Origin: an uncultured archaeon
GTDB lineage: Archaea > Halobacteriota > Methanosarcinia > Methanosarcinales > Methanoperedenaceae
DNA: 60,112 nt
Direction: 5' to 3'
Assembly (NCBI GenBank): GCA_902386255.1
Contig: CABMII010000013.1
Location: forward strand, 1 to 60,112
The position numbers and the translations under genes were made by a program. Position 1 is the first letter of the stretch. Every line of letters starts with the position of its first letter. The notes under the pieces are model-generated. The model was not told the origin of the DNA, did not search any database, and saw only the letters and a list, made by a program, of their open reading frames with translations. This document shows positions 1 through 60,112 of the stretch, in pieces.

Positions 1-673
1 ATCCTTTTATCTCAACCGGTATGGGAACATACTTCCACTCGATGTCCTTATCGAAAATATAAGGGCTGACATCGGGGTCGGAATCCGTTCTCATCTCCAC
101 TGATTTGATATGGAGGTTTGTACAAACTTCCTGTATTTTTTCCTGGTCGCTCCCCGGGCTTGCCGTAATCCCGAGGACGAGGGAGTCATGGTTTTGCTGG
201 TGGTATTTCTCTGCAATATACACATATGAGTAATTCCCTGTCGCCCTGTGCGCTTCGTCAAAAATTATACATGAAATTTTTTCAAGGTTGATTTTTTTCC
301 CGAGGAGGTCATTCTCAATAACCTGCGGCGTGGAAACCACAAGCTGTGCATTCTCCCACATGTCAGCCCTTTTATGCGGAGGCGTATTTCCTGTAAACAG
401 CACAATATTTTCAGGCGGGATATTAAGCGCACTTTTAAAAAAAGCTGCATGCTGTTCAACAAGCGGTTTTGTCGGGGAGAGAAGCAGGACTTTTCCTTTC
501 GGAAGCCGCGAAACCATAACAAGCAGGGCGACTACGGTTTTCCCAAGACCGGTAGGAAGAACGACAAGGGTCGATTTCCCGATAGCCTCGCCTGCAAGTG
601 CAAGCTGGTATAATCTCTTCTCGACTGTATCGAGTTTTAAAAGAGGATGATTAATGTATTCCGTATCAATCAT
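1..673 (-). CDS. hef: Hef-type DNA repair helicase, N-terminal part
   Basis: This is the first 224 codons of a superfamily 2 helicase; the gene runs off the left edge of the window. After an N-terminal segment typical of Hef (residues 1-30) come the Walker A motif PTGLGKT (about 40-46), motif Ia SPTKPLVEQH (66-75), the DEAH box (139-142) and motif III ITASPG (169-174). Archaeal Hef is the XPF/FANCM-like protein that opens stalled forks and flaps. Its helicase half is normally followed by an ERCC4 nuclease and HhH domains, which lie outside this window, so a helicase-only version cannot be excluded. The start ATG at 673 is the only one that keeps the complete family N-terminus. Confidence 0.9.
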   Translation of the reverse strand, partial: MIDTEYINHPLLKLDTVEKRLYQLALAGEAIGKSTLVVLPTGLGKTVVALLVMVSRLPKGKVLLLSPTKPLVEQHAAFFKSALNIPPENIVLFTGNTPPHKRADMWENAQLVVSTPQVIENDLLGKKINLEKISCIIFDEAHRATGNYSYVYIAEKYHQQNHDSLVLGITASPGSDQEKIQEVCTNLHIKSVEMRTDSDPDVSPYIFDKDIEWKYVPIPVEIKG

Positions 674-688
674 TCTTGATTGAAAACA

Positions 689-907
689 TTAATCCATCGT
701 TTCGCCGGTGTCTTTCGAGAGGAGATCGGATAAAGAATAGGCCACATTTCTTAATCTCAGTCTTTCTTCATCTGTTGGTTCCTCACCCTTCTTGATAGCT
801 TTTACCCTTTCTGGGTCTATGCCCGAATATTGGCCGACCTGTTCATATGTAAGTTTATGTTTGTGAAGTAATTCGATCAAATAGCGTTTTGTTGCTGGTA
901 GTCCCAT
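689..907 (-). CDS. small helix-turn-helix protein (hypothetical)
   Basis: A 72-residue charged protein. Residues ~15-45 (LTYEQVGQYSGIDPERVKAI) look like a Cro/XRE-type helix-turn-helix, so a DNA-binding role is inferred. I take the ATG at 907 because the sequence AGGTGA lies five bases before it; a GTG at 916 is in frame but would overlap that ribosome-binding site. It lies 15 bp upstream of hef on the same strand and is probably cotranscribed with it. No named family recognised. Confidence 0.6.
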   Translation of the reverse strand: MGLPATKRYLIELLHKHKLTYEQVGQYSGIDPERVKAIKKGEEPTDEERLRLRNVAYSLSDLLSKDTGETMD

Positions 908-994
908 GATATTCACCTATGATGGTATTTCTTTATATGCGTATGCTTTATTACATAAAACGGGTATATCAAGGTATCTTCGGGTGAAACAAAA

Positions 995-1315
995 ATGGCA
1001 GATAATGATATTGATGTTGTCCAAACAACTGAAACTGAAATCGGTGGAATTAAAAAGACGTTAAAAAAATTCAAACGGAAATGCACCGTTGTACGGGTCG
1101 CACAGGCTAAAGGATGGAGAAACGTGGTTGTTTCTGATTCAAAAGAAAATAAGAAATTCTTTTTTGGAAAAGTTATCAATTCGCCGCCTGAGATTAATCC
1201 CGGCGATGAGTTATATATTGGTTTTGAGGAACTGCCCTATGAACTTCCGGGCATAAAGCAGAAGATTATCCTCATGACCCTTGATGGTTTCCAGCTTGAC
1301 TGGACCCAGGTTTAA
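995..1315 (+). CDS. hypothetical protein with GWR...FFxGKV motif
   Basis: A 106-residue soluble protein of unknown function. The first 25 residues are acidic, followed by a basic stretch and a compact beta-rich domain. The segment GWRNVV...FFFGKV (about residues 41-61) resembles a segment of the 98-residue protein encoded at 2597-2893, which suggests a shared small fold. No catalytic motif, zinc site or membrane segment is visible. Its TAA overlaps the TAA of the convergent gene at 1312-2025 (shared TTAA). Confidence 0.6.
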   Translation: MADNDIDVVQTTETEIGGIKKTLKKFKRKCTVVRVAQAKGWRNVVVSDSKENKKFFFGKVINSPPEINPGDELYIGFEELPYELPGIKQKIILMTLDGFQLDWTQV

Positions 1316-2025
1316 GATTCTATGACAATAGTTCCGTTCAGGTTTTGATTCTCTTTCAGATAGAAATTATAAGTTCCGCTGGATTTCAAGAAGGTATAAC
1401 GAAATTCTTTGTCGTTTGCCAGCAATTGAGCATCGAAAAGACCATCACTACTAACAAGAGTTATGGTGTCTGTTCCGGTATTTCTCCACACGATTTCATC
1501 ACCCGGTTTGATTGTAATCTCTTTGTTGCGAATAAAACCTCTATCGCTGTCTAAAAATACCGGTATACTTTTACCAGTCGGGGTAACTTCAGCAACAACA
1601 GGCGTGCTTGTTGCTTGAACAGTGGTTTGTGTAACTGTTGCGGTCGCGGTTGGCGTCGGGCTTTCAACCTGTTTTGTCGGTGCACCGGGATACAGGAAAA
1701 ACGCCCATGCAAGTCCGCCCAGAACAAGTATTGCCAGGGCTACTATTATGATTTTGTTAATATCAGATGATGGCCCGGACACTGGCTGCGCTTTTGGAGG
1801 TACGGCCTTCGGAGGTACAGGCGGAATTTTTACTTCCTCTTTTTTTGCCACAAGAGGCATTTCTACAGGCTTTGAAACTATATCGCTTGCACCTGTTAAA
1901 TCTTTGCTCCAATTGCATTTCGGGCATGTTTGTGAAATTGGATAATCAATACTGCCTGTGGCAAATTGTTTTTTAATAGTCTTAGTTACCAGAGGCCCAC
2001 CGCAATTTGGACATTTATCTTGCAT
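1312..2025 (-). CDS. zinc-ribbon / transmembrane / cupredoxin-like protein
   Basis: A 237-residue protein with three parts. Residues 5-37 form a zinc ribbon (CPNCGG and CPKCNW). A single membrane helix lies at about 92-111 (IIIVALAILVLGGLAWAFFL). A Thr/Pro/Val-rich linker leads to a C-terminal plastocyanin-like domain (about 155-237, with ITIKPGDEIVWRNTGTDT and GTYNFY). The predicted topology is zinc ribbon inside and cupredoxin fold outside. The copper ligands expected in a working cupredoxin are not seen: no His follows the NTGTD turn, and the usual Cys-x-x-His and Met near the C-terminus are Leu, Glu and Leu. It is therefore probably not an electron carrier. The function is unknown. Confidence 0.75.
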   Translation of the reverse strand: MQDKCPNCGGPLVTKTIKKQFATGSIDYPISQTCPKCNWSKDLTGASDIVSKPVEMPLVAKKEEVKIPPVPPKAVPPKAQPVSGPSSDINKIIIVALAILVLGGLAWAFFLYPGAPTKQVESPTPTATATVTQTTVQATSTPVVAEVTPTGKSIPVFLDSDRGFIRNKEITIKPGDEIVWRNTGTDTITLVSSDGLFDAQLLANDKEFRYTFLKSSGTYNFYLKENQNLNGTIVIES

Positions 2026-2057
2026 TTCGACACCACCCTAAAGACCCTTCTTTGTCC

Positions 2058-2065
2058 TATATAAA
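2058..2065 (-). promoter_or_regulatory. TATA box of the zinc-ribbon/cupredoxin gene
   Basis: On the minus strand TTTATATA lies about 35 bases upstream of the ATG at 2025, the spacing expected for an archaeal promoter with a short leader. Confidence 0.45.
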
Positions 2066-2099
2066 TATATCGAATGATAATTTACAGGCTACCAAACCA

Positions 2100-2106
2100 T
2101 TAAATA
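2100..2106 (+). promoter_or_regulatory. TATA box of tRNA-Glu
   Basis: TTAAATA lies 27-33 bases before the first base of the tRNA, the usual archaeal distance between TATA box and transcription start. Confidence 0.4.
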
Positions 2107-2132
2107 TGGTTGTGTTATATTAAGCCTACTGC

Positions 2133-2240
2133 GCTCCGATAGTGTAGCAGGCCAATCATTCTGGCCTTTCAAGTTTTAAGCGTGAAATAGCGCCAAAATA
2201 AAGACAGCCAGAGACTCGGGTTCAAATCCCGATCGGAGCA
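2133..2240 (+). tRNA. tRNA-Glu (anticodon TTC) with a 34-base intron
   Basis: The acceptor stem GCTCCGA (2133-2139) pairs perfectly with TCGGAGC (2233-2239), followed by discriminator A. The T arm is TCGGG-TTCAAAT-CCCGA (2216-2232). The anticodon stem is CTGGC (2161-2165) with GCCAG (2207-2211). The loop begins CTTTCA, putting the anticodon TTC at 2168-2170. Bases 2172-2205 interrupt the loop after position 37, the canonical archaeal intron site, and would be removed by the tRNA splicing endonuclease. CCA is not encoded. The D stem is weak, but all other helices are regular. Confidence 0.92.
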
Positions 2241-2372
2241 CTTAAAATTTTTTTACGAAAAAATAAGTTGTGCACCCCATGTACAAATAAGATAGCGGCT
2301 TTATGAGATTGTTTTAATCTTTTACCAACATTATAACTTTATATATTTTTAAAATATATTCTTATATTAAAT

Positions 2373-2580
2373 ATGGGTGCGACCAGCAATTTGACAATTC
2401 ACAATGGCAAGCTTATTCTTGCCGCCTTCGGGCATGGTGCAGAACTGGACAAAACCCAACTCCTGCTAGAAGACCAGGAAGATCGAGGAAATCGCTGGTA
2501 CAGCAGTTTTTCTTGCCTCTCCTGATGCAGATTTCATTACTGGGGCACTTGTCGTTGATGGAGGATGGACGATAAAATAA
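2373..2580 (+). pseudogene. remnant of a short-chain dehydrogenase (SDR) C-terminus
   Basis: In the frame ending with the TAA at 2578-2580, bases 2470-2577 encode a stretch typical of the C-terminal end of classical SDR enzymes (EEIAGTAVFLASPDADFITG, then VVDGGWTIK). The frame is closed upstream by a TAG at 2467. Neither the Rossmann-fold N-terminus nor the YxxxK active site is present in any frame. A short ORF in another frame starts at the ATG at 2373 and overlaps it, but I see no family resemblance. This is most likely a decayed gene next to the tRNA. Confidence 0.55.
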
Positions 2581-2596
2581 TCGCCTCGCTCAAGTG

Positions 2597-2893
2597 TTAA
2601 ACAATCTCATAATCCTGGAGCATATACAGTATAATTTCTCCATGGTTAAAAAGAAGGCGATATATCTGCGGGAACTGTTTATAGATTTCTTTTATTGCAA
2701 CCTTTCCGCTAAAAAAATTCTCAAAATCCCTGGCTTTACCTATCATTAACACATCTCTCCACCCTTCTTTTCCCTTACATTTATTTGCCTTTACCACATA
2801 ACCAGCCGCTTCAATTCTTTCCAGATATGCCGCTAGATGGTTATTTTCTATTCTTATCTTTGTTTTACCATCGATGAAGGCAATCTCTTTCAT
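2597..2893 (-). CDS. hypothetical protein with GWR...FFxGKV motif
   Basis: A 98-residue protein starting one base after the stop of the methyltransferase gene at 2894-3628, so the two are probably translated from one mRNA. Residues ~44-65 (GWRDVLMIG...FFSGKV) match the pattern seen in the 106-residue protein at 995-1315. No known domain, cysteine cluster or membrane helix is visible. The function is unknown. Confidence 0.6.
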   Translation of the reverse strand: MKEIAFIDGKTKIRIENNHLAAYLERIEAAGYVVKANKCKGKEGWRDVLMIGKARDFENFFSGKVAIKEIYKQFPQIYRLLFNHGEIILYMLQDYEIV

Positions 2894-3628
2894 TTACTCC
2901 TCACTTACCCCATACCTTCCCTTTAAAGGAATGTATAGCACTTCACAGATAACCTTTTTTATGATACGTTTTTCGCTCTTTTCAAGCAAGACAAGATTCT
3001 GAACCCCGTGTTCTATCACAGGTGCTATTAGCCTTCCGCCTATCCCGAGTTGTTCTATCAAAGGAGGAGGAATCTCGATGCATGCTGCAGTGATACATAT
3101 CCGGTCATAGGGAGACACATCTGGATACCCAAGACCACCGTCACCTTTCACAAGGATAATATCCCTATAACCCAAATTTTCGAGATTCTTCCTGGCAAAT
3201 TCAAAGGTCAATGGGTCGATTTCAATAGATACAACCAGACCTTCCAATCCAACGATTTCCCTTGCCAGCGCAGTGCCGTAGCCGGATCCAAGACCAACTT
3301 CGAGAAATTTATGGTCTTTATCCAGACCCAGGGGCTCATAAAAGAGAGGATAACTATGTGGGCATGATATGGTAGCTTTTTCACCGGGCAGGGGGAGCGG
3401 GACTTCAAGATAGGCATAATCCCTGTAAAGAGGTGGTATGAAATCTTCCCTCGGAACCTTCAGCATAGCATCCTTAATGCGCTCCGACCTGAGATATCCA
3501 TGCCCGATGAGCCATCTCACTTTTTCCTCTCTTTCCTTTTTAAATTCTTCTTTGCTTTTAGCAGGCTCTTTTGGCGGCGGAATCACCCAGCCTTGATTTT
3601 TATCAAATATAATTTGACCATCTCCCAA
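2894..3628 (-). CDS. pcm: protein-L-isoaspartate O-methyltransferase
   Basis: This SAM-dependent enzyme methylates L-isoaspartyl residues of aged proteins so that they can revert to aspartate. The 244-residue sequence has a ~30-residue charged extension, then the family core: VPREDFIPPLYRDYAY (about 58-73), the SAM-binding motif LEVGLGSGYGTALA (about 109-122), the acidic loop SIEIDP, and GDGGLGYPDVSPYDRI. The usual family start of ~210 residues would lie near KVRWLIGHGYL, so the N-terminus is slightly long. The 98-residue hypothetical gene follows directly. Confidence 0.85.
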   Translation of the reverse strand: MGDGQIIFDKNQGWVIPPPKEPAKSKEEFKKEREEKVRWLIGHGYLRSERIKDAMLKVPREDFIPPLYRDYAYLEVPLPLPGEKATISCPHSYPLFYEPLGLDKDHKFLEVGLGSGYGTALAREIVGLEGLVVSIEIDPLTFEFARKNLENLGYRDIILVKGDGGLGYPDVSPYDRICITAACIEIPPPLIEQLGIGGRLIAPVIEHGVQNLVLLEKSEKRIIKKVICEVLYIPLKGRYGVSEE

Positions 3629-3716
3629 CCTCCCTTAGAGAAGACCTTATTTGATAAAATTCTGAACATATAAAGCTTAAAGCCATTCGAAAGAAAAATA
3701 TTTTAATTATAATTTA

Positions 3717-4184
3717 CTATTTTCTGACTATCAACACAGGAATCTTCGAACTTCGAATGACTTTATCTGCTACACTTCCCAGTAAAAATTTTTCAATACC
3801 ACTCCTGCCTAATGTGCCCATAACTATCAGGTCAACAGATTGCTCTTCTGCAAGCTTCATTATTTCCTCAGCCGGATGCCCCTGCACAATCCATTTCTTG
3901 ATATCCAGACCTTCGTTCTTTGCAATATCCTCCACATATTGAATAGCTGTTTCGCCTTCATGTCTTAAAAAAGCCATAAGACCTGAGACATCAGGTGATA
4001 TATATGATTTTGGACCAAAATCGGATTTTATGTCCATCACATAAACAGCATGGAGTTCTGCATCAAAATGCTTTGCAAGTTCGACAGCATGGGTCACGGC
4101 CTTTTTATTCTGCTCCGACCCGTCTGTTGCTATTAAGATTTTATTATATGTCTTGTTCATAAATTTCACATCCGGGATGTACAA
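3717..4184 (-). CDS. universal stress protein (UspA family)
   Basis: A 155-residue UspA-fold protein. It starts its fold at ILIATDGSEQNKKA (about 16-29) and carries the ATP-binding signature G-x2-G-x9-GS (GTLGRSGIEKFLLGSVADKV, about 123-142), so it should be an ATP-binding member. Met9 (at 4160) is an alternative start that would give the usual family N-terminus. It is monocistronic. A second family member lies at 36313-36711. Confidence 0.85.
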   Translation of the reverse strand: MYIPDVKFMNKTYNKILIATDGSEQNKKAVTHAVELAKHFDAELHAVYVMDIKSDFGPKSYISPDVSGLMAFLRHEGETAIQYVEDIAKNEGLDIKKWIVQGHPAEEIMKLAEEQSVDLIVMGTLGRSGIEKFLLGSVADKVIRSSKIPVLIVRK

Positions 4185-4721
4185 ATTTTAAATTTTCTTT
4201 TTTAATGGTAAATGTCGATTATGATCCCCAAATCTCATATTGATCTTCTTTAATCTTTGCGTCCTCCCACAAAAATTTCACAAGTGTGAAATATAGATTC
4301 AAGCCCGGGCGGGAACCAAATCCATAGTTGCTCCGCACACAGTTTTACCTGTGATTGGTATTTCTATATCATTTAAGCCATGGGATTTCCATGAGCCCAA
4401 GTAATGATCACCCGGTTTACTCTCCAATTTATATGTATAACATTAATGGCATTTATAAATTTTGGTAACCCTTCAGGAGCATGTCGATCCCTTTTCTTGG
4501 AAAGTTTGTAGAGAGCCATCAATGTGGCGTTATCAAAGACATCATAAAATCAGTTCTCTGGCCTGAATACCTGATCCGCATGCGGAGTTTCATCGAGCCG
4601 GTCATCCCAGTATATACCTTTCTTGTATACCCCGATCGGAGCATATTTTACAATAAATTTATTTATCATAACGACAATAGCTTTTCATTCCAAAACCGAT
4701 TATTAGGGAAGGAGTTACAGA
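4185..4721. other. intergenic region without a convincing gene
   Basis: About 540 bases between two genes. On the minus strand two short stop-to-stop frames (roughly 4317-4510) look coding-like, but they lack a start with a ribosome-binding site and match no family I know. The region contains the 13-bp duplicate of the tRNA-Glu 3' end. Overall it resembles decayed sequence. Confidence 0.4.
4631..4643 (+). repeat. 13-bp duplicate of the tRNA-Glu 3' end (possible att-like scar)
   Basis: CCCGATCGGAGCA here is identical to the last 13 bases of the tRNA-Glu gene (2228-2240), in the same orientation, and the flanks differ on both sides. Integrating elements often leave such a copy of the tRNA end. 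No integrase is found between the copies, so this would be an old scar. Confidence 0.4.
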
Positions 4722-4895
4722 GTGCCAAAAGAATACAAGAACAAAACAAAATATACAGTCATAGTACGAGAATTAGCAGACGGAGACGTAATTGAAACCG
4801 AAGGGATAATAGAGGGATTGACCACAGTCATCCTGAAGGACGGGAAATTAAAGGTCGGAGGCGTGGTCAGGCACACCCACGGGGAAATTTATTGA
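4722..4895 (+). CDS. small hypothetical protein (57 aa)
   Basis: A 57-residue frame starts with GTG at 4722, and GGAG lies eight bases before it. The protein is rich in beta-forming residues (TKYTVIVRELADGDVIETEG, later VGGVVRHTHGEIY) and looks like a small barrel. Regular codon use and the ribosome-binding site make it a likely real gene despite its size. It converges on hdrA. The function is unknown. Confidence 0.5.
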   Translation: MPKEYKNKTKYTVIVRELADGDVIETEGIIEGLTTVILKDGKLKVGGVVRHTHGEIY

Positions 4896-4915
4896 TTTTA
4901 ATAAAAGTAAAATCC

Positions 4916-7267
4916 CTATTCTTCTTCATCCGACTCTTTTTCTTTCTTATTCCTCTTTTGCGCCTTCGCGCCTGCCTGGGCTGCAAAAACATTAAGCAGG
5001 TCGGTTAATTTCTCATACTGCGCCGTCTCTATATGTGAATACCGGAAGGGTTTTTTATGCTTTCGCGTCTCCTTTTTGAGCTTCTTGTATAACTCATCGG
5101 AGCGCGATACGAGCTTCTCATCAGTCGTCCCTTCAATGAGTAATACGCCCGTAGCCCCGTATTCAAAAGCAGCGTTGACAACGTCCGCATCAAGGATGTG
5201 GATGGACGGGACATTTACAAACCTGACTAGGGAAGAATACTGTTTACGGTTAACTCCTGCAATATCAGCAGCTGCATATGCATAAGGGTCTATGAACACA
5301 ATCACTCCCGGCTCCTCGCCCAGTATCGCTTTTAACTGCGCTTTATACTGGTTTCTTGTGTAATTCCTTATCTCGATTCCCTTTATCGGGCATGCGGGCA
5401 CGCAGATACCGCAGCCCGTGCATGCCAGGGGCGACAGCACAGCTTTTCCGTTTTCAAGATTAAGCGCATTATAAGGACAGGCTTTCACGCAATCACCGCA
5501 TCCGTTGCACTCAAGTATCATGGGTTTTTCGGGCGGGATAAGAATCATGCCTTTCCCGAGGAACTGGGAAACCTTATGCGCCGCGCTTATGCCCTCGGTC
5601 ACTGAATCGTGAATATCCTTGGGACCGAGCACACAGCCCGCAGCGAACACCGATTGGTTCAATGTATTTACAGGGTCAAGCTTGACATGTTTTTCCTCGA
5701 TAAAACCGTCATCCCCGAGCGGCACGCCTAATTTATCTGCAAGCTCTTTTGTCCCGGCTGACGGGATAAGCGCAGGGCAGAGTACTACCATATCAAAGCT
5801 CTCTCGCCCTTTCCTGCCAAGGTTGGTATCCTCATACTGCACCATGAGGGTGCCGTCGGCCCTGGGTATTATTTCAGCCACTTTTCCGCGCACATAATTG
5901 ACGCCCTTCTCTGCGGTGTGGTGATAGAACTCTTCAAACCTTCTCCCCGCAGACCTCATATCGATATAGAATATCCAGGCTTCGGCATCCCCTTTCATCT
6001 TTTTGACAAGCTGCGCCTGTTTCTGCGAGTAGATGCAGCATACCTTGGAGCAGTGTTTCCTGCCTTTTCCCGTAAAATCCCGGCTTCCGGCGCAAAGCAC
6101 GAAAGCAACACGGTTGGGGAATGAGCCGTCTGCTTTCTGTAATCTCATTCCAGTTTTGCTTTTTGCCGAGAGCATCTCTTCAAATTCCACTGCCGTGAGA
6201 AGATTCGGGGCAGGGTAATTGTACTCTTCGATGAAAGACGGGTCGATTGGTTCAAAACCTGTTGCAATAGTAATAGCTCCGACTGAAACTGAACTTGTCG
6301 TTTCTTTTGCCTCCAGGTCTATGGCATCGCGGGGGCAAACTTTCACGCAGGCGCCGCAGTTTTTGCATTTTGACATATCGATCATGTATGCCTGCGGGAC
6401 TGCCTGTGCAAATGGCAGGAATATAGCGCCGGTTGGGCATTTTTTGGCGCATGCCCCGCATGATATGCATTTTGCTATATCCACGTATCGCGGGCTGTGC
6501 TTCAGGGTTATGGAGTAATCCCCGGGGCTTCCGCTCACGTCCGCCACTTCGGTCTGGGTTAACATGGTGATACCGGGATGATTATGCACCGCTACCATCT
6601 TTGGCGTAAGGATGCATTGGGAACAATCAAGAGTCGGGAAGGTTTTTGAAAGGCCTATCATATGCCCGCCGAGGTATGGCAGTTTTTCTATCAGTATAAC
6701 TTCATGCGCATCCGCCATTTCAAGAGCTGTGATAATTCCTGCAATCCCGCCCCCTATCACAAGAGTCCTGTCAACAAGTTTTTTCTCAAGAGGCACAAGC
6801 GGTTCCATGGAACCAATCCTGGCGACAGCGCCTTTGATTAACCCTTTGACCTTTGGATTTATACCTTCTTTGTCATGCACCCAGCTTGCCTGCTCCCTGA
6901 TGTTTGTGATTTCAAGCAGGTTCGGGTTAAGCCCTGCTTTTTTTGCCATTGCCCTGAATGTTTCAAGATGCAGTTTTGGCGAGCATGAGCCAATTACAAC
7001 CCTGTCAACTTTTCCCTTCTCGATATCGCTTTTGATTTTCTCCTGACCCGCACCGCTGCACAGGTAATCCTGGATATTCACCACAACGTCTTTATTTTCT
7101 TTCAGACTGTCTGCGACTGCTTGCAGATCGACGACATCGCCAATATTGCCGCCGCACCTGCAAAGGTACACGCCTATTTTTTTGGGAGGCTGACCGGGTT
7201 TTGAATCATCTGAAGAAGGATTTATGGATGGATTTTCATTCTTTGAAGGGGGTTCATTCTCAGGCAT
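4916..7267 (-). CDS. hdrA: CoB-CoM heterodisulfide reductase subunit A with degenerate MvhD-like tail
   Basis: HdrA is the flavin- and iron-sulfur-containing core of soluble heterodisulfide reductase and performs flavin-based electron bifurcation or confurcation. The 783-residue protein has a Pro/Ser/Asn-rich N-terminal extension (1-28). It then has the HdrA N-terminal cluster domain (YLCRCGGNIG and GSCSPKLH), an FAD fold starting at VIGGGIAG (~170), two ferredoxin cluster motifs in an inserted domain (CISCGACAKKCP and CKNCGACVKVCP) and two more near residue 590-625 (CNGCGDCVKACP and CTGCGICVPACP). Residues ~650-740 resemble MvhD (AAADIAGVNRKQY, then GATGVLL) but have none of its [2Fe-2S] cysteines. 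The Lys/Glu-rich tail is unusual. It is the last gene of hdrCBA. Confidence 0.93.
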   Translation of the reverse strand: MPENEPPSKNENPSINPSSDDSKPGQPPKKIGVYLCRCGGNIGDVVDLQAVADSLKENKDVVVNIQDYLCSGAGQEKIKSDIEKGKVDRVVIGSCSPKLHLETFRAMAKKAGLNPNLLEITNIREQASWVHDKEGINPKVKGLIKGAVARIGSMEPLVPLEKKLVDRTLVIGGGIAGIITALEMADAHEVILIEKLPYLGGHMIGLSKTFPTLDCSQCILTPKMVAVHNHPGITMLTQTEVADVSGSPGDYSITLKHSPRYVDIAKCISCGACAKKCPTGAIFLPFAQAVPQAYMIDMSKCKNCGACVKVCPRDAIDLEAKETTSSVSVGAITIATGFEPIDPSFIEEYNYPAPNLLTAVEFEEMLSAKSKTGMRLQKADGSFPNRVAFVLCAGSRDFTGKGRKHCSKVCCIYSQKQAQLVKKMKGDAEAWIFYIDMRSAGRRFEEFYHHTAEKGVNYVRGKVAEIIPRADGTLMVQYEDTNLGRKGRESFDMVVLCPALIPSAGTKELADKLGVPLGDDGFIEEKHVKLDPVNTLNQSVFAAGCVLGPKDIHDSVTEGISAAHKVSQFLGKGMILIPPEKPMILECNGCGDCVKACPYNALNLENGKAVLSPLACTGCGICVPACPIKGIEIRNYTRNQYKAQLKAILGEEPGVIVFIDPYAYAAADIAGVNRKQYSSLVRFVNVPSIHILDADVVNAAFEYGATGVLLIEGTTDEKLVSRSDELYKKLKKETRKHKKPFRYSHIETAQYEKLTDLLNVFAAQAGAKAQKRNKKEKESDEEE

Positions 7268-7269
7268 TT

Positions 7270-8112
7270 TTACCTCCCTATCTTTGCCATCAATTTATCG
7301 CAGGGAACAAGATGCTTTCCCATACCCAATTCATCTGGTGAGAAGCCCATCGCAAGACCAATGAGCTGTGTAAAATAAATTACCGGCATATCAAGTTTGA
7401 TGTTATATTTTTTTTCAACCGCTTTCTGTTTTGCATCCAGCTGGAGATGGCACATGGGACAGGTCACAACCATACAGTCTGCGCCTGAATCTTTTGCCAT
7501 TATGAGCAAGTCCTTTGCAAGTTCAAGAGCAAGGTCTTCGTTCGTTATCAGGATCGGACCTCCGCAGCATTTTGTTTTATAATAATATTTTACGGGTTCC
7601 GCCCCCAGGCTTGCGATAAGGTTATCCAGCGACTTTGGATTCTCGGGACTGTCAAATTTGTTCTCAGGCCGCGTGAGTAAACAACCGTAATAAGGCACAG
7701 CTTTTATTTTTAAGGGCTTTTTGACCATTTCAGCAAGTTTTGTAAGCCCGTAATCTTTGACTATTACTTCAAGGAGGTGTTTGGGTTTCGTGTTGCCGTC
7801 ATATTTGGCAGCGAGAGCTTCATTGACCCTCGTTTTAAGGGAGCTTTCTTCAAGCGCGGTGTTTGCGCGCATGAGGTTCGAATAGCAGAGGTTGCACGGT
7901 GTTGCCAGATCAAGCCCTTTTGATGATGCCAGGGTTCTTGCCGACAGCGCAGTTCTTACGGCCATGTCAGGCACATGGAGGGCGCCGCAGCAGTTCCAGT
8001 TCTTCACCTCTTCAAGCTCGATGCCAAGTGAGCGGAACACCGCTTCCACAGACTTGCGGTAATCCACAGCCGTCCCGTGCTGCGCACATCCGGGATAATA
8101 GGAATATTTCAT
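7270..8112 (-). CDS. hdrB: CoB-CoM heterodisulfide reductase subunit B
   Basis: HdrB is the catalytic subunit that reduces the CoM-S-S-CoB disulfide with two noncubane [4Fe-4S] clusters. The 280-residue sequence has both CCG domains. The first is YYPGC (5-9), WNCCGALH (~39-46) and CNLC (~73-76). The second is YYGCLL (~143), TKCCGGP (~182) and CPMC (~220). Its ATG overlaps the hdrC stop (ATGA), and hdrA starts two bases after its stop, so the three are translationally coupled. Confidence 0.93.
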   Translation of the reverse strand: MKYSYYPGCAQHGTAVDYRKSVEAVFRSLGIELEEVKNWNCCGALHVPDMAVRTALSARTLASSKGLDLATPCNLCYSNLMRANTALEESSLKTRVNEALAAKYDGNTKPKHLLEVIVKDYGLTKLAEMVKKPLKIKAVPYYGCLLTRPENKFDSPENPKSLDNLIASLGAEPVKYYYKTKCCGGPILITNEDLALELAKDLLIMAKDSGADCMVVTCPMCHLQLDAKQKAVEKKYNIKLDMPVIYFTQLIGLAMGFSPDELGMGKHLVPCDKLMAKIGR

Positions 8113-8747
8113 TTGTCTGTCTCCGGCTCTTCTTTTTCTTTTTTCGTCCCAATTTCCTTATTTTCTTCCTTATTTTCTACCTTGCATTCTTCCCTGCTTT
8201 CTTGCGCCCCGAGCTTAAAAATTGTATCAAGTTCACTTGTATCTTCCATTTTATCAATAGCCAGGGGCAATTTTCCTTTTGAGAAAAGGGAAAGACCAAA
8301 CGGGGCCTGTTTTATCATTTCAGGCTCTTTCAGGCTGTATCTGGAGATTAAAAGGAATTCAGAAGCCCTGCCGTTTTTCCTTACAACATCTGAGAAAACG
8401 CCATCAAATCTTTCGTTTTTGTTCTTTACGCCTTCCGCAATTGCAATAGGCTTTAATGTCTCCATGAGTTCTGTGGGTCGTATTCCCCTCGGGCAGCGCA
8501 CCGAGCATGAAAAGCATGTGGTGCATATCCATATGGTATTGCTGTTGAGCACTTCCTTTTTGAGGCCAAGCTGAACCATGCGCACAAGCTGGCGCGGGTT
8601 GTAATCCATTTCATGGCTGACAGGACATGAGCCCGCGCATATACCGCACTGCATGCATGTGGGGAGCTTCTTGCCTACGGGTGTTTCTAAAACAAGGTCT
8701 CTAAAAGCAGCGTCCCTGGATTCAATGAGGATTGTTTCTTTTTTCAT
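8109..8747 (-). CDS. hdrC: CoB-CoM heterodisulfide reductase subunit C
   Basis: HdrC carries two [4Fe-4S] clusters that pass electrons from HdrA to HdrB. The 212-residue protein has the motifs CMQCGICAGSCP (~31-42) and CTTCFSCSVRCP (~75-86), each followed by the expected Pro. The family core ends near residue 175. The remaining ~35 residues are a Glu/Lys-rich tail with no known counterpart, similar in composition to the tail of HdrA next door. It is the first gene of hdrCBA, with a GGGAG ribosome-binding site just before the ATG. Confidence 0.92.
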   Translation of the reverse strand: MKKETILIESRDAAFRDLVLETPVGKKLPTCMQCGICAGSCPVSHEMDYNPRQLVRMVQLGLKKEVLNSNTIWICTTCFSCSVRCPRGIRPTELMETLKPIAIAEGVKNKNERFDGVFSDVVRKNGRASEFLLISRYSLKEPEMIKQAPFGLSLFSKGKLPLAIDKMEDTSELDTIFKLGAQESREECKVENKEENKEIGTKKEKEEPETDK

Positions 8748-8783
8748 ATCTCCCTCGGGAGGAAGTAGATGTAGGGTTAATCG

Positions 8784-8791
8784 TATATAAA
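8784..8791 (-). promoter_or_regulatory. TATA box of hdrCBA
   Basis: On the minus strand TTTATATA lies 37 bases upstream of the hdrC start, predicting a leader of roughly 10-15 bases that contains the GGGAG ribosome-binding site. Confidence 0.5.
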
Positions 8792-8901
8792 TAGTATTGC
8801 AATGCCCGATATTGTCTAATTATGAGGATATAAAATAAAATACCGATATAAAATTTAATAAAAAGATAAGTGGGGATTCATAAAGAAGTGATTAAGCTGA
8901 T

Positions 8902-9648
8902 TTAATTCAGGCTTGTTGGATATTTTTTGATAAGCACAATTAATGCAAGCAAGACAATGGTTAATCCAAGCAATCCCGCTTCAGGTCCGAAGCTGCCTCC
9001 GGTAATTATATTTGTTCCGGCAAAACTTGTCTTCATAATACCCTGTTCGCTCCTGTTCAAATTGAATATATTATATTGGATAAAGTTCCATCCAAAATGG
9101 AATGTCATGGCAGATAGAAGCCCATAGTTAAGATAAATTATCGAAGCGATAGCGCCAAGAACCCCGATCACTATAAATGCAATTGTTAGTCTATGGATAT
9201 CAAGCCCGGAATAAATAAAAGACGGGATATGGATAGCCGAGAACATAAATGATGAAAGTATAATACCTGCCTTGATTCCGGTCTCATCAGCCAGATTTTG
9301 AAGAATATTGCCCCTGAAGGAAATCTCTTCGCCAACGGCAACAAGTACCTGGAGAGTAAAAAATGAAAAAAAGAGCACGGGATTAAAATTGATGCTTTCA
9401 ATCTTGACCCGGCCTGCAATGATTTCAATAAGAAATACAGCCCCGATCAAAGCAATTCCATATAACAGGCCCGGCGCCATTTTTTTCCCCCAGAAAAGGC
9501 TTTTGCTGAAGTAAAAAACAACCGCAAAAATGACAATTATATACATGAGATAGACAGAAGCAGGAAAATCCGGAACAAGATCTAAATTCAATGAAAGCAG
9601 ACCCAACATCATTAAATAAAGCACAAGGCTATTGGTTAAGGGTCTCAT
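8902..9648 (-). CDS. CPBP-family intramembrane metalloprotease
   Basis: A 248-residue protein with about eight hydrophobic segments. It shows the CPBP (Abi/Rce1) signature: EEISFRG (~112-118, catalytic Glu-Glu and Arg), FSAIHIP (His, ~140) and HFGWNFIQYN (~188-197). The family includes CAAX prenyl endopeptidases and bacteriocin-immunity-like proteases; the substrate here is unknown. It lies downstream of the two exporter permease genes on the same strand, 65 bp after the second, so it may process or protect against what that exporter moves. Confidence 0.82.
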   Translation of the reverse strand: MRPLTNSLVLYLMMLGLLSLNLDLVPDFPASVYLMYIIVIFAVVFYFSKSLFWGKKMAPGLLYGIALIGAVFLIEIIAGRVKIESINFNPVLFFSFFTLQVLVAVGEEISFRGNILQNLADETGIKAGIILSSFMFSAIHIPSFIYSGLDIHRLTIAFIVIGVLGAIASIIYLNYGLLSAMTFHFGWNFIQYNIFNLNRSEQGIMKTSFAGTNIITGGSFGPEAGLLGLTIVLLALIVLIKKYPTSLN

Positions 9649-9713
9649 ACTACTCCTTGCGACTCTGATTATTTATGTGTTGTGCAATTATTTCAGGAAA
9701 TATATTGGTTGTT

Positions 9714-10763
9714 TCAGGCTATTTTCATTCTTTTCAAATAAACATACAAAGGAATTGACAAAGCTGCATAAGCTGCGCAGTAAGCGAGCGCCTCCGTGCC
9801 AATTGCCCCGGCTGATAATCTTGTAACCAGATTAAAAGGCGAATCCGCAAAGAGATATCCTGCAAGAAACATCAGGATAAGGATAAGGGAATATAGATAC
9901 TGCGCTATCAATCGTTTCTTGTATTTAACTGCGATAATTGCTCCTAAAACAACAACTATAACCGCTATTATGCCTGCCAGTAACAGGATTATCGCAATAT
10001 TATTTACAGCAACGCCGTTAAAACTCACAAGCGCCAGCCATAAAAAGGTCTGGAGAGGAACAATGAGTACTGCCGTAAGCATCTTTCCATCCAGTATCTC
10101 TCCGAACGACGCCGGAGAAACGAGCAGCAATTCCATTGTTTTGCGTTCAAGTTCTTCGGTAAACATATCAATGATCAACCCGCCTGAAATAAAAACGGGC
10201 GTGAAGACGAGCAACGGTATGAGTATCCCGTATATGAATTCAAAATAAGTGGATGTTTTTTTGGGAACGGCATCGACATAAAGGCTGACCGGTTCAAAAC
10301 CGATTCTTGGGCTTCTTATATCCCGGACATAGTTTTCATAGTCTTCAAGCGGTTTTTTTAATTGCAGCGTCACAAACGTGCCCCTGATATCGGATTTTGG
10401 AAGATATACATCTATCCGGATTAAATCTCTTCCCGATGCGTTCCCGCTAGGGATTACGACCACCCCGTCTATTTTGTTATTATCAAAATCAGAAAGCGCC
10501 GAGGCGAGGTCCTGGTAATGATAAACATTGATCTGGCTTTTTTCAATGAAATTTCTTAGTTCCCCATCACCGACGATTCCCACGTTTGCAACTTTTTCAT
10601 CGTAATTCGAAAGGGCAGAAGGGTCAAAAAACGAGGCAAGACCGACAACAAGCAATGATGAAAAAGACGCGATAAGCAACTGGACTATGATGGCAAGGAT
10701 AAGGGTTCTTTCTTTAAAAAGTGAGTTCATCTCTTTCTTTGCTATGATAAAAGTATTAGCCAA
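9714..10763 (-). CDS. ABC-2 type transporter permease
   Basis: An ABC-2 permease with one N-terminal membrane helix, a large extracytoplasmic loop (about residues 45-160) and five further helices in the C-terminal half, including the conserved segment TEELERKTMELLLVSPAS. I chose the TTG at 10763 (16 bases into the overlap region, protein start ANTFIIAKKEMNSLF) because GGGGGG lies just upstream and the family begins this way. An ATG at 10802 would lengthen the overlap with the preceding gene and has no ribosome-binding site. It pairs with the permease at 10756-12507 and the ATPase at 12551-13432. Confidence 0.8.
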   Translation of the reverse strand: MANTFIIAKKEMNSLFKERTLILAIIVQLLIASFSSLLVVGLASFFDPSALSNYDEKVANVGIVGDGELRNFIEKSQINVYHYQDLASALSDFDNNKIDGVVVIPSGNASGRDLIRIDVYLPKSDIRGTFVTLQLKKPLEDYENYVRDIRSPRIGFEPVSLYVDAVPKKTSTYFEFIYGILIPLLVFTPVFISGGLIIDMFTEELERKTMELLLVSPASFGEILDGKMLTAVLIVPLQTFLWLALVSFNGVAVNNIAIILLLAGIIAVIVVVLGAIIAVKYKKRLIAQYLYSLILILMFLAGYLFADSPFNLVTRLSAGAIGTEALAYCAAYAALSIPLYVYLKRMKIA

Positions 10764-12507
10764 AAATGACCCCCCTGACAAGGTAAAGATTATATGAGGC
10801 ATGTATTATAGATGCAAGGACAACTGCAGGGAGATAATTCTTTGTCCCGAGATATCTCATACCAAGGGAAGCGACAGTCGTTGACGAGATATGTAAAAGC
10901 AATGGAAAAATAAGAAGCCCGATTCCCATAACAGACCCGAAGACCGAGCCTGCGATGCTGGCTACGACCACAAGTAACAGTACTTTTTCACCGACAAAAA
11001 ATCCGGCGCCTGATAGAATCCCGAATTTCAGCGCATTGGCAGTCGATACCTTTGCTATTTTCTTTGAAAAAACCGTATAAATCCCGACTGACTTGACTAC
11101 TTCTTCTATTAAGGCTGCAACGACGATGAAAAAAAGAATCCCGAGACGTAAAGGAACATTGAACATTAAAACTATCAGCATCAACTGGATTGAAAATGCA
11201 AGTGGGAGAAGCGCTATGCTCAGGAAGAAAAGCGGGGCCGGGACACGGGCTATGAATTCCCGGAGAGAATCCAGTAATTTTCCCTTAATTGATTTCTGGG
11301 TGAAAAGGTCTTCTTCACGGTAAATGAAAATACCGAACATGAAAACAAGGGTAGATACAAGATAGAACGGCGTGGTTGAGAAAAGGTATTCACTCATCGA
11401 AACAGGTTCGTTCTCAAGCATTTTTACAACAAGGGTGATAGGTGAGATTATGCTGATTGCATGGATATTGGCGAACATGGCAGGGAAGAAAATATATCCG
11501 GAGAGAAAAACCGAGAGGAAAATCAGCACAAAACTGAGTTCCTTAAAGCTTCGCGCTATTATTGCGCCAAAGAATGCTGTTGAGAGAAACATCAACGAAA
11601 CCGGAAGCAGAATAAGGATTATCCAGGGGCTTCCCCCGAGTTTTAAGGTCATGCCCGCAACCATCACAAGCGTTATTAAAAGATATGGAAGAAGCTTCCC
11701 CAGGACAATCTGGGAGGAGCTAAGCGGCGAAACAAGCAACAGCTCACCTTTACGTTTCACTCTTTCTTCCATTATGCTTGATGAAAAGAACTGCGCTATG
11801 AAATAAATCGGGAAGATGAAAATGAAACTAAGGACGACAGATTTAAAAGGTATTGGCGGGTTAAAATGCGATGGGGTTGCAAGGGTCTGTTCTTGCAGGG
11901 GAGAGCTTTTTTTAAGTTCGGTGAAATCCTTTATTGAAGGAAGCTGTGTATTTTCCGAAACTACCTTTTCAACTGCCGGTTTTTCTATGGGAGCATCTGC
12001 CGTATTCTCCTTTCCTTTTTCAAATTCGGGAAGTTTTTGTATGGGCACGGGCTGGAATGACTGTACTCTCTCAATATTTTTCACGTTTAGCCAGACGGGG
12101 AACGTGTCGTTCAGGTCATTATAAGACAAAAGCCTCGCTTCATCGTATTTTTTTATGGTTTTATCAAGCGCGTCGAGTGCTGATATGGATTTTTGGGAAT
12201 CGCTGTGGATGATTTTGTTCCCGATTATAAGGATGTCAAAACCTCCCTGTTTGAACATATATCTTGCATCGGGTTCTTTTGCGACAAATACATCAAATTT
12301 GTCATCGGTCTTCAGTATCGGAAGAAGTGCGGGGTCGGTAACGATTACCCTGTAAATATTATCATTAATATGAAGCCCGGATTGCGATACAAAAAAAGAT
12401 GCCGCTCCGATTAAGATGAGGATTATAACTGAAAGGACACGGGTTTTCAGGCTGAAACTTAATCGCGTTTTTCGAAATTCCCATTTTGAGATTGTTAATA
12501 AATCCAT
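10756..12507 (-). CDS. ABC-2 permease fused to a PrsW-like protease domain
   Basis: A 583-residue membrane protein. The N-terminal ~400 residues form an ABC-2 permease: one helix, a Lys/Glu/Pro-rich extracytoplasmic loop, then helices after EERVKRKGELLLVSPLSSSQ. The C-terminal ~150 residues carry motifs of PrsW-type membrane proteases: IEEVVK (EExxK), FFVGE (FxxxE), a helix with LLLHISS, and HASYN (HxxxN). This suggests a permease with a built-in protease. The start ATG at 12507 begins the normal permease N-terminus. The longer frame to 12762 is antisense to the ATPase gene and was rejected. It overlaps the next permease by 8 bases. Confidence 0.8.
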   Translation of the reverse strand: MDLLTISKWEFRKTRLSFSLKTRVLSVIILILIGAASFFVSQSGLHINDNIYRVIVTDPALLPILKTDDKFDVFVAKEPDARYMFKQGGFDILIIGNKIIHSDSQKSISALDALDKTIKKYDEARLLSYNDLNDTFPVWLNVKNIERVQSFQPVPIQKLPEFEKGKENTADAPIEKPAVEKVVSENTQLPSIKDFTELKKSSPLQEQTLATPSHFNPPIPFKSVVLSFIFIFPIYFIAQFFSSSIMEERVKRKGELLLVSPLSSSQIVLGKLLPYLLITLVMVAGMTLKLGGSPWIILILLPVSLMFLSTAFFGAIIARSFKELSFVLIFLSVFLSGYIFFPAMFANIHAISIISPITLVVKMLENEPVSMSEYLFSTTPFYLVSTLVFMFGIFIYREEDLFTQKSIKGKLLDSLREFIARVPAPLFFLSIALLPLAFSIQLMLIVLMFNVPLRLGILFFIVVAALIEEVVKSVGIYTVFSKKIAKVSTANALKFGILSGAGFFVGEKVLLLVVVASIAGSVFGSVMGIGLLIFPLLLHISSTTVASLGMRYLGTKNYLPAVVLASIIHASYNLYLVRGVIFG

Positions 12508-12550
12508 AATGATTATGTTTATCATAGTGAATGAACAAATAAGTGTTTCT

Positions 12551-13432
12551 ATGTATGAAATTGAAGTAACAAATCTCAGGAAAGAATACGATAATTTCAT
12601 AGCAGTCGAGGCTCTGGGTTTTGGAATCAAAAAAGGAGAGATTTTCGGCATCGTGGGCCCGAATGGCGCTGGTAAAACCACCACTCTCAAAATGTTAAGC
12701 GGTCTTATTACGCCGACTGCGGGAAGTATAAAAATACAGGGCATGGATATTAAAAAAGACACGCAGAAGATAAAAAAGAAGCTTGGCTTTTTGCCGGAGG
12801 AAAGCCCGCTGTATGAAGGAATGACTGCAAGTGATTACCTTTTGTTTTTCGCTGAAATTTACGGGATTGGGAAAAAAATGGCAGTTAAAAGAATAAATGA
12901 ACTCCTCTTTGCGCTCAGGCTTGATGCGGCAGATAAGAAGATAGGTGAGATGTCAAAAGGGATGCAGCGTAAAGTGGCCATAGCAAGGGCTTTGATAAAT
13001 GACCCCGAATACCTCGTTCTTGATGAAATGACCTCTGGTCTTGACCCCACGACCTCGAAGTATCTTTCGGATTTTGTGCTGGAACTGAAAAGGCAGGAGA
13101 AAACGATAGTCTTCAGCGCGCATAACCTTTACCAGGTGGAAAGTCTGTGCGACCGTGTCCTTATAATGAACAAAGGAAAAGAAATAGCGATAGGCACATT
13201 GCCTGAGATAAAGAAAATGTGCGGGGCTGTCAGGTATACAATCGAGTTCAAGGTTGAGGAAGCAATTGATTTCAAGGCCGTGAAGAATAACGGGAATCTG
13301 GTTGCGCAAACGAACAGCTTTGATGAATTTAATATGATTACAGGATGGGTGGCAAAGCACAATGGAAAAATAATTGATATTAAAACCGCTGAGACTTCGC
13401 TGGAGGAGATTTTCCTCAAACTGATGAATTGA
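12551..13432 (+). CDS. ABC transporter ATP-binding protein
   Basis: A 293-residue ABC ATPase. It has Walker A GPNGAGKTT (~36-44), Q-loop region LPEESPLYEGMT, signature MSKGMQRKVAIARAL (MSKGM replaces LSGGQ, as is common in ABC-2 exporters), Walker B YLVLDEMTSGLDP and switch His in FSAHNL. The start at 12551 (MYEIEV) gives the family N-terminus. It diverges from the two permease genes across a 43-bp promoter gap and almost certainly powers them. The cargo is unknown; the protease domains nearby hint at a peptide or signal. Confidence 0.9.
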   Translation: MYEIEVTNLRKEYDNFIAVEALGFGIKKGEIFGIVGPNGAGKTTTLKMLSGLITPTAGSIKIQGMDIKKDTQKIKKKLGFLPEESPLYEGMTASDYLLFFAEIYGIGKKMAVKRINELLFALRLDAADKKIGEMSKGMQRKVAIARALINDPEYLVLDEMTSGLDPTTSKYLSDFVLELKRQEKTIVFSAHNLYQVESLCDRVLIMNKGKEIAIGTLPEIKKMCGAVRYTIEFKVEEAIDFKAVKNNGNLVAQTNSFDEFNMITGWVAKHNGKIIDIKTAETSLEEIFLKLMN

Positions 13433-13440
13433 AATTATTT

Positions 13441-14184
13441 TCAGAACTTCTTTCTAACATCCTTTTCCATAAGTATTCGTTTTTTCTTAAGTTCATTAAT
13501 GTTCCACATATAATAACCCATGACAAAAATAAAGAAGATAAAAAGTAATAAAAAGAAATAGAACAATAATGTCGGGGCTTCTTTAAGCTGGTATTTCACT
13601 GTTATTGTTCCATTGTCAGGATTGGGCTTTTCCCAGATAATCACTTCTCTTCCTGACGCATCCTGAGTAATGTTATCCGGAGGCGGCTGGATGACACCTA
13701 AAAATTTGGAGGTTGCAGTGTAATTTAAAGGTAAAACCACCCGGATGGTATCATTTTTGGTTATCGTATAAATAAATTCCCCGCCGCCTGGCTGTGTATA
13801 TGCAACCCATCCTGAAAAGGGTGAGCTGAAGTTCATCTCAATGTAATTTTTTCCAAGAACCGGCCCCATTGAAGCATTGAATGAAACATTTTTACCTGAA
13901 TAATCCACAGCTACCGGATTCCTGAAATAGGTATCAGGATTGCCGTCAATAATGAAATCAACTGACGTTTTATTAACTACATTTTCCACAACCTGTACTG
14001 AAGAATCATTCAGGTAAAAAATAGTGGTATTGGTAAGCCCAGGAAATTCATATTCTGAGGGATTCCCGGCCTCAATCTGCGGGTAAACGCATCCCGATAT
14101 GAGTATTAAAAGCAAAATGCCAAGGAATAATTTGGTTTTCATCAGTGTACGGGCATTATCCGCTTCATTCTTAACTATTTCCAT
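13441..14184 (-). CDS. membrane-anchored lipoprotein, hypothetical
   Basis: A 247-residue protein. From Met15 (14142) it has a classical lipoprotein signal peptide with lipobox LISGC, so the true start is probably 14142, although 14184 sits two bases after the aconitase stop and would couple the genes. The extracellular part (~35-205) is beta-rich with many NxT/S sites. A C-terminal membrane helix (about 208-228, LFYFFLLLFIFFIFVMGYYM) is followed by a basic cytoplasmic tail. The layout resembles DUF5803 proteins of other archaea, an uncertain match. The function is unknown. Confidence 0.65.
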   Translation of the reverse strand: MEIVKNEADNARTLMKTKLFLGILLLILISGCVYPQIEAGNPSEYEFPGLTNTTIFYLNDSSVQVVENVVNKTSVDFIIDGNPDTYFRNPVAVDYSGKNVSFNASMGPVLGKNYIEMNFSSPFSGWVAYTQPGGGEFIYTITKNDTIRVVLPLNYTATSKFLGVIQPPPDNITQDASGREVIIWEKPNPDNGTITVKYQLKEAPTLLFYFFLLLFIFFIFVMGYYMWNINELKKKRILMEKDVRKKF

Positions 14185-14186
14185 GC

Positions 14187-16670
14187 TTATAAATACGAAA
14201 TATACTCTTCGTATGTGGGTATCCTTCCTAAAATAGCGATAACTGCGGCAAGTTCGGCAGAGCCGAGATACACCTTTGCATTTTTACCCATCCTGTTGTC
14301 AAAATTGCGCGTGGATGTTGAGAATACCACTGCATTGTCGGCAACCCTTGCCTGGTTGCCCATGCACAGGCTGCAGCCAGGGATTTCCATCCTTGCCCCC
14401 ATTTCTTTCAACCTGGAATAATCGCCAGTTTCTTTCATGTGTTTTTCAATAAGCCTTGTTGGCGGGGCAATCCAGGCTTTTGGCACGATGCGGTCAGCTT
14501 TTCCGAGTATCCGGGCAGCCCTGTCGAACTGTTCGAGCCCTATCATGCATGAACCCATAAATACCTCATCGATTTTTTCACCGGCTGCAATCGAGAGCGG
14601 TTTTATGTAATCTGGGTCGTTGGGACACGCAAGCAGGGGTTCGGTTATCTGCGACAGGTCGATTTCAATAACATCGGCATATTCCGCATCCGCATCCGCA
14701 TGAAGGAGCGAAGGATGCTTCAGCCATTCTTCCATCGCGCCTATGCGCGTTTGCAGCGCTTTTGATGAATATCCCTCGCTAACAAGCGCCCTTAATATGG
14801 AAATATTGGTCTTTAGATGTCGTACAACCTGTTCCTGAGACAGGGAGATTACCGCAGCCTCAGCCGAGCGCTCGGCAGAGGAATCCGTAAGTTCAAAAGC
14901 CTGCTCCACGGTGAGGTCAGGAAGCCCTTCTATCTCGATTATCCTGCCGTTAAAGATGTTCTTCTTGTTTTTCTTTTCAAGGCTGAGCTTGCCCTGTTTC
15001 AGCGCAAAATACGGGATTGCATTAACGACGTCCCGTAAAAAAATGCCTTTCCTTGCCGTGCCTTTGAACCTGACAAGCACGCTTTGCGGCATGTCAAGCG
15101 GCATGACGCCAAGAGATGCTGCAAAAGCCACAAGGCCGCTTCCGGCAGGGAACGAGATGCCTATCGGGAAACGTGTATGGCTGTCGCCTCCCGTTCCCAC
15201 AGTATCTGGGAGGAGCATCCTGTTCAGCCATGAATGGATAATGCCGTCTCCGGGTCTTAGCACAACTGCCCCCCTTTCCTTAAAAAACCGGGCAAGCTCC
15301 TTATGCATCACCCTATCGGCGGCCGTGGGGTAGGCCGCTGTATGACAGAAAGACTGCATGACCAGAGGCGCTTCGAATTCAAGGCAGACAAGTTCTTTAA
15401 TTTCGTCTGCAGTCATGGGGCCGGTCGTGTCCTGTGAGCCAACCGTTGTGATTTTTGGAAGATACGCCTGTCCCGGACGCACACCCGGAAGACCGCATGC
15501 CTTACCTACAATTTTCTGGGAAAGTGTATAACCGCTTCCTGACTGCTGCAGCTCGATAGGTTTAATGAAAATATCATATTTTACCCCGAGGGCATCCTGC
15601 GCTTTTGTTGTCAGCTCTTTCCCTATAATCAAAAGAAGCCGCCCGCCGGCTCTGTATTCATCCGGAAGCGTTTCGGGTTCAAGGTCAAATGTTGCCAGCG
15701 CACTTCCATTTTCACCGCAAATCCTTCCATTCGTGAAATCGATTGTAACTATCATGCCTTTCTCAAGCCCTGACACATCGCATCTTATGGGAAGGGCGCC
15801 GCTGTCACGCGCCGTATTAAAGAATATAGGCGCTATCTGGCTCCCCAGAACCACCCCCCCTTTGCGTTTATTCGGAACTCCGGGGATGTCTTCCCCTATC
15901 CACCAGATAAGCGAATTTGCCGCGGATTTCCTGCTGCTGCCTGTCCCGACCACGTCTGCCGCGAATACTATCGGATAACCCTTGTTTTTGAGTTCCCTGA
16001 GTTCCGAAAGTGCGCCCGGATAGCGGGATTCGAGCATGGAAAGGGCGTGAAGCGGGATATCAGGACGTGTCCCCGCATGTGAAGCAGGTGATAAATCGTC
16101 AGTATTCACCTCTCCCGGCACTTTGAAAATTATCACTTTTTGTTCATCCGGGATTCCGGCGCTGTTGGTGAACCACTCAGCCTTTGCCCAGCTCTCAAGG
16201 ACTTTTTTAGCATTGGGATTGGAACTGGCAAGCTTGTTGATCTTATCAAAGAAGCCGAAGATTAAAATGGTGTTTGACAGGGCAAGAACAGCCTCATCCG
16301 CAAGCTCCCTGTCTTCAAGCAATTCAATAAGCGTTTCAATATTATACCCGCCTTTCATCATGCCAAGAAGCCTGACAGCTTCAGGGGGCGCAAGTATCGG
16401 GGATGATTTCTCGCGAAGCGCTATGTTCCTTAAAAGTTTTGCTTTTTCAAGCGCTGCTGGGTCAACGCCTGGCGGGATATGTTCTTTTAAGAGTTTCAGG
16501 ATGAAGTCTTCCATGCCTGCGGGTGGGGCAATCACGAATTCGGAGAGGGCTTTTGCTTGTTCTGCGTTCAGGGGCAGGGGCGGGATTCCAAGGTTTTGCC
16601 TCTCTGTAATGTGTTTTTTATAATCATTTAGAACTTCAGGGAACATTTCGTCCCTTATGAGGTTTGCCAT
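14187..16670 (-). CDS. acnB: aconitate hydratase B
   Basis: AcnB isomerises citrate and isocitrate using a [4Fe-4S] cluster. The 827-residue protein has the AcnB order: an N-terminal HEAT-like domain (1-150), the swivel domain (about 165-370, with GTGSSRKSAANSL), then the catalytic domains with GGDSHTRFPIGISFPAGSG (~490), the first cluster cysteine in MQSFCHTAAYPTAAD and the last two in CSLCMGNQARV. AcnB is a few dozen residues longer in bacteria. It precedes the lipoprotein gene by two bases. With the dehydrogenase at 31816-32943 it would supply 2-oxoglutarate through a partial oxidative pathway (inference). Confidence 0.92.
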   Translation of the reverse strand: MANLIRDEMFPEVLNDYKKHITERQNLGIPPLPLNAEQAKALSEFVIAPPAGMEDFILKLLKEHIPPGVDPAALEKAKLLRNIALREKSSPILAPPEAVRLLGMMKGGYNIETLIELLEDRELADEAVLALSNTILIFGFFDKINKLASSNPNAKKVLESWAKAEWFTNSAGIPDEQKVIIFKVPGEVNTDDLSPASHAGTRPDIPLHALSMLESRYPGALSELRELKNKGYPIVFAADVVGTGSSRKSAANSLIWWIGEDIPGVPNKRKGGVVLGSQIAPIFFNTARDSGALPIRCDVSGLEKGMIVTIDFTNGRICGENGSALATFDLEPETLPDEYRAGGRLLLIIGKELTTKAQDALGVKYDIFIKPIELQQSGSGYTLSQKIVGKACGLPGVRPGQAYLPKITTVGSQDTTGPMTADEIKELVCLEFEAPLVMQSFCHTAAYPTAADRVMHKELARFFKERGAVVLRPGDGIIHSWLNRMLLPDTVGTGGDSHTRFPIGISFPAGSGLVAFAASLGVMPLDMPQSVLVRFKGTARKGIFLRDVVNAIPYFALKQGKLSLEKKNKKNIFNGRIIEIEGLPDLTVEQAFELTDSSAERSAEAAVISLSQEQVVRHLKTNISILRALVSEGYSSKALQTRIGAMEEWLKHPSLLHADADAEYADVIEIDLSQITEPLLACPNDPDYIKPLSIAAGEKIDEVFMGSCMIGLEQFDRAARILGKADRIVPKAWIAPPTRLIEKHMKETGDYSRLKEMGARMEIPGCSLCMGNQARVADNAVVFSTSTRNFDNRMGKNAKVYLGSAELAAVIAILGRIPTYEEYISYL

Positions 16671-16712
16671 ATCTATTAATTTAACGCAGAAGGGATAATC
16701 GAGAGTAGCTTA

Positions 16713-16741
16713 AACCACAGAGTACACAGAGAGCACAGAGA
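16713..16741 (+). repeat. CACAGAG repeat, left copy
   Basis: AACCACAGAG followed by two further CACAGAG units. The 29-base unit recurs in inverted orientation at 17362-17390 with about four mismatches. The two copies bracket the SRPBCC gene. Confidence 0.7.
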
Positions 16742-16794
16742 TTATGGAATTGGATGAAAGGTCAGGCTGCTTTTATCTTGAAGAAAGCCTGCCA

Positions 16795-17226
16795 TCACCG
16801 TTCAGCCAGCAATTTGAGAGCCTGGTTCATTTCTTCAAAGCCCCGCCGTGTGTCCTTATCCAGGCCGCGTGCAAACAGGGGAACGAAAATGCCAGTAAAT
16901 ATTTCGCGCTGCACAAATCGCACCCGTCCGGCTTCAAGCGTCTCAATGGTGAAAATGTGCTCACCGTCAAACAGTCCGGGTATCAGGAAATGTCCCAGCC
17001 AGCGCAATTCACGGTTTTGCTCTGCTTTGAGAACCTTCGGACTAAATGTCATCCCCTTTGCGCCTGAAGGCTGGAGATACACCTGAAGTTGTGCACCTTT
17101 TTTGGGTTCACCGCTGGCTCGGCGTATAAATGGGTTCCACTGCGGAAAACTGGAAAAATCAGTGAGCAACTGCCATACACGCTCAGGAGGGGCGTTTATT
17201 TCGATTTCGGTGCGGAGTTCTTTCAT
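16795..17226 (-). CDS. SRPBCC (START/polyketide-cyclase fold) protein
   Basis: A 143-residue single-domain protein of the SRPBCC superfamily, whose deep pocket binds hydrophobic ligands. It begins with the typical strand IEINAPPERVWQLLTDFSSF and FPQWNPFI (~8-35) and ends with a long C-terminal helix (RRGFEEMNQALKLLAER). No catalytic residues can be assigned. Similar small proteins are widespread in bacteria. The flanking inverted CACAGAG repeats suggest that the gene arrived as a cassette (inference). Confidence 0.8.
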   Translation of the reverse strand: MKELRTEIEINAPPERVWQLLTDFSSFPQWNPFIRRASGEPKKGAQLQVYLQPSGAKGMTFSPKVLKAEQNRELRWLGHFLIPGLFDGEHIFTIETLEAGRVRFVQREIFTGIFVPLFARGLDKDTRRGFEEMNQALKLLAER

Positions 17227-17361
17227 GGTTCACCTCCATTCATGGTTTTCAATTTATGAAAGCATAATCTTTTTGCGCTGCCAGATGCGCAGCCCAAGCC
17301 CGGCATCCCCTGATAGTGACGGCGCGCCGGGGAATAAGGACACGGAGATTCGTTATTTTTT

Positions 17362-17390
17362 TCTCTGTGTCCTCTGTGCGCTCTGTGGTT
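17362..17390 (-). repeat. CACAGAG repeat, right copy (inverted)
   Basis: Its reverse complement reads AACCACAGAGCGCACAGAG followed by GACACAGAGA and aligns with 16713-16741 over 29 bases. Confidence 0.7.
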
Positions 17391-17485
17391 TTTCATACAA
17401 GCGCCTTATGCTCCCGTAATCAAAGCTCTCACCGAAAGTGTTATTTATCATACAGCCAAATATTATTCAGGAGGAAATGGGATAT

Positions 17486-18706
17486 ATGGCAAAAATATTA
17501 AAACTAATCGCGGTCTTTCTTGTACTCACAATGTTGTCGCTGCCCGTTCTCGGTGATAGCGGCAATGGGAACAGTAAGGACGCAGGAAGGAACGATTCTG
17601 GCATGATGGTTTCGAGAAACAATGATAATAGCTCGATGCACCAACAAGCAAGAGAAATGTACGATAACGGAAGCAGAATGCGGGAATCCGAGGGCGTGAG
17701 AGGAATGGGATTCATGCACCGCGGGGATAATAGCTACGGCAATTACGTGACCTTCACGGTGGACAATACTACCGGAAACGTATTGAATTTCGCCATCGCC
17801 GGCATCGCAGTCTTTGATTCAATAAATATTTCGGGATTTGATTTTAAGGGTTCTAGCACAGACGGCGCCCAGACAAAGATTTTCAATACAAATGGTTCCA
17901 TCGTTATCCAGCTCCATGATAATCCGGCAGCCGTAATCGATATCAAGGCTGATGTAAAAACCACTATAACCTTCAATCTTGCCGCGGGGGCAAGTGCCAC
18001 AAAACAGGACAATATTGTAACGATCACCGCGGGTAACCTCACTGCCTACATAGCTTCAGAAAAAGCAACCACGATAGATATTACAGGAAGCCAGATAACG
18101 ATAAGCACCGATAACGGGGACACGATTTTCAGGGCTTCGCCTGTCAATATGCCCCATGATGATATGGAGCAGCGGTTCATGGGAGAAGTGATGTCTAAGC
18201 GGGCGGGAGCAGAAGTTTCAGTGGGAGAATCCGATCAAAGCTCCATCGTCAACTATTCGGAGGATACGAATGTCAGTGTGGATTCAGTAGAAAGCAACCA
18301 TATGCGAATGACAGTAGAATCTTCTAACCATTCGGGCAAATTCATCCTTATGAATCTCGACAACAGCTCGCTCACATGGATTGAAGGGCAGAATATAACG
18401 CTGTATCTTGACAATAAACCGATGAAGCAAGTAATGACCGAAGCGGAATTATATAATGCTACCGAATCCTCATTCTGGATCAATATGACCGGAACAAACC
18501 GCGTGCAGGCGTTGATTTATATCGCGAGTTTCTCATCGCACCAGGTGGATGTCGTAGTAGGGACGCCAACACCGACACCGACCATAACGACAACAACCAC
18601 AACAGAAACACCAACGGCAACTGCAACCCCAAAAACACCCGGGTTTGAGATAGCGTTTGGAGCGCTTGGCACTGCCGCTGCATACATGATGAGACGGAGA
18701 GTATAA
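17486..18706 (+). CDS. secreted surface protein with PGF-CTERM-like sorting tail
   Basis: A 406-residue secreted protein. It has a signal peptide (1-23, MAKILKLIAVFLVLTMLSLP), a Ser/Asn/Met-rich segment, a long beta-rich region with many NxT/S sites, a Thr/Pro stalk (PTPTPTITTTTTTETPTATA) and a tail of TPGFEIAFGALG, a hydrophobic helix and MRRRV. That tail is the archaeosortase recognition pattern, so the protein should be cut and lipid-anchored on the cell surface. The ATG at 17486 is preferred because AGGAGG (17469-17474) is too close to the in-frame ATG at 17477. The function is unknown. Confidence 0.8.
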   Translation: MAKILKLIAVFLVLTMLSLPVLGDSGNGNSKDAGRNDSGMMVSRNNDNSSMHQQAREMYDNGSRMRESEGVRGMGFMHRGDNSYGNYVTFTVDNTTGNVLNFAIAGIAVFDSINISGFDFKGSSTDGAQTKIFNTNGSIVIQLHDNPAAVIDIKADVKTTITFNLAAGASATKQDNIVTITAGNLTAYIASEKATTIDITGSQITISTDNGDTIFRASPVNMPHDDMEQRFMGEVMSKRAGAEVSVGESDQSSIVNYSEDTNVSVDSVESNHMRMTVESSNHSGKFILMNLDNSSLTWIEGQNITLYLDNKPMKQVMTEAELYNATESSFWINMTGTNRVQALIYIASFSSHQVDVVVGTPTPTPTITTTTTTETPTATATPKTPGFEIAFGALGTAAAYMMRRRV

Positions 18707-18846
18707 AGGGTCTTTTTGGTAGCCTTGGCCTAAGAAATTATGCCATCCCAGGTTGGCCAAAATACCTCATTTATTTTTTTATTCCAGAGTTTTTCTTCGA
18801 TGGAGACCTCGTCTTATAAAACGGTTTTAAAATAACGAAAGAAACA

Positions 18847-20820
18847 TTATCCTTTAACTTCCCGCCGCCTCTCGCTCCTGTACTCATCCACAAGCGACAT
18901 GAGCCACTTCTCTTTGGCGGCTGTCTTTCTCTCTTCTGCCTTCCTGTTCCACTCTTCAATCGCAGTCTTAATATCATCAGGGTTGATCACAGCAAGCTCT
19001 TCGGCAGCGTCGAACTGTATATTCACGTCCTTTGCTTTTAAAACAGGCATGCCAAGATTGAACAATTCCTCTTCCGCCGCATAAGACAGATCATTGCAGA
19101 TTATAATTGCCCGAACGCCCAAATCAGAGAGCATTTTAGCAGTTATACTCCCGCCGCCGCTTGCATCCTTGAGGAGTATTATATCGTCTTTCTTAAGTCC
19201 CACCTCTTCCTTTGTCTTCAGGATGCTATCCCTTGTAAAGGCGGATATTATCTTCACCGGGAGCGCCCTGCCGCTTATTTCAAGTCTTCGGATACGTTTC
19301 AATTTATGTATTCTTTCATTTAAAAATGAAATCTTCTTATTGTTTTCCGATATCCGCTTCCGCAGGTGCGAAATCTCTTTATCCCGAACCAGTATGGTTT
19401 TTTCTCTTTTAAATTGTTTATAAGTTTCTGTCCTCTGTTTTTCAATGAGTTCCCCGAGTTTTCTAAGTTCTTCATCTTTTAAATCAAGTTTATTTTTCAA
19501 TTCATCCTGGTACTTTTTCATTTCCTCAATGCTTTCCTCATATTTCCGGATAAGCTCCCTGGAATGAATCGATTCCTCCTCCATTTTCAAGGGAACTGGA
19601 ATGACCGCGGGCGCTGTTTTTTCTTTTTTAGTCATTTCCAGTATTGCAGCATCTATAGCCTTACCCCTGACAACCTGTGCAATAACTTCATCAGCATCCA
19701 CCCCGTGAGGAATTTTTTTCTTTATCTGTTCGAACTTATTCTTATTCTTGCGATACACGGAAACGGCAGCGGCTATGGCATCGCGCTCGTGGTTATTTGA
19801 ATATCCGTACGGCGTGGCAAACTCAATTTTATCTCCCGCCGAAAGCACATCATCTGGTGAGCCTGATACGGCATTGAAGGCGCGTCGTATTTTTTCAACT
19901 GCATTCGGGGTCGGGAACACATCACTTGCGATAATAAGCGGTCTTCCCTGCTCGGCAATCATTTCGATAACATCCGGGATTGAAATTGTCCTTGAACTGT
20001 GCAGCATCCTGAGTTCGCCTTCAAGCGTCACGACAGCTACGGCGGTTGTAGTGCCAGGGTCGATGCCCACTATAATATAATCTCTTTTCCGTGTTTTGAG
20101 CGGTTTAAAAAAGAGAGCATCGCGTTCAATGCTTTTTACATTCACCTGCACATCGCCGTATTTTCCTGACCCGATATGAACCTGGCTTCTTGGAGCGTCC
20201 ACGAAAAACTCGGATTTTGAGTACCCGCCAAATTTTTCGGTAACGTTTTGGGTGTATGTAAATCCTTTTGTCTTTGATTGCTCATCCAGGTAATCCTCAA
20301 TTTCCCTGGCTTTCTGCCTGACATAGCCGTGTATCTTGCGCCTGTACCTGTTCTGGCTCCAGCCTCCCCGACCGGGTGAGCGCGCCCTGCTGACTTTGAT
20401 TATTGTTTTATCCTCAAATGCCGAAACCTCATATCCTATACCCATCAGGGCAAGCCTGGCACAGGCAAGGGCTTCGGCATTGGGGTCGAACCTGTCAAAA
20501 GAGATGCCGGCCTCTTTTGCAAGTTTTACAAGTGGCAGGAGTTTTTCGCCGCCTGTTACCTGGATGAGTTTCGTGTTCGCAGGCAGCTTCGAAAGAATTG
20601 ACGCAAGCTCATGCTTATCTGAGGCAAGCTCGAAAATATTATCAACTGCGATTAAAGCCGGTTTCTCCTGCCATGCCATCCTGAGCAATTTATGCTTGCT
20701 TACCATTCGGTGATGCTCGGCTTCATCCCCTTTCAGGATTACAACAGCGTATCTGGGCTCTTCTTTAGCCCTGACCGAGCCTTTCGCGATATCTATCCCA
20801 AAAATAACATTTTCCGGCAT
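18847..20820 (-). CDS. DUF460 (RNase H-like fold) archaeal protein
   Basis: A 657-residue member of the archaeal DUF460/COG2433 family. The N-terminal domain has an RNase H-like beginning (VIFGIDIAKGSVRAKE). A second such segment lies at about 255-345 (YIIVGIDPGTTTAVAVV, later IASDVFPTPNAV and NNHERDAIAAA). Residues ~390-520 form a long coiled coil. The C-terminal domain (~530-620) has LLKDASGGGSITAKML. Acidic residues after each ID motif suggest metal binding, but activity is not established for the family. It follows rio2 with a two-base gap, hinting at a shared role in RNA or ribosome biology. Confidence 0.85.
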   Translation of the reverse strand: MPENVIFGIDIAKGSVRAKEEPRYAVVILKGDEAEHHRMVSKHKLLRMAWQEKPALIAVDNIFELASDKHELASILSKLPANTKLIQVTGGEKLLPLVKLAKEAGISFDRFDPNAEALACARLALMGIGYEVSAFEDKTIIKVSRARSPGRGGWSQNRYRRKIHGYVRQKAREIEDYLDEQSKTKGFTYTQNVTEKFGGYSKSEFFVDAPRSQVHIGSGKYGDVQVNVKSIERDALFFKPLKTRKRDYIIVGIDPGTTTAVAVVTLEGELRMLHSSRTISIPDVIEMIAEQGRPLIIASDVFPTPNAVEKIRRAFNAVSGSPDDVLSAGDKIEFATPYGYSNNHERDAIAAAVSVYRKNKNKFEQIKKKIPHGVDADEVIAQVVRGKAIDAAILEMTKKEKTAPAVIPVPLKMEEESIHSRELIRKYEESIEEMKKYQDELKNKLDLKDEELRKLGELIEKQRTETYKQFKREKTILVRDKEISHLRKRISENNKKISFLNERIHKLKRIRRLEISGRALPVKIISAFTRDSILKTKEEVGLKKDDIILLKDASGGGSITAKMLSDLGVRAIIICNDLSYAAEEELFNLGMPVLKAKDVNIQFDAAEELAVINPDDIKTAIEEWNRKAEERKTAAKEKWLMSLVDEYRSERRREVKG

Positions 20821-20822
20821 AA

Positions 20823-21692
20823 TCAGGTCACTATGGTGTTAATCACTTCCCGGATATCCCTTTTAATCCTGTATTTCCTGCTAAAAAAGGACAGGACATT
20901 GCCAATATCACGTTGAAGCAATTCGGCAGCATTTGCATGAGATGGTGTAATGTATTGCGGCCAGTCGATAATCTCGCATCCTTCGGGATTGACGAATATA
21001 TTGAATTCACTCAGGTCACCGTGGATTATACCGAGCCTGTATGCCTTTCTTACCTGTTCCAGTATCTCATCAAGATACCAGTCCGGCTCGTCTATCTTTG
21101 TACGGGCAAGCTCCTCTCCTTTTGCAATGGACATTACAATGGCATGCCTGTTATAATCAACCGGCTCGGGAACATTTACCTCAGGATAAAGGATTTTTAA
21201 GGCATCATATTCCCGTTTTGCAGCAAGACGCGAGGCATACAGCCAGGAAAGGTGTTTTCGCTCTCCGATATGTTCTCTTTTTATCCTGACTTTTTTGAAA
21301 CTCATCTTTCCTTCCCTGTGGAATTTTATGACGACCTGCCTGTCAATGATGCCGCCTTTAGCTTCATAGACAACCGATTCTTTCCCGACCCCTATTTCAT
21401 CGCCTATGGCATTCACGGAACCCCGTTTCACAAACGCCTTCAGCGCCAGCAGGTCGTAAGCCTCAAAGTATATCCTGTACCCTTCATAAGTCCTGATGTT
21501 CCTGTGTATGAGTTTATTTTTTGCAAGATTTGAAAGGAGGTAATTTACTTCTTTTAGCTCATAATTCGTAAAACCTGCAATTTCTTCTATGGGAACCCAC
21601 TCATATAATTTCATCTTGTTCTCGATAGCGATGAGAACCCGGAATTCCTTATCCGAAGTGGAAAGAAATGTATCTGAAATACTTTCAAGCAT
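20823..21692 (-). CDS. rio2: RIO2-type atypical serine/threonine kinase
   Basis: Rio2 is the archaeal/eukaryotic kinase-ATPase that acts in late small-ribosomal-subunit maturation. The 289-residue protein has the N-terminal winged helix (1-85), the RIO P-loop GVGKESVVYEA (~101-111), catalytic loop IIHGDLSEFNI (~220-230) and metal-binding EIIDWPQ (~239-245). Length and domain order are those of archaeal Rio2. It is the first gene of a pair with DUF460. Confidence 0.92.
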   Translation of the reverse strand: MLESISDTFLSTSDKEFRVLIAIENKMKLYEWVPIEEIAGFTNYELKEVNYLLSNLAKNKLIHRNIRTYEGYRIYFEAYDLLALKAFVKRGSVNAIGDEIGVGKESVVYEAKGGIIDRQVVIKFHREGKMSFKKVRIKREHIGERKHLSWLYASRLAAKREYDALKILYPEVNVPEPVDYNRHAIVMSIAKGEELARTKIDEPDWYLDEILEQVRKAYRLGIIHGDLSEFNIFVNPEGCEIIDWPQYITPSHANAAELLQRDIGNVLSFFSRKYRIKRDIREVINTIVT

Positions 21693-21751
21693 TAATTACT
21701 AAATTATACTGCCGACTATAAAAAGTGTTAATAAAAATAAAAGAAGGTATT

Positions 21752-22306
21752 TTACCTTCTTCCCCTGCCGCCCCTTTTATCACGCGAATCTCTTCGACCG
21801 CCTCCGCCCCGTCCCCCGCCGCCTTCACCGCTTCGCCTGAATCCGCTGAACTCAGTGCCGCTGCCGTACATGCTACCATATCCGCCGCCGCCACCCCTGC
21901 CTCCTCCGCCCCCGTATCCTCCGCTGTGCCTTGGCCTCTCAGGCTGTTCCACGTGCTTATCCGAAATATTGAGTTCGGTATTGACTTCGGTGAGCGGTTC
22001 TTCGGATAACAGCATCTTACCGTATTTTCCTATGTTCAATCTCATGGAGTTCCTGACAACTGAAATATAACCGTTCTGGATCGATATCGTATCGCCTGCC
22101 GCTATTTTTCCGATCTGGTCATCCCATAAAGATAATAATATGCTTCCGGTCGCATCGGCTACTTTCACTTCACAGACGCGTTTATCTCCGAATTTTGAAT
22201 GTATGTCCTTAACCTCTCCTATTTCGATTACCTTAAGAGTGGCGTTAACATTTTTTGAATTCTCGTTCATGTCCTTTACATTGAAATTTGTAGGCGTGGT
22301 TTCCAT
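21752..22306 (-). CDS. OB-fold single-strand-binding-like protein with Gly/Arg tail
   Basis: A 184-residue protein. Residues ~15-110 form an OB fold of the archaeal RPA/SSB type (VNATLKVIEIGEVKDIHSKF, VCEVKVADATGSILLSLWDD, GDTISIQNGYISVV). The rest is a disordered RGG-like tail of Gly, Arg, Ser and Tyr. It should bind single-stranded nucleic acid. The start at 22306 (METTPT) is chosen because AAGGT lies six bases before it; the longer frame to 22390 has no such site. No zinc finger is present. Confidence 0.8.
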   Translation of the reverse strand: METTPTNFNVKDMNENSKNVNATLKVIEIGEVKDIHSKFGDKRVCEVKVADATGSILLSLWDDQIGKIAAGDTISIQNGYISVVRNSMRLNIGKYGKMLLSEEPLTEVNTELNISDKHVEQPERPRHSGGYGGGGGRGGGGGYGSMYGSGTEFSGFRRSGEGGGGRGGGGRRDSRDKRGGRGRR

Positions 22307-22435
22307 TTTAATACCTTGTTTTCGATTTAACTTCCTGCACCCCAGATGTATTTCACCTGTTCTTTGAGTTGGAAGAAGCATATACAACATGGCTGATTTA
22401 TTTAATATAGTTTCTGCATATAGCGGGCAAAAATA

Positions 22436-23176
22436 TTAAAACTCAAACTCCATCCCGTCATATCCAAGAGGCCATTCTTTAACGGATTCATCGTGAGGTG
22501 GGAAAATATGGCTCATGTGGGTGAGTACGACCGTCTTTGCCTGCAATTCCGAAGCAAGGTCCATCGCTTCCCTGGCGTTCATGTGTTTTGGGATTGTTCC
22601 TACCGGGGGGATTATGGCGTCTGCAATAAGGAGGTCAGGCCGAAACATCAGATTCCGGCTTTTATTGGGGATATCCTTTGTGGTATCGCTCGTTATTACT
22701 ATCTTTCTTTCTCCAAAAGTCAGCAGCACACCCGCCGATTCTTCTATAGGGGGGTGCGTGACTTCGAACAGGGTTATGCCAAGACCGATTAACTCAAAAG
22801 GCTCATAAAAATTCACGTCATGCCTATGTGGCTTCATAAATGACAGGTAATTCATTATATAATCCAGGGTTTTTGTGAGCCCGTAGACGTTGACACCGTC
22901 CTGTACCCTGTAAAAATCCCCGAAGCCGGCATAATGGTCGTAATGGGGGTGCGTCCAGATTACCCCGTCAACGCGGCTTATGCCTTTTTTCAACAGCTGC
23001 CACCGGAGATCCGGACTTGTATCAATCAAAAGCCTGCCATTATCCGATTCCACAAGTATGGAAAACCGAAGCCTCCTGCTTTTTCCGCCTGCATGTGCAT
23101 CCAGGCATGCGGGACAGGAACACCCGAGTTTTGGAGTGCCCACGGCGTCGCCTGTTCCAAGCAGGGTAATCTTCAT
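22436..23176 (-). CDS. metallo-beta-lactamase-fold hydrolase (PhnP-like)
   Basis: A 246-residue MBL-fold enzyme. The N-terminal CSCPAC with MKITLLGTGDAVGTPKLGC is typical of PhnP-like phosphodiesterases. The metal motif is THPHYDHYAG (HxHxDH, ~75-84), followed by SSDT-like ITSDTT and a C-terminal VVLTHMSH. The likely reaction is hydrolysis of a cyclic or linear phosphodiester; the substrate cannot be told. Its ATG overlaps the stop of the AAA ATPase gene (ATGA), so the two are coupled. Confidence 0.82.
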   Translation of the reverse strand: MKITLLGTGDAVGTPKLGCSCPACLDAHAGGKSRRLRFSILVESDNGRLLIDTSPDLRWQLLKKGISRVDGVIWTHPHYDHYAGFGDFYRVQDGVNVYGLTKTLDYIMNYLSFMKPHRHDVNFYEPFELIGLGITLFEVTHPPIEESAGVLLTFGERKIVITSDTTKDIPNKSRNLMFRPDLLIADAIIPPVGTIPKHMNAREAMDLASELQAKTVVLTHMSHIFPPHDESVKEWPLGYDGMEFEF

Positions 23177-24489
23177 GTTTTTTCATCCAGTGCCTTCAAA
23201 TGAGTACGTTTATTGAATTCTGTAATTCCCCGCAGTAAATCATGCTGGCCAAGTACGGTTCTTTCGGTCATAAGACCATAAAGCACAGCTTCCCTGACAA
23301 TTAACCGCAGGTCTGAGCCCGAGTATCCATCTGTCTTTTCCGCTATCTCCTCTGTATTGAAGGTTCCCTCTATGTCCCTGAGCACGATATCAAGTATCTT
23401 TTTCCTCATATCCTTATCAGGGAGCGCGAATTCAACTATCTCATCAAACCGCCTCCATGCCGCATGGTCAAGTATTGTAGGATGGTTCGTGGCGCCAATA
23501 AGAAGAACCCCATCCTCTACAAGGCTTATCTCATCAATAGCCTTCAAAAGTGTGTTCACTGCCCTTTTTAATGCTGCGTGTTCGTCCGTAGCCCTGGCTT
23601 TTGCCACGAAATCGAATTCATCGATGAAAAGTATGCACGGGCTCAACCGTCTTGCAAGTTCAAAAACCCGGTCTATGTTCTTGGCCGTTTCACCGAGATA
23701 CTGGTCTGCAATCTGTGAAAGTTTAACTTCCACTATCGGTATTCCAAGTTTGCCTGAAATAGCGCGCGCAACAGAGGTTTTCCCCGTTCCTGGTGGACCC
23801 ACGAACAATAGTTTTCCGATTTCACGAAGCCCGATTCTCTTCAGGTAATCGCGGTACTGGATGGCTTTTGTCATTTTCTCTATCTCGTCTTCCTGTGCTT
23901 TTGTGAGAACGAGATCCCTGATATTCTGTTTTATGTCTTCAGGGGCCACGATATGGGCAAGCTTTAGCATCTCTTCCGAGCCCTTTTCGGATTCTATGCT
24001 TTTAATAAGCGACTGTATCCATTCCCTGCCGCTCTCTTTTGGCATATTGGACGCTTTTGCTTTTTGATAACTTACCGGAAGAGAATCGTAGTTTTCAAAA
24101 AATGATGCAAGTACCGGGTTCTTGTTGATGTTTTCAACAGCATCGGGCTGCTTTACCAGCCACTTTGTAGCAAGGTCAAAAACTGTGAGTTTTATCTGAG
24201 ACCCGAACTCTTCGAATTCAAGGAAGGGGAGCGCTTTTGTGCTGTTTTTTACATTCTCAAGTCCATAAATTGTTTTTACATCGCCTTCAGTCACGTAAAT
24301 AGGGCGTTTAACTGTTTTTTCTTTTTCATCCCAGTAATGTTTTCGTATTTTCTGGGGGAGGTCATCTACGCCGAGCTTATCCGACTGGTTATACAAATGC
24401 GCGGTAAGCACAAGTTCTGTTATTAGGAGTTTATCATCCGTCATATTAAACTTCATAATTGGGTTATTAAACAAGATATAGTTTACCAT
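23173..24489 (-). CDS. AAA-family ATPase, single domain
   Basis: A 438-residue ATPase with an N-terminal domain of ~200 residues that I do not recognise and one AAA module. The module has Walker A VGPPGTGKTS (~233-242), Walker B CILFIDEFDF (~293-302), sensor GATNHP (~343) and arginine-finger region WRRFDEIVEF. The C-terminal helical lid ends SGSDLRLIVREAV. It resembles proteasome-type or FtsH-type AAA modules, but no protease domain is present. Alternative starts are at 24456 and 24444; none has a clear ribosome-binding site. It is coupled to the MBL-fold gene. Confidence 0.82.
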   Translation of the reverse strand: MVNYILFNNPIMKFNMTDDKLLITELVLTAHLYNQSDKLGVDDLPQKIRKHYWDEKEKTVKRPIYVTEGDVKTIYGLENVKNSTKALPFLEFEEFGSQIKLTVFDLATKWLVKQPDAVENINKNPVLASFFENYDSLPVSYQKAKASNMPKESGREWIQSLIKSIESEKGSEEMLKLAHIVAPEDIKQNIRDLVLTKAQEDEIEKMTKAIQYRDYLKRIGLREIGKLLFVGPPGTGKTSVARAISGKLGIPIVEVKLSQIADQYLGETAKNIDRVFELARRLSPCILFIDEFDFVAKARATDEHAALKRAVNTLLKAIDEISLVEDGVLLIGATNHPTILDHAAWRRFDEIVEFALPDKDMRKKILDIVLRDIEGTFNTEEIAEKTDGYSGSDLRLIVREAVLYGLMTERTVLGQHDLLRGITEFNKRTHLKALDEKT

Positions 24490-24502
24490 TTTTAATTCAT
24501 GA

Positions 24503-26260
24503 TTATGATAACCTCCTTTTCCACGCGAAGATATATACTGCCGAAAGTGATGTTATTGCCAGAATCATCTCGAATCCTGCAACCTTTTCTGTAGGTCTTG
24601 CTATCGGAGTGTTGGTTATTTCTGCTTCCGCTTGTTCTCTGCCCACTTTTATCAGCCAGGCATCATCATTACCAGCCCCGGCCGTTCCCGCAAGTATGTA
24701 TCCGCCGTCTTTTGTTTGCTGAACAGCATCTGCCCAGCCATTGACTGTTCTCCCGAATGTGGCATTCCACAGTTCATTACCATTTACACCGGTCTTGATA
24801 AGCAATGCATGATTCTCTATCCCATTCGATCCTGTTCTGCCAGCCATAATATAGCCGCCGTCCGAAGTTTGCTGAACAGAGCCAGCCCATCCCCCCAATT
24901 TCTTATTCCACAGCTGTTTACCGTTTGCATCTGTCTTGATGAGCCATACCGGATTACGTTCCTTTTCAGACCAAGACATCGAGCCTGACTGGATATAACC
25001 TCCATCAGAGGTCTGTCTCGCTGTGAAAGGACTATTTGATTGGCCAGTATATTTCGAAGATTCTATTGTTTCTCCAAATGTCTTTTTCCACTGTTGGGTA
25101 CCGTTTAAATCTGTCTTTATGAGCCATGCTTCAAAAGTATTAGTATGGGCACCATACCACGTTGTTTGCAGTGATGTGGCCCAGCCTGCCAAAATATAGC
25201 CCCCCTCTGTGGTCTGCTGAACAGAATTAGTCCAGTCTTCACCTGTCACCTCAAATGTCCTGTTCCACCGCTCATTACCATAAATATCTGTCTTGATAAG
25301 CAGGATATCCTCTCCCCCAGACTCTCCGTAAAACCATCCGGATCTGGATATCCTGCCTGCCAGGATGTAACCGCCATCACCGGTCTGCGCAGCGGAGCTG
25401 GCTTGCGTATTATATTTTCCTTTGAATGTCCTGTTCCACTGCTCGCTGCCATTGGAGTCGGTTTTTACAAGAAAAGCGTCACTGTCGTTAGTTAGAGATG
25501 AGCTTATTTCCCCTGCAAGAATATAGCCACCATCTGACGTTTGCTGCACCGAAAAGGCACCAAAGTCAGTACCGAATGTCCTGTTCCATTGCTCTCCGCC
25601 ATTAAAATCAGTTTTGATGAGCCAGGCACGACTGCCAGTCCCGAAAGATTCTGTACTGCCAGCGAGAATATAGCCTCCGTCTATAGTTTGCTGAACAGAA
25701 TAGGCGCTGTCACGCCCTGGTCCCCCGAATGTCTTGTTCCACTCTTCTGCTGGAACTGCGCCTGTACCTTGCACCTCTATCAGGAAGCCGTAGGTTACGT
25801 CACCCTTTTCTTTCCACCTGGCGAACACATTCAAAACATATAGTCCAGGCTCAAGTGATAGGTTTATATCCGATTCGCGCTCCAGAGGTAACTTGGAGTA
25901 ATTCCATTTGGCATACCATGCCCGAGAACTATTTGGGGCTCGTTTGATTTCATCATCATTTGTAACCCTAACGATATTGAGTTGTAACTCCTGTGGAGGC
26001 TCCTGGAGAGGCAAGCTGAAATGTACTGTAAATGGAGAACTCGTAAGCAGCGGCTCCTTTGCCGTTATAATTCCTATCATGTCTGCACAGATACTTTTTC
26101 CTGACTCAGACCAACAATAGCTTCCTATACCTGAAATCTGCTCATTTGTCCCAATCTTGAGGACTGCTGATGGTGGTTCCGTATCAGGAATTGCTACCGC
26201 GCCCCCTGCAAGGATGCTAAGAACAATTATCGCAATTGCTATGTTAAAATATTTGTTCAT
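24503..26260 (-). CDS. secreted seven-repeat protein with sorting tail
   Basis: A 585-residue surface protein. After a signal peptide (1-23) comes a ~140-residue beta domain. Then come seven ~50-residue repeats built on the pattern WNKTFGG...SVQQTxDGGYILAG...AWLIKTDxxGxExW. The tail is VAGFEMILAI, a hydrophobic helix and WKRR, which resembles the PGF-CTERM archaeosortase signal. Seven repeats suggest a seven-bladed propeller. It is the last of three paralogs in this operon (with 26944-28254 and 28306-30213). The ligand is unknown. Confidence 0.78.
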   Translation of the reverse strand: MNKYFNIAIAIIVLSILAGGAVAIPDTEPPSAVLKIGTNEQISGIGSYCWSESGKSICADMIGIITAKEPLLTSSPFTVHFSLPLQEPPQELQLNIVRVTNDDEIKRAPNSSRAWYAKWNYSKLPLERESDINLSLEPGLYVLNVFARWKEKGDVTYGFLIEVQGTGAVPAEEWNKTFGGPGRDSAYSVQQTIDGGYILAGSTESFGTGSRAWLIKTDFNGGEQWNRTFGTDFGAFSVQQTSDGGYILAGEISSSLTNDSDAFLVKTDSNGSEQWNRTFKGKYNTQASSAAQTGDGGYILAGRISRSGWFYGESGGEDILLIKTDIYGNERWNRTFEVTGEDWTNSVQQTTEGGYILAGWATSLQTTWYGAHTNTFEAWLIKTDLNGTQQWKKTFGETIESSKYTGQSNSPFTARQTSDGGYIQSGSMSWSEKERNPVWLIKTDANGKQLWNKKLGGWAGSVQQTSDGGYIMAGRTGSNGIENHALLIKTGVNGNELWNATFGRTVNGWADAVQQTKDGGYILAGTAGAGNDDAWLIKVGREQAEAEITNTPIARPTEKVAGFEMILAITSLSAVYIFAWKRRLS

Positions 26261-26334
26261 TTTTCCTCTGAACTTATTGATTTTTTATCCATTGAACATT
26301 ATCAGAAATTGGCAAATCATGGAATATTGAGCAA

Positions 26335-26718
26335 CTAATCAAGACATTCCATCCAGACAACAACTTCCCTACCAGGCGCCTCTTGCGTCGGAGCAATATT
26401 CACAACTCCCAGGCGAACCTTTTGACCACTTGTTAATGGCCTAATGCAAGTGGATGATTCACCCCATCCAAGCCTCTCGTTCCAAGGCCCACGATGTTCC
26501 TGCCACATGGCACCAGCGAGGTCGTATCCTTTCCCCTGCTCACCAGGCCTTTCGGAAAAACCTATCGCTGTCCCATCATAGTTTGCGTAAGTCGTAGAGC
26601 CTTCCATAACATGGACACGGGTATCACCGAACGGCCCGAGTGTCCATGTGATCGCTGTGCCAATGGCTATTCCAACAACCAACATGATCAGACCGAATTT
26701 TATGCTTGGTTTCATCAT
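26335..26718 (-). CDS. membrane-anchored hypothetical protein
   Basis: A 127-residue protein with one N-terminal membrane helix (FGLIMLVVGIAIGTAITWTL, about 8-27) and an external domain of ~95 residues containing two cysteines (near residues 87 and 125) that could form a disulfide. It overlaps the PLDc_N-type gene upstream by four bases, so they are coupled. No family recognised. Confidence 0.6.
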   Translation of the reverse strand: MMKPSIKFGLIMLVVGIAIGTAITWTLGPFGDTRVHVMEGSTTYANYDGTAIGFSERPGEQGKGYDLAGAMWQEHRGPWNERLGWGESSTCIRPLTSGQKVRLGVVNIAPTQEAPGREVVVWMECLD

Positions 26719-26939
26719 AATTTATTACCTCTTTTTTTAATCAGGAAAAAGTAAATAAGTGCTCCAATAAAGCCTGCAAAAATTATTACAATGATCCAGA
26801 TTATCTTGGCATAATTTCCACCGAATGCGAATTTGTCATCTGGTCTCTTCAGGCAATCTACCAGCATCCAGAGCCAGAAAACAAAACCGAGAATTATAAA
26901 AGGCAGAATCAAAAGTAATTCCATTGTACCTATCGCCAT
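26715..26939 (-). CDS. small membrane protein, PLDc_N-like
   Basis: A 74-residue protein with two membrane helices. It has the PLDc_N pattern (PFIILGFVFWLWMLVDCLKR, then WIIVIIFAGFIGALIYFFL), a short domain found alone in many prokaryotes with no known enzymatic role. It sits between two surface-protein genes of the same operon, four bases after the upstream stop. Confidence 0.65.
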   Translation of the reverse strand: MAIGTMELLLILPFIILGFVFWLWMLVDCLKRPDDKFAFGGNYAKIIWIIVIIFAGFIGALIYFFLIKKRGNKL

Positions 26940-26943
26940 ATTA

Positions 26944-28254
26944 TCACCCTCTTTTCCACGAGAAGATATAAACTGCCGAAAGTGATGCTGTTGCCAGAAC
27001 TACCTCAAATCCTGCAGCTTTTTCCGTTTGGCCTGGTGTTGGAGCGGCAGCAGTTCCCATTGGTTCCCCGCTTACTTTTATCAACCATCCGTTCCAATCG
27101 CCACTCCCAAAGGACATTGTGCTGCCTGCAAGTATATATCCCCCATCTTTAGTCTGCGAAACTGAGTTAGCCTCGTCTCTGAACTTTCCTCCGAATGTCA
27201 AATTCCACTGCTCATTACCTTTTTCATCCGTTTTGACGAGTAAGGCATCCACACCATTAGCGCCGTATGAAGACGTGTCTCCTGCCAGAACATATCCGCC
27301 ATCCGAAACCTGTACAATAGAGAGAGCTCGGGTCTCACCTTTTCCTCCGAATGTCTTGTTCCACTGCTCATTGCCGGTTGAATCCGTCTTTATAAGCCAG
27401 GCATCAGAACTCATCCTGCTTTGAGGACCATCGACCATTGGAAAAATAATACCTGCGATAATATAGCCGCTATCTGCTGTTTCCAGGGCTGATGAAGCCG
27501 TTTGGGCAATAGAGTTAGCACTATAATATGTTCTATTCCACTGCTCGTTCCCGTTTTTATCAACTTTGACAAGCCATGCATCGCCCCAACTGCCTCTATA
27601 CGAGTCTGTCCCGCCTGCTAGAATATAGCCTCCGTCTGAGGTTAGCCGGATTGATGCTATCTCGTCTCGTCTTGTTCCTCCGAATGTCTTATTCCACATC
27701 TTGCTGCCATTAGCATCTGTCTTGATAAGCCATGCATCAAAACCTTCATCGCTCATTGGATATGCAGGTGATCGTTTCTTACCTGCGATGATATAGCCGC
27801 CATCCAGGCTTTGTTGAACAGAATACGCAACATCAAATCCTGATATTCCAAATGTCTTGTTCCACTCCTCATTACCGTTTGAATCTGTTTTTACGAGCCA
27901 TGCTTTGTAACTGCTCGTATTCGGTCCGATGTAACCTGATAATATATAGCCGCCGTCAGTAGTTTGCCGGGCGGATGAGGCGGTGTTATAATCTTCCCTG
28001 TTGAATGACCTGTTCCACAGAATATTACCTATCGTATCTGTTTTTATGAGCCATACAAACCTGCCGGCTTGCGAAGCTCCTGCGTAGCCTGCAAGGATGT
28101 AACTGCCGTCCTCTATCTGTCCGGCATAGACGGCATGGTTCTCACCTGTTCCACCGTATGTTTTATTCCATTGTTCTAAAGGTACTCCACTTGCGATTCC
28201 TGTAAACACGCCCAGGAATAGCATCATAACTAGAGCATTGATCCATCTATTCAT
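26944..28254 (-). CDS. secreted seven-repeat protein with sorting tail
   Basis: A 436-residue paralog of the proteins at 24503 and 28306. The signal peptide (MNRWINALVMMLFLGVFTGI) is followed at once by seven WNxTFGG/DGGYILAG/WLIKTD repeats, a short Pro/Thr linker and the tail AAGFEVVLATASL, a helix and WKRG, again resembling an archaeosortase signal. The start at 28254 is supported by GGTGAG nine bases upstream. The frame to 28299 lacks a signal peptide at its end and was not used. Confidence 0.78.
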   Translation of the reverse strand: MNRWINALVMMLFLGVFTGIASGVPLEQWNKTYGGTGENHAVYAGQIEDGSYILAGYAGASQAGRFVWLIKTDTIGNILWNRSFNREDYNTASSARQTTDGGYILSGYIGPNTSSYKAWLVKTDSNGNEEWNKTFGISGFDVAYSVQQSLDGGYIIAGKKRSPAYPMSDEGFDAWLIKTDANGSKMWNKTFGGTRRDEIASIRLTSDGGYILAGGTDSYRGSWGDAWLVKVDKNGNEQWNRTYYSANSIAQTASSALETADSGYIIAGIIFPMVDGPQSRMSSDAWLIKTDSTGNEQWNKTFGGKGETRALSIVQVSDGGYVLAGDTSSYGANGVDALLVKTDEKGNEQWNLTFGGKFRDEANSVSQTKDGGYILAGSTMSFGSGDWNGWLIKVSGEPMGTAAAPTPGQTEKAAGFEVVLATASLSAVYIFSWKRG

Positions 28255-28305
28255 TTTTTTCAACTCACCTTTTTTAGTAAATTCTTTATAAATCTCCAAT
28301 ATTGA

Positions 28306-30213
28306 CTACAAAATCCTAACAAGGTGTAAATAATCAGGAAGCAGATACATATACACATATGTTATCGTCAACATAACAAAAAGTACAGCCAGAGATAAAG
28401 TCACCTTCAATGATTGAATATAACTATTTTCAGGGTCTGATTTAATAAATTTGGTTGCGATTCGCAGAATTGTTAAGATCCCGCTGATAACCAGTACAAC
28501 AACCGTCACAAGGAACGTAATCGCCTGGCCAAACCATAGCTCATAATGAGATGGAGGCAGGTTTATACCTGAAATAATTCCCAAAACGGCTGACAGAGCT
28601 ATAGGATAAGCAAAACCTAATTTCTCGTTATGCCTCGATGCAGCTAAAATAGCGATTGGAATAACTGCAAGATTTGGTAACATCCCTATAGTAAAGCTTA
28701 AAATAATGCTGGAATTCAAATTCACTATATATTGTATCGATGAATCATACAACAACATTAGTGATAGAGAGGCAAAAATCACAGAATATGGATAGTATCT
28801 CTTCATATAAGTTGTAATAAATATAAAAACCATAATCGCAGCAACCACTGAAATAGTTACGGCAGGCGGATAGCTGGAATTCCCAACTGAAATTACATTC
28901 TGGCTTATAAGCAGAATCGTAATAAGAGATATTACTGTAAGTATGATAGTAAAATATATTCTTTTATTTTGGGAATATAGTGATAAACCAATCACAGCTC
29001 CCAGAATCACAATTACGATCGTCACTATCCAGCCCGGATTGCAGTAATTCAAATCAAATAGTGTCGTTATACCAGCCAATGCGAGAGAACTTGTGTCAAC
29101 AACTTTTATAAGCCATGCATCACTTTTTGGGCCGCGCCAGTTTGTAGTTCCCGCTACTATATAGCCACCATCTTTGGTTTGCCAAACAGCATGCGCCTCA
29201 TCGATGTCTTTTCTTCCGAAATCCCACTTCCATTCCTTATTGCCATTCGTATCGGTTTTGATGAGCCATGCCTGCACATCAGGTTCGAAAGTAGTTCCTG
29301 CAAGTATATAGCCACCGTCCATCGTCTGCTGGACAGCATTGGCTGAATCGCTTCCTTCTCCTAAAGTTTTTTTCCACTGTTCATTGCCGTCTTTATCTGT
29401 TTTTATGAGACAAACGGGGGAAGAGCCTGTAAGGACATAGCCGCCGTCACTGGTTTCTTGAACAAAAGATGCCGAGCCTTCAGCATCAAAAGTTTTATTC
29501 CATTTTTCGCTGCCATTTTCATCCGTTTTGACAAGCCATGCTTTCGGTGCAATAAATCCAACATTTTTAGTTTCATACGAACTTGAAACCCCACTGATAA
29601 TATAACCACCATCACGAATTAGGTAGATAGAGTTGAACCCGTCAATCCCTTCTCCACCGAATGTCCTGTTCCACAGTTCCAAGCCATTTTCATCAGTCTT
29701 AATTAACCATCCGTCACCGCTTTGCCCTTCTATTCCATTTGTGCTTTTGAAGCCTGCAAGAATATAACCACCATCGGGTGTTTGCCGGACAGATGATGCC
29801 TCATTATCACCGTTTTCACCGAACGTCCTGCTCCATTGATAGCTGCCGTATGCATCCGTTCTGGCAATCCAGACAACGCTGCCTGTTCCAATAGATTTCT
29901 TGCCTGCCAGCACATATCCCCCGTCACTGGTCTGCCGGACAAAAACGAAACCTGTTCCGTCCAAGGTACTGTTCCATAGTTCGGTTCCGTTTTCATCAGT
30001 CTTGATCAGGAACGCATTGTTTTTATTAGCTCCAAATATCCCGCCGGCAATTATGTATCCGGAATCTGAAGTCTGCTGAACAGAACCTGCCCTGTAATCT
30101 CCATCTCCTCCGAACGTCTTGATCCATAGTTCCTGTGGGACAGCACCTGCACTGCCTACAAATATGCTCAGCACAATTACTGCAATTACGACAGCATAGA
30201 CATTTTTATTCAT
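28306..30213 (-). CDS. seven-repeat protein fused to a polytopic membrane domain
   Basis: A 635-residue paralog of the two sorted repeat proteins. A signal peptide (1-24) precedes seven WNxTFGG/DGGYIIAG/WLIKTD repeats (to ~385). In place of a sorting tail there are about seven membrane helices (from NPGWIVTIVIVILGAVIGLS to the C-terminus). The start at 30213 has GAGGAG six bases upstream. It is first in the operon, directly downstream of the inverted repeat at 30338-30359. The arrangement suggests a membrane receptor or base for the other two repeat proteins (inference). Confidence 0.78.
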   Translation of the reverse strand: MNKNVYAVVIAVIVLSIFVGSAGAVPQELWIKTFGGDGDYRAGSVQQTSDSGYIIAGGIFGANKNNAFLIKTDENGTELWNSTLDGTGFVFVRQTSDGGYVLAGKKSIGTGSVVWIARTDAYGSYQWSRTFGENGDNEASSVRQTPDGGYILAGFKSTNGIEGQSGDGWLIKTDENGLELWNRTFGGEGIDGFNSIYLIRDGGYIISGVSSSYETKNVGFIAPKAWLVKTDENGSEKWNKTFDAEGSASFVQETSDGGYVLTGSSPVCLIKTDKDGNEQWKKTLGEGSDSANAVQQTMDGGYILAGTTFEPDVQAWLIKTDTNGNKEWKWDFGRKDIDEAHAVWQTKDGGYIVAGTTNWRGPKSDAWLIKVVDTSSLALAGITTLFDLNYCNPGWIVTIVIVILGAVIGLSLYSQNKRIYFTIILTVISLITILLISQNVISVGNSSYPPAVTISVVAAIMVFIFITTYMKRYYPYSVIFASLSLMLLYDSSIQYIVNLNSSIILSFTIGMLPNLAVIPIAILAASRHNEKLGFAYPIALSAVLGIISGINLPPSHYELWFGQAITFLVTVVVLVISGILTILRIATKFIKSDPENSYIQSLKVTLSLAVLFVMLTITYVYMYLLPDYLHLVRIL

Positions 30214-30337
30214 AGTTTTCTCCTCATTTTTCAAGTTAGTCTTACTCTGGACAACAAGGTTTAATATCCAACTCTCAATACATAATACTTTCTATAAATC
30301 GTCAAGTTTGTGTATTTAATAAAAAAGTACTACTAAT

Positions 30338-30359
30338 TAATAAACTAACTTGTTTATTA
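30338..30359. promoter_or_regulatory. perfect inverted repeat, likely operator
   Basis: TAATAAAC, six bases, GTTTATTA. It lies between the divergent winged-helix gene (30436) and the seven-repeat operon (30213), the place and symmetry expected of a binding site for a dimeric regulator. Confidence 0.45.
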
Positions 30360-30435
30360 TGAACCATAAGTATAATGAATATAAAACCATACATAGAAAG
30401 TTATTTGTCAGACTGGTAACATATGGAAGAAAGAT

Positions 30436-30720
30436 ATGAGCCCGCTTGAAAAGTTATTTGGTAAAACTGCACAGCTGACTGTCTTGGAATATCTAATAAA
30501 AAACAGAGGAGAAATCAATTACCTGTCAGGAATAGCGGAGGGAACAGGATTATACCACTCAAGTGTGGCAAGGGTGCTTGAGCCGCTTCTGGAAAATAAC
30601 ATAGTTATTGAGAAAAAACTTGGGAAACAAATCCGGACCTTTGCACTGAATGTAGATAATGAAGCCACAAAGCATCTGATAACATTTTATGATGAGATGA
30701 AAAAAGATCTCGGCGACTAA
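30436..30720 (+). CDS. winged-helix DNA-binding protein
   Basis: A 94-residue winged-helix protein. Residues ~12-75 follow the ArsR/MarR-like pattern (TVLEYLIKNRGEINYLSGIA, SSVARVLEPLLENNIVIEKK, then the wing LGKQIRTFALN). It is divergent from the seven-repeat operon and a natural candidate to regulate it and itself through the inverted repeat. Its stop overlaps the stop of the convergent V4R gene by four bases. No metal or ligand site is evident. Confidence 0.8.
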   Translation: MSPLEKLFGKTAQLTVLEYLIKNRGEINYLSGIAEGTGLYHSSVARVLEPLLENNIVIEKKLGKQIRTFALNVDNEATKHLITFYDEMKKDLGD

Positions 30721-31229
30721 TCAACACATTTCATCACAAACTCGCAGCAGTCGTCTCCTTTTGCAACACACTTTACTTCTTCTGCATCTATAGGCTTGCA
30801 TTTAAGTACCCCTGCCAGGCCTGCATTGTAACCCCTTAGAAAATGGCAGACTGCAACCTCTGAATTCCCATAACCCCTGGCAATAAATGAGTTCTCAAGC
30901 CTTACTATAAGCTCATTTTCGTCGCTTTCTTCAATATTGAACTTACCCCACCCAAGCTCTGCGTAGAAATTCTGTGCTGCTTCAATGAATTTTTTGTCAT
31001 TTAAACCCCATTCCGTACTGAAGCGATTGATCCACCTCATGCCGGCTTTTTTACCCGCTTCATAAAAAAGCATACTGGCGCCGTCAAAGCCTAATATTTT
31101 TTCAGCATCTTTCTGCAAATTCACAAAGGTTTCAATACTCACTATCACAGCAGGAACTTCAATAACTGAGAACTCGCCTTTGCCCCTTTCCCAGGAAGCA
31201 GTTTCTTTGACGTCTTTTAACATAGGCAA
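30717..31229 (-). CDS. V4R (4-vinyl reductase) domain protein
   Basis: A 170-residue protein with a C-terminal V4R domain. It has GFDGASMLFYEAGKKAGMRW (~48-67) in the middle and the cysteine-rich end CHFLRGYNAGLAG, CKPIDAEEVKCVAKGDDCCE and FVMKC, which is the family's presumed metal or ligand site. V4R proteins bind small hydrocarbons or act in tetrapyrrole and regulatory contexts; the ligand here is unknown. It is monocistronic. Confidence 0.75.
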   Translation of the reverse strand: MPMLKDVKETASWERGKGEFSVIEVPAVIVSIETFVNLQKDAEKILGFDGASMLFYEAGKKAGMRWINRFSTEWGLNDKKFIEAAQNFYAELGWGKFNIEESDENELIVRLENSFIARGYGNSEVAVCHFLRGYNAGLAGVLKCKPIDAEEVKCVAKGDDCCEFVMKCVD

Positions 31230-31390
31230 TCAATAATTGCAAAGTGACATAAACTTATCTGGATGGGCAATAATTAATGGATTTTACAGTAATATAGAAT
31301 ATATCATAATTAAAAATTTTCATTATTATTAATTCTCAAATAGTTTTATATTTATAGAAATAGTATTAGACATAAGGAGGCGAGGAAAAA

Positions 31391-31549
31391 ATGGATATAT
31401 TTGAAGTATTATCCGCTATCTCAAAGAAAAAGAAAGCATTCATACATGGCGGTATAAACGAACACGAAGCATTGATGAAAGCCGAACTTGATGTATCTAG
31501 AGATTATCACATACCGCTTTTTGATATTAAGAAGTTAGTCAGGGCATAA
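31391..31549 (+). CDS. small hypothetical protein (52 aa)
   Basis: A 52-residue frame with a good ribosome-binding site (AGGAGG about twelve bases upstream, plus GAGG nearer) and a TATA-like TTTATATTTATAG some 40 bases before that. The protein is charged and helical (FEVLSAISKKKKAFIHGGIN). A hairpin and T-rich run follow the stop. Everything around it looks like a genuine small single-gene unit. The function is unknown. Confidence 0.55.
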   Translation: MDIFEVLSAISKKKKAFIHGGINEHEALMKAELDVSRDYHIPLFDIKKLVRA

Positions 31550-31562
31550 ATCAAATTGTAAT

Positions 31563-31611
31563 GGAATCCGAAAAGTTCTATGATTCCGGATTTCCTGTAT
31601 TTTCATTTTTT
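31563..31611 (+). terminator. hairpin with T-rich run
   Basis: GGAATC (31563-31568) pairs with GATTCC (31582-31587) and T-rich tracts follow, just after the 52-residue gene. Archaeal termination depends mainly on the T tracts. Confidence 0.35.
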
Positions 31612-31815
31612 ATCCAGTATTTTTCCAGTATGGATTGATACTGCGATTTTTTGATTTACCGTTCTGTTTCAATCTTATCCGAATCCCAGAATTGACTCTT
31701 GGTGACGGAAATATAACAAAAATATACCCTGCCCGAAACGTTGCCTCCAGAGGCCCATACTTTCGTTAATTTAATAACCTCAAAAGAGATTCAAAGGGGC
31801 TAAAGAGGACAACAC

Positions 31816-32943
31816 ATGACACAATATAAAATCCCCGTAATCCCCGGCGATGGAATCGGTCCTGAAATAATCAGGGAAGGACGAAAGGTTCTTGACATCG
31901 CAGGTGAAAGATTCGGTTTCGATATCGAATGGCTCGAATATCCCCACGGAGCAGACCATTATCTCAAAACAGGCGAACTCATCTCTGAAGATACGCTAAA
32001 AGACCTTTCACAATACAAAGCGATTTATTTCGGGGCTATTGGCGATGAGAGGATTAAACCGGGGGTACTTGAAAAGGGTATTCTTCTCACGATTCGTTTT
32101 TATCTTGATGAATATGTAAACCTGCGGCCTGTGAAACTGCTTGAAGGCGTATGGACGCCTCTTAAGGATAAAACGCCGAAGGACATTGATTTCGTGGTCG
32201 TCCGTGAAAATACCGAGGATTTCTATATCGGTATCGGCGGGCGGGCGAAGAAGGGAAAGAGCAGGAAAACGCTTGAAGTGGCGCGAAACCTGTACAATAT
32301 AAAATTCGGGCTTGATATCAATTCTGACAGTGATGAAATCGGATACCAGCTCGGTCTTATCAGTAAAGAAGGAACACAAAGGGTCATCAAATACGCTTTT
32401 GAGCTTGCAAAGGACAGGAAAAAGCATCTCTCGTCAGTGGACAAAGCGAATGTGCTCTCCGATATCTACGGATTCTGGCGCGAGGAATTCACGTCCATTG
32501 CTTCCGGATATCCTGATGTCAAAACCGATTTCAATTTCGTGGATGCCATTACGATGTGGTTTGTCAAGAATCCCGAATGGTTCGATACGGTTGTTGCGCC
32601 GAATATGTTTGGCGACATCGTAACTGACCTCGGGGCTATGATTCAGGGCGGCCTCGGTCTTGCCCCGGGCGGGAATATAAACCCTGAAGGGACGAGCATG
32701 TTCGAGCCGATACACGGAAGCGCGCCCAAGTATAAGGGGCAGAACAAGGTGAATCCCATTGCCACGATATGGGCAGGGTCGCTGTTGCTTGACCAGATTG
32801 GCGAGAAAGAGGCTGCAGATGCAATCGTCAAAGCCATCGAGCAAAATATCGTCAATAATGAAGTGAAAACCTACGATATGGGCGGCTCGAATACCACATC
32901 CGATGTCGGGAGCGATATCGCGCGATTGCTTAAGGAAATTTAA
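31816..32943 (+). CDS. isocitrate/isopropylmalate dehydrogenase family enzyme
   Basis: A 375-residue beta-decarboxylating dehydrogenase. It starts with [17 protein letters not shown] (5-21) and has the substrate-binding [21 protein letters not shown] (~136-148), the catalytic Lys in SVDKANVL, and the family signature around [20 protein letters not shown] (~268-287). The ENTEDFY stretch suggests isocitrate or a related hydroxyacid rather than isopropylmalate, but sequence alone does not settle it. With aconitase B it would lead to 2-oxoglutarate. Not in an operon. Confidence 0.85.
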
Positions 32944-32950
32944 AAAAATA

Positions 32951-32971
32951 AACCGCAGATAAACGCAGATT
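32951..32971 (+). repeat. AACCGCAGATAAACGCAGAT repeat unit
   Basis: A degenerate tandem of (A)CGCAGAT units just after the dehydrogenase stop. It is of the same general type as the CACAGAG repeats at 16.7 and 17.4 kb, a class of dispersed element seen in many prokaryotic genomes. Confidence 0.4.
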
Positions 32972-33032
32972 GATATCTCACGCAAAATCGGCTAGGGGTG
33001 GACAGCAATGAAAAATAATAACAAAATGAATA

Positions 33033-33109
33033 TTAACAGCGAACTAATACGAACTCGTACGAACTCCGACGGCGTGAGTTCGTATCAGTTAGTACGAGTT
33101 CGTTGTTGA
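33033..33109. repeat. REP-like long imperfect palindrome built from CGAACT units
   Basis: The left arm (33033-33070) and right arm (33074-33109) form an imperfect inverted repeat around GGC, each arm holding three spaced CGAACT/AGTTCG units. As RNA or single-stranded DNA it would fold into a long hairpin. It is extragenic, between the dehydrogenase and fibrillarin genes. Confidence 0.6.
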
Positions 33110-33147
33110 TTTTTTCATACCAGACGCTGTGCCTAATTTAAAGGAAT

Positions 33148-33828
33148 ATGGATGACATAGAACTCATTAAAACCGCTTCTGATAATGTATTTATCCTGTT
33201 ACAGGAGAGCTCAAAAAAGCTTGTCACAAGAAACCTTACACCCGGAATACAGGTTTACGGCGAGAAGCTCGTAACTATCGCAAACGTGGAATACCGCTTC
33301 TGGGACCCGCACCGCAGCAAACTTGCCTCCATAATATTAAAAGGGTCGTCAGTTTCCATAAAAAAGGATTCCGAAGTTCTTTACCTTGGCGCCGCAAACG
33401 GCACCACTGCAAGTCATGTTTCAGACATTGCTTCTGATGGGGTGGTTTTCGCGGTGGAATTCTCACCGCGGGCGATGCATGACCTTATCCGCGCGAGCAT
33501 CCCCAGGATGAACCTTATCCCTATCCTTTCGGACGCGATGCGCCCTGACTCATATAAGAATATGGTCACTCCGGTCGATTTCATTTACCAGGACGTTGCG
33601 CAGCGCGAACAGGCAATGATCGCTATCAGGAACGCAAAGCTGTTCCTTAAAACTGGGGGGATTCTCGTTTTGATGATAAAGTCAAGAAGCATTGATTCCA
33701 CTGGAAAACCGGAGGACGTGATTGATAATGAGGTTAAGAAACTGGAGGGATTTTTCAAGGTAATGGAACTGATAGATTTAGAACCTTTCCACAGCGACCA
33801 TGTGGCGGTCGTGGCGCAAAGGATTTGA
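33148..33828 (+). CDS. flpA: fibrillarin-like 2'-O-methyltransferase
   Basis: This is the catalytic subunit of archaeal C/D-box sRNPs, which methylate rRNA and tRNA 2'-hydroxyls with SAM. The 226-residue protein has the beta N-terminal domain (1-55), FWDPHRSKLA (~56-65), SAM motif LYLGAANGTTASHVSD (~78-93), VEFSPRAMHDL and YQDVAQREQA. Its usual partner gene nop5 is not adjacent here. A TTGAAAA-rich gap separates it from the RLAN gene. Confidence 0.93.
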   Translation: MDDIELIKTASDNVFILLQESSKKLVTRNLTPGIQVYGEKLVTIANVEYRFWDPHRSKLASIILKGSSVSIKKDSEVLYLGAANGTTASHVSDIASDGVVFAVEFSPRAMHDLIRASIPRMNLIPILSDAMRPDSYKNMVTPVDFIYQDVAQREQAMIAIRNAKLFLKTGGILVLMIKSRSIDSTGKPEDVIDNEVKKLEGFFKVMELIDLEPFHSDHVAVVAQRI

Positions 33829-33919
33829 AAAATACAATTCTACAATGGAAAAACACCTTCACACTCGTTAGTTATTTATACTCGGCTTATAATGATTAAG
33901 CAACGGACTGATATCTAAA

Positions 33920-34567
33920 ATGATTATAGTCAGTGAAGACGAAGATGATAGCGACTCTAATCCGTTACTTTTTTTAAGGCAACCAGTACACGACAGCGTA
34001 CTTAATATCAACCATGACTACCGCTACCTGCGGATGGGATATTATGTATCTGCGCATGCTGAAACCTATGGAGTAGAAGTCACACCGAATTGCACAGAAA
34101 TAATGGATGCGTACAGGAACCCTCTTTTAATCGAGAAGGCAAAAAAGCACGGCCTGCGCACAAGCGGTTACAGGCTTGTAACAAAACTTAAGGGCGAGAT
34201 GGACACACCGGTAATGTTATTCGCGGTAAATCCTTTCACCAACAACTCGATGAAAGTGGTAAAGTCAAATTCAAGACTTCCCGGAATGATTAACAAAATG
34301 AGCTACGATGCACGGTTCCCGGTTTCACTGCATCCCCTGACCGGCGAAGTGCATGAGATTATACAGCTGTTCGGGGAATCAACCTGCGAAGAGACTGCTG
34401 AGTTCACAAGAAAATTCTATGAGATATTCAATATCCCGATATGTAAATTGATAGTCCAGATAGATGATAGCGGGGTTATATTAGACCATTGCGAACCGGC
34501 CACAAAAAATGAAGTGAAATGGGATATAGTTCATAATAAAGTGCATGAGATGAAACAGAGAATGTAA
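33920..34567 (+). CDS. RLAN (RimK-like ATP-grasp N-terminal) domain protein
   Basis: A 215-residue protein resembling the RLAN domain that in bacteria is fused to the N-terminus of RimK-like ATP-grasp ligases. The diagnostic part is NHDYRYLRMGYYVSAHAETYG and VTPNCTEIMDAY (about 30-65). The remainder is beta-rich and ends in a charged helix. Here it is a separate gene, six bases ahead of the ATP-grasp gene, so the two chains probably form one enzyme. The substrate is unknown; RLAN ligases are predicted to make peptide-like amide bonds. Confidence 0.72.
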   Translation: MIIVSEDEDDSDSNPLLFLRQPVHDSVLNINHDYRYLRMGYYVSAHAETYGVEVTPNCTEIMDAYRNPLLIEKAKKHGLRTSGYRLVTKLKGEMDTPVMLFAVNPFTNNSMKVVKSNSRLPGMINKMSYDARFPVSLHPLTGEVHEIIQLFGESTCEETAEFTRKFYEIFNIPICKLIVQIDDSGVILDHCEPATKNEVKWDIVHNKVHEMKQRM

Positions 34568-34573
34568 TATTCC

Positions 34574-35440
34574 ATGAAAATCGCCTGTTTTGTCGAAGCA
34601 TATAATTTCAGGGACAGTTCCGAACATAGAGCCCTTTTGAAATTCAAATCCATAGCAGAATCAATGGGGCATTCATTTGAATTCATCTTCAAGGATGATA
34701 TTTCAAAAATCCGGGATTATGATGCGCTGTTCATAAGAGCTACGACTGACCCAAGCAGCTCGGCATACATAGTTTCGCGGCTTGCAGAACAAAACGGACT
34801 TAAAGTCATTGATGACCCGCATTCGATAAGAACATGCTCGAACAAGGCAATACTCCACGACCTGTTCCTGAAAAATAATATTCCGGCGCCAAAATCCATC
34901 TTATTTTACGGGGATTATGCGGCAACGACCCTTGAAACGATATTCAAGACCCTGGGATTCCCTGTTATTATCAAAACACCATATACCCGTTTTTCATCGC
35001 ATGTCGAGAAGGCGAATAATGAAACTGAATTTATCGATCTCACAAAACATTTGCTAAGGAAAGCAAAGGTCCTGGTTCTCCAGGAATACATCCGCTCCGA
35101 TTTTGACTGGCGCGTAGGAATCCTGAGGAACGAAGTGCTGTACCTTTGCAAATACTGCATCCCAAAAGGGGGCTGGAAGGTAAAGTCAAAGATAAACGGG
35201 AGGAACGTATGGGGAGATACAATCGCCTTACCGAGGGAATCTATTGACCCGGAATTAAAAGAAATCTGCATATCACTTTCAAAATGCGTGGGCAATGGGC
35301 TCTATGGTCTTGATGTTAAAGAAATAGACAGCGGATATAAGGTCATCGAGATAAATGATAACCCAAGCATCTATGATGGATATGAGGATTCCGTGGATAC
35401 GGACATTTATGAAAAAATAATCAAAGAGCTGGTTTCATAA
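34574..35440 (+). CDS. RimK-like ATP-grasp ligase
   Basis: A 288-residue ATP-grasp enzyme. It has the preATP-grasp start, LFIRATTDPSSSAY (~51-64), IRTCSNKAILHDLFLKNNIP, the ATP-binding Lys in FPVIIKTPY (~134-142), LVLQEYIRSDFDWRVGIL (~170-187) and the metal-binding end YKVIEINDNPSIYDGYEDSV (Glu and Asn, ~255-275). Such enzymes join a carboxylate to an amine with ATP hydrolysis. Length fits the catalytic half only; the missing N-terminal half is the RLAN gene before it. Its last six bases overlap the convergent GNAT gene. Confidence 0.85.
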   Translation: MKIACFVEAYNFRDSSEHRALLKFKSIAESMGHSFEFIFKDDISKIRDYDALFIRATTDPSSSAYIVSRLAEQNGLKVIDDPHSIRTCSNKAILHDLFLKNNIPAPKSILFYGDYAATTLETIFKTLGFPVIIKTPYTRFSSHVEKANNETEFIDLTKHLLRKAKVLVLQEYIRSDFDWRVGILRNEVLYLCKYCIPKGGWKVKSKINGRNVWGDTIALPRESIDPELKEICISLSKCVGNGLYGLDVKEIDSGYKVIEINDNPSIYDGYEDSVDTDIYEKIIKELVS

Positions 35441-35905
35441 TTTCCTGAAAAGATGAAGCGCATCATCCCCGTTCTTGTAATAATTGAAAAGTTTTTTATC
35501 CACAACAAAACCCTTCGTAGCGTACAGATTCTGGGCAGGTTTGTTATTGACACCGACTTCAAGGGTTATTTTAGTAACTCCTTTTTCTTTTAGCAATCCA
35601 ATGGTTTTATCCATAAGCAAGCTCGCTATCCCCTGCCTCCTGTGCGCAGGATGCACGTTTAATGAATATATCCTTGCGTTGTGGATATTTTCCCGCAAAA
35701 GAATGAGAATTGACCCGATAACGCCACCATCCTCCGCAACAAGTACAATTGACCTGGCTCTAAGTAAAAGATACTTTAATTGTTTCCTGAAAAATCTTTC
35801 TTCCTTGAAACATATTTCTTCAAGATTCAAAAGGGCATCCAGGTCCTCCTTTTTCGCAGCCCGGATTAAGGGTTTCAAGGAACGGTCACGCGTGCCCTTA
35901 CGCAT
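35435..35905 (-). CDS. GNAT-family N-acetyltransferase
   Basis: A 156-residue acetyltransferase with the GNAT fold. It has acetyl-CoA-binding VHPAHRRQGIASLLMDK (R/Q-x-x-G-x-A, ~83-99) and the C-terminal LEVGVNNKPAQNLYATKGFV (~115-134), as in RimI-like enzymes. The acceptor amine is unknown. In bacteria, GNAT genes are recurrent neighbours of RLAN/ATP-grasp ligases, so it may act on the product of the adjacent genes. The ATG at 35905 has GGTG/AGGA upstream but overlaps DUF2111 by 31 bases; a TTG at 35878 is an alternative. Confidence 0.85.
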   Translation of the reverse strand: MRKGTRDRSLKPLIRAAKKEDLDALLNLEEICFKEERFFRKQLKYLLLRARSIVLVAEDGGVIGSILILLRENIHNARIYSLNVHPAHRRQGIASLLMDKTIGLLKEKGVTKITLEVGVNNKPAQNLYATKGFVVDKKLFNYYKNGDDALHLFRKL

Positions 35906-36282
35906 TCCTGCACCTGTTTTACAACCTCGGGATAATCGCCAAAGATATAACCCAGGTCCACAGTGCCCACCATATCAACGACACCTATCGCAGCTATGCC
36001 ATATCCTTCCTTATTCCTGATAGGTGCAACTATTACCGGAATGCCAGCGTATTTCCCGCTGGTCGGGATGATGCGTATGGTTTTATTCTCTTTTAATACG
36101 GCTTCAAGCACGGGACCGCTATAATTATTATCAAGGATTTTTCCTTTTTCAATCCTGACGCCCTTTTTATTCAGGCTCCTCATGGTCACAGGCAGTCCCA
36201 GCAGTTCATGTATCGCGAGAGCAAAAGGCGCAATATCTTCAGGACTTGAATCCGCTGAAATCTCAATTTTTTTGAAATTCAT
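35875..36282 (-). CDS. DUF2111 family protein
   Basis: A 135-residue protein of a family found in methanogens and their relatives. It is recognised by GVRIEKGKILDNNYSGPVLE, TIRIIPTSGKYAGIPVIVAP and GYGIAAIGVVDMVG (about 42-105). The fold is a roadblock- or PAS-like alpha/beta sandwich by pattern, without known activity. The ATG at 36282 with GGAG eight bases upstream is preferred over the GTG at 36291. It lies between the stress protein and the GNAT gene on the same strand. Confidence 0.75.
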   Translation of the reverse strand: MNFKKIEISADSSPEDIAPFALAIHELLGLPVTMRSLNKKGVRIEKGKILDNNYSGPVLEAVLKENKTIRIIPTSGKYAGIPVIVAPIRNKEGYGIAAIGVVDMVGTVDLGYIFGDYPEVVKQVQECVRARVTVP

Positions 36283-36312
36283 ATTTCCCACTCCATTTTA
36301 ATTTCATATTAA

Positions 36313-36711
36313 TTATCTTGCAACAAGTACTGTGCATTCAGCATTTCGCACCACGTTCTCGGCAACGCTTCCCAAAAGGACTCTTTTTATTCCTTTCCTG
36401 CCTTCTGAACCCATCACGATTGTATGAACTTTGAGGCTTTTTGACACATTCAAAATAGTTTCTGCAGGGCTTCCGAGCTTCAGGATTTTCTGGACATCCA
36501 CACCCATTTTTTTCCCGTCTTCAACCACTTCGTCAAGAACTTTTTCACCATATTTTATCAATTCATCCCGTTCGGATGTGGAAGGAACATTCACAACAAA
36601 AAGCGCCGCCATCCTGATATTATATGATTTTGTGATTTTTAATGCTGCAATTTCCGCTTTTTTAGCTGACTCAGACCCATCGGTCGCAAGAAGAACTTCA
36701 ACTTTTGCCAT
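36313..36711 (-). CDS. universal stress protein (UspA family)
   Basis: A 132-residue UspA-fold protein. It has VLLATDGSESAKKAE (6-20) and the ATP-binding signature MGSEGRKGIKRVLLGSVAEN (G-x2-G-x9-GS, ~100-119). It is shorter than the paralog at 3717-4184 and close to the minimal fold. It lies 30 bases upstream of DUF2111, probably in one transcript. Confidence 0.88.
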   Translation of the reverse strand: MAKVEVLLATDGSESAKKAEIAALKITKSYNIRMAALFVVNVPSTSERDELIKYGEKVLDEVVEDGKKMGVDVQKILKLGSPAETILNVSKSLKVHTIVMGSEGRKGIKRVLLGSVAENVVRNAECTVLVAR

Positions 36712-36720
36712 ATGTAAATT

Positions 36721-37992
36721 TTATACGTTAACCATATTAAGGATTGTGTTATCGAAAAGATAATTCGAAAAAAACCTGATTCTAAAACCTAAAATCTTTT
36801 GAAATAGGTACATTCTTTTCTGTTCATAGCCGGATACATTATGCACAGCAGGACGTTTCTTTATAACATCAACATATTGCGTTACGTTTCGATACGCTAC
36901 TCCTCTCTTTTGTTTTATCACATCTTGAAAATTCGTAAAATTTTCTTCTTTTGTCTTTTTTGACGTTGGATATGTATAAAACTCACAATCTGTAACATTT
37001 TTATCTGTGGTATATGTAAAATCCTTAGATTCAGATGGCAGGAGGGAGCCCTCATCAAATCTGCCAATTTTTGTATCATTTTCCATGGAAAAACCCTCCC
37101 ATATTCCAAATGTTCCGGGCACAGTATCCGTGTTTTCTATTGTAACGGTTACCTCTGAACCAAGAGGGGGTAATTGTACATAATTGCTGGAAATCTGAAA
37201 TACCCCATCAATCGTAACATTATTTTCAGATACGTTACTTATATGGATAATTATCATCGGAATCGTTTCTCCACCATCCAGTTTTTTCTCATAAGTGAAA
37301 TCGGTTTCTCCTTCAATTGTCCGGGTATTTATTATGTTATTGTCTAATAGAGAGATAGTGGCGCTTCTTATCAATTTATATGAATATGTGCATCCACCTC
37401 CGTTATTTAATTCATCTTCCGTTCCCTCGTAATGACCACCAGACCAACACGAACGGCTCGATACATTTTTTGGTTCTTTATCAATAGCATTTACCTGAAG
37501 TGAATATCCGACCAAAGACAAATAATCTCCCTGATTCAATATTCTTTCAGTATTGTCATTCATAAGAATATTGTATACATGACCGGATTTTAATCCTGTA
37601 TTAAATGTGGATATGTCATTTGAAAAAAGTTTTCCTTTCATATAACCGGAAAAATAAGATTGGTCCCCATACGGTATCAAATAATAACTTCCCCAATCTT
37701 TATATCTAAAATTTTCTGATAGAAATGATATATCCTTTTTACAGGTTTTCAAATAAGAAGTGTACTGTAGTTCCTCTGGAATATTTCTTACGTCTGTAAA
37801 TGATTCATTTATAGTGACATTTGTAATGACATAATCTGCAACTTGCACCACACGTGGTTCTACTATTTTATATTCTTCTTCATATTGTTCTGATTTCTGA
37901 TATGGTATGACCACATCTACCGGCATCAATAATATGAATATCAATAATATGAATATCGCCAAGGATATGATTAATAGATTATTGTTGTACAT
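36721..37992 (-). CDS. membrane-anchored protein with S-layer-like domain
   Basis: A protein of ~423 residues with an N-terminal membrane anchor (LLIISLAIFILLIFILLMPV) and an otherwise extracellular chain rich in NxT/S sites. The part GDYLSLVGYSLQVNAID, followed by a beta segment ATISLLDNNIINTRTI, resembles the Methanosarcina S-layer (DUF1608-type) domain. A second beta domain contains SEVTVTIENTDTVPGTFGIW. A basic amphipathic C-terminus follows. The start at 37992 (MYNNN) shortens the overlap with the octahaem gene. As the last gene of the cytochrome run it may link the haem proteins to the S-layer (inference). Confidence 0.6.
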   Translation of the reverse strand: MYNNNLLIISLAIFILLIFILLMPVDVVIPYQKSEQYEEEYKIVEPRVVQVADYVITNVTINESFTDVRNIPEELQYTSYLKTCKKDISFLSENFRYKDWGSYYLIPYGDQSYFSGYMKGKLFSNDISTFNTGLKSGHVYNILMNDNTERILNQGDYLSLVGYSLQVNAIDKEPKNVSSRSCWSGGHYEGTEDELNNGGGCTYSYKLIRSATISLLDNNIINTRTIEGETDFTYEKKLDGGETIPMIIIHISNVSENNVTIDGVFQISSNYVQLPPLGSEVTVTIENTDTVPGTFGIWEGFSMENDTKIGRFDEGSLLPSESKDFTYTTDKNVTDCEFYTYPTSKKTKEENFTNFQDVIKQKRGVAYRNVTQYVDVIKKRPAVHNVSGYEQKRMYLFQKILGFRIRFFSNYLFDNTILNMVNV

Positions 37993-38899
37993 TTTCATAA
38001 TCATTTCTATAGTTCTTTATTAAGGCTGCTGCTTTTTCATCATTATTGGAGTCAGGAGTAGGTGTCGGCCCTACTTTCTTTTCTGCGGTTATCTTTCCTG
38101 CAATCCCAAGTATTGTCTGATTTATATTTCGCGGAGAATGCGGATCATGGCATATGACACATTCAACCCCAGAAATATGATTCCCATTCAGCCAATCTTT
38201 ATAAGTCCCAGAATGACATTGTTTGCATAAATTGCTTGCCTGGGTAATAGGTACTTTTTGACCATTGGCCAACTCTAACGATATTTTATCTTGTGAGTGA
38301 CACATCCTGCAAGACTTGTTTTCAAATATATTATGTATTTCAAGCCTGATAGTCTCATGCCTAAAGAGGTTGTCTAAAGAACCATGGCAAAGTCCACAAT
38401 CTGTACCCTTTTTTGATTCTATATGTCCTCCTTCATGACAACGGGTGCATTCCGGTGTCCTGTCAGACCTCCAGGCATGACAACTATTACAATTATTATC
38501 ATATGTTTCTTTGTGCCTTGCCGTATATTCTGACATGCCTATAGATGGTAGTGCTTTTATATTTCCTTCGTGATAGATATGTATCTCTTTAGAGATATTA
38601 ACTAAAAATTTAATATCTTCCCTATGACATTTATAACAAGACGACGAAATATTTATCGTATCATTGGCATTAACAGGAGATTGCCCGGCAGTGTGGCATT
38701 TAGTACAATCGAGAGGCTGCCTGCCCCCTAACATCGCATTTAATTCGGCTTGTAGCTGTATATTATTATTTTTCCCGGATTCTCCAGATATGAATACACT
38801 AGCCAGAAATATGGGGATTATTATTGCGACAATTACTATGCCAGTATTTCTAATTTTCTTTGTTCCTATATTTCTGATTTGCTTTATGTAGTAATTCAT
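37979..38899 (-). CDS. octahaem c-type cytochrome, membrane anchored
   Basis: A 306-residue protein with an N-terminal membrane helix (about 19-34) and eight CxxCH haem-binding motifs: CTKCH, CYKCH, CNSCH, CTRCH, CGLCH, CRMCH, CKQCH and CVICH. The pairs with SGVECVICHDPHSP and CKQCHSGTYKDW resemble the NapC/NrfB- and doubled-CXXCH-type domains used for electron transfer outside the membrane. A Pro/Thr linker and a short charged tail close the protein. It lies 11 bases after the gene at 38911 and overlaps the next, within the cytochrome run. Confidence 0.88.
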   Translation of the reverse strand: MNYYIKQIRNIGTKKIRNTGIVIVAIIIPIFLASVFISGESGKNNNIQLQAELNAMLGGRQPLDCTKCHTAGQSPVNANDTINISSSCYKCHREDIKFLVNISKEIHIYHEGNIKALPSIGMSEYTARHKETYDNNCNSCHAWRSDRTPECTRCHEGGHIESKKGTDCGLCHGSLDNLFRHETIRLEIHNIFENKSCRMCHSQDKISLELANGQKVPITQASNLCKQCHSGTYKDWLNGNHISGVECVICHDPHSPRNINQTILGIAGKITAEKKVGPTPTPDSNNDEKAAALIKNYRNDYENVQQ

Positions 38900-38910
38900 A
38901 ATATCTACCC

Positions 38911-40116
38911 CTACCTTATCTCAAATTCTTTACTGTATTCCGCCTTTGATATTCCGGGGATAGACCTTATTTCTTTTATTATGTTCCTGTCTTTATCTTT
39001 TTTATCTCTGCTTATAAATATTATTGCTTCATCATTTCCTGCAGATATCCCAACACTCTTTGCATTATTTTTATTTATTATATCATTTACAGTATTCAGT
39101 ATGGCAGAATCAAATGGCTGAGATAGGGATATTTTTATTGTCCTGGCTTTGGATTTATCATGTTCTATCTTTAAATGTTTTGCCAGTATAACATGTCCTT
39201 TCTTTGGCTTAAATGCATATTCAAATACTGACGATATCATCATCAAGAGAAATAGTCCCACAAATATCGTACGGTCTTTTAGAAATTGAGATATGTTATC
39301 TATTTCATTTTGTGCTGATGGGATAATATCGAATGAAAAGTTCGTTCCCGCCGGACTATGTGGATTGTGGCAATCAATACACTTTTGTTTTTCTATTCCA
39401 TTTTGAATTACATAATGTGAGGGATCTTTATACTCTTTTGAATGACAATTGCCGCACATCTGCGAACTAGCCGTTCCATCATACATTGCAAGTTCTTTAA
39501 ATTTCAGATTGGTTCCTGCATGGCAAGTATCACATCTAATCATCCAGTTATGAGAACCTTTTTTGAATGTATCTCTCTCTTCGTTATGCCCATTAGGCTG
39601 GAGTAAACCTCCATGGCAATTCTGGCAATTTCTTGATGTATTAATATCAATTATACCGCTGTGCCCGCCATGACAGCTTTTACATGCAAGGACACCGTGG
39701 CATGATTCACAACCTCTTGTGCCCATTTTCCCTGTATGTTCTTTATGAATTGTGTTTGTTCCCTGATCATTGTATCTTGAAGGTTCTCCGCTTGGGAGTG
39801 CATGATCAGAGGCATGACATCGGGCACACCATTCTCTATTAACCCCTGAATATGTTGTATTCGAATTATGACAATTGGAACAACTCTGCTTGAAAGATGT
39901 ATCATTAAGAAGAGTCTCATTAGCAGATGTATAATTAACTATGGAAGAAATATCTTCTGTAATAGAATCATTCTTTATATTTTCACTATTTCTTCCAAGG
40001 TATCCTGAGAAATAAGATGTATCAAAAACCACTATCATTAACAGGACAATTACCAAATTTTTATATATGGCAAGTCTTGCAAGTTTTTGTCGTAACATAA
40101 TCCATTTCGTGGGCAT
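38911..40116 (-). CDS. octahaem c-type cytochrome with a cytoplasmic alpha/beta domain
   Basis: A protein of ~401 residues with an N-terminal membrane helix and eight CxxCH motifs (CSNCH, CARCH, CESCH, CKSCH, CQNCH, CDTCH, CGNCH, CIDCH). A second membrane helix (TIFVGLFLLMMISSVFEYAF) precedes ~90 residues predicted to lie in the cytoplasm (RTIKISLSQPFDSAILNTVN through IPGISKAEYSKEF), which resemble a ferredoxin-like ACT/NIL-type fold. A haem domain outside and a possible ligand domain inside suggest redox sensing or docking (inference). The start is chosen at 40116, where AGGT precedes the ATG; 40140 and 40098 are alternatives. It overlaps the upstream cytochrome gene. Confidence 0.82.
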   Translation of the reverse strand: MPTKWIMLRQKLARLAIYKNLVIVLLMIVVFDTSYFSGYLGRNSENIKNDSITEDISSIVNYTSANETLLNDTSFKQSCSNCHNSNTTYSGVNREWCARCHASDHALPSGEPSRYNDQGTNTIHKEHTGKMGTRGCESCHGVLACKSCHGGHSGIIDINTSRNCQNCHGGLLQPNGHNEERDTFKKGSHNWMIRCDTCHAGTNLKFKELAMYDGTASSQMCGNCHSKEYKDPSHYVIQNGIEKQKCIDCHNPHSPAGTNFSFDIIPSAQNEIDNISQFLKDRTIFVGLFLLMMISSVFEYAFKPKKGHVILAKHLKIEHDKSKARTIKISLSQPFDSAILNTVNDIINKNNAKSVGISAGNDEAIIFISRDKKDKDRNIIKEIRSIPGISKAEYSKEFEIR

Positions 40117-41104
40117 AATACCTACCATATTTAAGTCCAAACATCTGTCCCATGTATGTTATTCTGTCATTTACATGGCACATCGCAGCCGGGGTGCCAC
40201 AAGTATATCCGGAATTATTTCCGATATAGTCTTCCATTAATTCATTTGATGATATTGATACAACAGACGCATCACTGAAATCCTGTATTACCCTATCCAT
40301 CCTTTTTACAGTATAATTTCCCTGGGTATGAAATAAATTCAAATATGAGTATTGTAAAGGTAAGTCTGCAGGCAATGAATAATAGTTGATTGATGAACCA
40401 TCGGATGCATTTATTATCACCATAGGGTAATTATCTACATATGTATATATTAATGCAGATTGCCAGTCGCCGCTCAGGCTTATATATAGTTTAAAATAGT
40501 CTGGATAAACATTCTGCCTTGTGAATGTAAGGGCCTGGTTCTTATAAAGGCTCTGCATAACATTTGTTGACATATTACCCGGATCTTGCTGCCCGGAAAA
40601 GTTCATTAATTGTATCGTTGCATCAACAGCAACTGAAGCATTTTCTGAATATACATCCCACACTCCAATAGTTACATTAATAGTTTCATTCGCTGTGCCG
40701 TTGGTAAGATTTGTTTCCCAGTCAGGATTCCAGAATACAATCCCATTGATTGCCAAAGAATTGTTACCGGATATGTTGTAAATATAAGGATCTATCATAC
40801 CAAATGACTTTCTTCTGCCATTATGGCATGATAGGCACACACCATTAATATCGGCTGACTGAGCCATATTAAAATAATAGTCAATTGTCATTGACTGCTT
40901 ATTGCCCACATTCACAGCATGAGCCCCTATATGACGGCTTTCATTAAGGTCTGTTAAAGATTGGATATGGCAGGCTGTACAATTTGATTCTCTAACTATC
41001 GCGTGCGTATTGCTGAACCTTCCAATCGAGGCGACAGTCACCATTACATAGAGAATCAGGATGCATAAGACTATCGATAATACAATCTTTAATCGCTTTA
41101 ACAT
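40061..41104 (-). CDS. c-type cytochrome, shortened paralog of the 41946 and 44865 proteins
   Basis: A 347-residue exported cytochrome. After the signal anchor (8-29) comes FSNTHAIVRESNCTACH, the same entry motif as in the two paralogs. It has three CxxCH (CTACH, CLSCH, CKTCH) and one unusual CGTPAAMCH (C-x6-CH) at the place where the paralogs have C-x7-CH. A large beta domain rich in NxT/S lies in the middle. The chain stops one residue after the last CKTCH, whereas the paralogs continue for about 55-70 residues to another haem motif, so one haem is missing. Confidence 0.82.
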   Translation of the reverse strand: MLKRLKIVLSIVLCILILYVMVTVASIGRFSNTHAIVRESNCTACHIQSLTDLNESRHIGAHAVNVGNKQSMTIDYYFNMAQSADINGVCLSCHNGRRKSFGMIDPYIYNISGNNSLAINGIVFWNPDWETNLTNGTANETINVTIGVWDVYSENASVAVDATIQLMNFSGQQDPGNMSTNVMQSLYKNQALTFTRQNVYPDYFKLYISLSGDWQSALIYTYVDNYPMVIINASDGSSINYYSLPADLPLQYSYLNLFHTQGNYTVKRMDRVIQDFSDASVVSISSNELMEDYIGNNSGYTCGTPAAMCHVNDRITYMGQMFGLKYGRYYAHEMDYVTTKTCKTCHI

Positions 41105-41181
41105 AATATAGATAGCCTCTACTTTTTCTGAGTATCGGTTCTATTTGCATAGTTCAGCTAGTTTCAACGTTTCTCAGTATC

Positions 41182-41853
41182 TTATTCAATATCTTCTTCA
41201 ACTTCTTCTGCGTCTTCTTTCTCTGCTTTCTGTACCATCTTTGTATTGATACGGGTCATTACAACTGACAAAACAAATCCTATGACACCTATCTCCATGA
41301 ACTGGAATCCATAACCAGTGTTAATTATATAGTTGTTTTGTTGGAGTATGGGGATTATTGTCATTCTAGCTGAATAGTCAAGATAAATCGTACCTGCAAC
41401 CATCAATAGTGTAGCCATAACAAGTATCAGCATAGAAGTTCCTATTCTAATATCCCTGCCAATAAATGTTGTACCAATATCTCCCGGAATTCTTGTTTTG
41501 ATTTCTTTACCTCTTATTGTTATATTGGTACTCCTGCTTACTATAATAGATAGAACACCAGCTATTGCTGCGAGGAGTATCAGTATCATACTATAGAACG
41601 GGAAATCTCTCCAATCATATGGAGTAAAAGTATTCTGAGTCGTCTGACCCACAACCGTATATTGGTGCCCCCATAAAAAGAAAGCTATGTTATCAACATT
41701 AACAACCTGCCCGTCTGGCATGGTTTGTGAATGAATCGCTGTCAGCCAGGGGGTACCCCCTGTAGTCCCGGGTATTGGTATTCCTAATCCTGCAATTGCC
41801 ATTACAATGGCAAAAATCGTTGGGAATAATGCTGCTTTATTTTTCATATACAT
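41182..41853 (-). CDS. four-helix integral membrane protein, hypothetical
   Basis: A 223-residue protein with four membrane helices (about 10-28, 87-106, 140-161 and 185-204), an external loop of ~45 residues after the first helix (containing WGHQYTVVG), and an acidic C-terminal tail (KEDAEEVEEDIE). Single histidines sit in the external loop and none lies inside a helix, so haem b binding is unlikely. It sits between two cytochrome genes of the same run and is probably a membrane partner of that complex. No family recognised. Confidence 0.65.
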   Translation of the reverse strand: MYMKNKAALFPTIFAIVMAIAGLGIPIPGTTGGTPWLTAIHSQTMPDGQVVNVDNIAFFLWGHQYTVVGQTTQNTFTPYDWRDFPFYSMILILLAAIAGVLSIIVSRSTNITIRGKEIKTRIPGDIGTTFIGRDIRIGTSMLILVMATLLMVAGTIYLDYSARMTIIPILQQNNYIINTGYGFQFMEIGVIGFVLSVVMTRINTKMVQKAEKEDAEEVEEDIE

Positions 41854-41945
41854 CTAACCTATCCATATTTCTGTATTTTCGTCCTTCTATAAATATATGC
41901 CGGTTTTTAAAAAAAAAGAAAAGAAATGGGATTACCCATTTCCAT

Positions 41946-43106
41946 TTACGGACTCCTTACACCCGTTATGCCGTTCATATCACTGATACCTGCATGGCTG
42001 TGGCATCTGATACACTGAACCTGTCTATGCGCCCATTCGGATGAGGTCTGTGTAAGATTCTGGGTATCAATCAAGTTTGTTCCATGATCCACTCTGACGA
42101 GTCTTGCACCAGCTACATCCTGTCTGATTGGTTCGCCATTAGCATCCATAGGAGGCAGTTTATTGACGTGACATACACCACAGAGTTTCACCTGTTTTGC
42201 GGCATATTCCGCACTTGTGTACGACATTTCATGCTGGAAATAGATACCGTTTCCACTTCCTTTCTGAACACCTGCACCGCCTGCCTGGTTTTCAAGCATC
42301 GTGTTCATAGTATTCTTTCCAACTGCTATTTCAACTACATGGCAAACGCCCTTCTCGGGATTTGCACAGCTTGCCGAACCAGTCGTATCATCGTTGAAAT
42401 ATCCTGGCCTTGGTGATAATGCACTCAAATCGCCCCATAATGTTTTAAGGTCTGTGCCTGTTCCAGGGACATTATAGGTTATCTTCAGTGCACCTGTGCC
42501 ATTGAGGGCAGTTATATTAGTTGATGCCACAAGAGTTATTCCAGTTGCAGTTGCAGTATAATCCGAACCACCAGCGCTTAGGACTGTACCAGCAGCTACT
42601 CCCGAAGTTCCTGGGTCTTGAACTGTAACTTTGATACTTGATACGCCTGTGCCAAGTCTGATAACCTGAGTTGTGTTTGTTACAAGAACATCAAACCGCG
42701 ATGATGCATTGGTACTCGTAAACGTGATGTCATTGTAAGAAAGCTTAGTCTGATTGTTATCGGTTGTGAGGTTGTATCCTGTTACGAATATTTTATCTCT
42801 GTTATTCCATGTGTTGTGACACATCATGCATCCACCAGAGATTGCTTCTGCCTGTGTTACCGTAGTGGCTCCACCTGCTTCCATCTTTTCTGCCTGAGCA
42901 TATACCGCTCCTGAAAAATGGGGCAGGTGTGTAGTCGCATTCAATTCAATAACCTGGTCTGGATGGCATGAGCCACAATAGACCGGTTCTACAATAGCGT
43001 GTGTTGGAGTGAATCTGCCTACTGCGGCCATTGACATTCCAACCCCGCCTACTAATGCCAGGACTAATACAATTTTAAGTACGTCCTGTCTGTTTATTTT
43101 TCTCAT
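41946..43106 (-). CDS. pentahaem-type c-type cytochrome
   Basis: A 386-residue exported cytochrome. The signal peptide (1-28) is followed by FTPTHAIVEPVYCGSCH. Haem motifs are CGSCH, CMMCH, CGVCH and CIRCH plus CANPEKGVCH (C-x7-CH), aligned with CGKSEMGLCH in the paralog at 44865. A ~100-residue beta domain rich in Thr, Ala and Gly lies between the second motif and the unusual one. The protein ends shortly after CIRCHSHAG. It is the first cytochrome gene of the minus-strand run and has a hairpin-rich leader. Confidence 0.87.
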   Translation of the reverse strand: MRKINRQDVLKIVLVLALVGGVGMSMAAVGRFTPTHAIVEPVYCGSCHPDQVIELNATTHLPHFSGAVYAQAEKMEAGGATTVTQAEAISGGCMMCHNTWNNRDKIFVTGYNLTTDNNQTKLSYNDITFTSTNASSRFDVLVTNTTQVIRLGTGVSSIKVTVQDPGTSGVAAGTVLSAGGSDYTATATGITLVASTNITALNGTGALKITYNVPGTGTDLKTLWGDLSALSPRPGYFNDDTTGSASCANPEKGVCHVVEIAVGKNTMNTMLENQAGGAGVQKGSGNGIYFQHEMSYTSAEYAAKQVKLCGVCHVNKLPPMDANGEPIRQDVAGARLVRVDHGTNLIDTQNLTQTSSEWAHRQVQCIRCHSHAGISDMNGITGVRSP

Positions 43107-43121
43107 GTATTTCTTTTCCCC

Positions 43122-43175
43122 CTCCGCTTTTATGCGGAGTTTTTATTTGTGTTTTTTCACCAGGTTTTCTCCTGG
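43122..43175 (-). promoter_or_regulatory. two hairpins in the cytochrome leader
   Basis: CCAGG-6-CCTGG (43160-43175) and CTCCGC-6-GCGGAG (43122-43139), both perfect, lie in the presumed 5' leader of the cytochrome gene starting at 43106. The second ends immediately before the G-rich ribosome-binding region. Confidence 0.45.
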
Positions 43176-43195
43176 ATCCAAGGTTCCTATCCTAT

Positions 43196-43216
43196 TTTTA
43201 GATTTTACATCTAAAA
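43196..43216. promoter_or_regulatory. perfect inverted repeat at the cytochrome promoter
   Basis: TTTTAGAT, five bases, ATCTAAAA. On the minus strand it overlaps a TATA-like stretch (ATATATTTTA) about 110 bases upstream of the cytochrome start, a plausible operator. Confidence 0.4.
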
Positions 43217-43256
43217 TATATTAACCTTATGATTGTAATAAATTGTGATAAAATGC

Positions 43257-43571
43257 TCATCTGTCAACCTCTAGATTAATACCTTTAAAGAATAACCATA
43301 ATCCAGCAATTATAGCCACAGCTGATAAAGAAAATTGAATTAAATACAATAATGTAGTTGTTTTCTCTACTATTATCGGAGCACGTATTAGCAAATCAAT
43401 CAGGACAATATTTGCTATTACACTCATAGCGATAGTAAAAATCAAAGCGCGAAAGTTCATCCTCGAAAAAGAGAGGTATACAGTACGCCCACTCTTCATA
43501 TTACCAAACATCAGTTTTACTGCCTTTGCAAGAGCCACTTCGTCTATTTTATGATCTTTTTTGGCTTCCAT
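43257..43571 (-). CDS. small two-helix membrane protein
   Basis: A 104-residue protein (from Met at 43571, MEAKKDHKIDE) with two membrane helices (FTIAMSVIANIVLIDLLI and SLSAVAIIAGLWLFFKG). A frame extending to a GTG at 43682 exists, but the added 37 residues cover a sequence that folds into a nested hairpin and look like leader RNA. It lies 150 bases upstream of the cytochrome run on the same strand. No family recognised. Confidence 0.5.
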   Translation of the reverse strand: MEAKKDHKIDEVALAKAVKLMFGNMKSGRTVYLSFSRMNFRALIFTIAMSVIANIVLIDLLIRAPIIVEKTTTLLYLIQFSLSAVAIIAGLWLFFKGINLEVDR

Positions 43572-43614
43572 TTTAGAACATCTCTTAGCATCAGTTTCTG
43601 CTAGTCCCAAGTTT

Positions 43615-43675
43615 CTGGCTTTTAAATCCTGTCCGTTTTTCCCTATCCTTTGGAAAGAGTAACAGGGCGAGCCAG
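43615..43675 (-). ncRNA. candidate structured leader RNA
   Basis: Nested complementary segments: CTGGCT (43670-43675 on the minus strand) with AGCCAG (43615-43620), inside it CCTGT with ACAGG (43662-43666 and 43628-43632), and at the tip CTTTCC/GGATAG with one mismatch around AAA. It would lie in the mRNA leader of the membrane protein starting at 43571. It matches no riboswitch class I can recall. Confidence 0.3.
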
Positions 43676-43782
43676 TCTGCACCCATCTTTCCTTACAACC
43701 AGAAGATGTAAGATAATCTTCGTTGCATCCTAGGTGTTAATTTATACATATTATATAATAAAAGGTATAACCGGTTCTTATT

Positions 43783-43825
43783 AATGAGAATCATTATTGA
43801 GAATGATGAAAATGATAATTATCAT
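43783..43825. promoter_or_regulatory. two palindromes resembling iron-regulator boxes
   Basis: AATGA-GAA-TCATT (43783-43795) and the uninterrupted palindrome ATGATAATTATCAT (43812-43825). The composition resembles Fur/DtxR-type boxes. On the minus side a strong TATA-like stretch (around 43745-43765) lies between them and the membrane-protein and cytochrome genes. Confidence 0.4.
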
Positions 43826-43850
43826 GTTGAAAAAAATACACCAATTGGCC

Positions 43851-43967
43851 TTATCCACTTTTCCGGAAATATTTCTTCAACACCTCAGGCATCTCAGTAA
43901 CCTTTATTGTTTGGGAGAACCTTGTTAAAAATGGGGTTATTTTAGGAGAGTAAAATCGTATATCAGC
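43851..43967 (-). pseudogene. possible gene remnant, 38 codons
   Basis: A stop-bounded minus-strand frame encodes a protein-like stretch (RFYSPKITPFLTRF, then VTEMPEVLKKYFRKSG) but has no start codon with a ribosome-binding site. It may be the end of a decayed gene; no family recognised. Confidence 0.25.
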
Positions 43968-44085
43968 CTAATAAAAGGGAAAATAGCATTATATGGATTT
44001 GCTTTAATTTCTTTGGCATTTCTCAGCTTGCCAAAATAGCCACCCACCTAATTCAGATAATTTTAAAAACAATCAACATAAGCCC

Positions 44086-44556
44086 TTAGTTTTGGATTTG
44101 CCTTTCATCGATTTCTTCTCCGATTCTTGTTAATATAAAGAGTGAGATTATAAATATGAATACTACCTGTTCCGGCGTTAGAAACGGTGTTTCATACGCC
44201 GTTACCTGGATATTGAGAATAATTGCTAATGTTCCTCCAATAATTAATGAAGCAAGAAAGGCATTAATTATCCAATAAACAGATTCATATGAACTTCTTT
44301 GTATCAGAAAACTAATAGATAAAAGCGCTAATGTAAAAATTATTTTCAACTCAATATAGCTTGAAAGACTATAATTGTAAATTATAAATCTAACTATAGA
44401 ATTGGCTTCATATTCGATGCCCCGCTGCTCAATCAGCCACGAACAGGTAATAGCATCTCCAAGACCAAATGTCAAAAATGCCATAAAATAAAGTGCACCC
44501 TGTAATATATTATGCCATGAATGATATTTACTTTCGGTCTTCAAAGTTTTCCCCAT
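44086..44556 (-). CDS. four-helix membrane protein, DUF5658-like
   Basis: A 156-residue protein with four membrane helices. The first reads ALYFMAFLTFGLGDAITCSW and is followed by GIEYEANSIVRF, the pattern of DUF5658-type proteins (GxGDAxT...EaNPivr). The helices end before a charged tail (GEEIDERQIQN). Monocistronic, with unknown function. Confidence 0.55.
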   Translation of the reverse strand: MGKTLKTESKYHSWHNILQGALYFMAFLTFGLGDAITCSWLIEQRGIEYEANSIVRFIIYNYSLSSYIELKIIFTLALLSISFLIQRSSYESVYWIINAFLASLIIGGTLAIILNIQVTAYETPFLTPEQVVFIFIISLFILTRIGEEIDERQIQN

Positions 44557-44689
44557 ATCTTTTGTCTACTTAATATCCTTTATTATTAGATAAAAGGTTC
44601 ATTGCTCTAACCATTGATTAATTTTGGCTTCGCTTATAGCATTATGAAGGACTCATCTGATGATTTTCGTGCATTTATTTAGTTTTTCC

Positions 44690-44803
44690 ATGCAAGGAAG
44701 ATGGACATTTAAAGCAAGGTTTTGGGACTATACAATACGTGGAGAAAGGCAAAGCAAAGTAATATACTCCCAGAAACATATCTATTATATGGAGATGGAA
44801 TAG
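44690..44803 (+). pseudogene. remnant of a REP-associated (IS200-like) transposase
   Basis: A 37-codon frame contains ARFWDYTIRGE followed by an HIYYMEME stretch. This resembles the conserved segment RFWDxxIRdE...dYIHYNP of REP-associated tyrosine transposases. The catalytic HUH part is absent and the frame is short. It lies in the ~300-base gap before the cytochrome gene at 44874; the rest of that gap is AT-rich with no other gene. Confidence 0.4.
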
Positions 44804-44873
44804 AAGATTCCAGTTTTAACAGTGTAAACCTGGCACAAATTGGCCTATTTTAAAAGGGGCAGGGGTGATAAGA

Positions 44874-45941
44874 ATGATTAAAAAGAACACAGATAAGTGG
44901 AACATAGCTACGTTATTTTTCGCCGCATGTGTGGCTCTTGCTTTGATGGGCATTGGTACATTCACACCGGTGCACACTATCGTAGAACCCGTTCACTGCG
45001 CGGAGTGCCACCCTGAACAGGCTGCTGAAATGAATGCGACCACGCACTTAGCTCATTTCTCGCATGATATCTACGAAATTGCCGAAAAAATTTCTGCTCC
45101 GAATACAACCGGTCTTACTAAAGAAGAAGCCGATAGCTACGGTTGTATGATGTGTCATAACACATGGTATATTCGTGAAAAGGTCTATGTCAATGGTTAC
45201 AATCTGTTGCAAAATGTGAGCGGGGACGATAACCATAGACTGACTTTCAACGACATAGTAATATCGAGAACAAACATTTCTACACAGTATGATCTTCCTG
45301 TCACTGCCAATAGTTTTTCAACCCAGTTTATACGACTTGGTACAGCCACCACAAACCCAACTATCACAGTGCAAAATCCAGGCACCTCCGGGCTCGCATC
45401 TGGAATGAAGTTGATAAGCGATACTGATTACACGACCAACAGTACTGGTATAATACTTGATGGTTCTGCAGACCAGGTTTCAGCTTTATACAATGGAAAC
45501 GGTTCATTGAAAATCACATATTCCCTCACATCAAATGACGTAAGAAGCTTCAAAGAGATGTGGGGAGAATTAAGCGCACTGTCACCTGCACAGGGGGTAT
45601 TTTATGACGATAAAATAGGAAGAGATACTTGTGGAAAGTCGGAAATGGGGTTATGTCATGCGGCGTCAACTGCTTTGGGAATGAACATGGCTGTTAGCGG
45701 CGTCTACTTCACCCATGATATTGCGCCTACATCTACAGAATACACACCAAAACAGGTGAAAATGTGCGCTGTTTGCCATTTTAATATACTGCCGCCTATG
45801 ACCGCAGAAGGTGAATTAATTCCCAGCAATATTTCCCAGATTGATAACATAAAAATTTCACCAATTTGGGCACATACACAAATTCAATGTATCATGTGCC
45901 ATTCCCATGCTGGTATCGGTGCCGGCATCCAGTCAGACTGA
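44874..45941 (+). CDS. pentahaem-type c-type cytochrome
   Basis: A 355-residue paralog of the cytochrome at 41946-43106, on the opposite strand. It has a signal peptide, then FTPVHTIVEPVHCAECH. Haem motifs are CAECH, CMMCH, CAVCH and CIMCH plus CGKSEMGLCH (C-x7-CH). The central beta domain (TITVQNPGTSGLASGMKL) is conserved between the two. The ATG at 44874 has GGGGTGAT upstream; the GTG at 44865 lies inside that site. Its stop faces the HTH gene at 45957. Confidence 0.87.
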   Translation: MIKKNTDKWNIATLFFAACVALALMGIGTFTPVHTIVEPVHCAECHPEQAAEMNATTHLAHFSHDIYEIAEKISAPNTTGLTKEEADSYGCMMCHNTWYIREKVYVNGYNLLQNVSGDDNHRLTFNDIVISRTNISTQYDLPVTANSFSTQFIRLGTATTNPTITVQNPGTSGLASGMKLISDTDYTTNSTGIILDGSADQVSALYNGNGSLKITYSLTSNDVRSFKEMWGELSALSPAQGVFYDDKIGRDTCGKSEMGLCHAASTALGMNMAVSGVYFTHDIAPTSTEYTPKQVKMCAVCHFNILPPMTAEGELIPSNISQIDNIKISPIWAHTQIQCIMCHSHAGIGAGIQSD

Positions 45942-45956
45942 TATTTTAGATTCTTT

Positions 45957-46355
45957 TCATTTCGATTTGCTGAACCTTTGCCATACCCTTAAAATCTTAT
46001 TTATGTGATCCATTCTCTTAAGATCGATGGAAAACTTCCCATCATTAAAGCTCACTGTGGCTTCATTGACCAGACATCGATAGTACTTTTCTTCGTTACC
46101 CGAGAGATTTATAATAGTTTTAACATTTTCTACCAACTCAGAGTTTTCGAGAAGCTTGAGTTTCCTGTAAACAGTTGCTAAAGGTATGTTTAGTTCCTTG
46201 CTCAATTCAAGTGCCGAACACTCTTTAATCGACGTCAAACTTAAAATCTCGTCTATATACTTGTTTCCCAAAATTTCTAAAAAGTCACCTACGCCGTTTG
46301 TCGATTGCGCGTCCCTATGCAATTGATTATCGGGCATAATATCACTAAAAAGCAT
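45957..46355 (-). CDS. winged-helix transcriptional regulator
   Basis: A 132-residue protein with an ArsR-type winged helix: GNKYIDEILSLTSIKECSAL, ELSKELNIPLATVYRKLKLL (recognition helix, ~52-71), then a wing with KYYRCLVNEA. The C-terminal half probably dimerises. A later Met (residue 7, MPDNQLHRD) is an alternative start. It is convergent with the cytochrome gene and is the obvious candidate regulator of this locus. A 51-residue ORF overlaps its start. Confidence 0.8.
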   Translation of the reverse strand: MLFSDIMPDNQLHRDAQSTNGVGDFLEILGNKYIDEILSLTSIKECSALELSKELNIPLATVYRKLKLLENSELVENVKTIINLSGNEEKYYRCLVNEATVSFNDGKFSIDLKRMDHINKILRVWQRFSKSK

Positions 46356-46500
46356 TCCCTGTTATAATCTCAGATTTGTGCGAGTCTTCCCAACAAGAGG
46401 GACGGGGTAATAATCTTAATCTCTCAGTTGCTCTTTCCATGATATGCAGAGCCAACTTGTTTGAAAGTGACAATTGTATATGAATGTCACTAATAGTCAT
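46345..46500 (-). CDS. small ORF upstream of the HTH gene (51 aa)
   Basis: A 51-residue frame with GGAG about eight bases before its ATG (46500). It ends inside the first codons of the HTH gene, so translation could be coupled. The sequence (LSLSNKLALHIMERATERLR) is helical in part and has no known relatives that I recognise. It could be a leader peptide or a small protein. Confidence 0.4.
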   Translation of the reverse strand: MTISDIHIQLSLSNKLALHIMERATERLRLLPRPSCWEDSHKSEIITGNAF

Positions 46501-46691
46501 TTATTCATCTCCTATCCTTTGTTCCCGGTTTCCCATCTATGTATTAAACTGTCCAGTCGTTTTTCCCGTTTTCCCCGTTTTGGTCTGAACTAAAAGATAA
46601 AAATACCTATCTATCCAATATACTTCTTAGGCATTTTTTCCGTACGTATGAACATAATATTCAAATCTATAAATAGCTTTGGCTAGTAGTA

Positions 46692-46712
46692 ACATGTGCT
46701 ACGAGCACATGT
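46692..46712. promoter_or_regulatory. 21-bp perfect palindrome near a TATA box
   Basis: ACATGTGCT-ACG-AGCACATGT. A TATA-like TCTATAAATAG lies 12-22 bases to its left. It could be an operator for the HTH transcript (minus strand) or the start of a transcript going right. Confidence 0.5.
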
Positions 46713-46952
46713 CTTAATACAATTATTAGCGGTGAGTCTTAATCAGGATAGACGCCCAATTTTTCGATTAATGTTATTATAATGAATTTTATATTATCAT
46801 AACTGTCTAAATCTATTCTCTAAAATGATAACCGTGGTCAACGATATATATCATAACTCATATCGATAATATTGATGGTGGGTTACTAATCCTATCCAAA
46901 TATTAGTTTTGTGTTTTCACCTAAGCACACCACCATCCTTTCTTTTTACATA
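46700..46952 (+). ncRNA. candidate small RNA gene
   Basis: The span 46501-47062 has no convincing protein gene. TCTATAAATAG at about 46669-46680 would place a transcription start near 46700. Further right a multi-stem fold is visible: outer GATGGTGG (46874-46881) with CCACCATC (46930-46937), and an inner arm ACTAAT (46885-46890) with ATTAGT (46902-46907). A T-rich end (CTTTCTTTTTAC) follows directly. Promoter, fold and terminator-like tract together suggest an RNA gene; this is inference. Confidence 0.35.
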
Positions 46953-47062
46953 AATCCTTTTGGTTTAAATTCAACTCGATGGATATATTCAGGTTCTGAT
47001 TTCTCTAAAGTTACTGCTTCCCTATGGTATCAATTCACGTAAAGAAAATCACTTAGTAATAA

Positions 47063-48097
47063 TTATTCTAAATTTTCAGCCTGAGCTTCATTCTTCTGTA
47101 TTACAGGACTCATCACTATCAGGTTTTCAGAGCACCGTGATTTATATTTGGTTCCGTTGGAATTAAGCACATTCAAAAGGATTTTTTCGATTGCATTTAT
47201 AGCCCGCACATCCGTATTCCCGTGATATATGTACAAAGTATTCTCGTTCACGTCGATTCTCTCTACAATCCCCATGAATTCATACACCGATTTCATGGTC
47301 GGGATAAGAGTTTCCAGCGGTATATCACGTATCGGGATCTTATGAATCGCTTCTATAGGCGCCGTGAGATAGCTTGGCGCTTCCTTTCCTATTAAAAGTT
47401 CATTGTAATAATTTTTTGGAATGGTTACCATGTTATAATTGGTCTGTTTATAGAGATTGACAATGCATTTCCAGAATTCTTGTTTTTTCGAAATTTCACA
47501 GGCTATATCATCCATATCCCCAAAATAATTAACAAGAGATTGCCTGGCAAGATTCGCATTCGCCTGTTTTTTAAAATTAATGGTGATCTTGTTGGATATC
47601 TTTTTCAAGGATACGATTTCCTGCTTTTTATATGTGATCAAATAAGAAGCTATCAATCCACCGAGAAATTCCATCTTGTAGAGGCTATTCCCGGAAAGCG
47701 TGACTTTCACATGCGATGGATGAACGTTATCATCGTAATCATCTATTTTTATATTCGTTTGCCAGCTCACACCTGCCGTCATATCATCAAGATACCGCTC
47801 AAGGTCGGAGAGCATCACTATTTTTGCAGGATCAATAATGCTGTTGAGATGTTCAGTATCTATCAGCCGGCCGCGGGCCTGTTTGATCAGCCAGTAAACA
47901 ATTGTTTCTGTGAAGTTGTAGTCTGTTTTTAACCCGTCTATAAGTTTATTCACAGCCTCAGGATCTTTTGTCATTATATCTATAAGGTCTATTATTTCAC
48001 GCATCGCAGCGCTGAAATTCCCGTTATGTTTTCGGACAAGCGGCTCCAGTTTCTGGAGATGCCCTGTTTCTAATGATATATTTTTTCTTATAGACAT
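47063..48097 (-). CDS. hypothetical protein with ribbon-helix-helix-like N-terminus
   Basis: A 344-residue soluble protein. The first ~45 residues (ISLETGHLQKLEPLVRKHNG, NFSAAMREIIDLID) follow the ribbon-helix-helix pattern and may bind DNA. The rest has a helical middle part and a C-terminal beta/alpha region (YKSRCSENLIVMSPVIQ) that I do not recognise. It is preceded by a 177-base gap with no gene. A regulator role is possible but unproven. Confidence 0.65.
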   Translation of the reverse strand: MSIRKNISLETGHLQKLEPLVRKHNGNFSAAMREIIDLIDIMTKDPEAVNKLIDGLKTDYNFTETIVYWLIKQARGRLIDTEHLNSIIDPAKIVMLSDLERYLDDMTAGVSWQTNIKIDDYDDNVHPSHVKVTLSGNSLYKMEFLGGLIASYLITYKKQEIVSLKKISNKITINFKKQANANLARQSLVNYFGDMDDIACEISKKQEFWKCIVNLYKQTNYNMVTIPKNYYNELLIGKEAPSYLTAPIEAIHKIPIRDIPLETLIPTMKSVYEFMGIVERIDVNENTLYIYHGNTDVRAINAIEKILLNVLNSNGTKYKSRCSENLIVMSPVIQKNEAQAENLE

Positions 48098-48274
48098 AAA
48101 AACGTCCTTTTAGCGCGCAAAATGTTCTATGGTTCACCTCAATATAAACGAAGTTGTGAAATTTGTGTGAATAGTGAAAAATGAATAATGAAAACTTCAT
48201 TAAATCATGTATCACACTTATTCACAACAGTAGTTTTATCCTTGAGAAGCTGTTTGGTATAAGGAAGACCAAAT

Positions 48275-48463
48275 ATGGTATCCAAAAATATTACAATCCT
48301 GAGTTTGTTACTTCCTATTGCCATGACTATAGGCACCAGTGTTGCCATATTTTTTTATGAATATTATTCGTTGACAATGCTTATTCTGTATGCAGCCGGG
48401 GGATTGTTACTCTGCATATATGTTTTAGTATTAAGGGCTGACCGACACAGGTCTGTAAGATAG
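48275..48463 (+). CDS. small two-helix membrane protein (62 aa)
   Basis: A 62-residue protein made of two membrane helices (TILSLLLPIAMTIGTSVAIF and LTMLILYAAGGLLLCIYVLV) and a basic end. AAGGA lies about ten bases before the ATG. The function is unknown. Confidence 0.45.
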   Translation: MVSKNITILSLLLPIAMTIGTSVAIFFYEYYSLTMLILYAAGGLLLCIYVLVLRADRHRSVR

Positions 48464-48504
48464 ATTCTGATTTAAACAGTCAGAATTATAATCCTATGAT
48501 GTTT

Positions 48505-49080
48505 TCAGATACCTGCAACAAGTTTTAGTTTGGAGCCGCAATACGGGCATATGAGCCAGCTCGGCTCGATATTTTTCTTGCAGAATGAACAGGTCTTGGC
48601 AACTTCCACTTTCTTTATCAATTGGCTGCCGCAATATGAACAGTTATTCCATTTCGGGTCTATCAAATTCTGGCATTTTTCGCAAAACTTATAGGTCGAA
48701 GCCCATTTCTGGCTCTTTAACTCAATCCCGCATTTGGTACAGAACCTGTACGAAACTACTACGCGTTCCCCGCATGAAGTGCACATGGGCACATCGTGCA
48801 TCAGCGTCGGATTGAGTTTCTTTTTCAGGTTCTCAAGGCACACGCCGGCCTCACGCTTTACCATTTCCTCAGGGTCTTTCTCTGCCTGCACCTCGATAAT
48901 CCTGACAAGACTCTTGGTAAAATCAGGCATTTCCATATCCATTTTTGCAAAATCTACCTTATCCTGGTTTATCGAAGAGGAAATGTATTTTAGAGTCATG
49001 AAGCGGGTTGCAACTATTTTACTTTCAAGCTTTTCAAGCATGTGCCGCCTTTCTTCCTCGGATAAAATCTTGCCGGCCAT
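48505..49080 (-). CDS. multi-zinc-ribbon protein
   Basis: A 191-residue protein with a helical N-terminal half (1-90) and four successive CxxC pairs building two to three zinc ribbons (CTSCG...CTKCG, CEKCQ...CSYCG, CSFCK...CPYCG, ~100-185). Double-zinc-ribbon proteins of this kind usually mediate protein or nucleic-acid contacts. It begins one base after the stop of a membrane-protein gene, completing a three-gene unit (49395, 49082, 48505). Confidence 0.72.
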   Translation of the reverse strand: MAGKILSEEERRHMLEKLESKIVATRFMTLKYISSSINQDKVDFAKMDMEMPDFTKSLVRIIEVQAEKDPEEMVKREAGVCLENLKKKLNPTLMHDVPMCTSCGERVVVSYRFCTKCGIELKSQKWASTYKFCEKCQNLIDPKWNNCSYCGSQLIKKVEVAKTCSFCKKNIEPSWLICPYCGSKLKLVAGI

Positions 49081-49081
49081 A

Positions 49082-49402
49082 TTATTCCGTTATCTCCTCA
49101 ATCGATATGGATAACAGTATCGCGAACACAAAAAACAGAATCAAGGTCACCGAAAGTAAAGCCTCAAAAACAGGATAAAACCCTTCAAAAATAATAGTCC
49201 CGATAGAGCCGACCGCCCTTGTAATACCCAGCAATATGAAAAGATTGGCCATGATAATGAAATTCTTCCACATCAAGTCCATCGTCTTTAAGCCTTTCAG
49301 TTCTCTTGAAATCCCGACAAGTAGATGAAAGGAAAGGACACTGCAAACCATTACTATCATGGAAGCAATGGAATTCAGGACAACAAAGAATTCTTCACTC
49401 AT
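49082..49402 (-). CDS. three-helix membrane protein, hypothetical
   Basis: A 106-residue protein with three membrane helices. The ATG at 49402 (MSEEFFVV) has AGGAGG six bases upstream and overlaps the end of the preceding gene; the longer frame to 49450 was rejected. It shares its general layout with the neighbour at 49395-49871. The function is unknown. Confidence 0.62.
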   Translation of the reverse strand: MSEEFFVVLNSIASMIVMVCSVLSFHLLVGISRELKGLKTMDLMWKNFIIMANLFILLGITRAVGSIGTIIFEGFYPVFEALLSVTLILFFVFAILLSISIEEITE

Positions 49403-49871
49403 CTGAATCCTCCTTGCTGAAAACGCTCCACGGCTCGTTACGCATCGCATTTATAATCTTTCGAAGCCCGAAAAGAAGTATTACGAATACAATTACCTCT
49501 ATAACCGGGTCAAGAATCCTAACAATCGCATAATAAGTATTCAGGGCATCCACTGATATGGCAATTTCATGCTCGGCTCTTTGCGCTGTCAGCACATCAA
49601 GCAAAATACCAAAAGCCATTATGACATTCCAGAAGACGAACAAAACCATGGAAATCGAAAGGTATTTCCAGGTCTCAGACCCTTTTTCCGCTCTCTGCCA
49701 TAATCCTGCCGCAAGATAAGTCGCACCGCACATGCCAAGTAGGAAAGATATTAACCTTACAATTGTCCCGCTGATGTCAATCCCGTTACTTGTGCCGTTG
49801 ACAGCTTGGGCAACATTTATGTTTGCGAATAATAAAAAAACACCTACTGTGGCTATTGTTCGTTTACTCAT
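49395..49871 (-). CDS. membrane protein with signal peptide, hypothetical
   Basis: A 158-residue protein with a cleavable-looking signal peptide (1-23, ending NVAQA), then membrane helices at about 33-55, 70-93 and 113-138 and an acidic C-terminus. It is first in a unit with another membrane protein and the zinc-ribbon protein, suggesting a small membrane complex with a cytoplasmic adaptor (inference). No family recognised. Confidence 0.62.
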   Translation of the reverse strand: MSKRTIATVGVFLLFANINVAQAVNGTSNGIDISGTIVRLISFLLGMCGATYLAAGLWQRAEKGSETWKYLSISMVLFVFWNVIMAFGILLDVLTAQRAEHEIAISVDALNTYYAIVRILDPVIEVIVFVILLFGLRKIINAMRNEPWSVFSKEDSDE

Positions 49872-50353
49872 GGTATCAGGAACCTTAATTGTTTTTATTC
49901 TGAAATTATATATCTAATGTTAAGTAATACATTTATCGTGTAATTTGTTAATTTGCCCATTTATTGGCATTGTATCCATTTGTACATAGTATAATATCCA
50001 TATAAACAGATTTGTGATAACCGTGTGATAACTTGTTATATTGCATAGGCTAACCCATTAAACCCAGTTCTCTCTATTATTTAGCATGTAAACTGAATAA
50101 TTTTAATTAATAGAACTTATATTTTAAAAATAGATATCTATAGTGAATAATAAACCATAGAAAACTATCATAAACTTTAAAAACTCAAAAAACCGTCTAA
50201 AACTGTCGATATTTATATGTTAAAAAGTGAGGATTAGAGTTTATGGTGGCATCTCTGAAAAACCACATTCCTATCAGAGTGGCAAAATCAAAACTTGAAC
50301 AAGTGATGGATTAGTTACCATAAAAATGATGGCAGGAATGGCAAAGGAAAATT
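49872..50353. other. AT-rich divergent intergenic region
   Basis: About 480 bases between the membrane-protein unit (minus) and the KaiC-like gene (plus). Apart from a 23-codon ORF near its right end I see only AT-rich sequence with TATA-like stretches. Confidence 0.4.
50243..50314 (+). CDS. possible 23-residue leader peptide
   Basis: A short frame (MVASLKNHIPIRVAKSKLEQ and three more residues) with GTGAGG about ten bases upstream and a TATA-like ATTTATAT just before. It lies 39 bases ahead of the KaiC-like gene and may be translated with it. Weakly supported. Confidence 0.25.
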   Translation: MVASLKNHIPIRVAKSKLEQVMD

Positions 50354-51121
50354 ATGATAAAAACCGGGATATCTAAAATGGATGAATTGTTAGCAGGAGG
50401 CATACCTGAAGGCAAAAGCCTTGCCTATTATATCCAGCCCGGTGTAGATGGTGAGATTTTCGGGTTACAAACAGTTTATAATACTCTTAAGAATGGTGGT
50501 ACCGGCATTTTTGTGGTGTCAAGTATAAGTCCTGATAATATCAGGGACAAGATTAAGGATATCAACACCTGTTATGAGCTAAATATAGATTACCTATTCT
50601 TTGTTGATTGCTATAATCCATTGATTGGAAACCCGTCAAAAGAAAAATATGTGATCTCAAACCCTTATAATATCGAAGAGTTCAATAATACAATAATAAA
50701 CATCTTGGAGGAATTTTCGCCAAGTACAATTGTATTTGGGTCGCTCTCTACCATAATGGACCTGTGGGGGGAGAAAGAAACCATTAAAGCGGTCAAAACC
50801 TGGAATAATTTGGCGAAATTGTACGGGCATATTTTGGTTTATAATTTCACTGCCTGGCCATATTCACCAGAAACCATAGACCTGATAAAAAATCAGTTGT
50901 TTAACGCAGTCATAACTATTGGGGATAGAGTCGACCATATAATATTCAGCCAGCATTTCGGGATACTAAAATTTGACTGGAAAAATGAGACCAGGCAAAA
51001 CACTACTTCTGAGACCGAATGCAGCACGGATTTTTCGGGAATGTATTTGGCACCCTCAGGTCGATATCTTGAATACGAGATTGAAGGAGCCAATGTACGG
51101 ATTGTCAGAAAAACAATATGA
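50354..51121 (+). CDS. KaiC/RadA-like protein with degenerate P-loop
   Basis: A 255-residue protein with the KaiC-type opening TGISKMDELLAGGIPEGKSL (4-23), as in archaeal RadA/KaiC paralogs. The position of Walker A reads QPGVDGEIFGLQ in place of PGTGKTTxxxQ, so the catalytic Lys and Thr are gone, and the Walker B position reads STIVFGSLS without the expected Asp. It probably keeps the fold as a structural or sensing protein without ATP hydrolysis. The C-terminal beta hairpin (YLEYEIEGANVRIVRK) is retained. Monocistronic. Confidence 0.72.
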   Translation: MIKTGISKMDELLAGGIPEGKSLAYYIQPGVDGEIFGLQTVYNTLKNGGTGIFVVSSISPDNIRDKIKDINTCYELNIDYLFFVDCYNPLIGNPSKEKYVISNPYNIEEFNNTIINILEEFSPSTIVFGSLSTIMDLWGEKETIKAVKTWNNLAKLYGHILVYNFTAWPYSPETIDLIKNQLFNAVITIGDRVDHIIFSQHFGILKFDWKNETRQNTTSETECSTDFSGMYLAPSGRYLEYEIEGANVRIVRKTI

Positions 51122-51177
51122 TGAGGTTTCCATCCTGTTGCTTTTATTGCAGCGGCTGTAATTTAGCGCCGTGAAGA

Positions 51178-51393
51178 TTACGCCTTAACGGATTTATACC
51201 AATCGCAGACCATGCATGTAGCATGTTTCTGGGCAAACGATCCCTGGACTTTGCCTCCGCAGAATGTCCCTGCAACCATCCAGCAGTCTCTTCCATGGCT
51301 GGGATATGCCGGGCATACGCCCATTTCTTTAACTTTTATTCCGCCTTGCTCTCTTCCGCATTTCTTAAGTTCCCAACAATTTTTTGGTGCCAT
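51178..51393 (-). CDS. two-CW domain protein
   Basis: A 71-residue cysteine-rich protein of the two-CW type, with NCWELKKCGREQGG, GVCPAYP, DCWMVAGTFCGGKVQGSFAQ and CMVCDWY. Eight cysteines suggest a metal or cluster site. Such proteins occur in anaerobic bacteria and archaea, often near signalling genes; the function is unknown. Confidence 0.75.
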   Translation of the reverse strand: MAPKNCWELKKCGREQGGIKVKEMGVCPAYPSHGRDCWMVAGTFCGGKVQGSFAQKHATCMVCDWYKSVKA

Positions 51394-51513
51394 AGGTATT
51401 GAGTTGTTTTCACATATTTATTAAGGCTCATGTGAAAGATGTGTGAAAGAATAAAATCGGTGAGATTTCCATGATGTGAAAACTATAATATGATAACAGT
51501 TAATTGTGCACCT

Positions 51514-52794
51514 ATGTTCACGATAAAAAATCATCTTGAAATCAGGAATAATCACCTGGTAATAGGGGGAGTTGACGCCACAGAGCTTGCAGAGCGGTAT
51601 GGCACTCCGCTATATGTTACCAATGAGTCCCGTGTTGTCGATAATTTCTCTGTTTACAGGAAAGCATTCCCCGACGCCGATATATATTATGCGGCTAAAG
51701 CCAACGGAAGCTTTGCCATCCTGCGGATGCTTGCAAGGGAAGGTGCAGGTGCTGATGTTTTCAGCTACGGCGAGCTTTATATGGCGCTCCTTGCCGGTAT
51801 CCCGCGTGAGAAAATCCTCTTTAACGGCAATTCCAAAACAAATTTTGAACTTCAAAAAGCAGTGGATATCGGTGTGAAAGTGTCCGTGGATTCAAGAGAT
51901 GAGCTTCATACCCTTTCTGAGATTGCGCAACACCGGGAAAAAACCATAGAAATCGCATTTCGTGTAAATCCTGATGTTTCCCCGAATACTCATCCCAAGA
52001 TATCCACGGGACTTCGGACTTCCAAATTCGGAATACCTGCCGGGGATGTTGTAAATATCTATGGAGAAGCAAAAGAGCTTCCTGGAATCTCACCCGCCGG
52101 TATACACTGCCACATCGGTTCGCAGATACTGGATACGGCGCCGTTCAAAGAAATGGCTGAGAAAATGATGGATCTTGTGGAGAAGGTGACGGCACTCGGT
52201 ATCGAATTAAAATTTGTTGACTTCGGCTCCGGACTCGGGATTCCATATAAGAAGGATGAAAGCGCACCGACGCCTTATGACCATGCAAACGCCATTCTTC
52301 CGGTATTCAGGGAAAGAACTGAGGCACTTGGAATCGCGCCGAAACTCATAATCGAGCCTGGGCGCTATATCGTAGCTGATACCACTATTCTTCTCACCCG
52401 TGTTAATACTGTAAAGAAAGCAGCAAAGAATTTTGTGGGTGTAGATGCAGGTTTTAATCTCCTTGTACGTCCCACGATGTACGATTCATATCATTACGCT
52501 GTCGTTGCGAACAAGGCAGCTTCACCTTCCGACGACACCTATACAATAGTTGGCCCGATATGCGAGACCGGGGACATTTTCGCAAAGGACAGGGAACTTC
52601 CGCATGTGGAAAAGGGCGACCTGATAGCCCTTCTTGATGCCGGTGCGTACGGATTCAGCATGAGCAGCCAGTATAATGGAAGACCAAGATGCGCCGAGGT
52701 GCTGGTGAAGGATGGGGAAGCTGATGTTATCCGAAGTGCCGAGGATTTCGGGGATTTGCTGGCTAAGCAGAAATTGCCGGCAAGGCTGATGTAA
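51514..52794 (+). CDS. lysA: diaminopimelate decarboxylase
   Basis: LysA is the PLP enzyme that makes lysine from meso-diaminopimelate. The 426-residue protein has the PLP lysine in YYAAKANGSFAIL, the glycine-rich phosphate site FGSGLGIPY, the HCHIGSQ motif, EPGRYIVADTT and the active-site CETGDIFAKDR. I chose ATG 51514 (MFTIKNHLEIRNNHL), which matches the family start; the ATG at 51490 adds eight residues without a ribosome-binding site. It stands alone, without dap genes nearby. Confidence 0.92.
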   Translation: MFTIKNHLEIRNNHLVIGGVDATELAERYGTPLYVTNESRVVDNFSVYRKAFPDADIYYAAKANGSFAILRMLAREGAGADVFSYGELYMALLAGIPREKILFNGNSKTNFELQKAVDIGVKVSVDSRDELHTLSEIAQHREKTIEIAFRVNPDVSPNTHPKISTGLRTSKFGIPAGDVVNIYGEAKELPGISPAGIHCHIGSQILDTAPFKEMAEKMMDLVEKVTALGIELKFVDFGSGLGIPYKKDESAPTPYDHANAILPVFRERTEALGIAPKLIIEPGRYIVADTTILLTRVNTVKKAAKNFVGVDAGFNLLVRPTMYDSYHYAVVANKAASPSDDTYTIVGPICETGDIFAKDRELPHVEKGDLIALLDAGAYGFSMSSQYNGRPRCAEVLVKDGEADVIRSAEDFGDLLAKQKLPARLM

Positions 52795-52878
52795 CACATG
52801 GTGGAAATGCCTTCGGTTCATAATACATACGAGTATAGCAGGGAATAATCCTGTGTGTCTCCAAACAGTATATTCAGG

Positions 52879-52897
52879 CCTCGTACTAAGTACGGGG
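52879..52897 (+). other. strong hairpin downstream of lysA
   Basis: CCTCGTAC-TAA-GTACGGGG, eight pairs with one G-U, in the 180-base gap between lysA and the next gene. It may be a terminator or an RNA-processing site; no T run follows directly. Confidence 0.35.
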
Positions 52898-52973
52898 TTT
52901 GTGACTGAAGACGATAGGGGTATGTGCATCCTTAAGTATATCTTAAACCAGTGCAAAAATCGAGGCGTTAAGA

Positions 52974-53552
52974 ATGGGCACGGATAAAACTACAAAAAAA
53001 GACAAACGAATAAAATGTTTGATAAATCCCACCGAGGGAGAGATATTAGCACGAGAACCGTTGATTGCATTTTCATTTTATTTATCTGGTCGGAATAACC
53101 TTCTTTTATCAGTATCAGATGAAATTATTGAAAATCTTGATAAAGGTTTTACAAATAATCCAATTGATAGTAGTCCAATAGGGCATGCTTCAACTTTGAT
53201 GTGGTTTTGGACATTAGGAGCATATGAAGTTATCAGAACCATGTGTCAAGCAAAGGAATGTTTTTCTGAGAATTTCTACGAAAAAATTTCTGATTTAAAA
53301 AACGATTTGGCAAATGCAAGAATGCCAAGCTCAAAAATGGAGAAGAAGGGTAAAAAAGGGATACCTGTATGCTCAAACCGAAGTCCAGATGGATGGGATA
53401 TGCCTAATAAAGACTTATTGGTAGGTGATCCTGAAAATCCGATATCTGGGCGTATGTTGCTTGAAAAGTATGATAATGTTTTATCTTCGCTAACGATTGA
53501 AGATATAAAAGCACGCCATGAACATGCATACAATAAAGAGAGCGGGCATTGA
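52974..53552 (+). CDS. hypothetical protein (192 aa)
   Basis: A 192-residue soluble protein without a family I recognise. It has a helical middle part (PIGHASTLMWFWTLGAYEVI, RTMCQAKECFSENFYEKISD) and a Lys-rich linker. The codon choice is more AT-rich than in lysA before it, and the neighbours to the right are toxin-antitoxin-type genes, so it may belong to a small acquired segment (inference). Confidence 0.55.
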   Translation: MGTDKTTKKDKRIKCLINPTEGEILAREPLIAFSFYLSGRNNLLLSVSDEIIENLDKGFTNNPIDSSPIGHASTLMWFWTLGAYEVIRTMCQAKECFSENFYEKISDLKNDLANARMPSSKMEKKGKKGIPVCSNRSPDGWDMPNKDLLVGDPENPISGRMLLEKYDNVLSSLTIEDIKARHEHAYNKESGH

Positions 53553-53610
53553 AAAGCACCGACCTAGTACATCATACGACAGCGTGTATACACCCGCTCC
53601 CGTTGGTCAC

Positions 53611-53889
53611 TTACGCCAGCGCCGCCGCCTTTGCATCTATTTCATACGCTGTAAATTTAGTGCCGACAATCTCTTTATGCTTGAATTTTTCAATTATGTT
53701 CTCGATTTTTTTCATGGTGGGATAATCCACTATGGACTCGCCGCAATGCACACATACTTTTGCTGGCAGGTTATCAATAACCAGCAGCTTGCCCTCTACC
53801 CATACCTCTTCCCGGATTTTATCCTTTTTTAACTGTCCTCCACAGACAGGGCATTGTTCAGTCATTTGCGTTTCTTGTGAGCTTCCCAT
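53611..53889 (-). CDS. YgiT-type zinc-finger protein
   Basis: A 92-residue protein with the YgiT/MqsA-type N-terminal zinc finger (CPVCGGQLKK and KVCVHCGESI, ~13-52) and the following strand pattern VWVEGKLLVIDNLPAKVC. It lacks the longer MqsA C-terminal helix-turn-helix. Such proteins are usually antitoxins with a DUF4258/MqsR-type toxin just upstream; none is present here, only the MntA gene. Met9 (53865) is an alternative start. Confidence 0.72.
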   Translation of the reverse strand: MGSSQETQMTEQCPVCGGQLKKDKIREEVWVEGKLLVIDNLPAKVCVHCGESIVDYPTMKKIENIIEKFKHKEIVGTKFTAYEIDAKAAALA

Positions 53890-53931
53890 AAATTCTCATC
53901 TGGAACCATGCTTTTCGTAAGATTTCTATCT

Positions 53932-54327
53932 TCAATCCAGAATTTCAGCCATTTCTGCGGCGGTTATCGTTTGTCTCATTGCCTGATCTTCCCAGAGCTT
54001 CCTGAAATAATAGAAGTACTCATATAATTCATAAACATCTTTTGAATATATTATCCTGTTATTTTTTATGACATTGATCTGAATATAAAGCGGCAGCTCT
54101 TCAAAAAATCTAACATCGTATTTTTTTGAAAATACATCCAGTTTCCTGTATATTTCGTTCAATAAACTCTTCTTCTCTTTACATGAAGGTGCAACTATAC
54201 AAATATCAATATCGCTTTGCGGCATATCCTCGCCTTTTGCTACTGACCCATAAAGCAGGATAGCAAGAATATCTTCTCGCAAAGACATGAAAAAAAAGTC
54301 TTTCCTTACAGGTTCGATTTCAACCAT
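53932..54327 (-). CDS. mntA: MNT-family nucleotidyltransferase (antitoxin)
   Basis: A 131-residue minimal nucleotidyltransferase with the active site GSVAKGEDMPQSDIDICIV (GSx8-10DxD, ~27-45). In known HepT/MntA pairs this enzyme adds AMP to the HepT toxin to silence it. Its start overlaps the end of the HEPN gene by 22 bases, the usual order for such modules. The C-terminal part is somewhat longer than the core domain. Confidence 0.82.
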   Translation of the reverse strand: MVEIEPVRKDFFFMSLREDILAILLYGSVAKGEDMPQSDIDICIVAPSCKEKKSLLNEIYRKLDVFSKKYDVRFFEELPLYIQINVIKNNRIIYSKDVYELYEYFYYFRKLWEDQAMRQTITAAEMAEILD

Positions 54328-54740
54328 ATTTCAATTACCTCTGAAAAACCCGAAATTGCTGTTAAATGCCCCATGATTGAATCAAATGCCAATGAATCAT
54401 CTAACCCATTATAGCGGTGGACGAGCCTGTTCCTCAAACCATTAGACTCAGAAAGAGCATTTTTTAAGCTTTTATTAATGATCTTTTTTTCAAATAGCAG
54501 GTCGACATTTGTATAATCATCCTTCGGAATTATTTTCAAATCTTTGCATGCCATCGCAGCAATATCAAAAGATGCTTCTACAAGTTCCTGGAATGCCTTA
54601 TAAACCGCGAGTCGTGTCTTTTTATCTGCAACAAAACCAGAAGAATCATAGCCTGAAATCCATTCTTCAATGTCCTGTTTCCTTTCAGAAATGATATTCA
54701 ATTTATCCTTGTATCTGCCAATTCGTTCGATATTCATCAA
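54306..54740 (-). CDS. hepT: HEPN-domain toxin (HepT/DUF86)
   Basis: A 144-residue all-helical HEPN protein. It carries the RNase motif RNRLVHRYN (R-x4-H, ~105-113), preceded by a helix of the DUF86 type (AVYKAFQELVEASFDIAAMA). HepT toxins cleave RNA unless modified by MntA. It lies directly upstream of and overlaps mntA. Confidence 0.83.
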   Translation of the reverse strand: MMNIERIGRYKDKLNIISERKQDIEEWISGYDSSGFVADKKTRLAVYKAFQELVEASFDIAAMACKDLKIIPKDDYTNVDLLFEKKIINKSLKNALSESNGLRNRLVHRYNGLDDSLAFDSIMGHLTAISGFSEVIEIWLKSNL

Positions 54741-54813
54741 TATCTCCGATTTTAATTATTATGACAAATAAACTATATCATAGTAACTATCCAACGATCC
54801 ACCATTTTCTTTC

Positions 54814-55248
54814 TTATAGAAACCTTATCGGTGAAGTTCCTAATTTCTCGTTAAACACCCTTTCCGCAGCAATATCCATCTCCATTATAAATATCTCAAC
54901 CACCATGAACGCCTCTGCCTTTTTCCTGAAACAACCCATAATCATCCCCCTGCTGCTGCCCGCAGCGCCATGAAGATGAACCTTCGGGGCGCCGTTCTCC
55001 CGGAAAATATTCCCTGCGCCAACAATCTCGCGTGCATCGTCGAATGCCGACCAGACAGTGATTGGTGGAATTACTTTTTCTTTTGGACCTGTCACGAGCT
55101 CTGCGCCCGCCATTGCCCCGAGCATAACAAAAAAAGCTGAGTTTATGTTTTCTTTCAATGCCAATTTGCATATCTCTTCAATTACATCTTCGCCATGGTC
55201 AATCCTGACTGCAAAGAGCCGACCTATTGAACCTGTTCGATAATCCAT
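54814..55248 (-). CDS. PPC/DUF296 domain protein
   Basis: A 144-residue protein with a complete PPC (DUF296) domain: GRLFAVRIDHGEDVIEEICK (~9-28), AFFVMLGAMAGAELVTGPKE (~38-57), and KVHLHGAAG (~89-97), where the His pair is the presumed metal site. In plants this domain is joined to an AT-hook; the free-standing prokaryotic form is trimeric and of unknown function. Monocistronic. Confidence 0.82.
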   Translation of the reverse strand: MDYRTGSIGRLFAVRIDHGEDVIEEICKLALKENINSAFFVMLGAMAGAELVTGPKEKVIPPITVWSAFDDAREIVGAGNIFRENGAPKVHLHGAAGSSRGMIMGCFRKKAEAFMVVEIFIMEMDIAAERVFNEKLGTSPIRFL

Positions 55249-55360
55249 GATCAGTATATCATCAAACCTGATTTTAAAATTTGTGATTGGTTTTAACCAA
55301 CACCCAACCGTTACCTTTTTGAAATCCTCTGCATATTAACGGTAAAGGAGATAACAACGT

Positions 55361-55858
55361 ATGTCAAATAAATTATGGATATCAGCAGTGCTTATTATAA
55401 CAGTCCTTATTTCAGGCTGTATTTTCGATAAAGAGAAAGTTAACCCAAATTCGACGTCGGAGCCTATTCCACAAACCGGCCTTCCGACTGGATTCACGTA
55501 TATGGGAATCCATGAAACCCTTGTGGATATCGGAGGAACCTCGATAAATGCAACGGAAGGAGTTTACAGGTATAATAATGTCGATGATGTTTATATCCAG
55601 GTAATCAAAAATGACAATCCAGAGGATTTAATTGCAAAGTACAAGTCAAGCTATAAAGATGTCAAATATAATCCTTTTAAGGAGATTTCTTTAAACGGGC
55701 ATAAGGCAACTCAGGTGATGGACTATTCCACAATAAACGGAAAGGATACGCCAAATTATGCTATAATATGGGCCACAGAAAAAGCAATGATCATTGTTTC
55801 TTCGCCAACTTCCGATAACAATACAGTGGTTGCCTTAGCCACTGCGACTGGATCTTAG
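55361..55858 (+). CDS. lipoprotein, hypothetical
   Basis: A 165-residue exported protein. It has a signal peptide with lipobox LISGC (16-20), a short linker and a ~120-residue alpha/beta domain (VYRYNNVDDVYIQVIK, NYAIIWATEKAMIIVSS). It has no cysteine other than the lipobox one. The stop overlaps queE by four bases. The function is unknown. Confidence 0.65.
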   Translation: MSNKLWISAVLIITVLISGCIFDKEKVNPNSTSEPIPQTGLPTGFTYMGIHETLVDIGGTSINATEGVYRYNNVDDVYIQVIKNDNPEDLIAKYKSSYKDVKYNPFKEISLNGHKATQVMDYSTINGKDTPNYAIIWATEKAMIIVSSPTSDNNTVVALATATGS

Positions 55859-56583
55859 AGCAAATTCATCATTTTGTGCGTTTGCGGTATGGCACGCACA
55901 TCTTTTAATTTTTTCCCTGCAAAATCCATAAGCTCAGCCAGTTTCGACGAGGAAACACTCGTATTTGAAGTAACCGGTTGAAGCACAAAGGGCATATTAC
56001 GGTCGATTGATGCAACACCATCCACTGCAGAGGATAATGATTGCTTTGTGGTCTCAGGGAGGATTATCACCTTTACGAAAGTCTTTGAGGTTTCGTTAAA
56101 TATCGAAATCGTCTCAAGTTCGTTTTTTAATAATTCATCATAATGGTCAGTAGAATCGTGCTCAGGAAGCTTGATGTCACATGATGCTATCGTAACTTTA
56201 TCCTTAAGTTCCCGTGCTTTTTCCGGAAACCCCGCATTTGTTTCAAGATAAATCGGATATTCGATATCGAGCGACATAATAAAATCCGAATATATGAGAG
56301 GTTCTCCTCCGGTCAGGCTGACATGCCTGGTTGAAGGTGACCATAATTTCCGGATTAATCCTGCAACTTCGTCCCTCTCAAGGGGGTTTTTGACTGAATA
56401 GAAATCCCCGCTTCCAGGGGTTTTCTCAATCCTGCAGGTGCCGGAAACTTTCCGGGTTTGCGGCGTATCGCAGTATGCGCAGTGAAGCTGACACCCCTCA
56501 AACCTGACAAATACCTGCCGTACGCCTACGTACGGCCCTTCGCCCTGTACTGAATTGAAAATCTCATTTATGTATGCAGGCAT
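55855..56583 (-). CDS. queE: 7-carboxy-7-deazaguanine synthase
   Basis: QueE is a radical-SAM enzyme in the pathway to 7-deazaguanine bases; in archaea the end product is archaeosine in tRNA. The 242-residue protein has the family start INEIFNSVQGEGPYVGVRQV, the cluster motif CQLHCAYC (C-x3-C-x2-C, ~31-38) and SLTGGEPL (~87-94). It is nine bases downstream of ftsZ; the other queuosine-pathway genes are not in the window. Confidence 0.92.
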   Translation of the reverse strand: MPAYINEIFNSVQGEGPYVGVRQVFVRFEGCQLHCAYCDTPQTRKVSGTCRIEKTPGSGDFYSVKNPLERDEVAGLIRKLWSPSTRHVSLTGGEPLIYSDFIMSLDIEYPIYLETNAGFPEKARELKDKVTIASCDIKLPEHDSTDHYDELLKNELETISIFNETSKTFVKVIILPETTKQSLSSAVDGVASIDRNMPFVLQPVTSNTSVSSSKLAELMDFAGKKLKDVRAIPQTHKMMNLL

Positions 56584-56592
56584 TTAAAAATG

Positions 56593-57684
56593 TTATTTGA
56601 CAAAGTCAATTCCGTATTTTGCAGTGCGAATATCTCCTGCAGTGTTCTTGCCCATTATCTGGGGTGACTTTACGCCTGTGACCACTATCATCGTCCTTAC
56701 AATATTCTCAAGCTCAGGCTCTACGGCTGCGCCCCATATCAATCTAGCTTTGGGATCAACACGGGTATATAGTTCATTCACCACGCTTTCGGCTTCTGCT
56801 ATTGTCATATCCGGGCCGCCCACGACATTAACAAGAGCGCCGGTTGCGCCTGAAACGTCAACATCAAGAAGCGGGCTTCGAAGCGCCTTCTGGACAGATT
56901 CGATTGCCTTGTTCTCTCCTTCCGCTTCTCCCAGGCCTATCATTGCCACACCGCTCTTTTGCATAATTACCCTCACATCCGCAAAATCAAGGTTGACAAG
57001 TCCGGGTTTTGTTATCAATTCAGTAATACCTTTGACCGACCGCATCAATATCTCATCGCAGACCTTAAATGCAGTTTGTAAGGGAAGGTGAGGAACCACT
57101 TCAAGCAATTTATCATTAGGTACAACGATTACCGTATCAACGATATCGCGAAGCCGCTCAAGTCCGGCTTCTGCATTTTCCAGGCGCACCGCTCCTTCAA
57201 CCGAGAAAGGCAGCGTGACCACTGCTATTGAGAGAGCTCCTGCATCCCGCGCTATCTCAGCTACAACAGGAGCTGAGCCCGTTCCCGTTCCGCCGCCAAG
57301 ACCGCATGTGATAAAAGCCATATCGGCATTTCCTATCGCTTTCTCTATTGCAGCCTTTGACTCCTGGGCCGCATCCATTCCTATCTGGGGAAGGCTTCCG
57401 GCGCCGAGTCCCCTGGTTCTGCTTCTCCCGATAAGGATTTTCCTTTTCACCTTAATATTCAACAGATGCTGGGCATCCGTATTAAGCGCATACAGGTCTG
57501 CGCCCTGTATTCCCTCTTCAGACATTCTCTGGATTGTGTTAGAGCCTGAGCCACCGCATCCCAATACTACGATTTTAGTTTTTAGCTCCTGCAAAATTTC
57601 TGCAAGTTCCTGGTCTGTGTCCCCGACAACAGGTAATGGCGATTCTCCTGCTCTTGAAATTGCCTCTTTTATTATTGATTCCAT
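56593..57684 (-). CDS. ftsZ: cell division protein FtsZ
   Basis: FtsZ is the tubulin-like GTPase of the division ring. The 363-residue protein has [16 protein letters not shown] (~35-50), NTDAQHL, the tubulin signature [13 protein letters not shown] (~126-138), NDKLLEV and the T7 loop NLDFADVR. The N-terminal extension (1-33) and a short C-terminus without the bacterial ZipA/FtsA-binding peptide are as in archaeal FtsZ. It is cotranscribed with queE. Confidence 0.93.
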
Positions 57685-57696
57685 ACTTTTTCTCCT

Positions 57697-59079
57697 TCAA
57701 TCGTTTAAATTACCCAATTTAATGGCTCTTTTGTTTATTTCATATACCATCTCTGGATTTATAGTTTTTCCATCTATACTCACAGATTCGCCCTGTGCCA
57801 GTCTTCCAAAAAGAGGACCTTCACATATTCCATAGGATTCTGCGAGTCTGGGGCTGAATTTTTTTTCTGTTATTTGCAAAGTCCCTTTGTCCAGTTTGAC
57901 ATCATAATGTTTTTTAAGAATTTCGACGCATTCCTCTGTCAATTCTTCGGCTGCCAATCGTGCACAGTGGTCGTTTAATCCGATGAGAACGTGAGCGAAC
58001 CTGCCGTCTTCATATTCTATATATGCAATGTTATGGCTTGAGAGGAAATCCTTTAACCTGTTCCTGTCAAGTTTTTCAGCTTCCGATAAAAGAGCCGGGT
58101 TTATCCGCGCAATTTTCACCTTCGGGCATATACAGCCCTGGCATGATGAAACTTCACATTTTATTCCGCTTGTTATCACCGGCTTACCAGAAGGACAAAT
58201 TTCCTTTACCCTTTTCCGGAGCTGCTGGCAAAACTCCCATGGTACGCCGTCCATATCTTTTATATCGCTTTCTTTCAGCACTTCAAATCCGATACTTTCC
58301 ACTAATTTACGCAATTTTTCCCGCTGCTCGCTTTTCATCGATTTCCGGTCAAAATAAGCAAAATCCGCCTTTGATTTCATAATCGACTGGCGTATCATGT
58401 CCTCGTCAAGGAAATCGAGCGCATGGGACGGGAATATATGCCCGAACGCAATATCGCATGAGAGGGTAAGCGCTGTCTGCCTCGGGGCGTAATGCGTTCC
58501 ACCAAAACCCACGGCGACCGGCGAGTCATCTTTTTTTAACATCAGTATTGCGTTTGCGACCAGCCTGCCTGCAATTTCATCTGTCCACTGTAATTCGCCG
58601 CTTCCTATTTCAATGAAAACCGAAGGCACATCGATATCGGTTGGCCCGTGATGAGTGCATTCAAGGGTAATTTCATATTCCTCGTTTTCAGCCAGTATTT
58701 TAATGGAACGGAGCAAAGAGCGCACAGCCTGGGGCGCTGCTACTGCAAGTTTCTTCGGGCTTCCACCGAAAACGGCTTCATTGACATTGCCTGTTGAATG
58801 GACTGTAAGAATGGCCCGCATATCTTTGCTCCTGTGTTTTGAAGCAAAGATGATTAGGGATGCCGGAAAACCCCACCCACTTAGTTTTTTATCAATCCCA
58901 TCCTGGTGAATGAGGGATTCGCTTATTTCAACAATCCTGAAATCCTTGTACTCAAATACAGTACAATCAGAATCAGGTATGGTCTGCCATTTCCTGCTAT
59001 TCAGGAGATTGTTTTTAATATTCTGGCTTGCCCTGTCCAGAGTTGAGCAAATTATTGTGACTTTTATTTCACCTTTCAA
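57697..59079 (-). CDS. dtdA: D-aminoacyl-tRNA deacylase (DTD2 type)
   Basis: DtdA removes D-amino acids from mischarged tRNA in archaea and plants. The 460-residue protein has the family core (1-275): FASKHRSKDMRAILTVHSTG, LECTHHGPTDIDVPSVFIEI and FGGTHYAPRQTAL. The C-terminal ~180 residues form an extra domain with CEVSSCQGCICP, a possible zinc site, seen in some methanogen homologs. It lies just upstream of ftsZ (12 bases). Confidence 0.88.
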   Translation of the reverse strand: MKGEIKVTIICSTLDRASQNIKNNLLNSRKWQTIPDSDCTVFEYKDFRIVEISESLIHQDGIDKKLSGWGFPASLIIFASKHRSKDMRAILTVHSTGNVNEAVFGGSPKKLAVAAPQAVRSLLRSIKILAENEEYEITLECTHHGPTDIDVPSVFIEIGSGELQWTDEIAGRLVANAILMLKKDDSPVAVGFGGTHYAPRQTALTLSCDIAFGHIFPSHALDFLDEDMIRQSIMKSKADFAYFDRKSMKSEQREKLRKLVESIGFEVLKESDIKDMDGVPWEFCQQLRKRVKEICPSGKPVITSGIKCEVSSCQGCICPKVKIARINPALLSEAEKLDRNRLKDFLSSHNIAYIEYEDGRFAHVLIGLNDHCARLAAEELTEECVEILKKHYDVKLDKGTLQITEKKFSPRLAESYGICEGPLFGRLAQGESVSIDGKTINPEMVYEINKRAIKLGNLND

Positions 59080-59117
59080 AACATTGCCTTCTAATACCGG
59101 ACCTGATTTAAAAAAAT

Positions 59118-59393
59118 TTAATCAAAATCGCTACCGGTTATCAGCTTTTTATCAACGATAGCGTAATCCTTTGCAGCTCTTACAGCTTCAAATGGTATCA
59201 ATACGTAGCCATTCTGTGTTTTATATTTTGAAGTTTCAACCGTTGGTGTTGGTTTGACAACCAAATATACCAAAGCTCCACTCTGGGTATCTATAACCAC
59301 GTTGCTGGCAAATCCTAATTCTGACCCGTCAGTAAGCATTACCCTCTTATTAGCTAAATTTTTTGCAAGTATTTTTGCCATAGTTAATCCCAT
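59118..59393 (-). CDS. PRC-barrel domain protein
   Basis: A 91-residue single PRC-barrel protein: AKNLANKRVMLTDGSELGFA (~10-29), VVIDTQSGALVYLVVKP (~32-48), YVLIPFEAVRAAKDYAIVDK (~63-82). Archaea often carry such proteins; a link to RNA processing or cell division has been proposed for some. It starts six bases after the Cdc48 gene. Met5 (59381) is an alternative start. Confidence 0.85.
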   Translation of the reverse strand: MGLTMAKILAKNLANKRVMLTDGSELGFASNVVIDTQSGALVYLVVKPTPTVETSKYKTQNGYVLIPFEAVRAAKDYAIVDKKLITGSDFD

Positions 59394-59399
59394 CTTTTT

Positions 59400-60112
59400 T
59401 TATCTATAACCTATATAAGACTTCTGTTCCTGTTTTGTTCCGCCTTTGAATTGTTCCTGCAGCTTCTCATAATATTCCATCATATCTTCTGCAAGCGCCG
59501 GTCTCACTTTCTTCTGGGCATCAAGGAAATGTTTCATTTCAACATTCTCTGTATCAAAATTTTCCCTGAGCGCTAGCATCACCGCTTCCCTGCACAGCGA
59601 TTCTATATCAGACCCCACATAATTTTCCGTAAGGTCAGCCAGTTCTTCCATATTCACATCGTCCGAGACTGGAATATTTTTCATGTGTATCCTGAATATT
59701 CCTATCCTTCCTTCCCTTGATGGCGGTCCTACGAAAACCAGCCTGTCAAACCTGCCTGAACGGATAAGGGCAGGATCGATTATCTCGGGCCTGTTTGTTG
59801 CTGCAATCACAACAACGCCCTTTAATATTTCAATCCCGTCAAGTTCCGTGAGCAACTGGTTGATTACGCGTTCCGAGGTCTTCGAACCGAATTCCATGCC
59901 ACGGATCGGAGCTATAGCATCAAGTTCATCAAGGAATATTATGGACGGAGCCACCTGGCGCGCCTTCTTGAACACTTCGCGTATGGCTTTTTCCGATTCC
60001 CCTACCCATTTGGATAACAACTGCGGGCCCCGGACGCTTATGAAATTAGCAGAACTCTCTGTCGCTACGGCTTTTGCAAGGAGTGTTTTCCCGGTTCCTG
60101 GAGGACCGTAAA
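59400..60112 (-). CDS. Cdc48/VAT-type AAA ATPase, C-terminal part
   Basis: This is the second AAA module and tail of a Cdc48-like unfoldase; the gene continues past the right edge. It has Walker A YGPPGTGKTLLAKAVA, pore loop, Walker B SIIFLDELDAIA, arginine fingers in RSGRFDRLVFVG, and the lid GSDIESLCREAVMLALRE. The C-terminus is YIGYR, where the penultimate Tyr resembles proteasome-docking ends. It is the first gene of a run with the PRC-barrel, dtdA, ftsZ and queE genes. Confidence 0.9.
   Translation of the reverse strand, partial: YGPPGTGKTLLAKAVATESSANFISVRGPQLLSKWVGESEKAIREVFKKARQVAPSIIFLDELDAIAPIRGMEFGSKTSERVINQLLTELDGIEILKGVVVIAATNRPEIIDPALIRSGRFDRLVFVGPPSREGRIGIFRIHMKNIPVSDDVNMEELADLTENYVGSDIESLCREAVMLALRENFDTENVEMKHFLDAQKKVRPALAEDMMEYYEKLQEQFKGGTKQEQKSYIGYR

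Follow-up and report, generated by a model that had tools for sequence, protein, structure and literature searches.

What might be made by a cluster in which an RLAN protein, a RimK-like ATP-grasp ligase and a GNAT N-acetyltransferase are encoded side by side in an uncultured, methane-oxidising archaeon of the Methanoperedenaceae? RLAN stands in Pfam as an uncharacterised alpha+beta domain, and a literature search found no paper on the function of RLAN or of its partners. The window analysed here is the whole stretch of 60,112 nucleotides, and an earlier, sequence-only reading of it had picked out an RLAN gene, an ATP-grasp gene and a convergent GNAT gene as a possible system for a peptide-like metabolite. 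All three ORFs lie where that reading had placed them and each has a Pfam match; the 215-residue protein it had likened to RLAN scores more than twice the PF14401 cut-off. The genes concerned, with the two that follow them, are:

33920..34567, plus strand: RLAN protein, 215 residues (PF14401, E 2.9e-15, 56.6 bits against a cut-off of 25)
34574..35440, plus strand: RimK-like ATP-grasp ligase, 288 residues (PF08443, E 4.8e-14, 52.8 bits against 21)
35435..35905, minus strand: GNAT N-acetyltransferase, 156 residues, convergent (PF00583, E 5.2e-19)
35875..36291, minus strand: DUF2111 protein (PF09884, E 4e-36), overlapping the start of the GNAT gene by 31 bases
36313..36711, minus strand: universal stress protein, Usp (PF00582, E 1e-25)

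Six bases separate the RLAN and ligase genes, and the ligase and GNAT genes converge with a six-base overlap of their 3' ends. RLAN is present as a single copy in the window's genome. The DUF2111 and Usp genes had been suspected of being passengers, and both probably are: a DUF2111 gene adjoins GNAT in most Methanoperedens loci and not in other families, a pattern that fits this description, and Usp is found near about half of the Methanoperedens loci examined. Elsewhere in the window, three adjoining minus-strand ORFs at 37979-41104 are rich in CxxCH haem-binding motifs and are multihaem cytochrome-like. A 642-residue ORF at 28306-30234, also on the minus strand, has repeated units of the ‘QTSDGGYVLAG’ type and hydrophobic C-terminal stretches, as judged by eye, and is possibly a surface protein.

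Conservation of the RLAN and ATP-grasp genes as a pair in relatives, on which the sequence-only reading depended, was borne out by a gene-neighbourhood survey of the genus and of other archaeal families, to a degree that chance would not produce. Within the window's genus, Candidatus Methanoperedens, RLAN occurs in 30 of 31 genomes, the one that lacks it being 63% complete, and the identity of the pair is about 75-96%; a search of 29 genomes from elsewhere in the order found no RLAN. In most Methanoperedens loci the GNAT and DUF2111 genes are convergent to the pair, and the genes upstream of RLAN vary. Across the phylum, 48 of the 393 genomes searched have RLAN, among them members of at least four other families in which it is a separate ORF beside an ATP-grasp gene. 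The two chains occur together in at least five archaeal lineages, always as separate chains in the families surveyed, and RLAN adjoins a RimK-like ATP-grasp gene in the window and across the locus surveys.

The distribution extends well into the bacteria. When an alignment of the ligase was used to scan 84,980 species, at least 585 relatives came up, the best 80 of which were retained for study. The archaea among these 80 are Methanothrix, Methanoregula, Methanolinea, Bathyarchaeota, Methanomassiliicoccales and other Thermoplasmata, and a Woesearchaeote; the bacteria among them include Pseudomonadota, Bacteroidota, Planctomycetota, Calditrichota, Zixibacteria, Deinococcota and others. In the ligase tree the loci of family f6 fall among those of Methanothrix; families f14 and f9 may be Methanocella-like and Archaeoglobus-like, respectively. 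A protein search found no plasmid-borne RLAN close to that of the window, and a plasmid search with the ligase gave relatives at 20-39% identity, the best among them being fused bacterial proteins. PADLOC gave no match to a defence system.

The catalytic chain, on the evidence of its sequence, is a complete enzyme. It had been described as a catalytic half; its length, alignment and fold matches instead give it a pre-ATP-grasp region of its own followed by a whole ATP-grasp domain, so that the 288-residue protein is a full-length ligase of the RimK/LysX type with every catalytic residue invariant. The residues K91, K134, Q170, D178-W179-R180, D247, K249, E259, N261 and D262-N263-P264 do not vary among 28 two-chain ligases, and those for ATP and Mg (K134, Q170, D247, E259 and N261) are intact in the window's protein. 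ArgX and LysX are its best fold matches and also its nearest solved relatives by sequence. It falls under every equivalog cut-off all the same (LysX/ArgX, 78 bits vs 276; MptN, 70 vs 350; CofF, 59 vs 300), and neither it nor its partners correspond to any NCBIfam equivalog. A role as a methanogenic cofactor enzyme was considered and rejected, given these MptN and CofF scores and because the module was not found in the other genera of the order covered by the search.

RLAN itself is probably a dead paralogue of its neighbour, as the following comparisons of a predicted structure and of profiles suggest. A model built from an alignment of RLAN proteins only, with ligase sequences excluded, is confident (pLDDT 91.9, pTM 0.88), and in a Foldseek search with this predicted model the 50 top PDB matches are all ATP-grasp proteins (prob 1.00, E 1.1e-8 to 3.5e-7), and the TM-scores, normalised to RLAN length, are 0.50-0.66. 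They include ArgX, LysX, RimK, D-Ala-D-Ala ligase, L-amino-acid ligase, synapsin, GAR synthetase and PsnB. When the profile of the split RLANs is compared with that of the neighbouring ligases, the two are collinear over 154 columns (E 1.9e-4), and residues 25-150 of RLAN match the ligase profile with an E of 3.8e-5. The score of 36.9 exceeds the maximum of 28.8 in 60 column and block shuffles, and four unrelated families used as a control gave scores of 12.7-14.6 (E 0.28-0.52). With only modest probabilities from hhalign (48% and 71%), the case for RLAN as an ATP-grasp protein leans on fold and profile jointly.

The loss of activity is suggested by what stands at the catalytic positions. The position of the ligase's invariant K134 is taken in RLAN by A, P or G. 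No conserved acid or asparagine is found in RLAN at the equivalents of D247, E259 and N261, where the region is variable or hydrophobic; the register of this C-terminal part was set by matching helices and strands, since that part alone gives no significant profile match to the ligase (E 0.13). RLAN has near-invariant residues of its own (Y34, Y41, E48, P56, D63, P68, N104, F106 and P173) and thus is constrained for some different role. N104 and F106 belong to an ‘NPF’ motif.

How the two chains sit together was approached through an accident of the window: the TAA stop of RLAN and the start of the ligase lie in one frame, so that a 506-residue read-through can be used as a stand-in for the complex. 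In this model, a modelling device whose alignment included fused bacterial proteins, both domains are confident (pLDDT 93.2), and the pTM of 0.67 does not fix their arrangement. The frame and length of the gap differ between species, from -32 to +35 bases and in all three frames across the survey, with one outlier of 631 bases where the choice of ORF is unsure. This variation led us to reject the idea that the two-chain form arose from an error in sequencing or from breakage of a fused gene, as did the close association of that form with a particular kind of RLAN.

The association concerns length. Split RLANs have about 50 residues without counterpart in the fused bacterial RLANs, and if RLANs are classed by the number of residues that separate the positions corresponding to P56 and F151, the median is 94 in split forms and 42 in fused ones. 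The long class occurs in 70 of 72 split loci and the short class in all 52 fused loci; in the two split exceptions, L150 and L093, the RLAN reading frames are shortened. The archaeal form is thus better seen as an old separate state than as the product of a recent break in a fusion. Split and fused states need one change on an unrooted tree of 94 ligases, and the split form is also present in bacteria of the Calditrichota (L119), Zixibacteria (L120), Planctomycetota (L123) and Trueperaceae (L139 and L142). The two-chain version, put down earlier as an archaeal one, is on this comparison of sequences one of two deeply separated forms of the family, with a few bacteria on its side. In two archaeal loci (L093 7997-9220 and L118 6177-7797) RLAN or ligase frames look interrupted or shortened, which could reflect errors or decay.

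The third gene is where the loci differ most informatively. In the 124 loci in which a partner was counted if it lay within 3.5 kb of the ligase, 57 have a GNAT, 51 have a glutamate-cysteine-ligase-like GCS2 protein (PF04107), 16 have neither and none has both. Since the loci are related, the number of changes in partner type on the ligase tree, at least six, is a better count than the raw tally. The link to GNAT drawn by the sequence-only reading holds to the extent that GNAT-RLAN-ATP-grasp single chains exist, in Cohaesibacter and Maribellus (L163 5744-7777, 677 residues; L183 5948-7906, 652 residues), but GNAT is not a constant part of the system, because roughly half the loci have a GCS2 ligase in its place. 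These GCS2 proteins fall far short of the NCBIfam cut-offs for glutamate-cysteine ligase. Among the fused bacterial genes, that of Mesorhizobium is of the GNAT type and that of Thiobacillus thioparus of the GCS2 type.

Other genes follow the type of partner. A CxxCxxCC protein (PF03692) accompanies GCS2 in 29 loci and GNAT in 0 of 57, and an N-formylglutamate amidohydrolase-like gene is present in 13 GCS2 loci and in no GNAT locus. In archaea the CxxCxxCC protein is kept beside GCS2, as at L122 8054-8554. In bacterial GCS2 loci such as L140 (9128-9844) the amidohydrolase-like gene comes after GCS2, and its product is possibly a hydrolase of the same compound. Bacterial partner GNATs are often fused to a papain-like DUF3335 peptidase, a domain that is absent from the 156-residue GNAT of the window and from the nine neighbouring proteins scanned. 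In bacteria each type of partner therefore comes with a hydrolase of its own. The exclusion of one partner by the other applies to loci. It is not claimed strictly at the level of genomes, since the GNAT of one GCS2-type genome groups with those of Methanoperedens; no GCS2 is present in the genomes of family f14, two of which have a well-scoring unlinked GNAT, and in family f9 two genomes carry an unlinked GCS2.

The ligase seems indifferent to this exchange. Its active-site residues are the same whichever partner is present, and no ligase residue tracks partner type clearly above a shuffled control (best value 0.42; control mean 0.25, maximum 0.59). The constancy of the active site fits a single ligase reaction served by two capping routes, as far as sequences can tell. 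We lean, by a little, towards a scheme with two amide-forming steps, in which one amide of a small, N-capped, peptide-like product is made by the active/dead ATP-grasp pair and the second by GNAT or GCS2, whichever the locus has. The pair, RLAN with the ATP-grasp protein, would be a two-subunit amide ligase. Its ATP-grasp chain would spend ATP on turning a carboxylate into an acyl-phosphate, which then forms an amide with an amine, and the amide-forming role predicted earlier is kept on this footing, as what is expected of the ATP-grasp family. The RLAN pseudoenzyme, a subunit whose fold comes from a model, may hold, shape or regulate the active one. In Methanoperedens and many bacteria the other amide would arise when GNAT acylates an amine from acyl-CoA; elsewhere GCS2, an ATP-dependent ligase, would cap the amine in the manner of the first enzyme of glutathione synthesis. 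The product is most likely to be a small N-capped di- or tripeptide-like metabolite, built by the logic of N-acetylglutaminylglutamine amide or glutathione.

The same enzymes could instead act on a protein. GCS2 enzymes act on small molecules, and RimK adds amino acids to the end of ribosomal protein S6. RimK polyglutamylates RpsF and a peptidase reverses this (PMC12239564). The module might similarly comprise a RimK-like ligase that adds amino acids to a protein end and a RimI-like GNAT that acetylates a protein terminus, with the papain-like partner of the bacterial loci copying the reversal by a peptidase. The very strong conservation of the locus within Methanoperedens would suit such a function, as would the matches to the RimK family (82 bits) and to RimI (74 bits), each of which is nevertheless under its cut-off. 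We consider this unlikely, since the enzymes that stand in for GNAT in about half of the loci are of a small-molecule type, and a conserved candidate target gene beside the pair was not found across families.

A somewhat smaller chance attaches to the possibility that the GNAT of Methanoperedens is an unrelated neighbour, RLAN and the ATP-grasp protein acting alone or with an unlinked partner. The GNAT gene of the window is convergent and so is not co-transcribed with the pair, and in most species it is less conserved than the pair is. In a small tree, moreover, the Methanoperedens GNATs share a group (support 93) with the unlinked GNATs found in two genomes of family f14 and in one of family f6, so that the former may be a separate recruitment. 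However, a partner-GNAT profile made from 21 sequences of other lineages, with Methanoperedens left out, ranks the window's GNAT first in its genome, at 145 bits against 91 for the next, and a GNAT lies beside the pair in 21 of the 22 Methanoperedens loci surveyed.

The single exception, genome G030, also speaks against a chance neighbour, since a GCS2 gene occupies the place of GNAT. It lies between the ligase and DUF2111 genes (L050 10811-11935, minus strand), the position of GNAT in the sister species, and its product is 54-61% identical to the GCS2 proteins of Methanomicrobiales. GCS2 is otherwise nearly absent from Methanoperedens, and the G030 ligase lies inside the Methanoperedens clade of the ligase tree. 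The best match to the partner-GNAT profile in this genome, 95 bits, is at the level of the unlinked paralogue, against the 145 bits of the window's genome. The GCS2 in the GNAT position is probably, on these sequence comparisons, the result of a horizontal gene swap, and this replacement of GNAT by GCS2 in one species provides a natural experiment.

Carrier chemistry of the LysX/ArgX-LysW kind, in which the ligase would load amino acids onto a small carrier protein in amino-acid synthesis, is improbable: ArgX and LysX are the top structural matches of both chains and archaeal GCS2 loci do have the CxxCxxCC protein, but that protein is missing from all GNAT loci, clustering of ORFs of at least 70 residues found no conserved LysW-like small protein beside the pair, and the LysX equivalog score is far below its cut-off.

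If the two-step scheme for a small metabolite is followed further, the reading of RLAN as a dead paralogue, the occurrence of the active/dead pair in both archaea and bacteria and the mutually exclusive, unrelated partners GNAT and GCS2 could be combined into a broader proposal, that of one widespread, undiscovered N-capped peptide-like metabolite, which we put forward tentatively, at somewhat less than even chances. Alternation of GNAT and GCS2 in microbes so far apart points to an amide-linked metabolite that they have in common and that carries one cap or the other; it could instead reflect two different products. In either event, the alternation shows which genes belong together for study. 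A dead ATP-grasp domain would also have a testable role as an obligate pseudoenzyme subunit. What may be new in this account is the interpretation of RLAN as a dead paralogue, together with the alternation of partners.

Among characterised systems, LysX/ArgX and RimK are the closest solved relatives of the catalytic chain in sequence and fold and are also the nearest folds to RLAN; the system described here differs in missing all the equivalog cut-offs, in having no LysW-like neighbour that we could find and in its constant RLAN companion. N-acetylglutaminylglutamine synthetase, Ngg (TIGR03103), follows a similar logic, in which one amino acid is acetylated and joined by an amide to a second, and to our knowledge that system has no RLAN. 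Ngg acetylates one glutamine and joins it to another, and a peptidase gene is nearby (PMC8070244). The window's GNAT matches this family weakly (E 0.0018; 16.9 bits vs 569), and its ligase has no match at E 0.01. Glutathione synthesis proceeds by a GCS2 enzyme and then an ATP-grasp ligase. This GshA-like step followed by an ATP-grasp step shares its two-step ligase logic with the GCS2 version, although the ligase here is RimK/LysX-like and not GshB, and Methanoperedens mostly lacks GCS2.

The nearest counterpart is the bacterial fused RLAN-ATP-grasp protein (PF14401 and PF08443). Iyer et al. are said to have predicted the bacterial RLAN/ATP-grasp/GNAT/peptidase neighbourhoods in 2009, and may also have listed GCS2 neighbourhoods. 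The fusion of DUF3335 to GNAT has been noted since, with Iyer et al. 2009 cited for it (PMC10318531). The bacterial system shares with Methanoperedens the same two families and, by profile, the same GNAT family. In the bacterial version, GNAT and peptidase (DUF3335, PF11814) are fused next to the ligase, whereas the GNAT of Methanoperedens has no peptidase domain. RLAN and ligase, which are one chain in the bacterial system, are in Methanoperedens two chains, with an RLAN longer by about 50 residues and a GNAT gene that converges on the pair.
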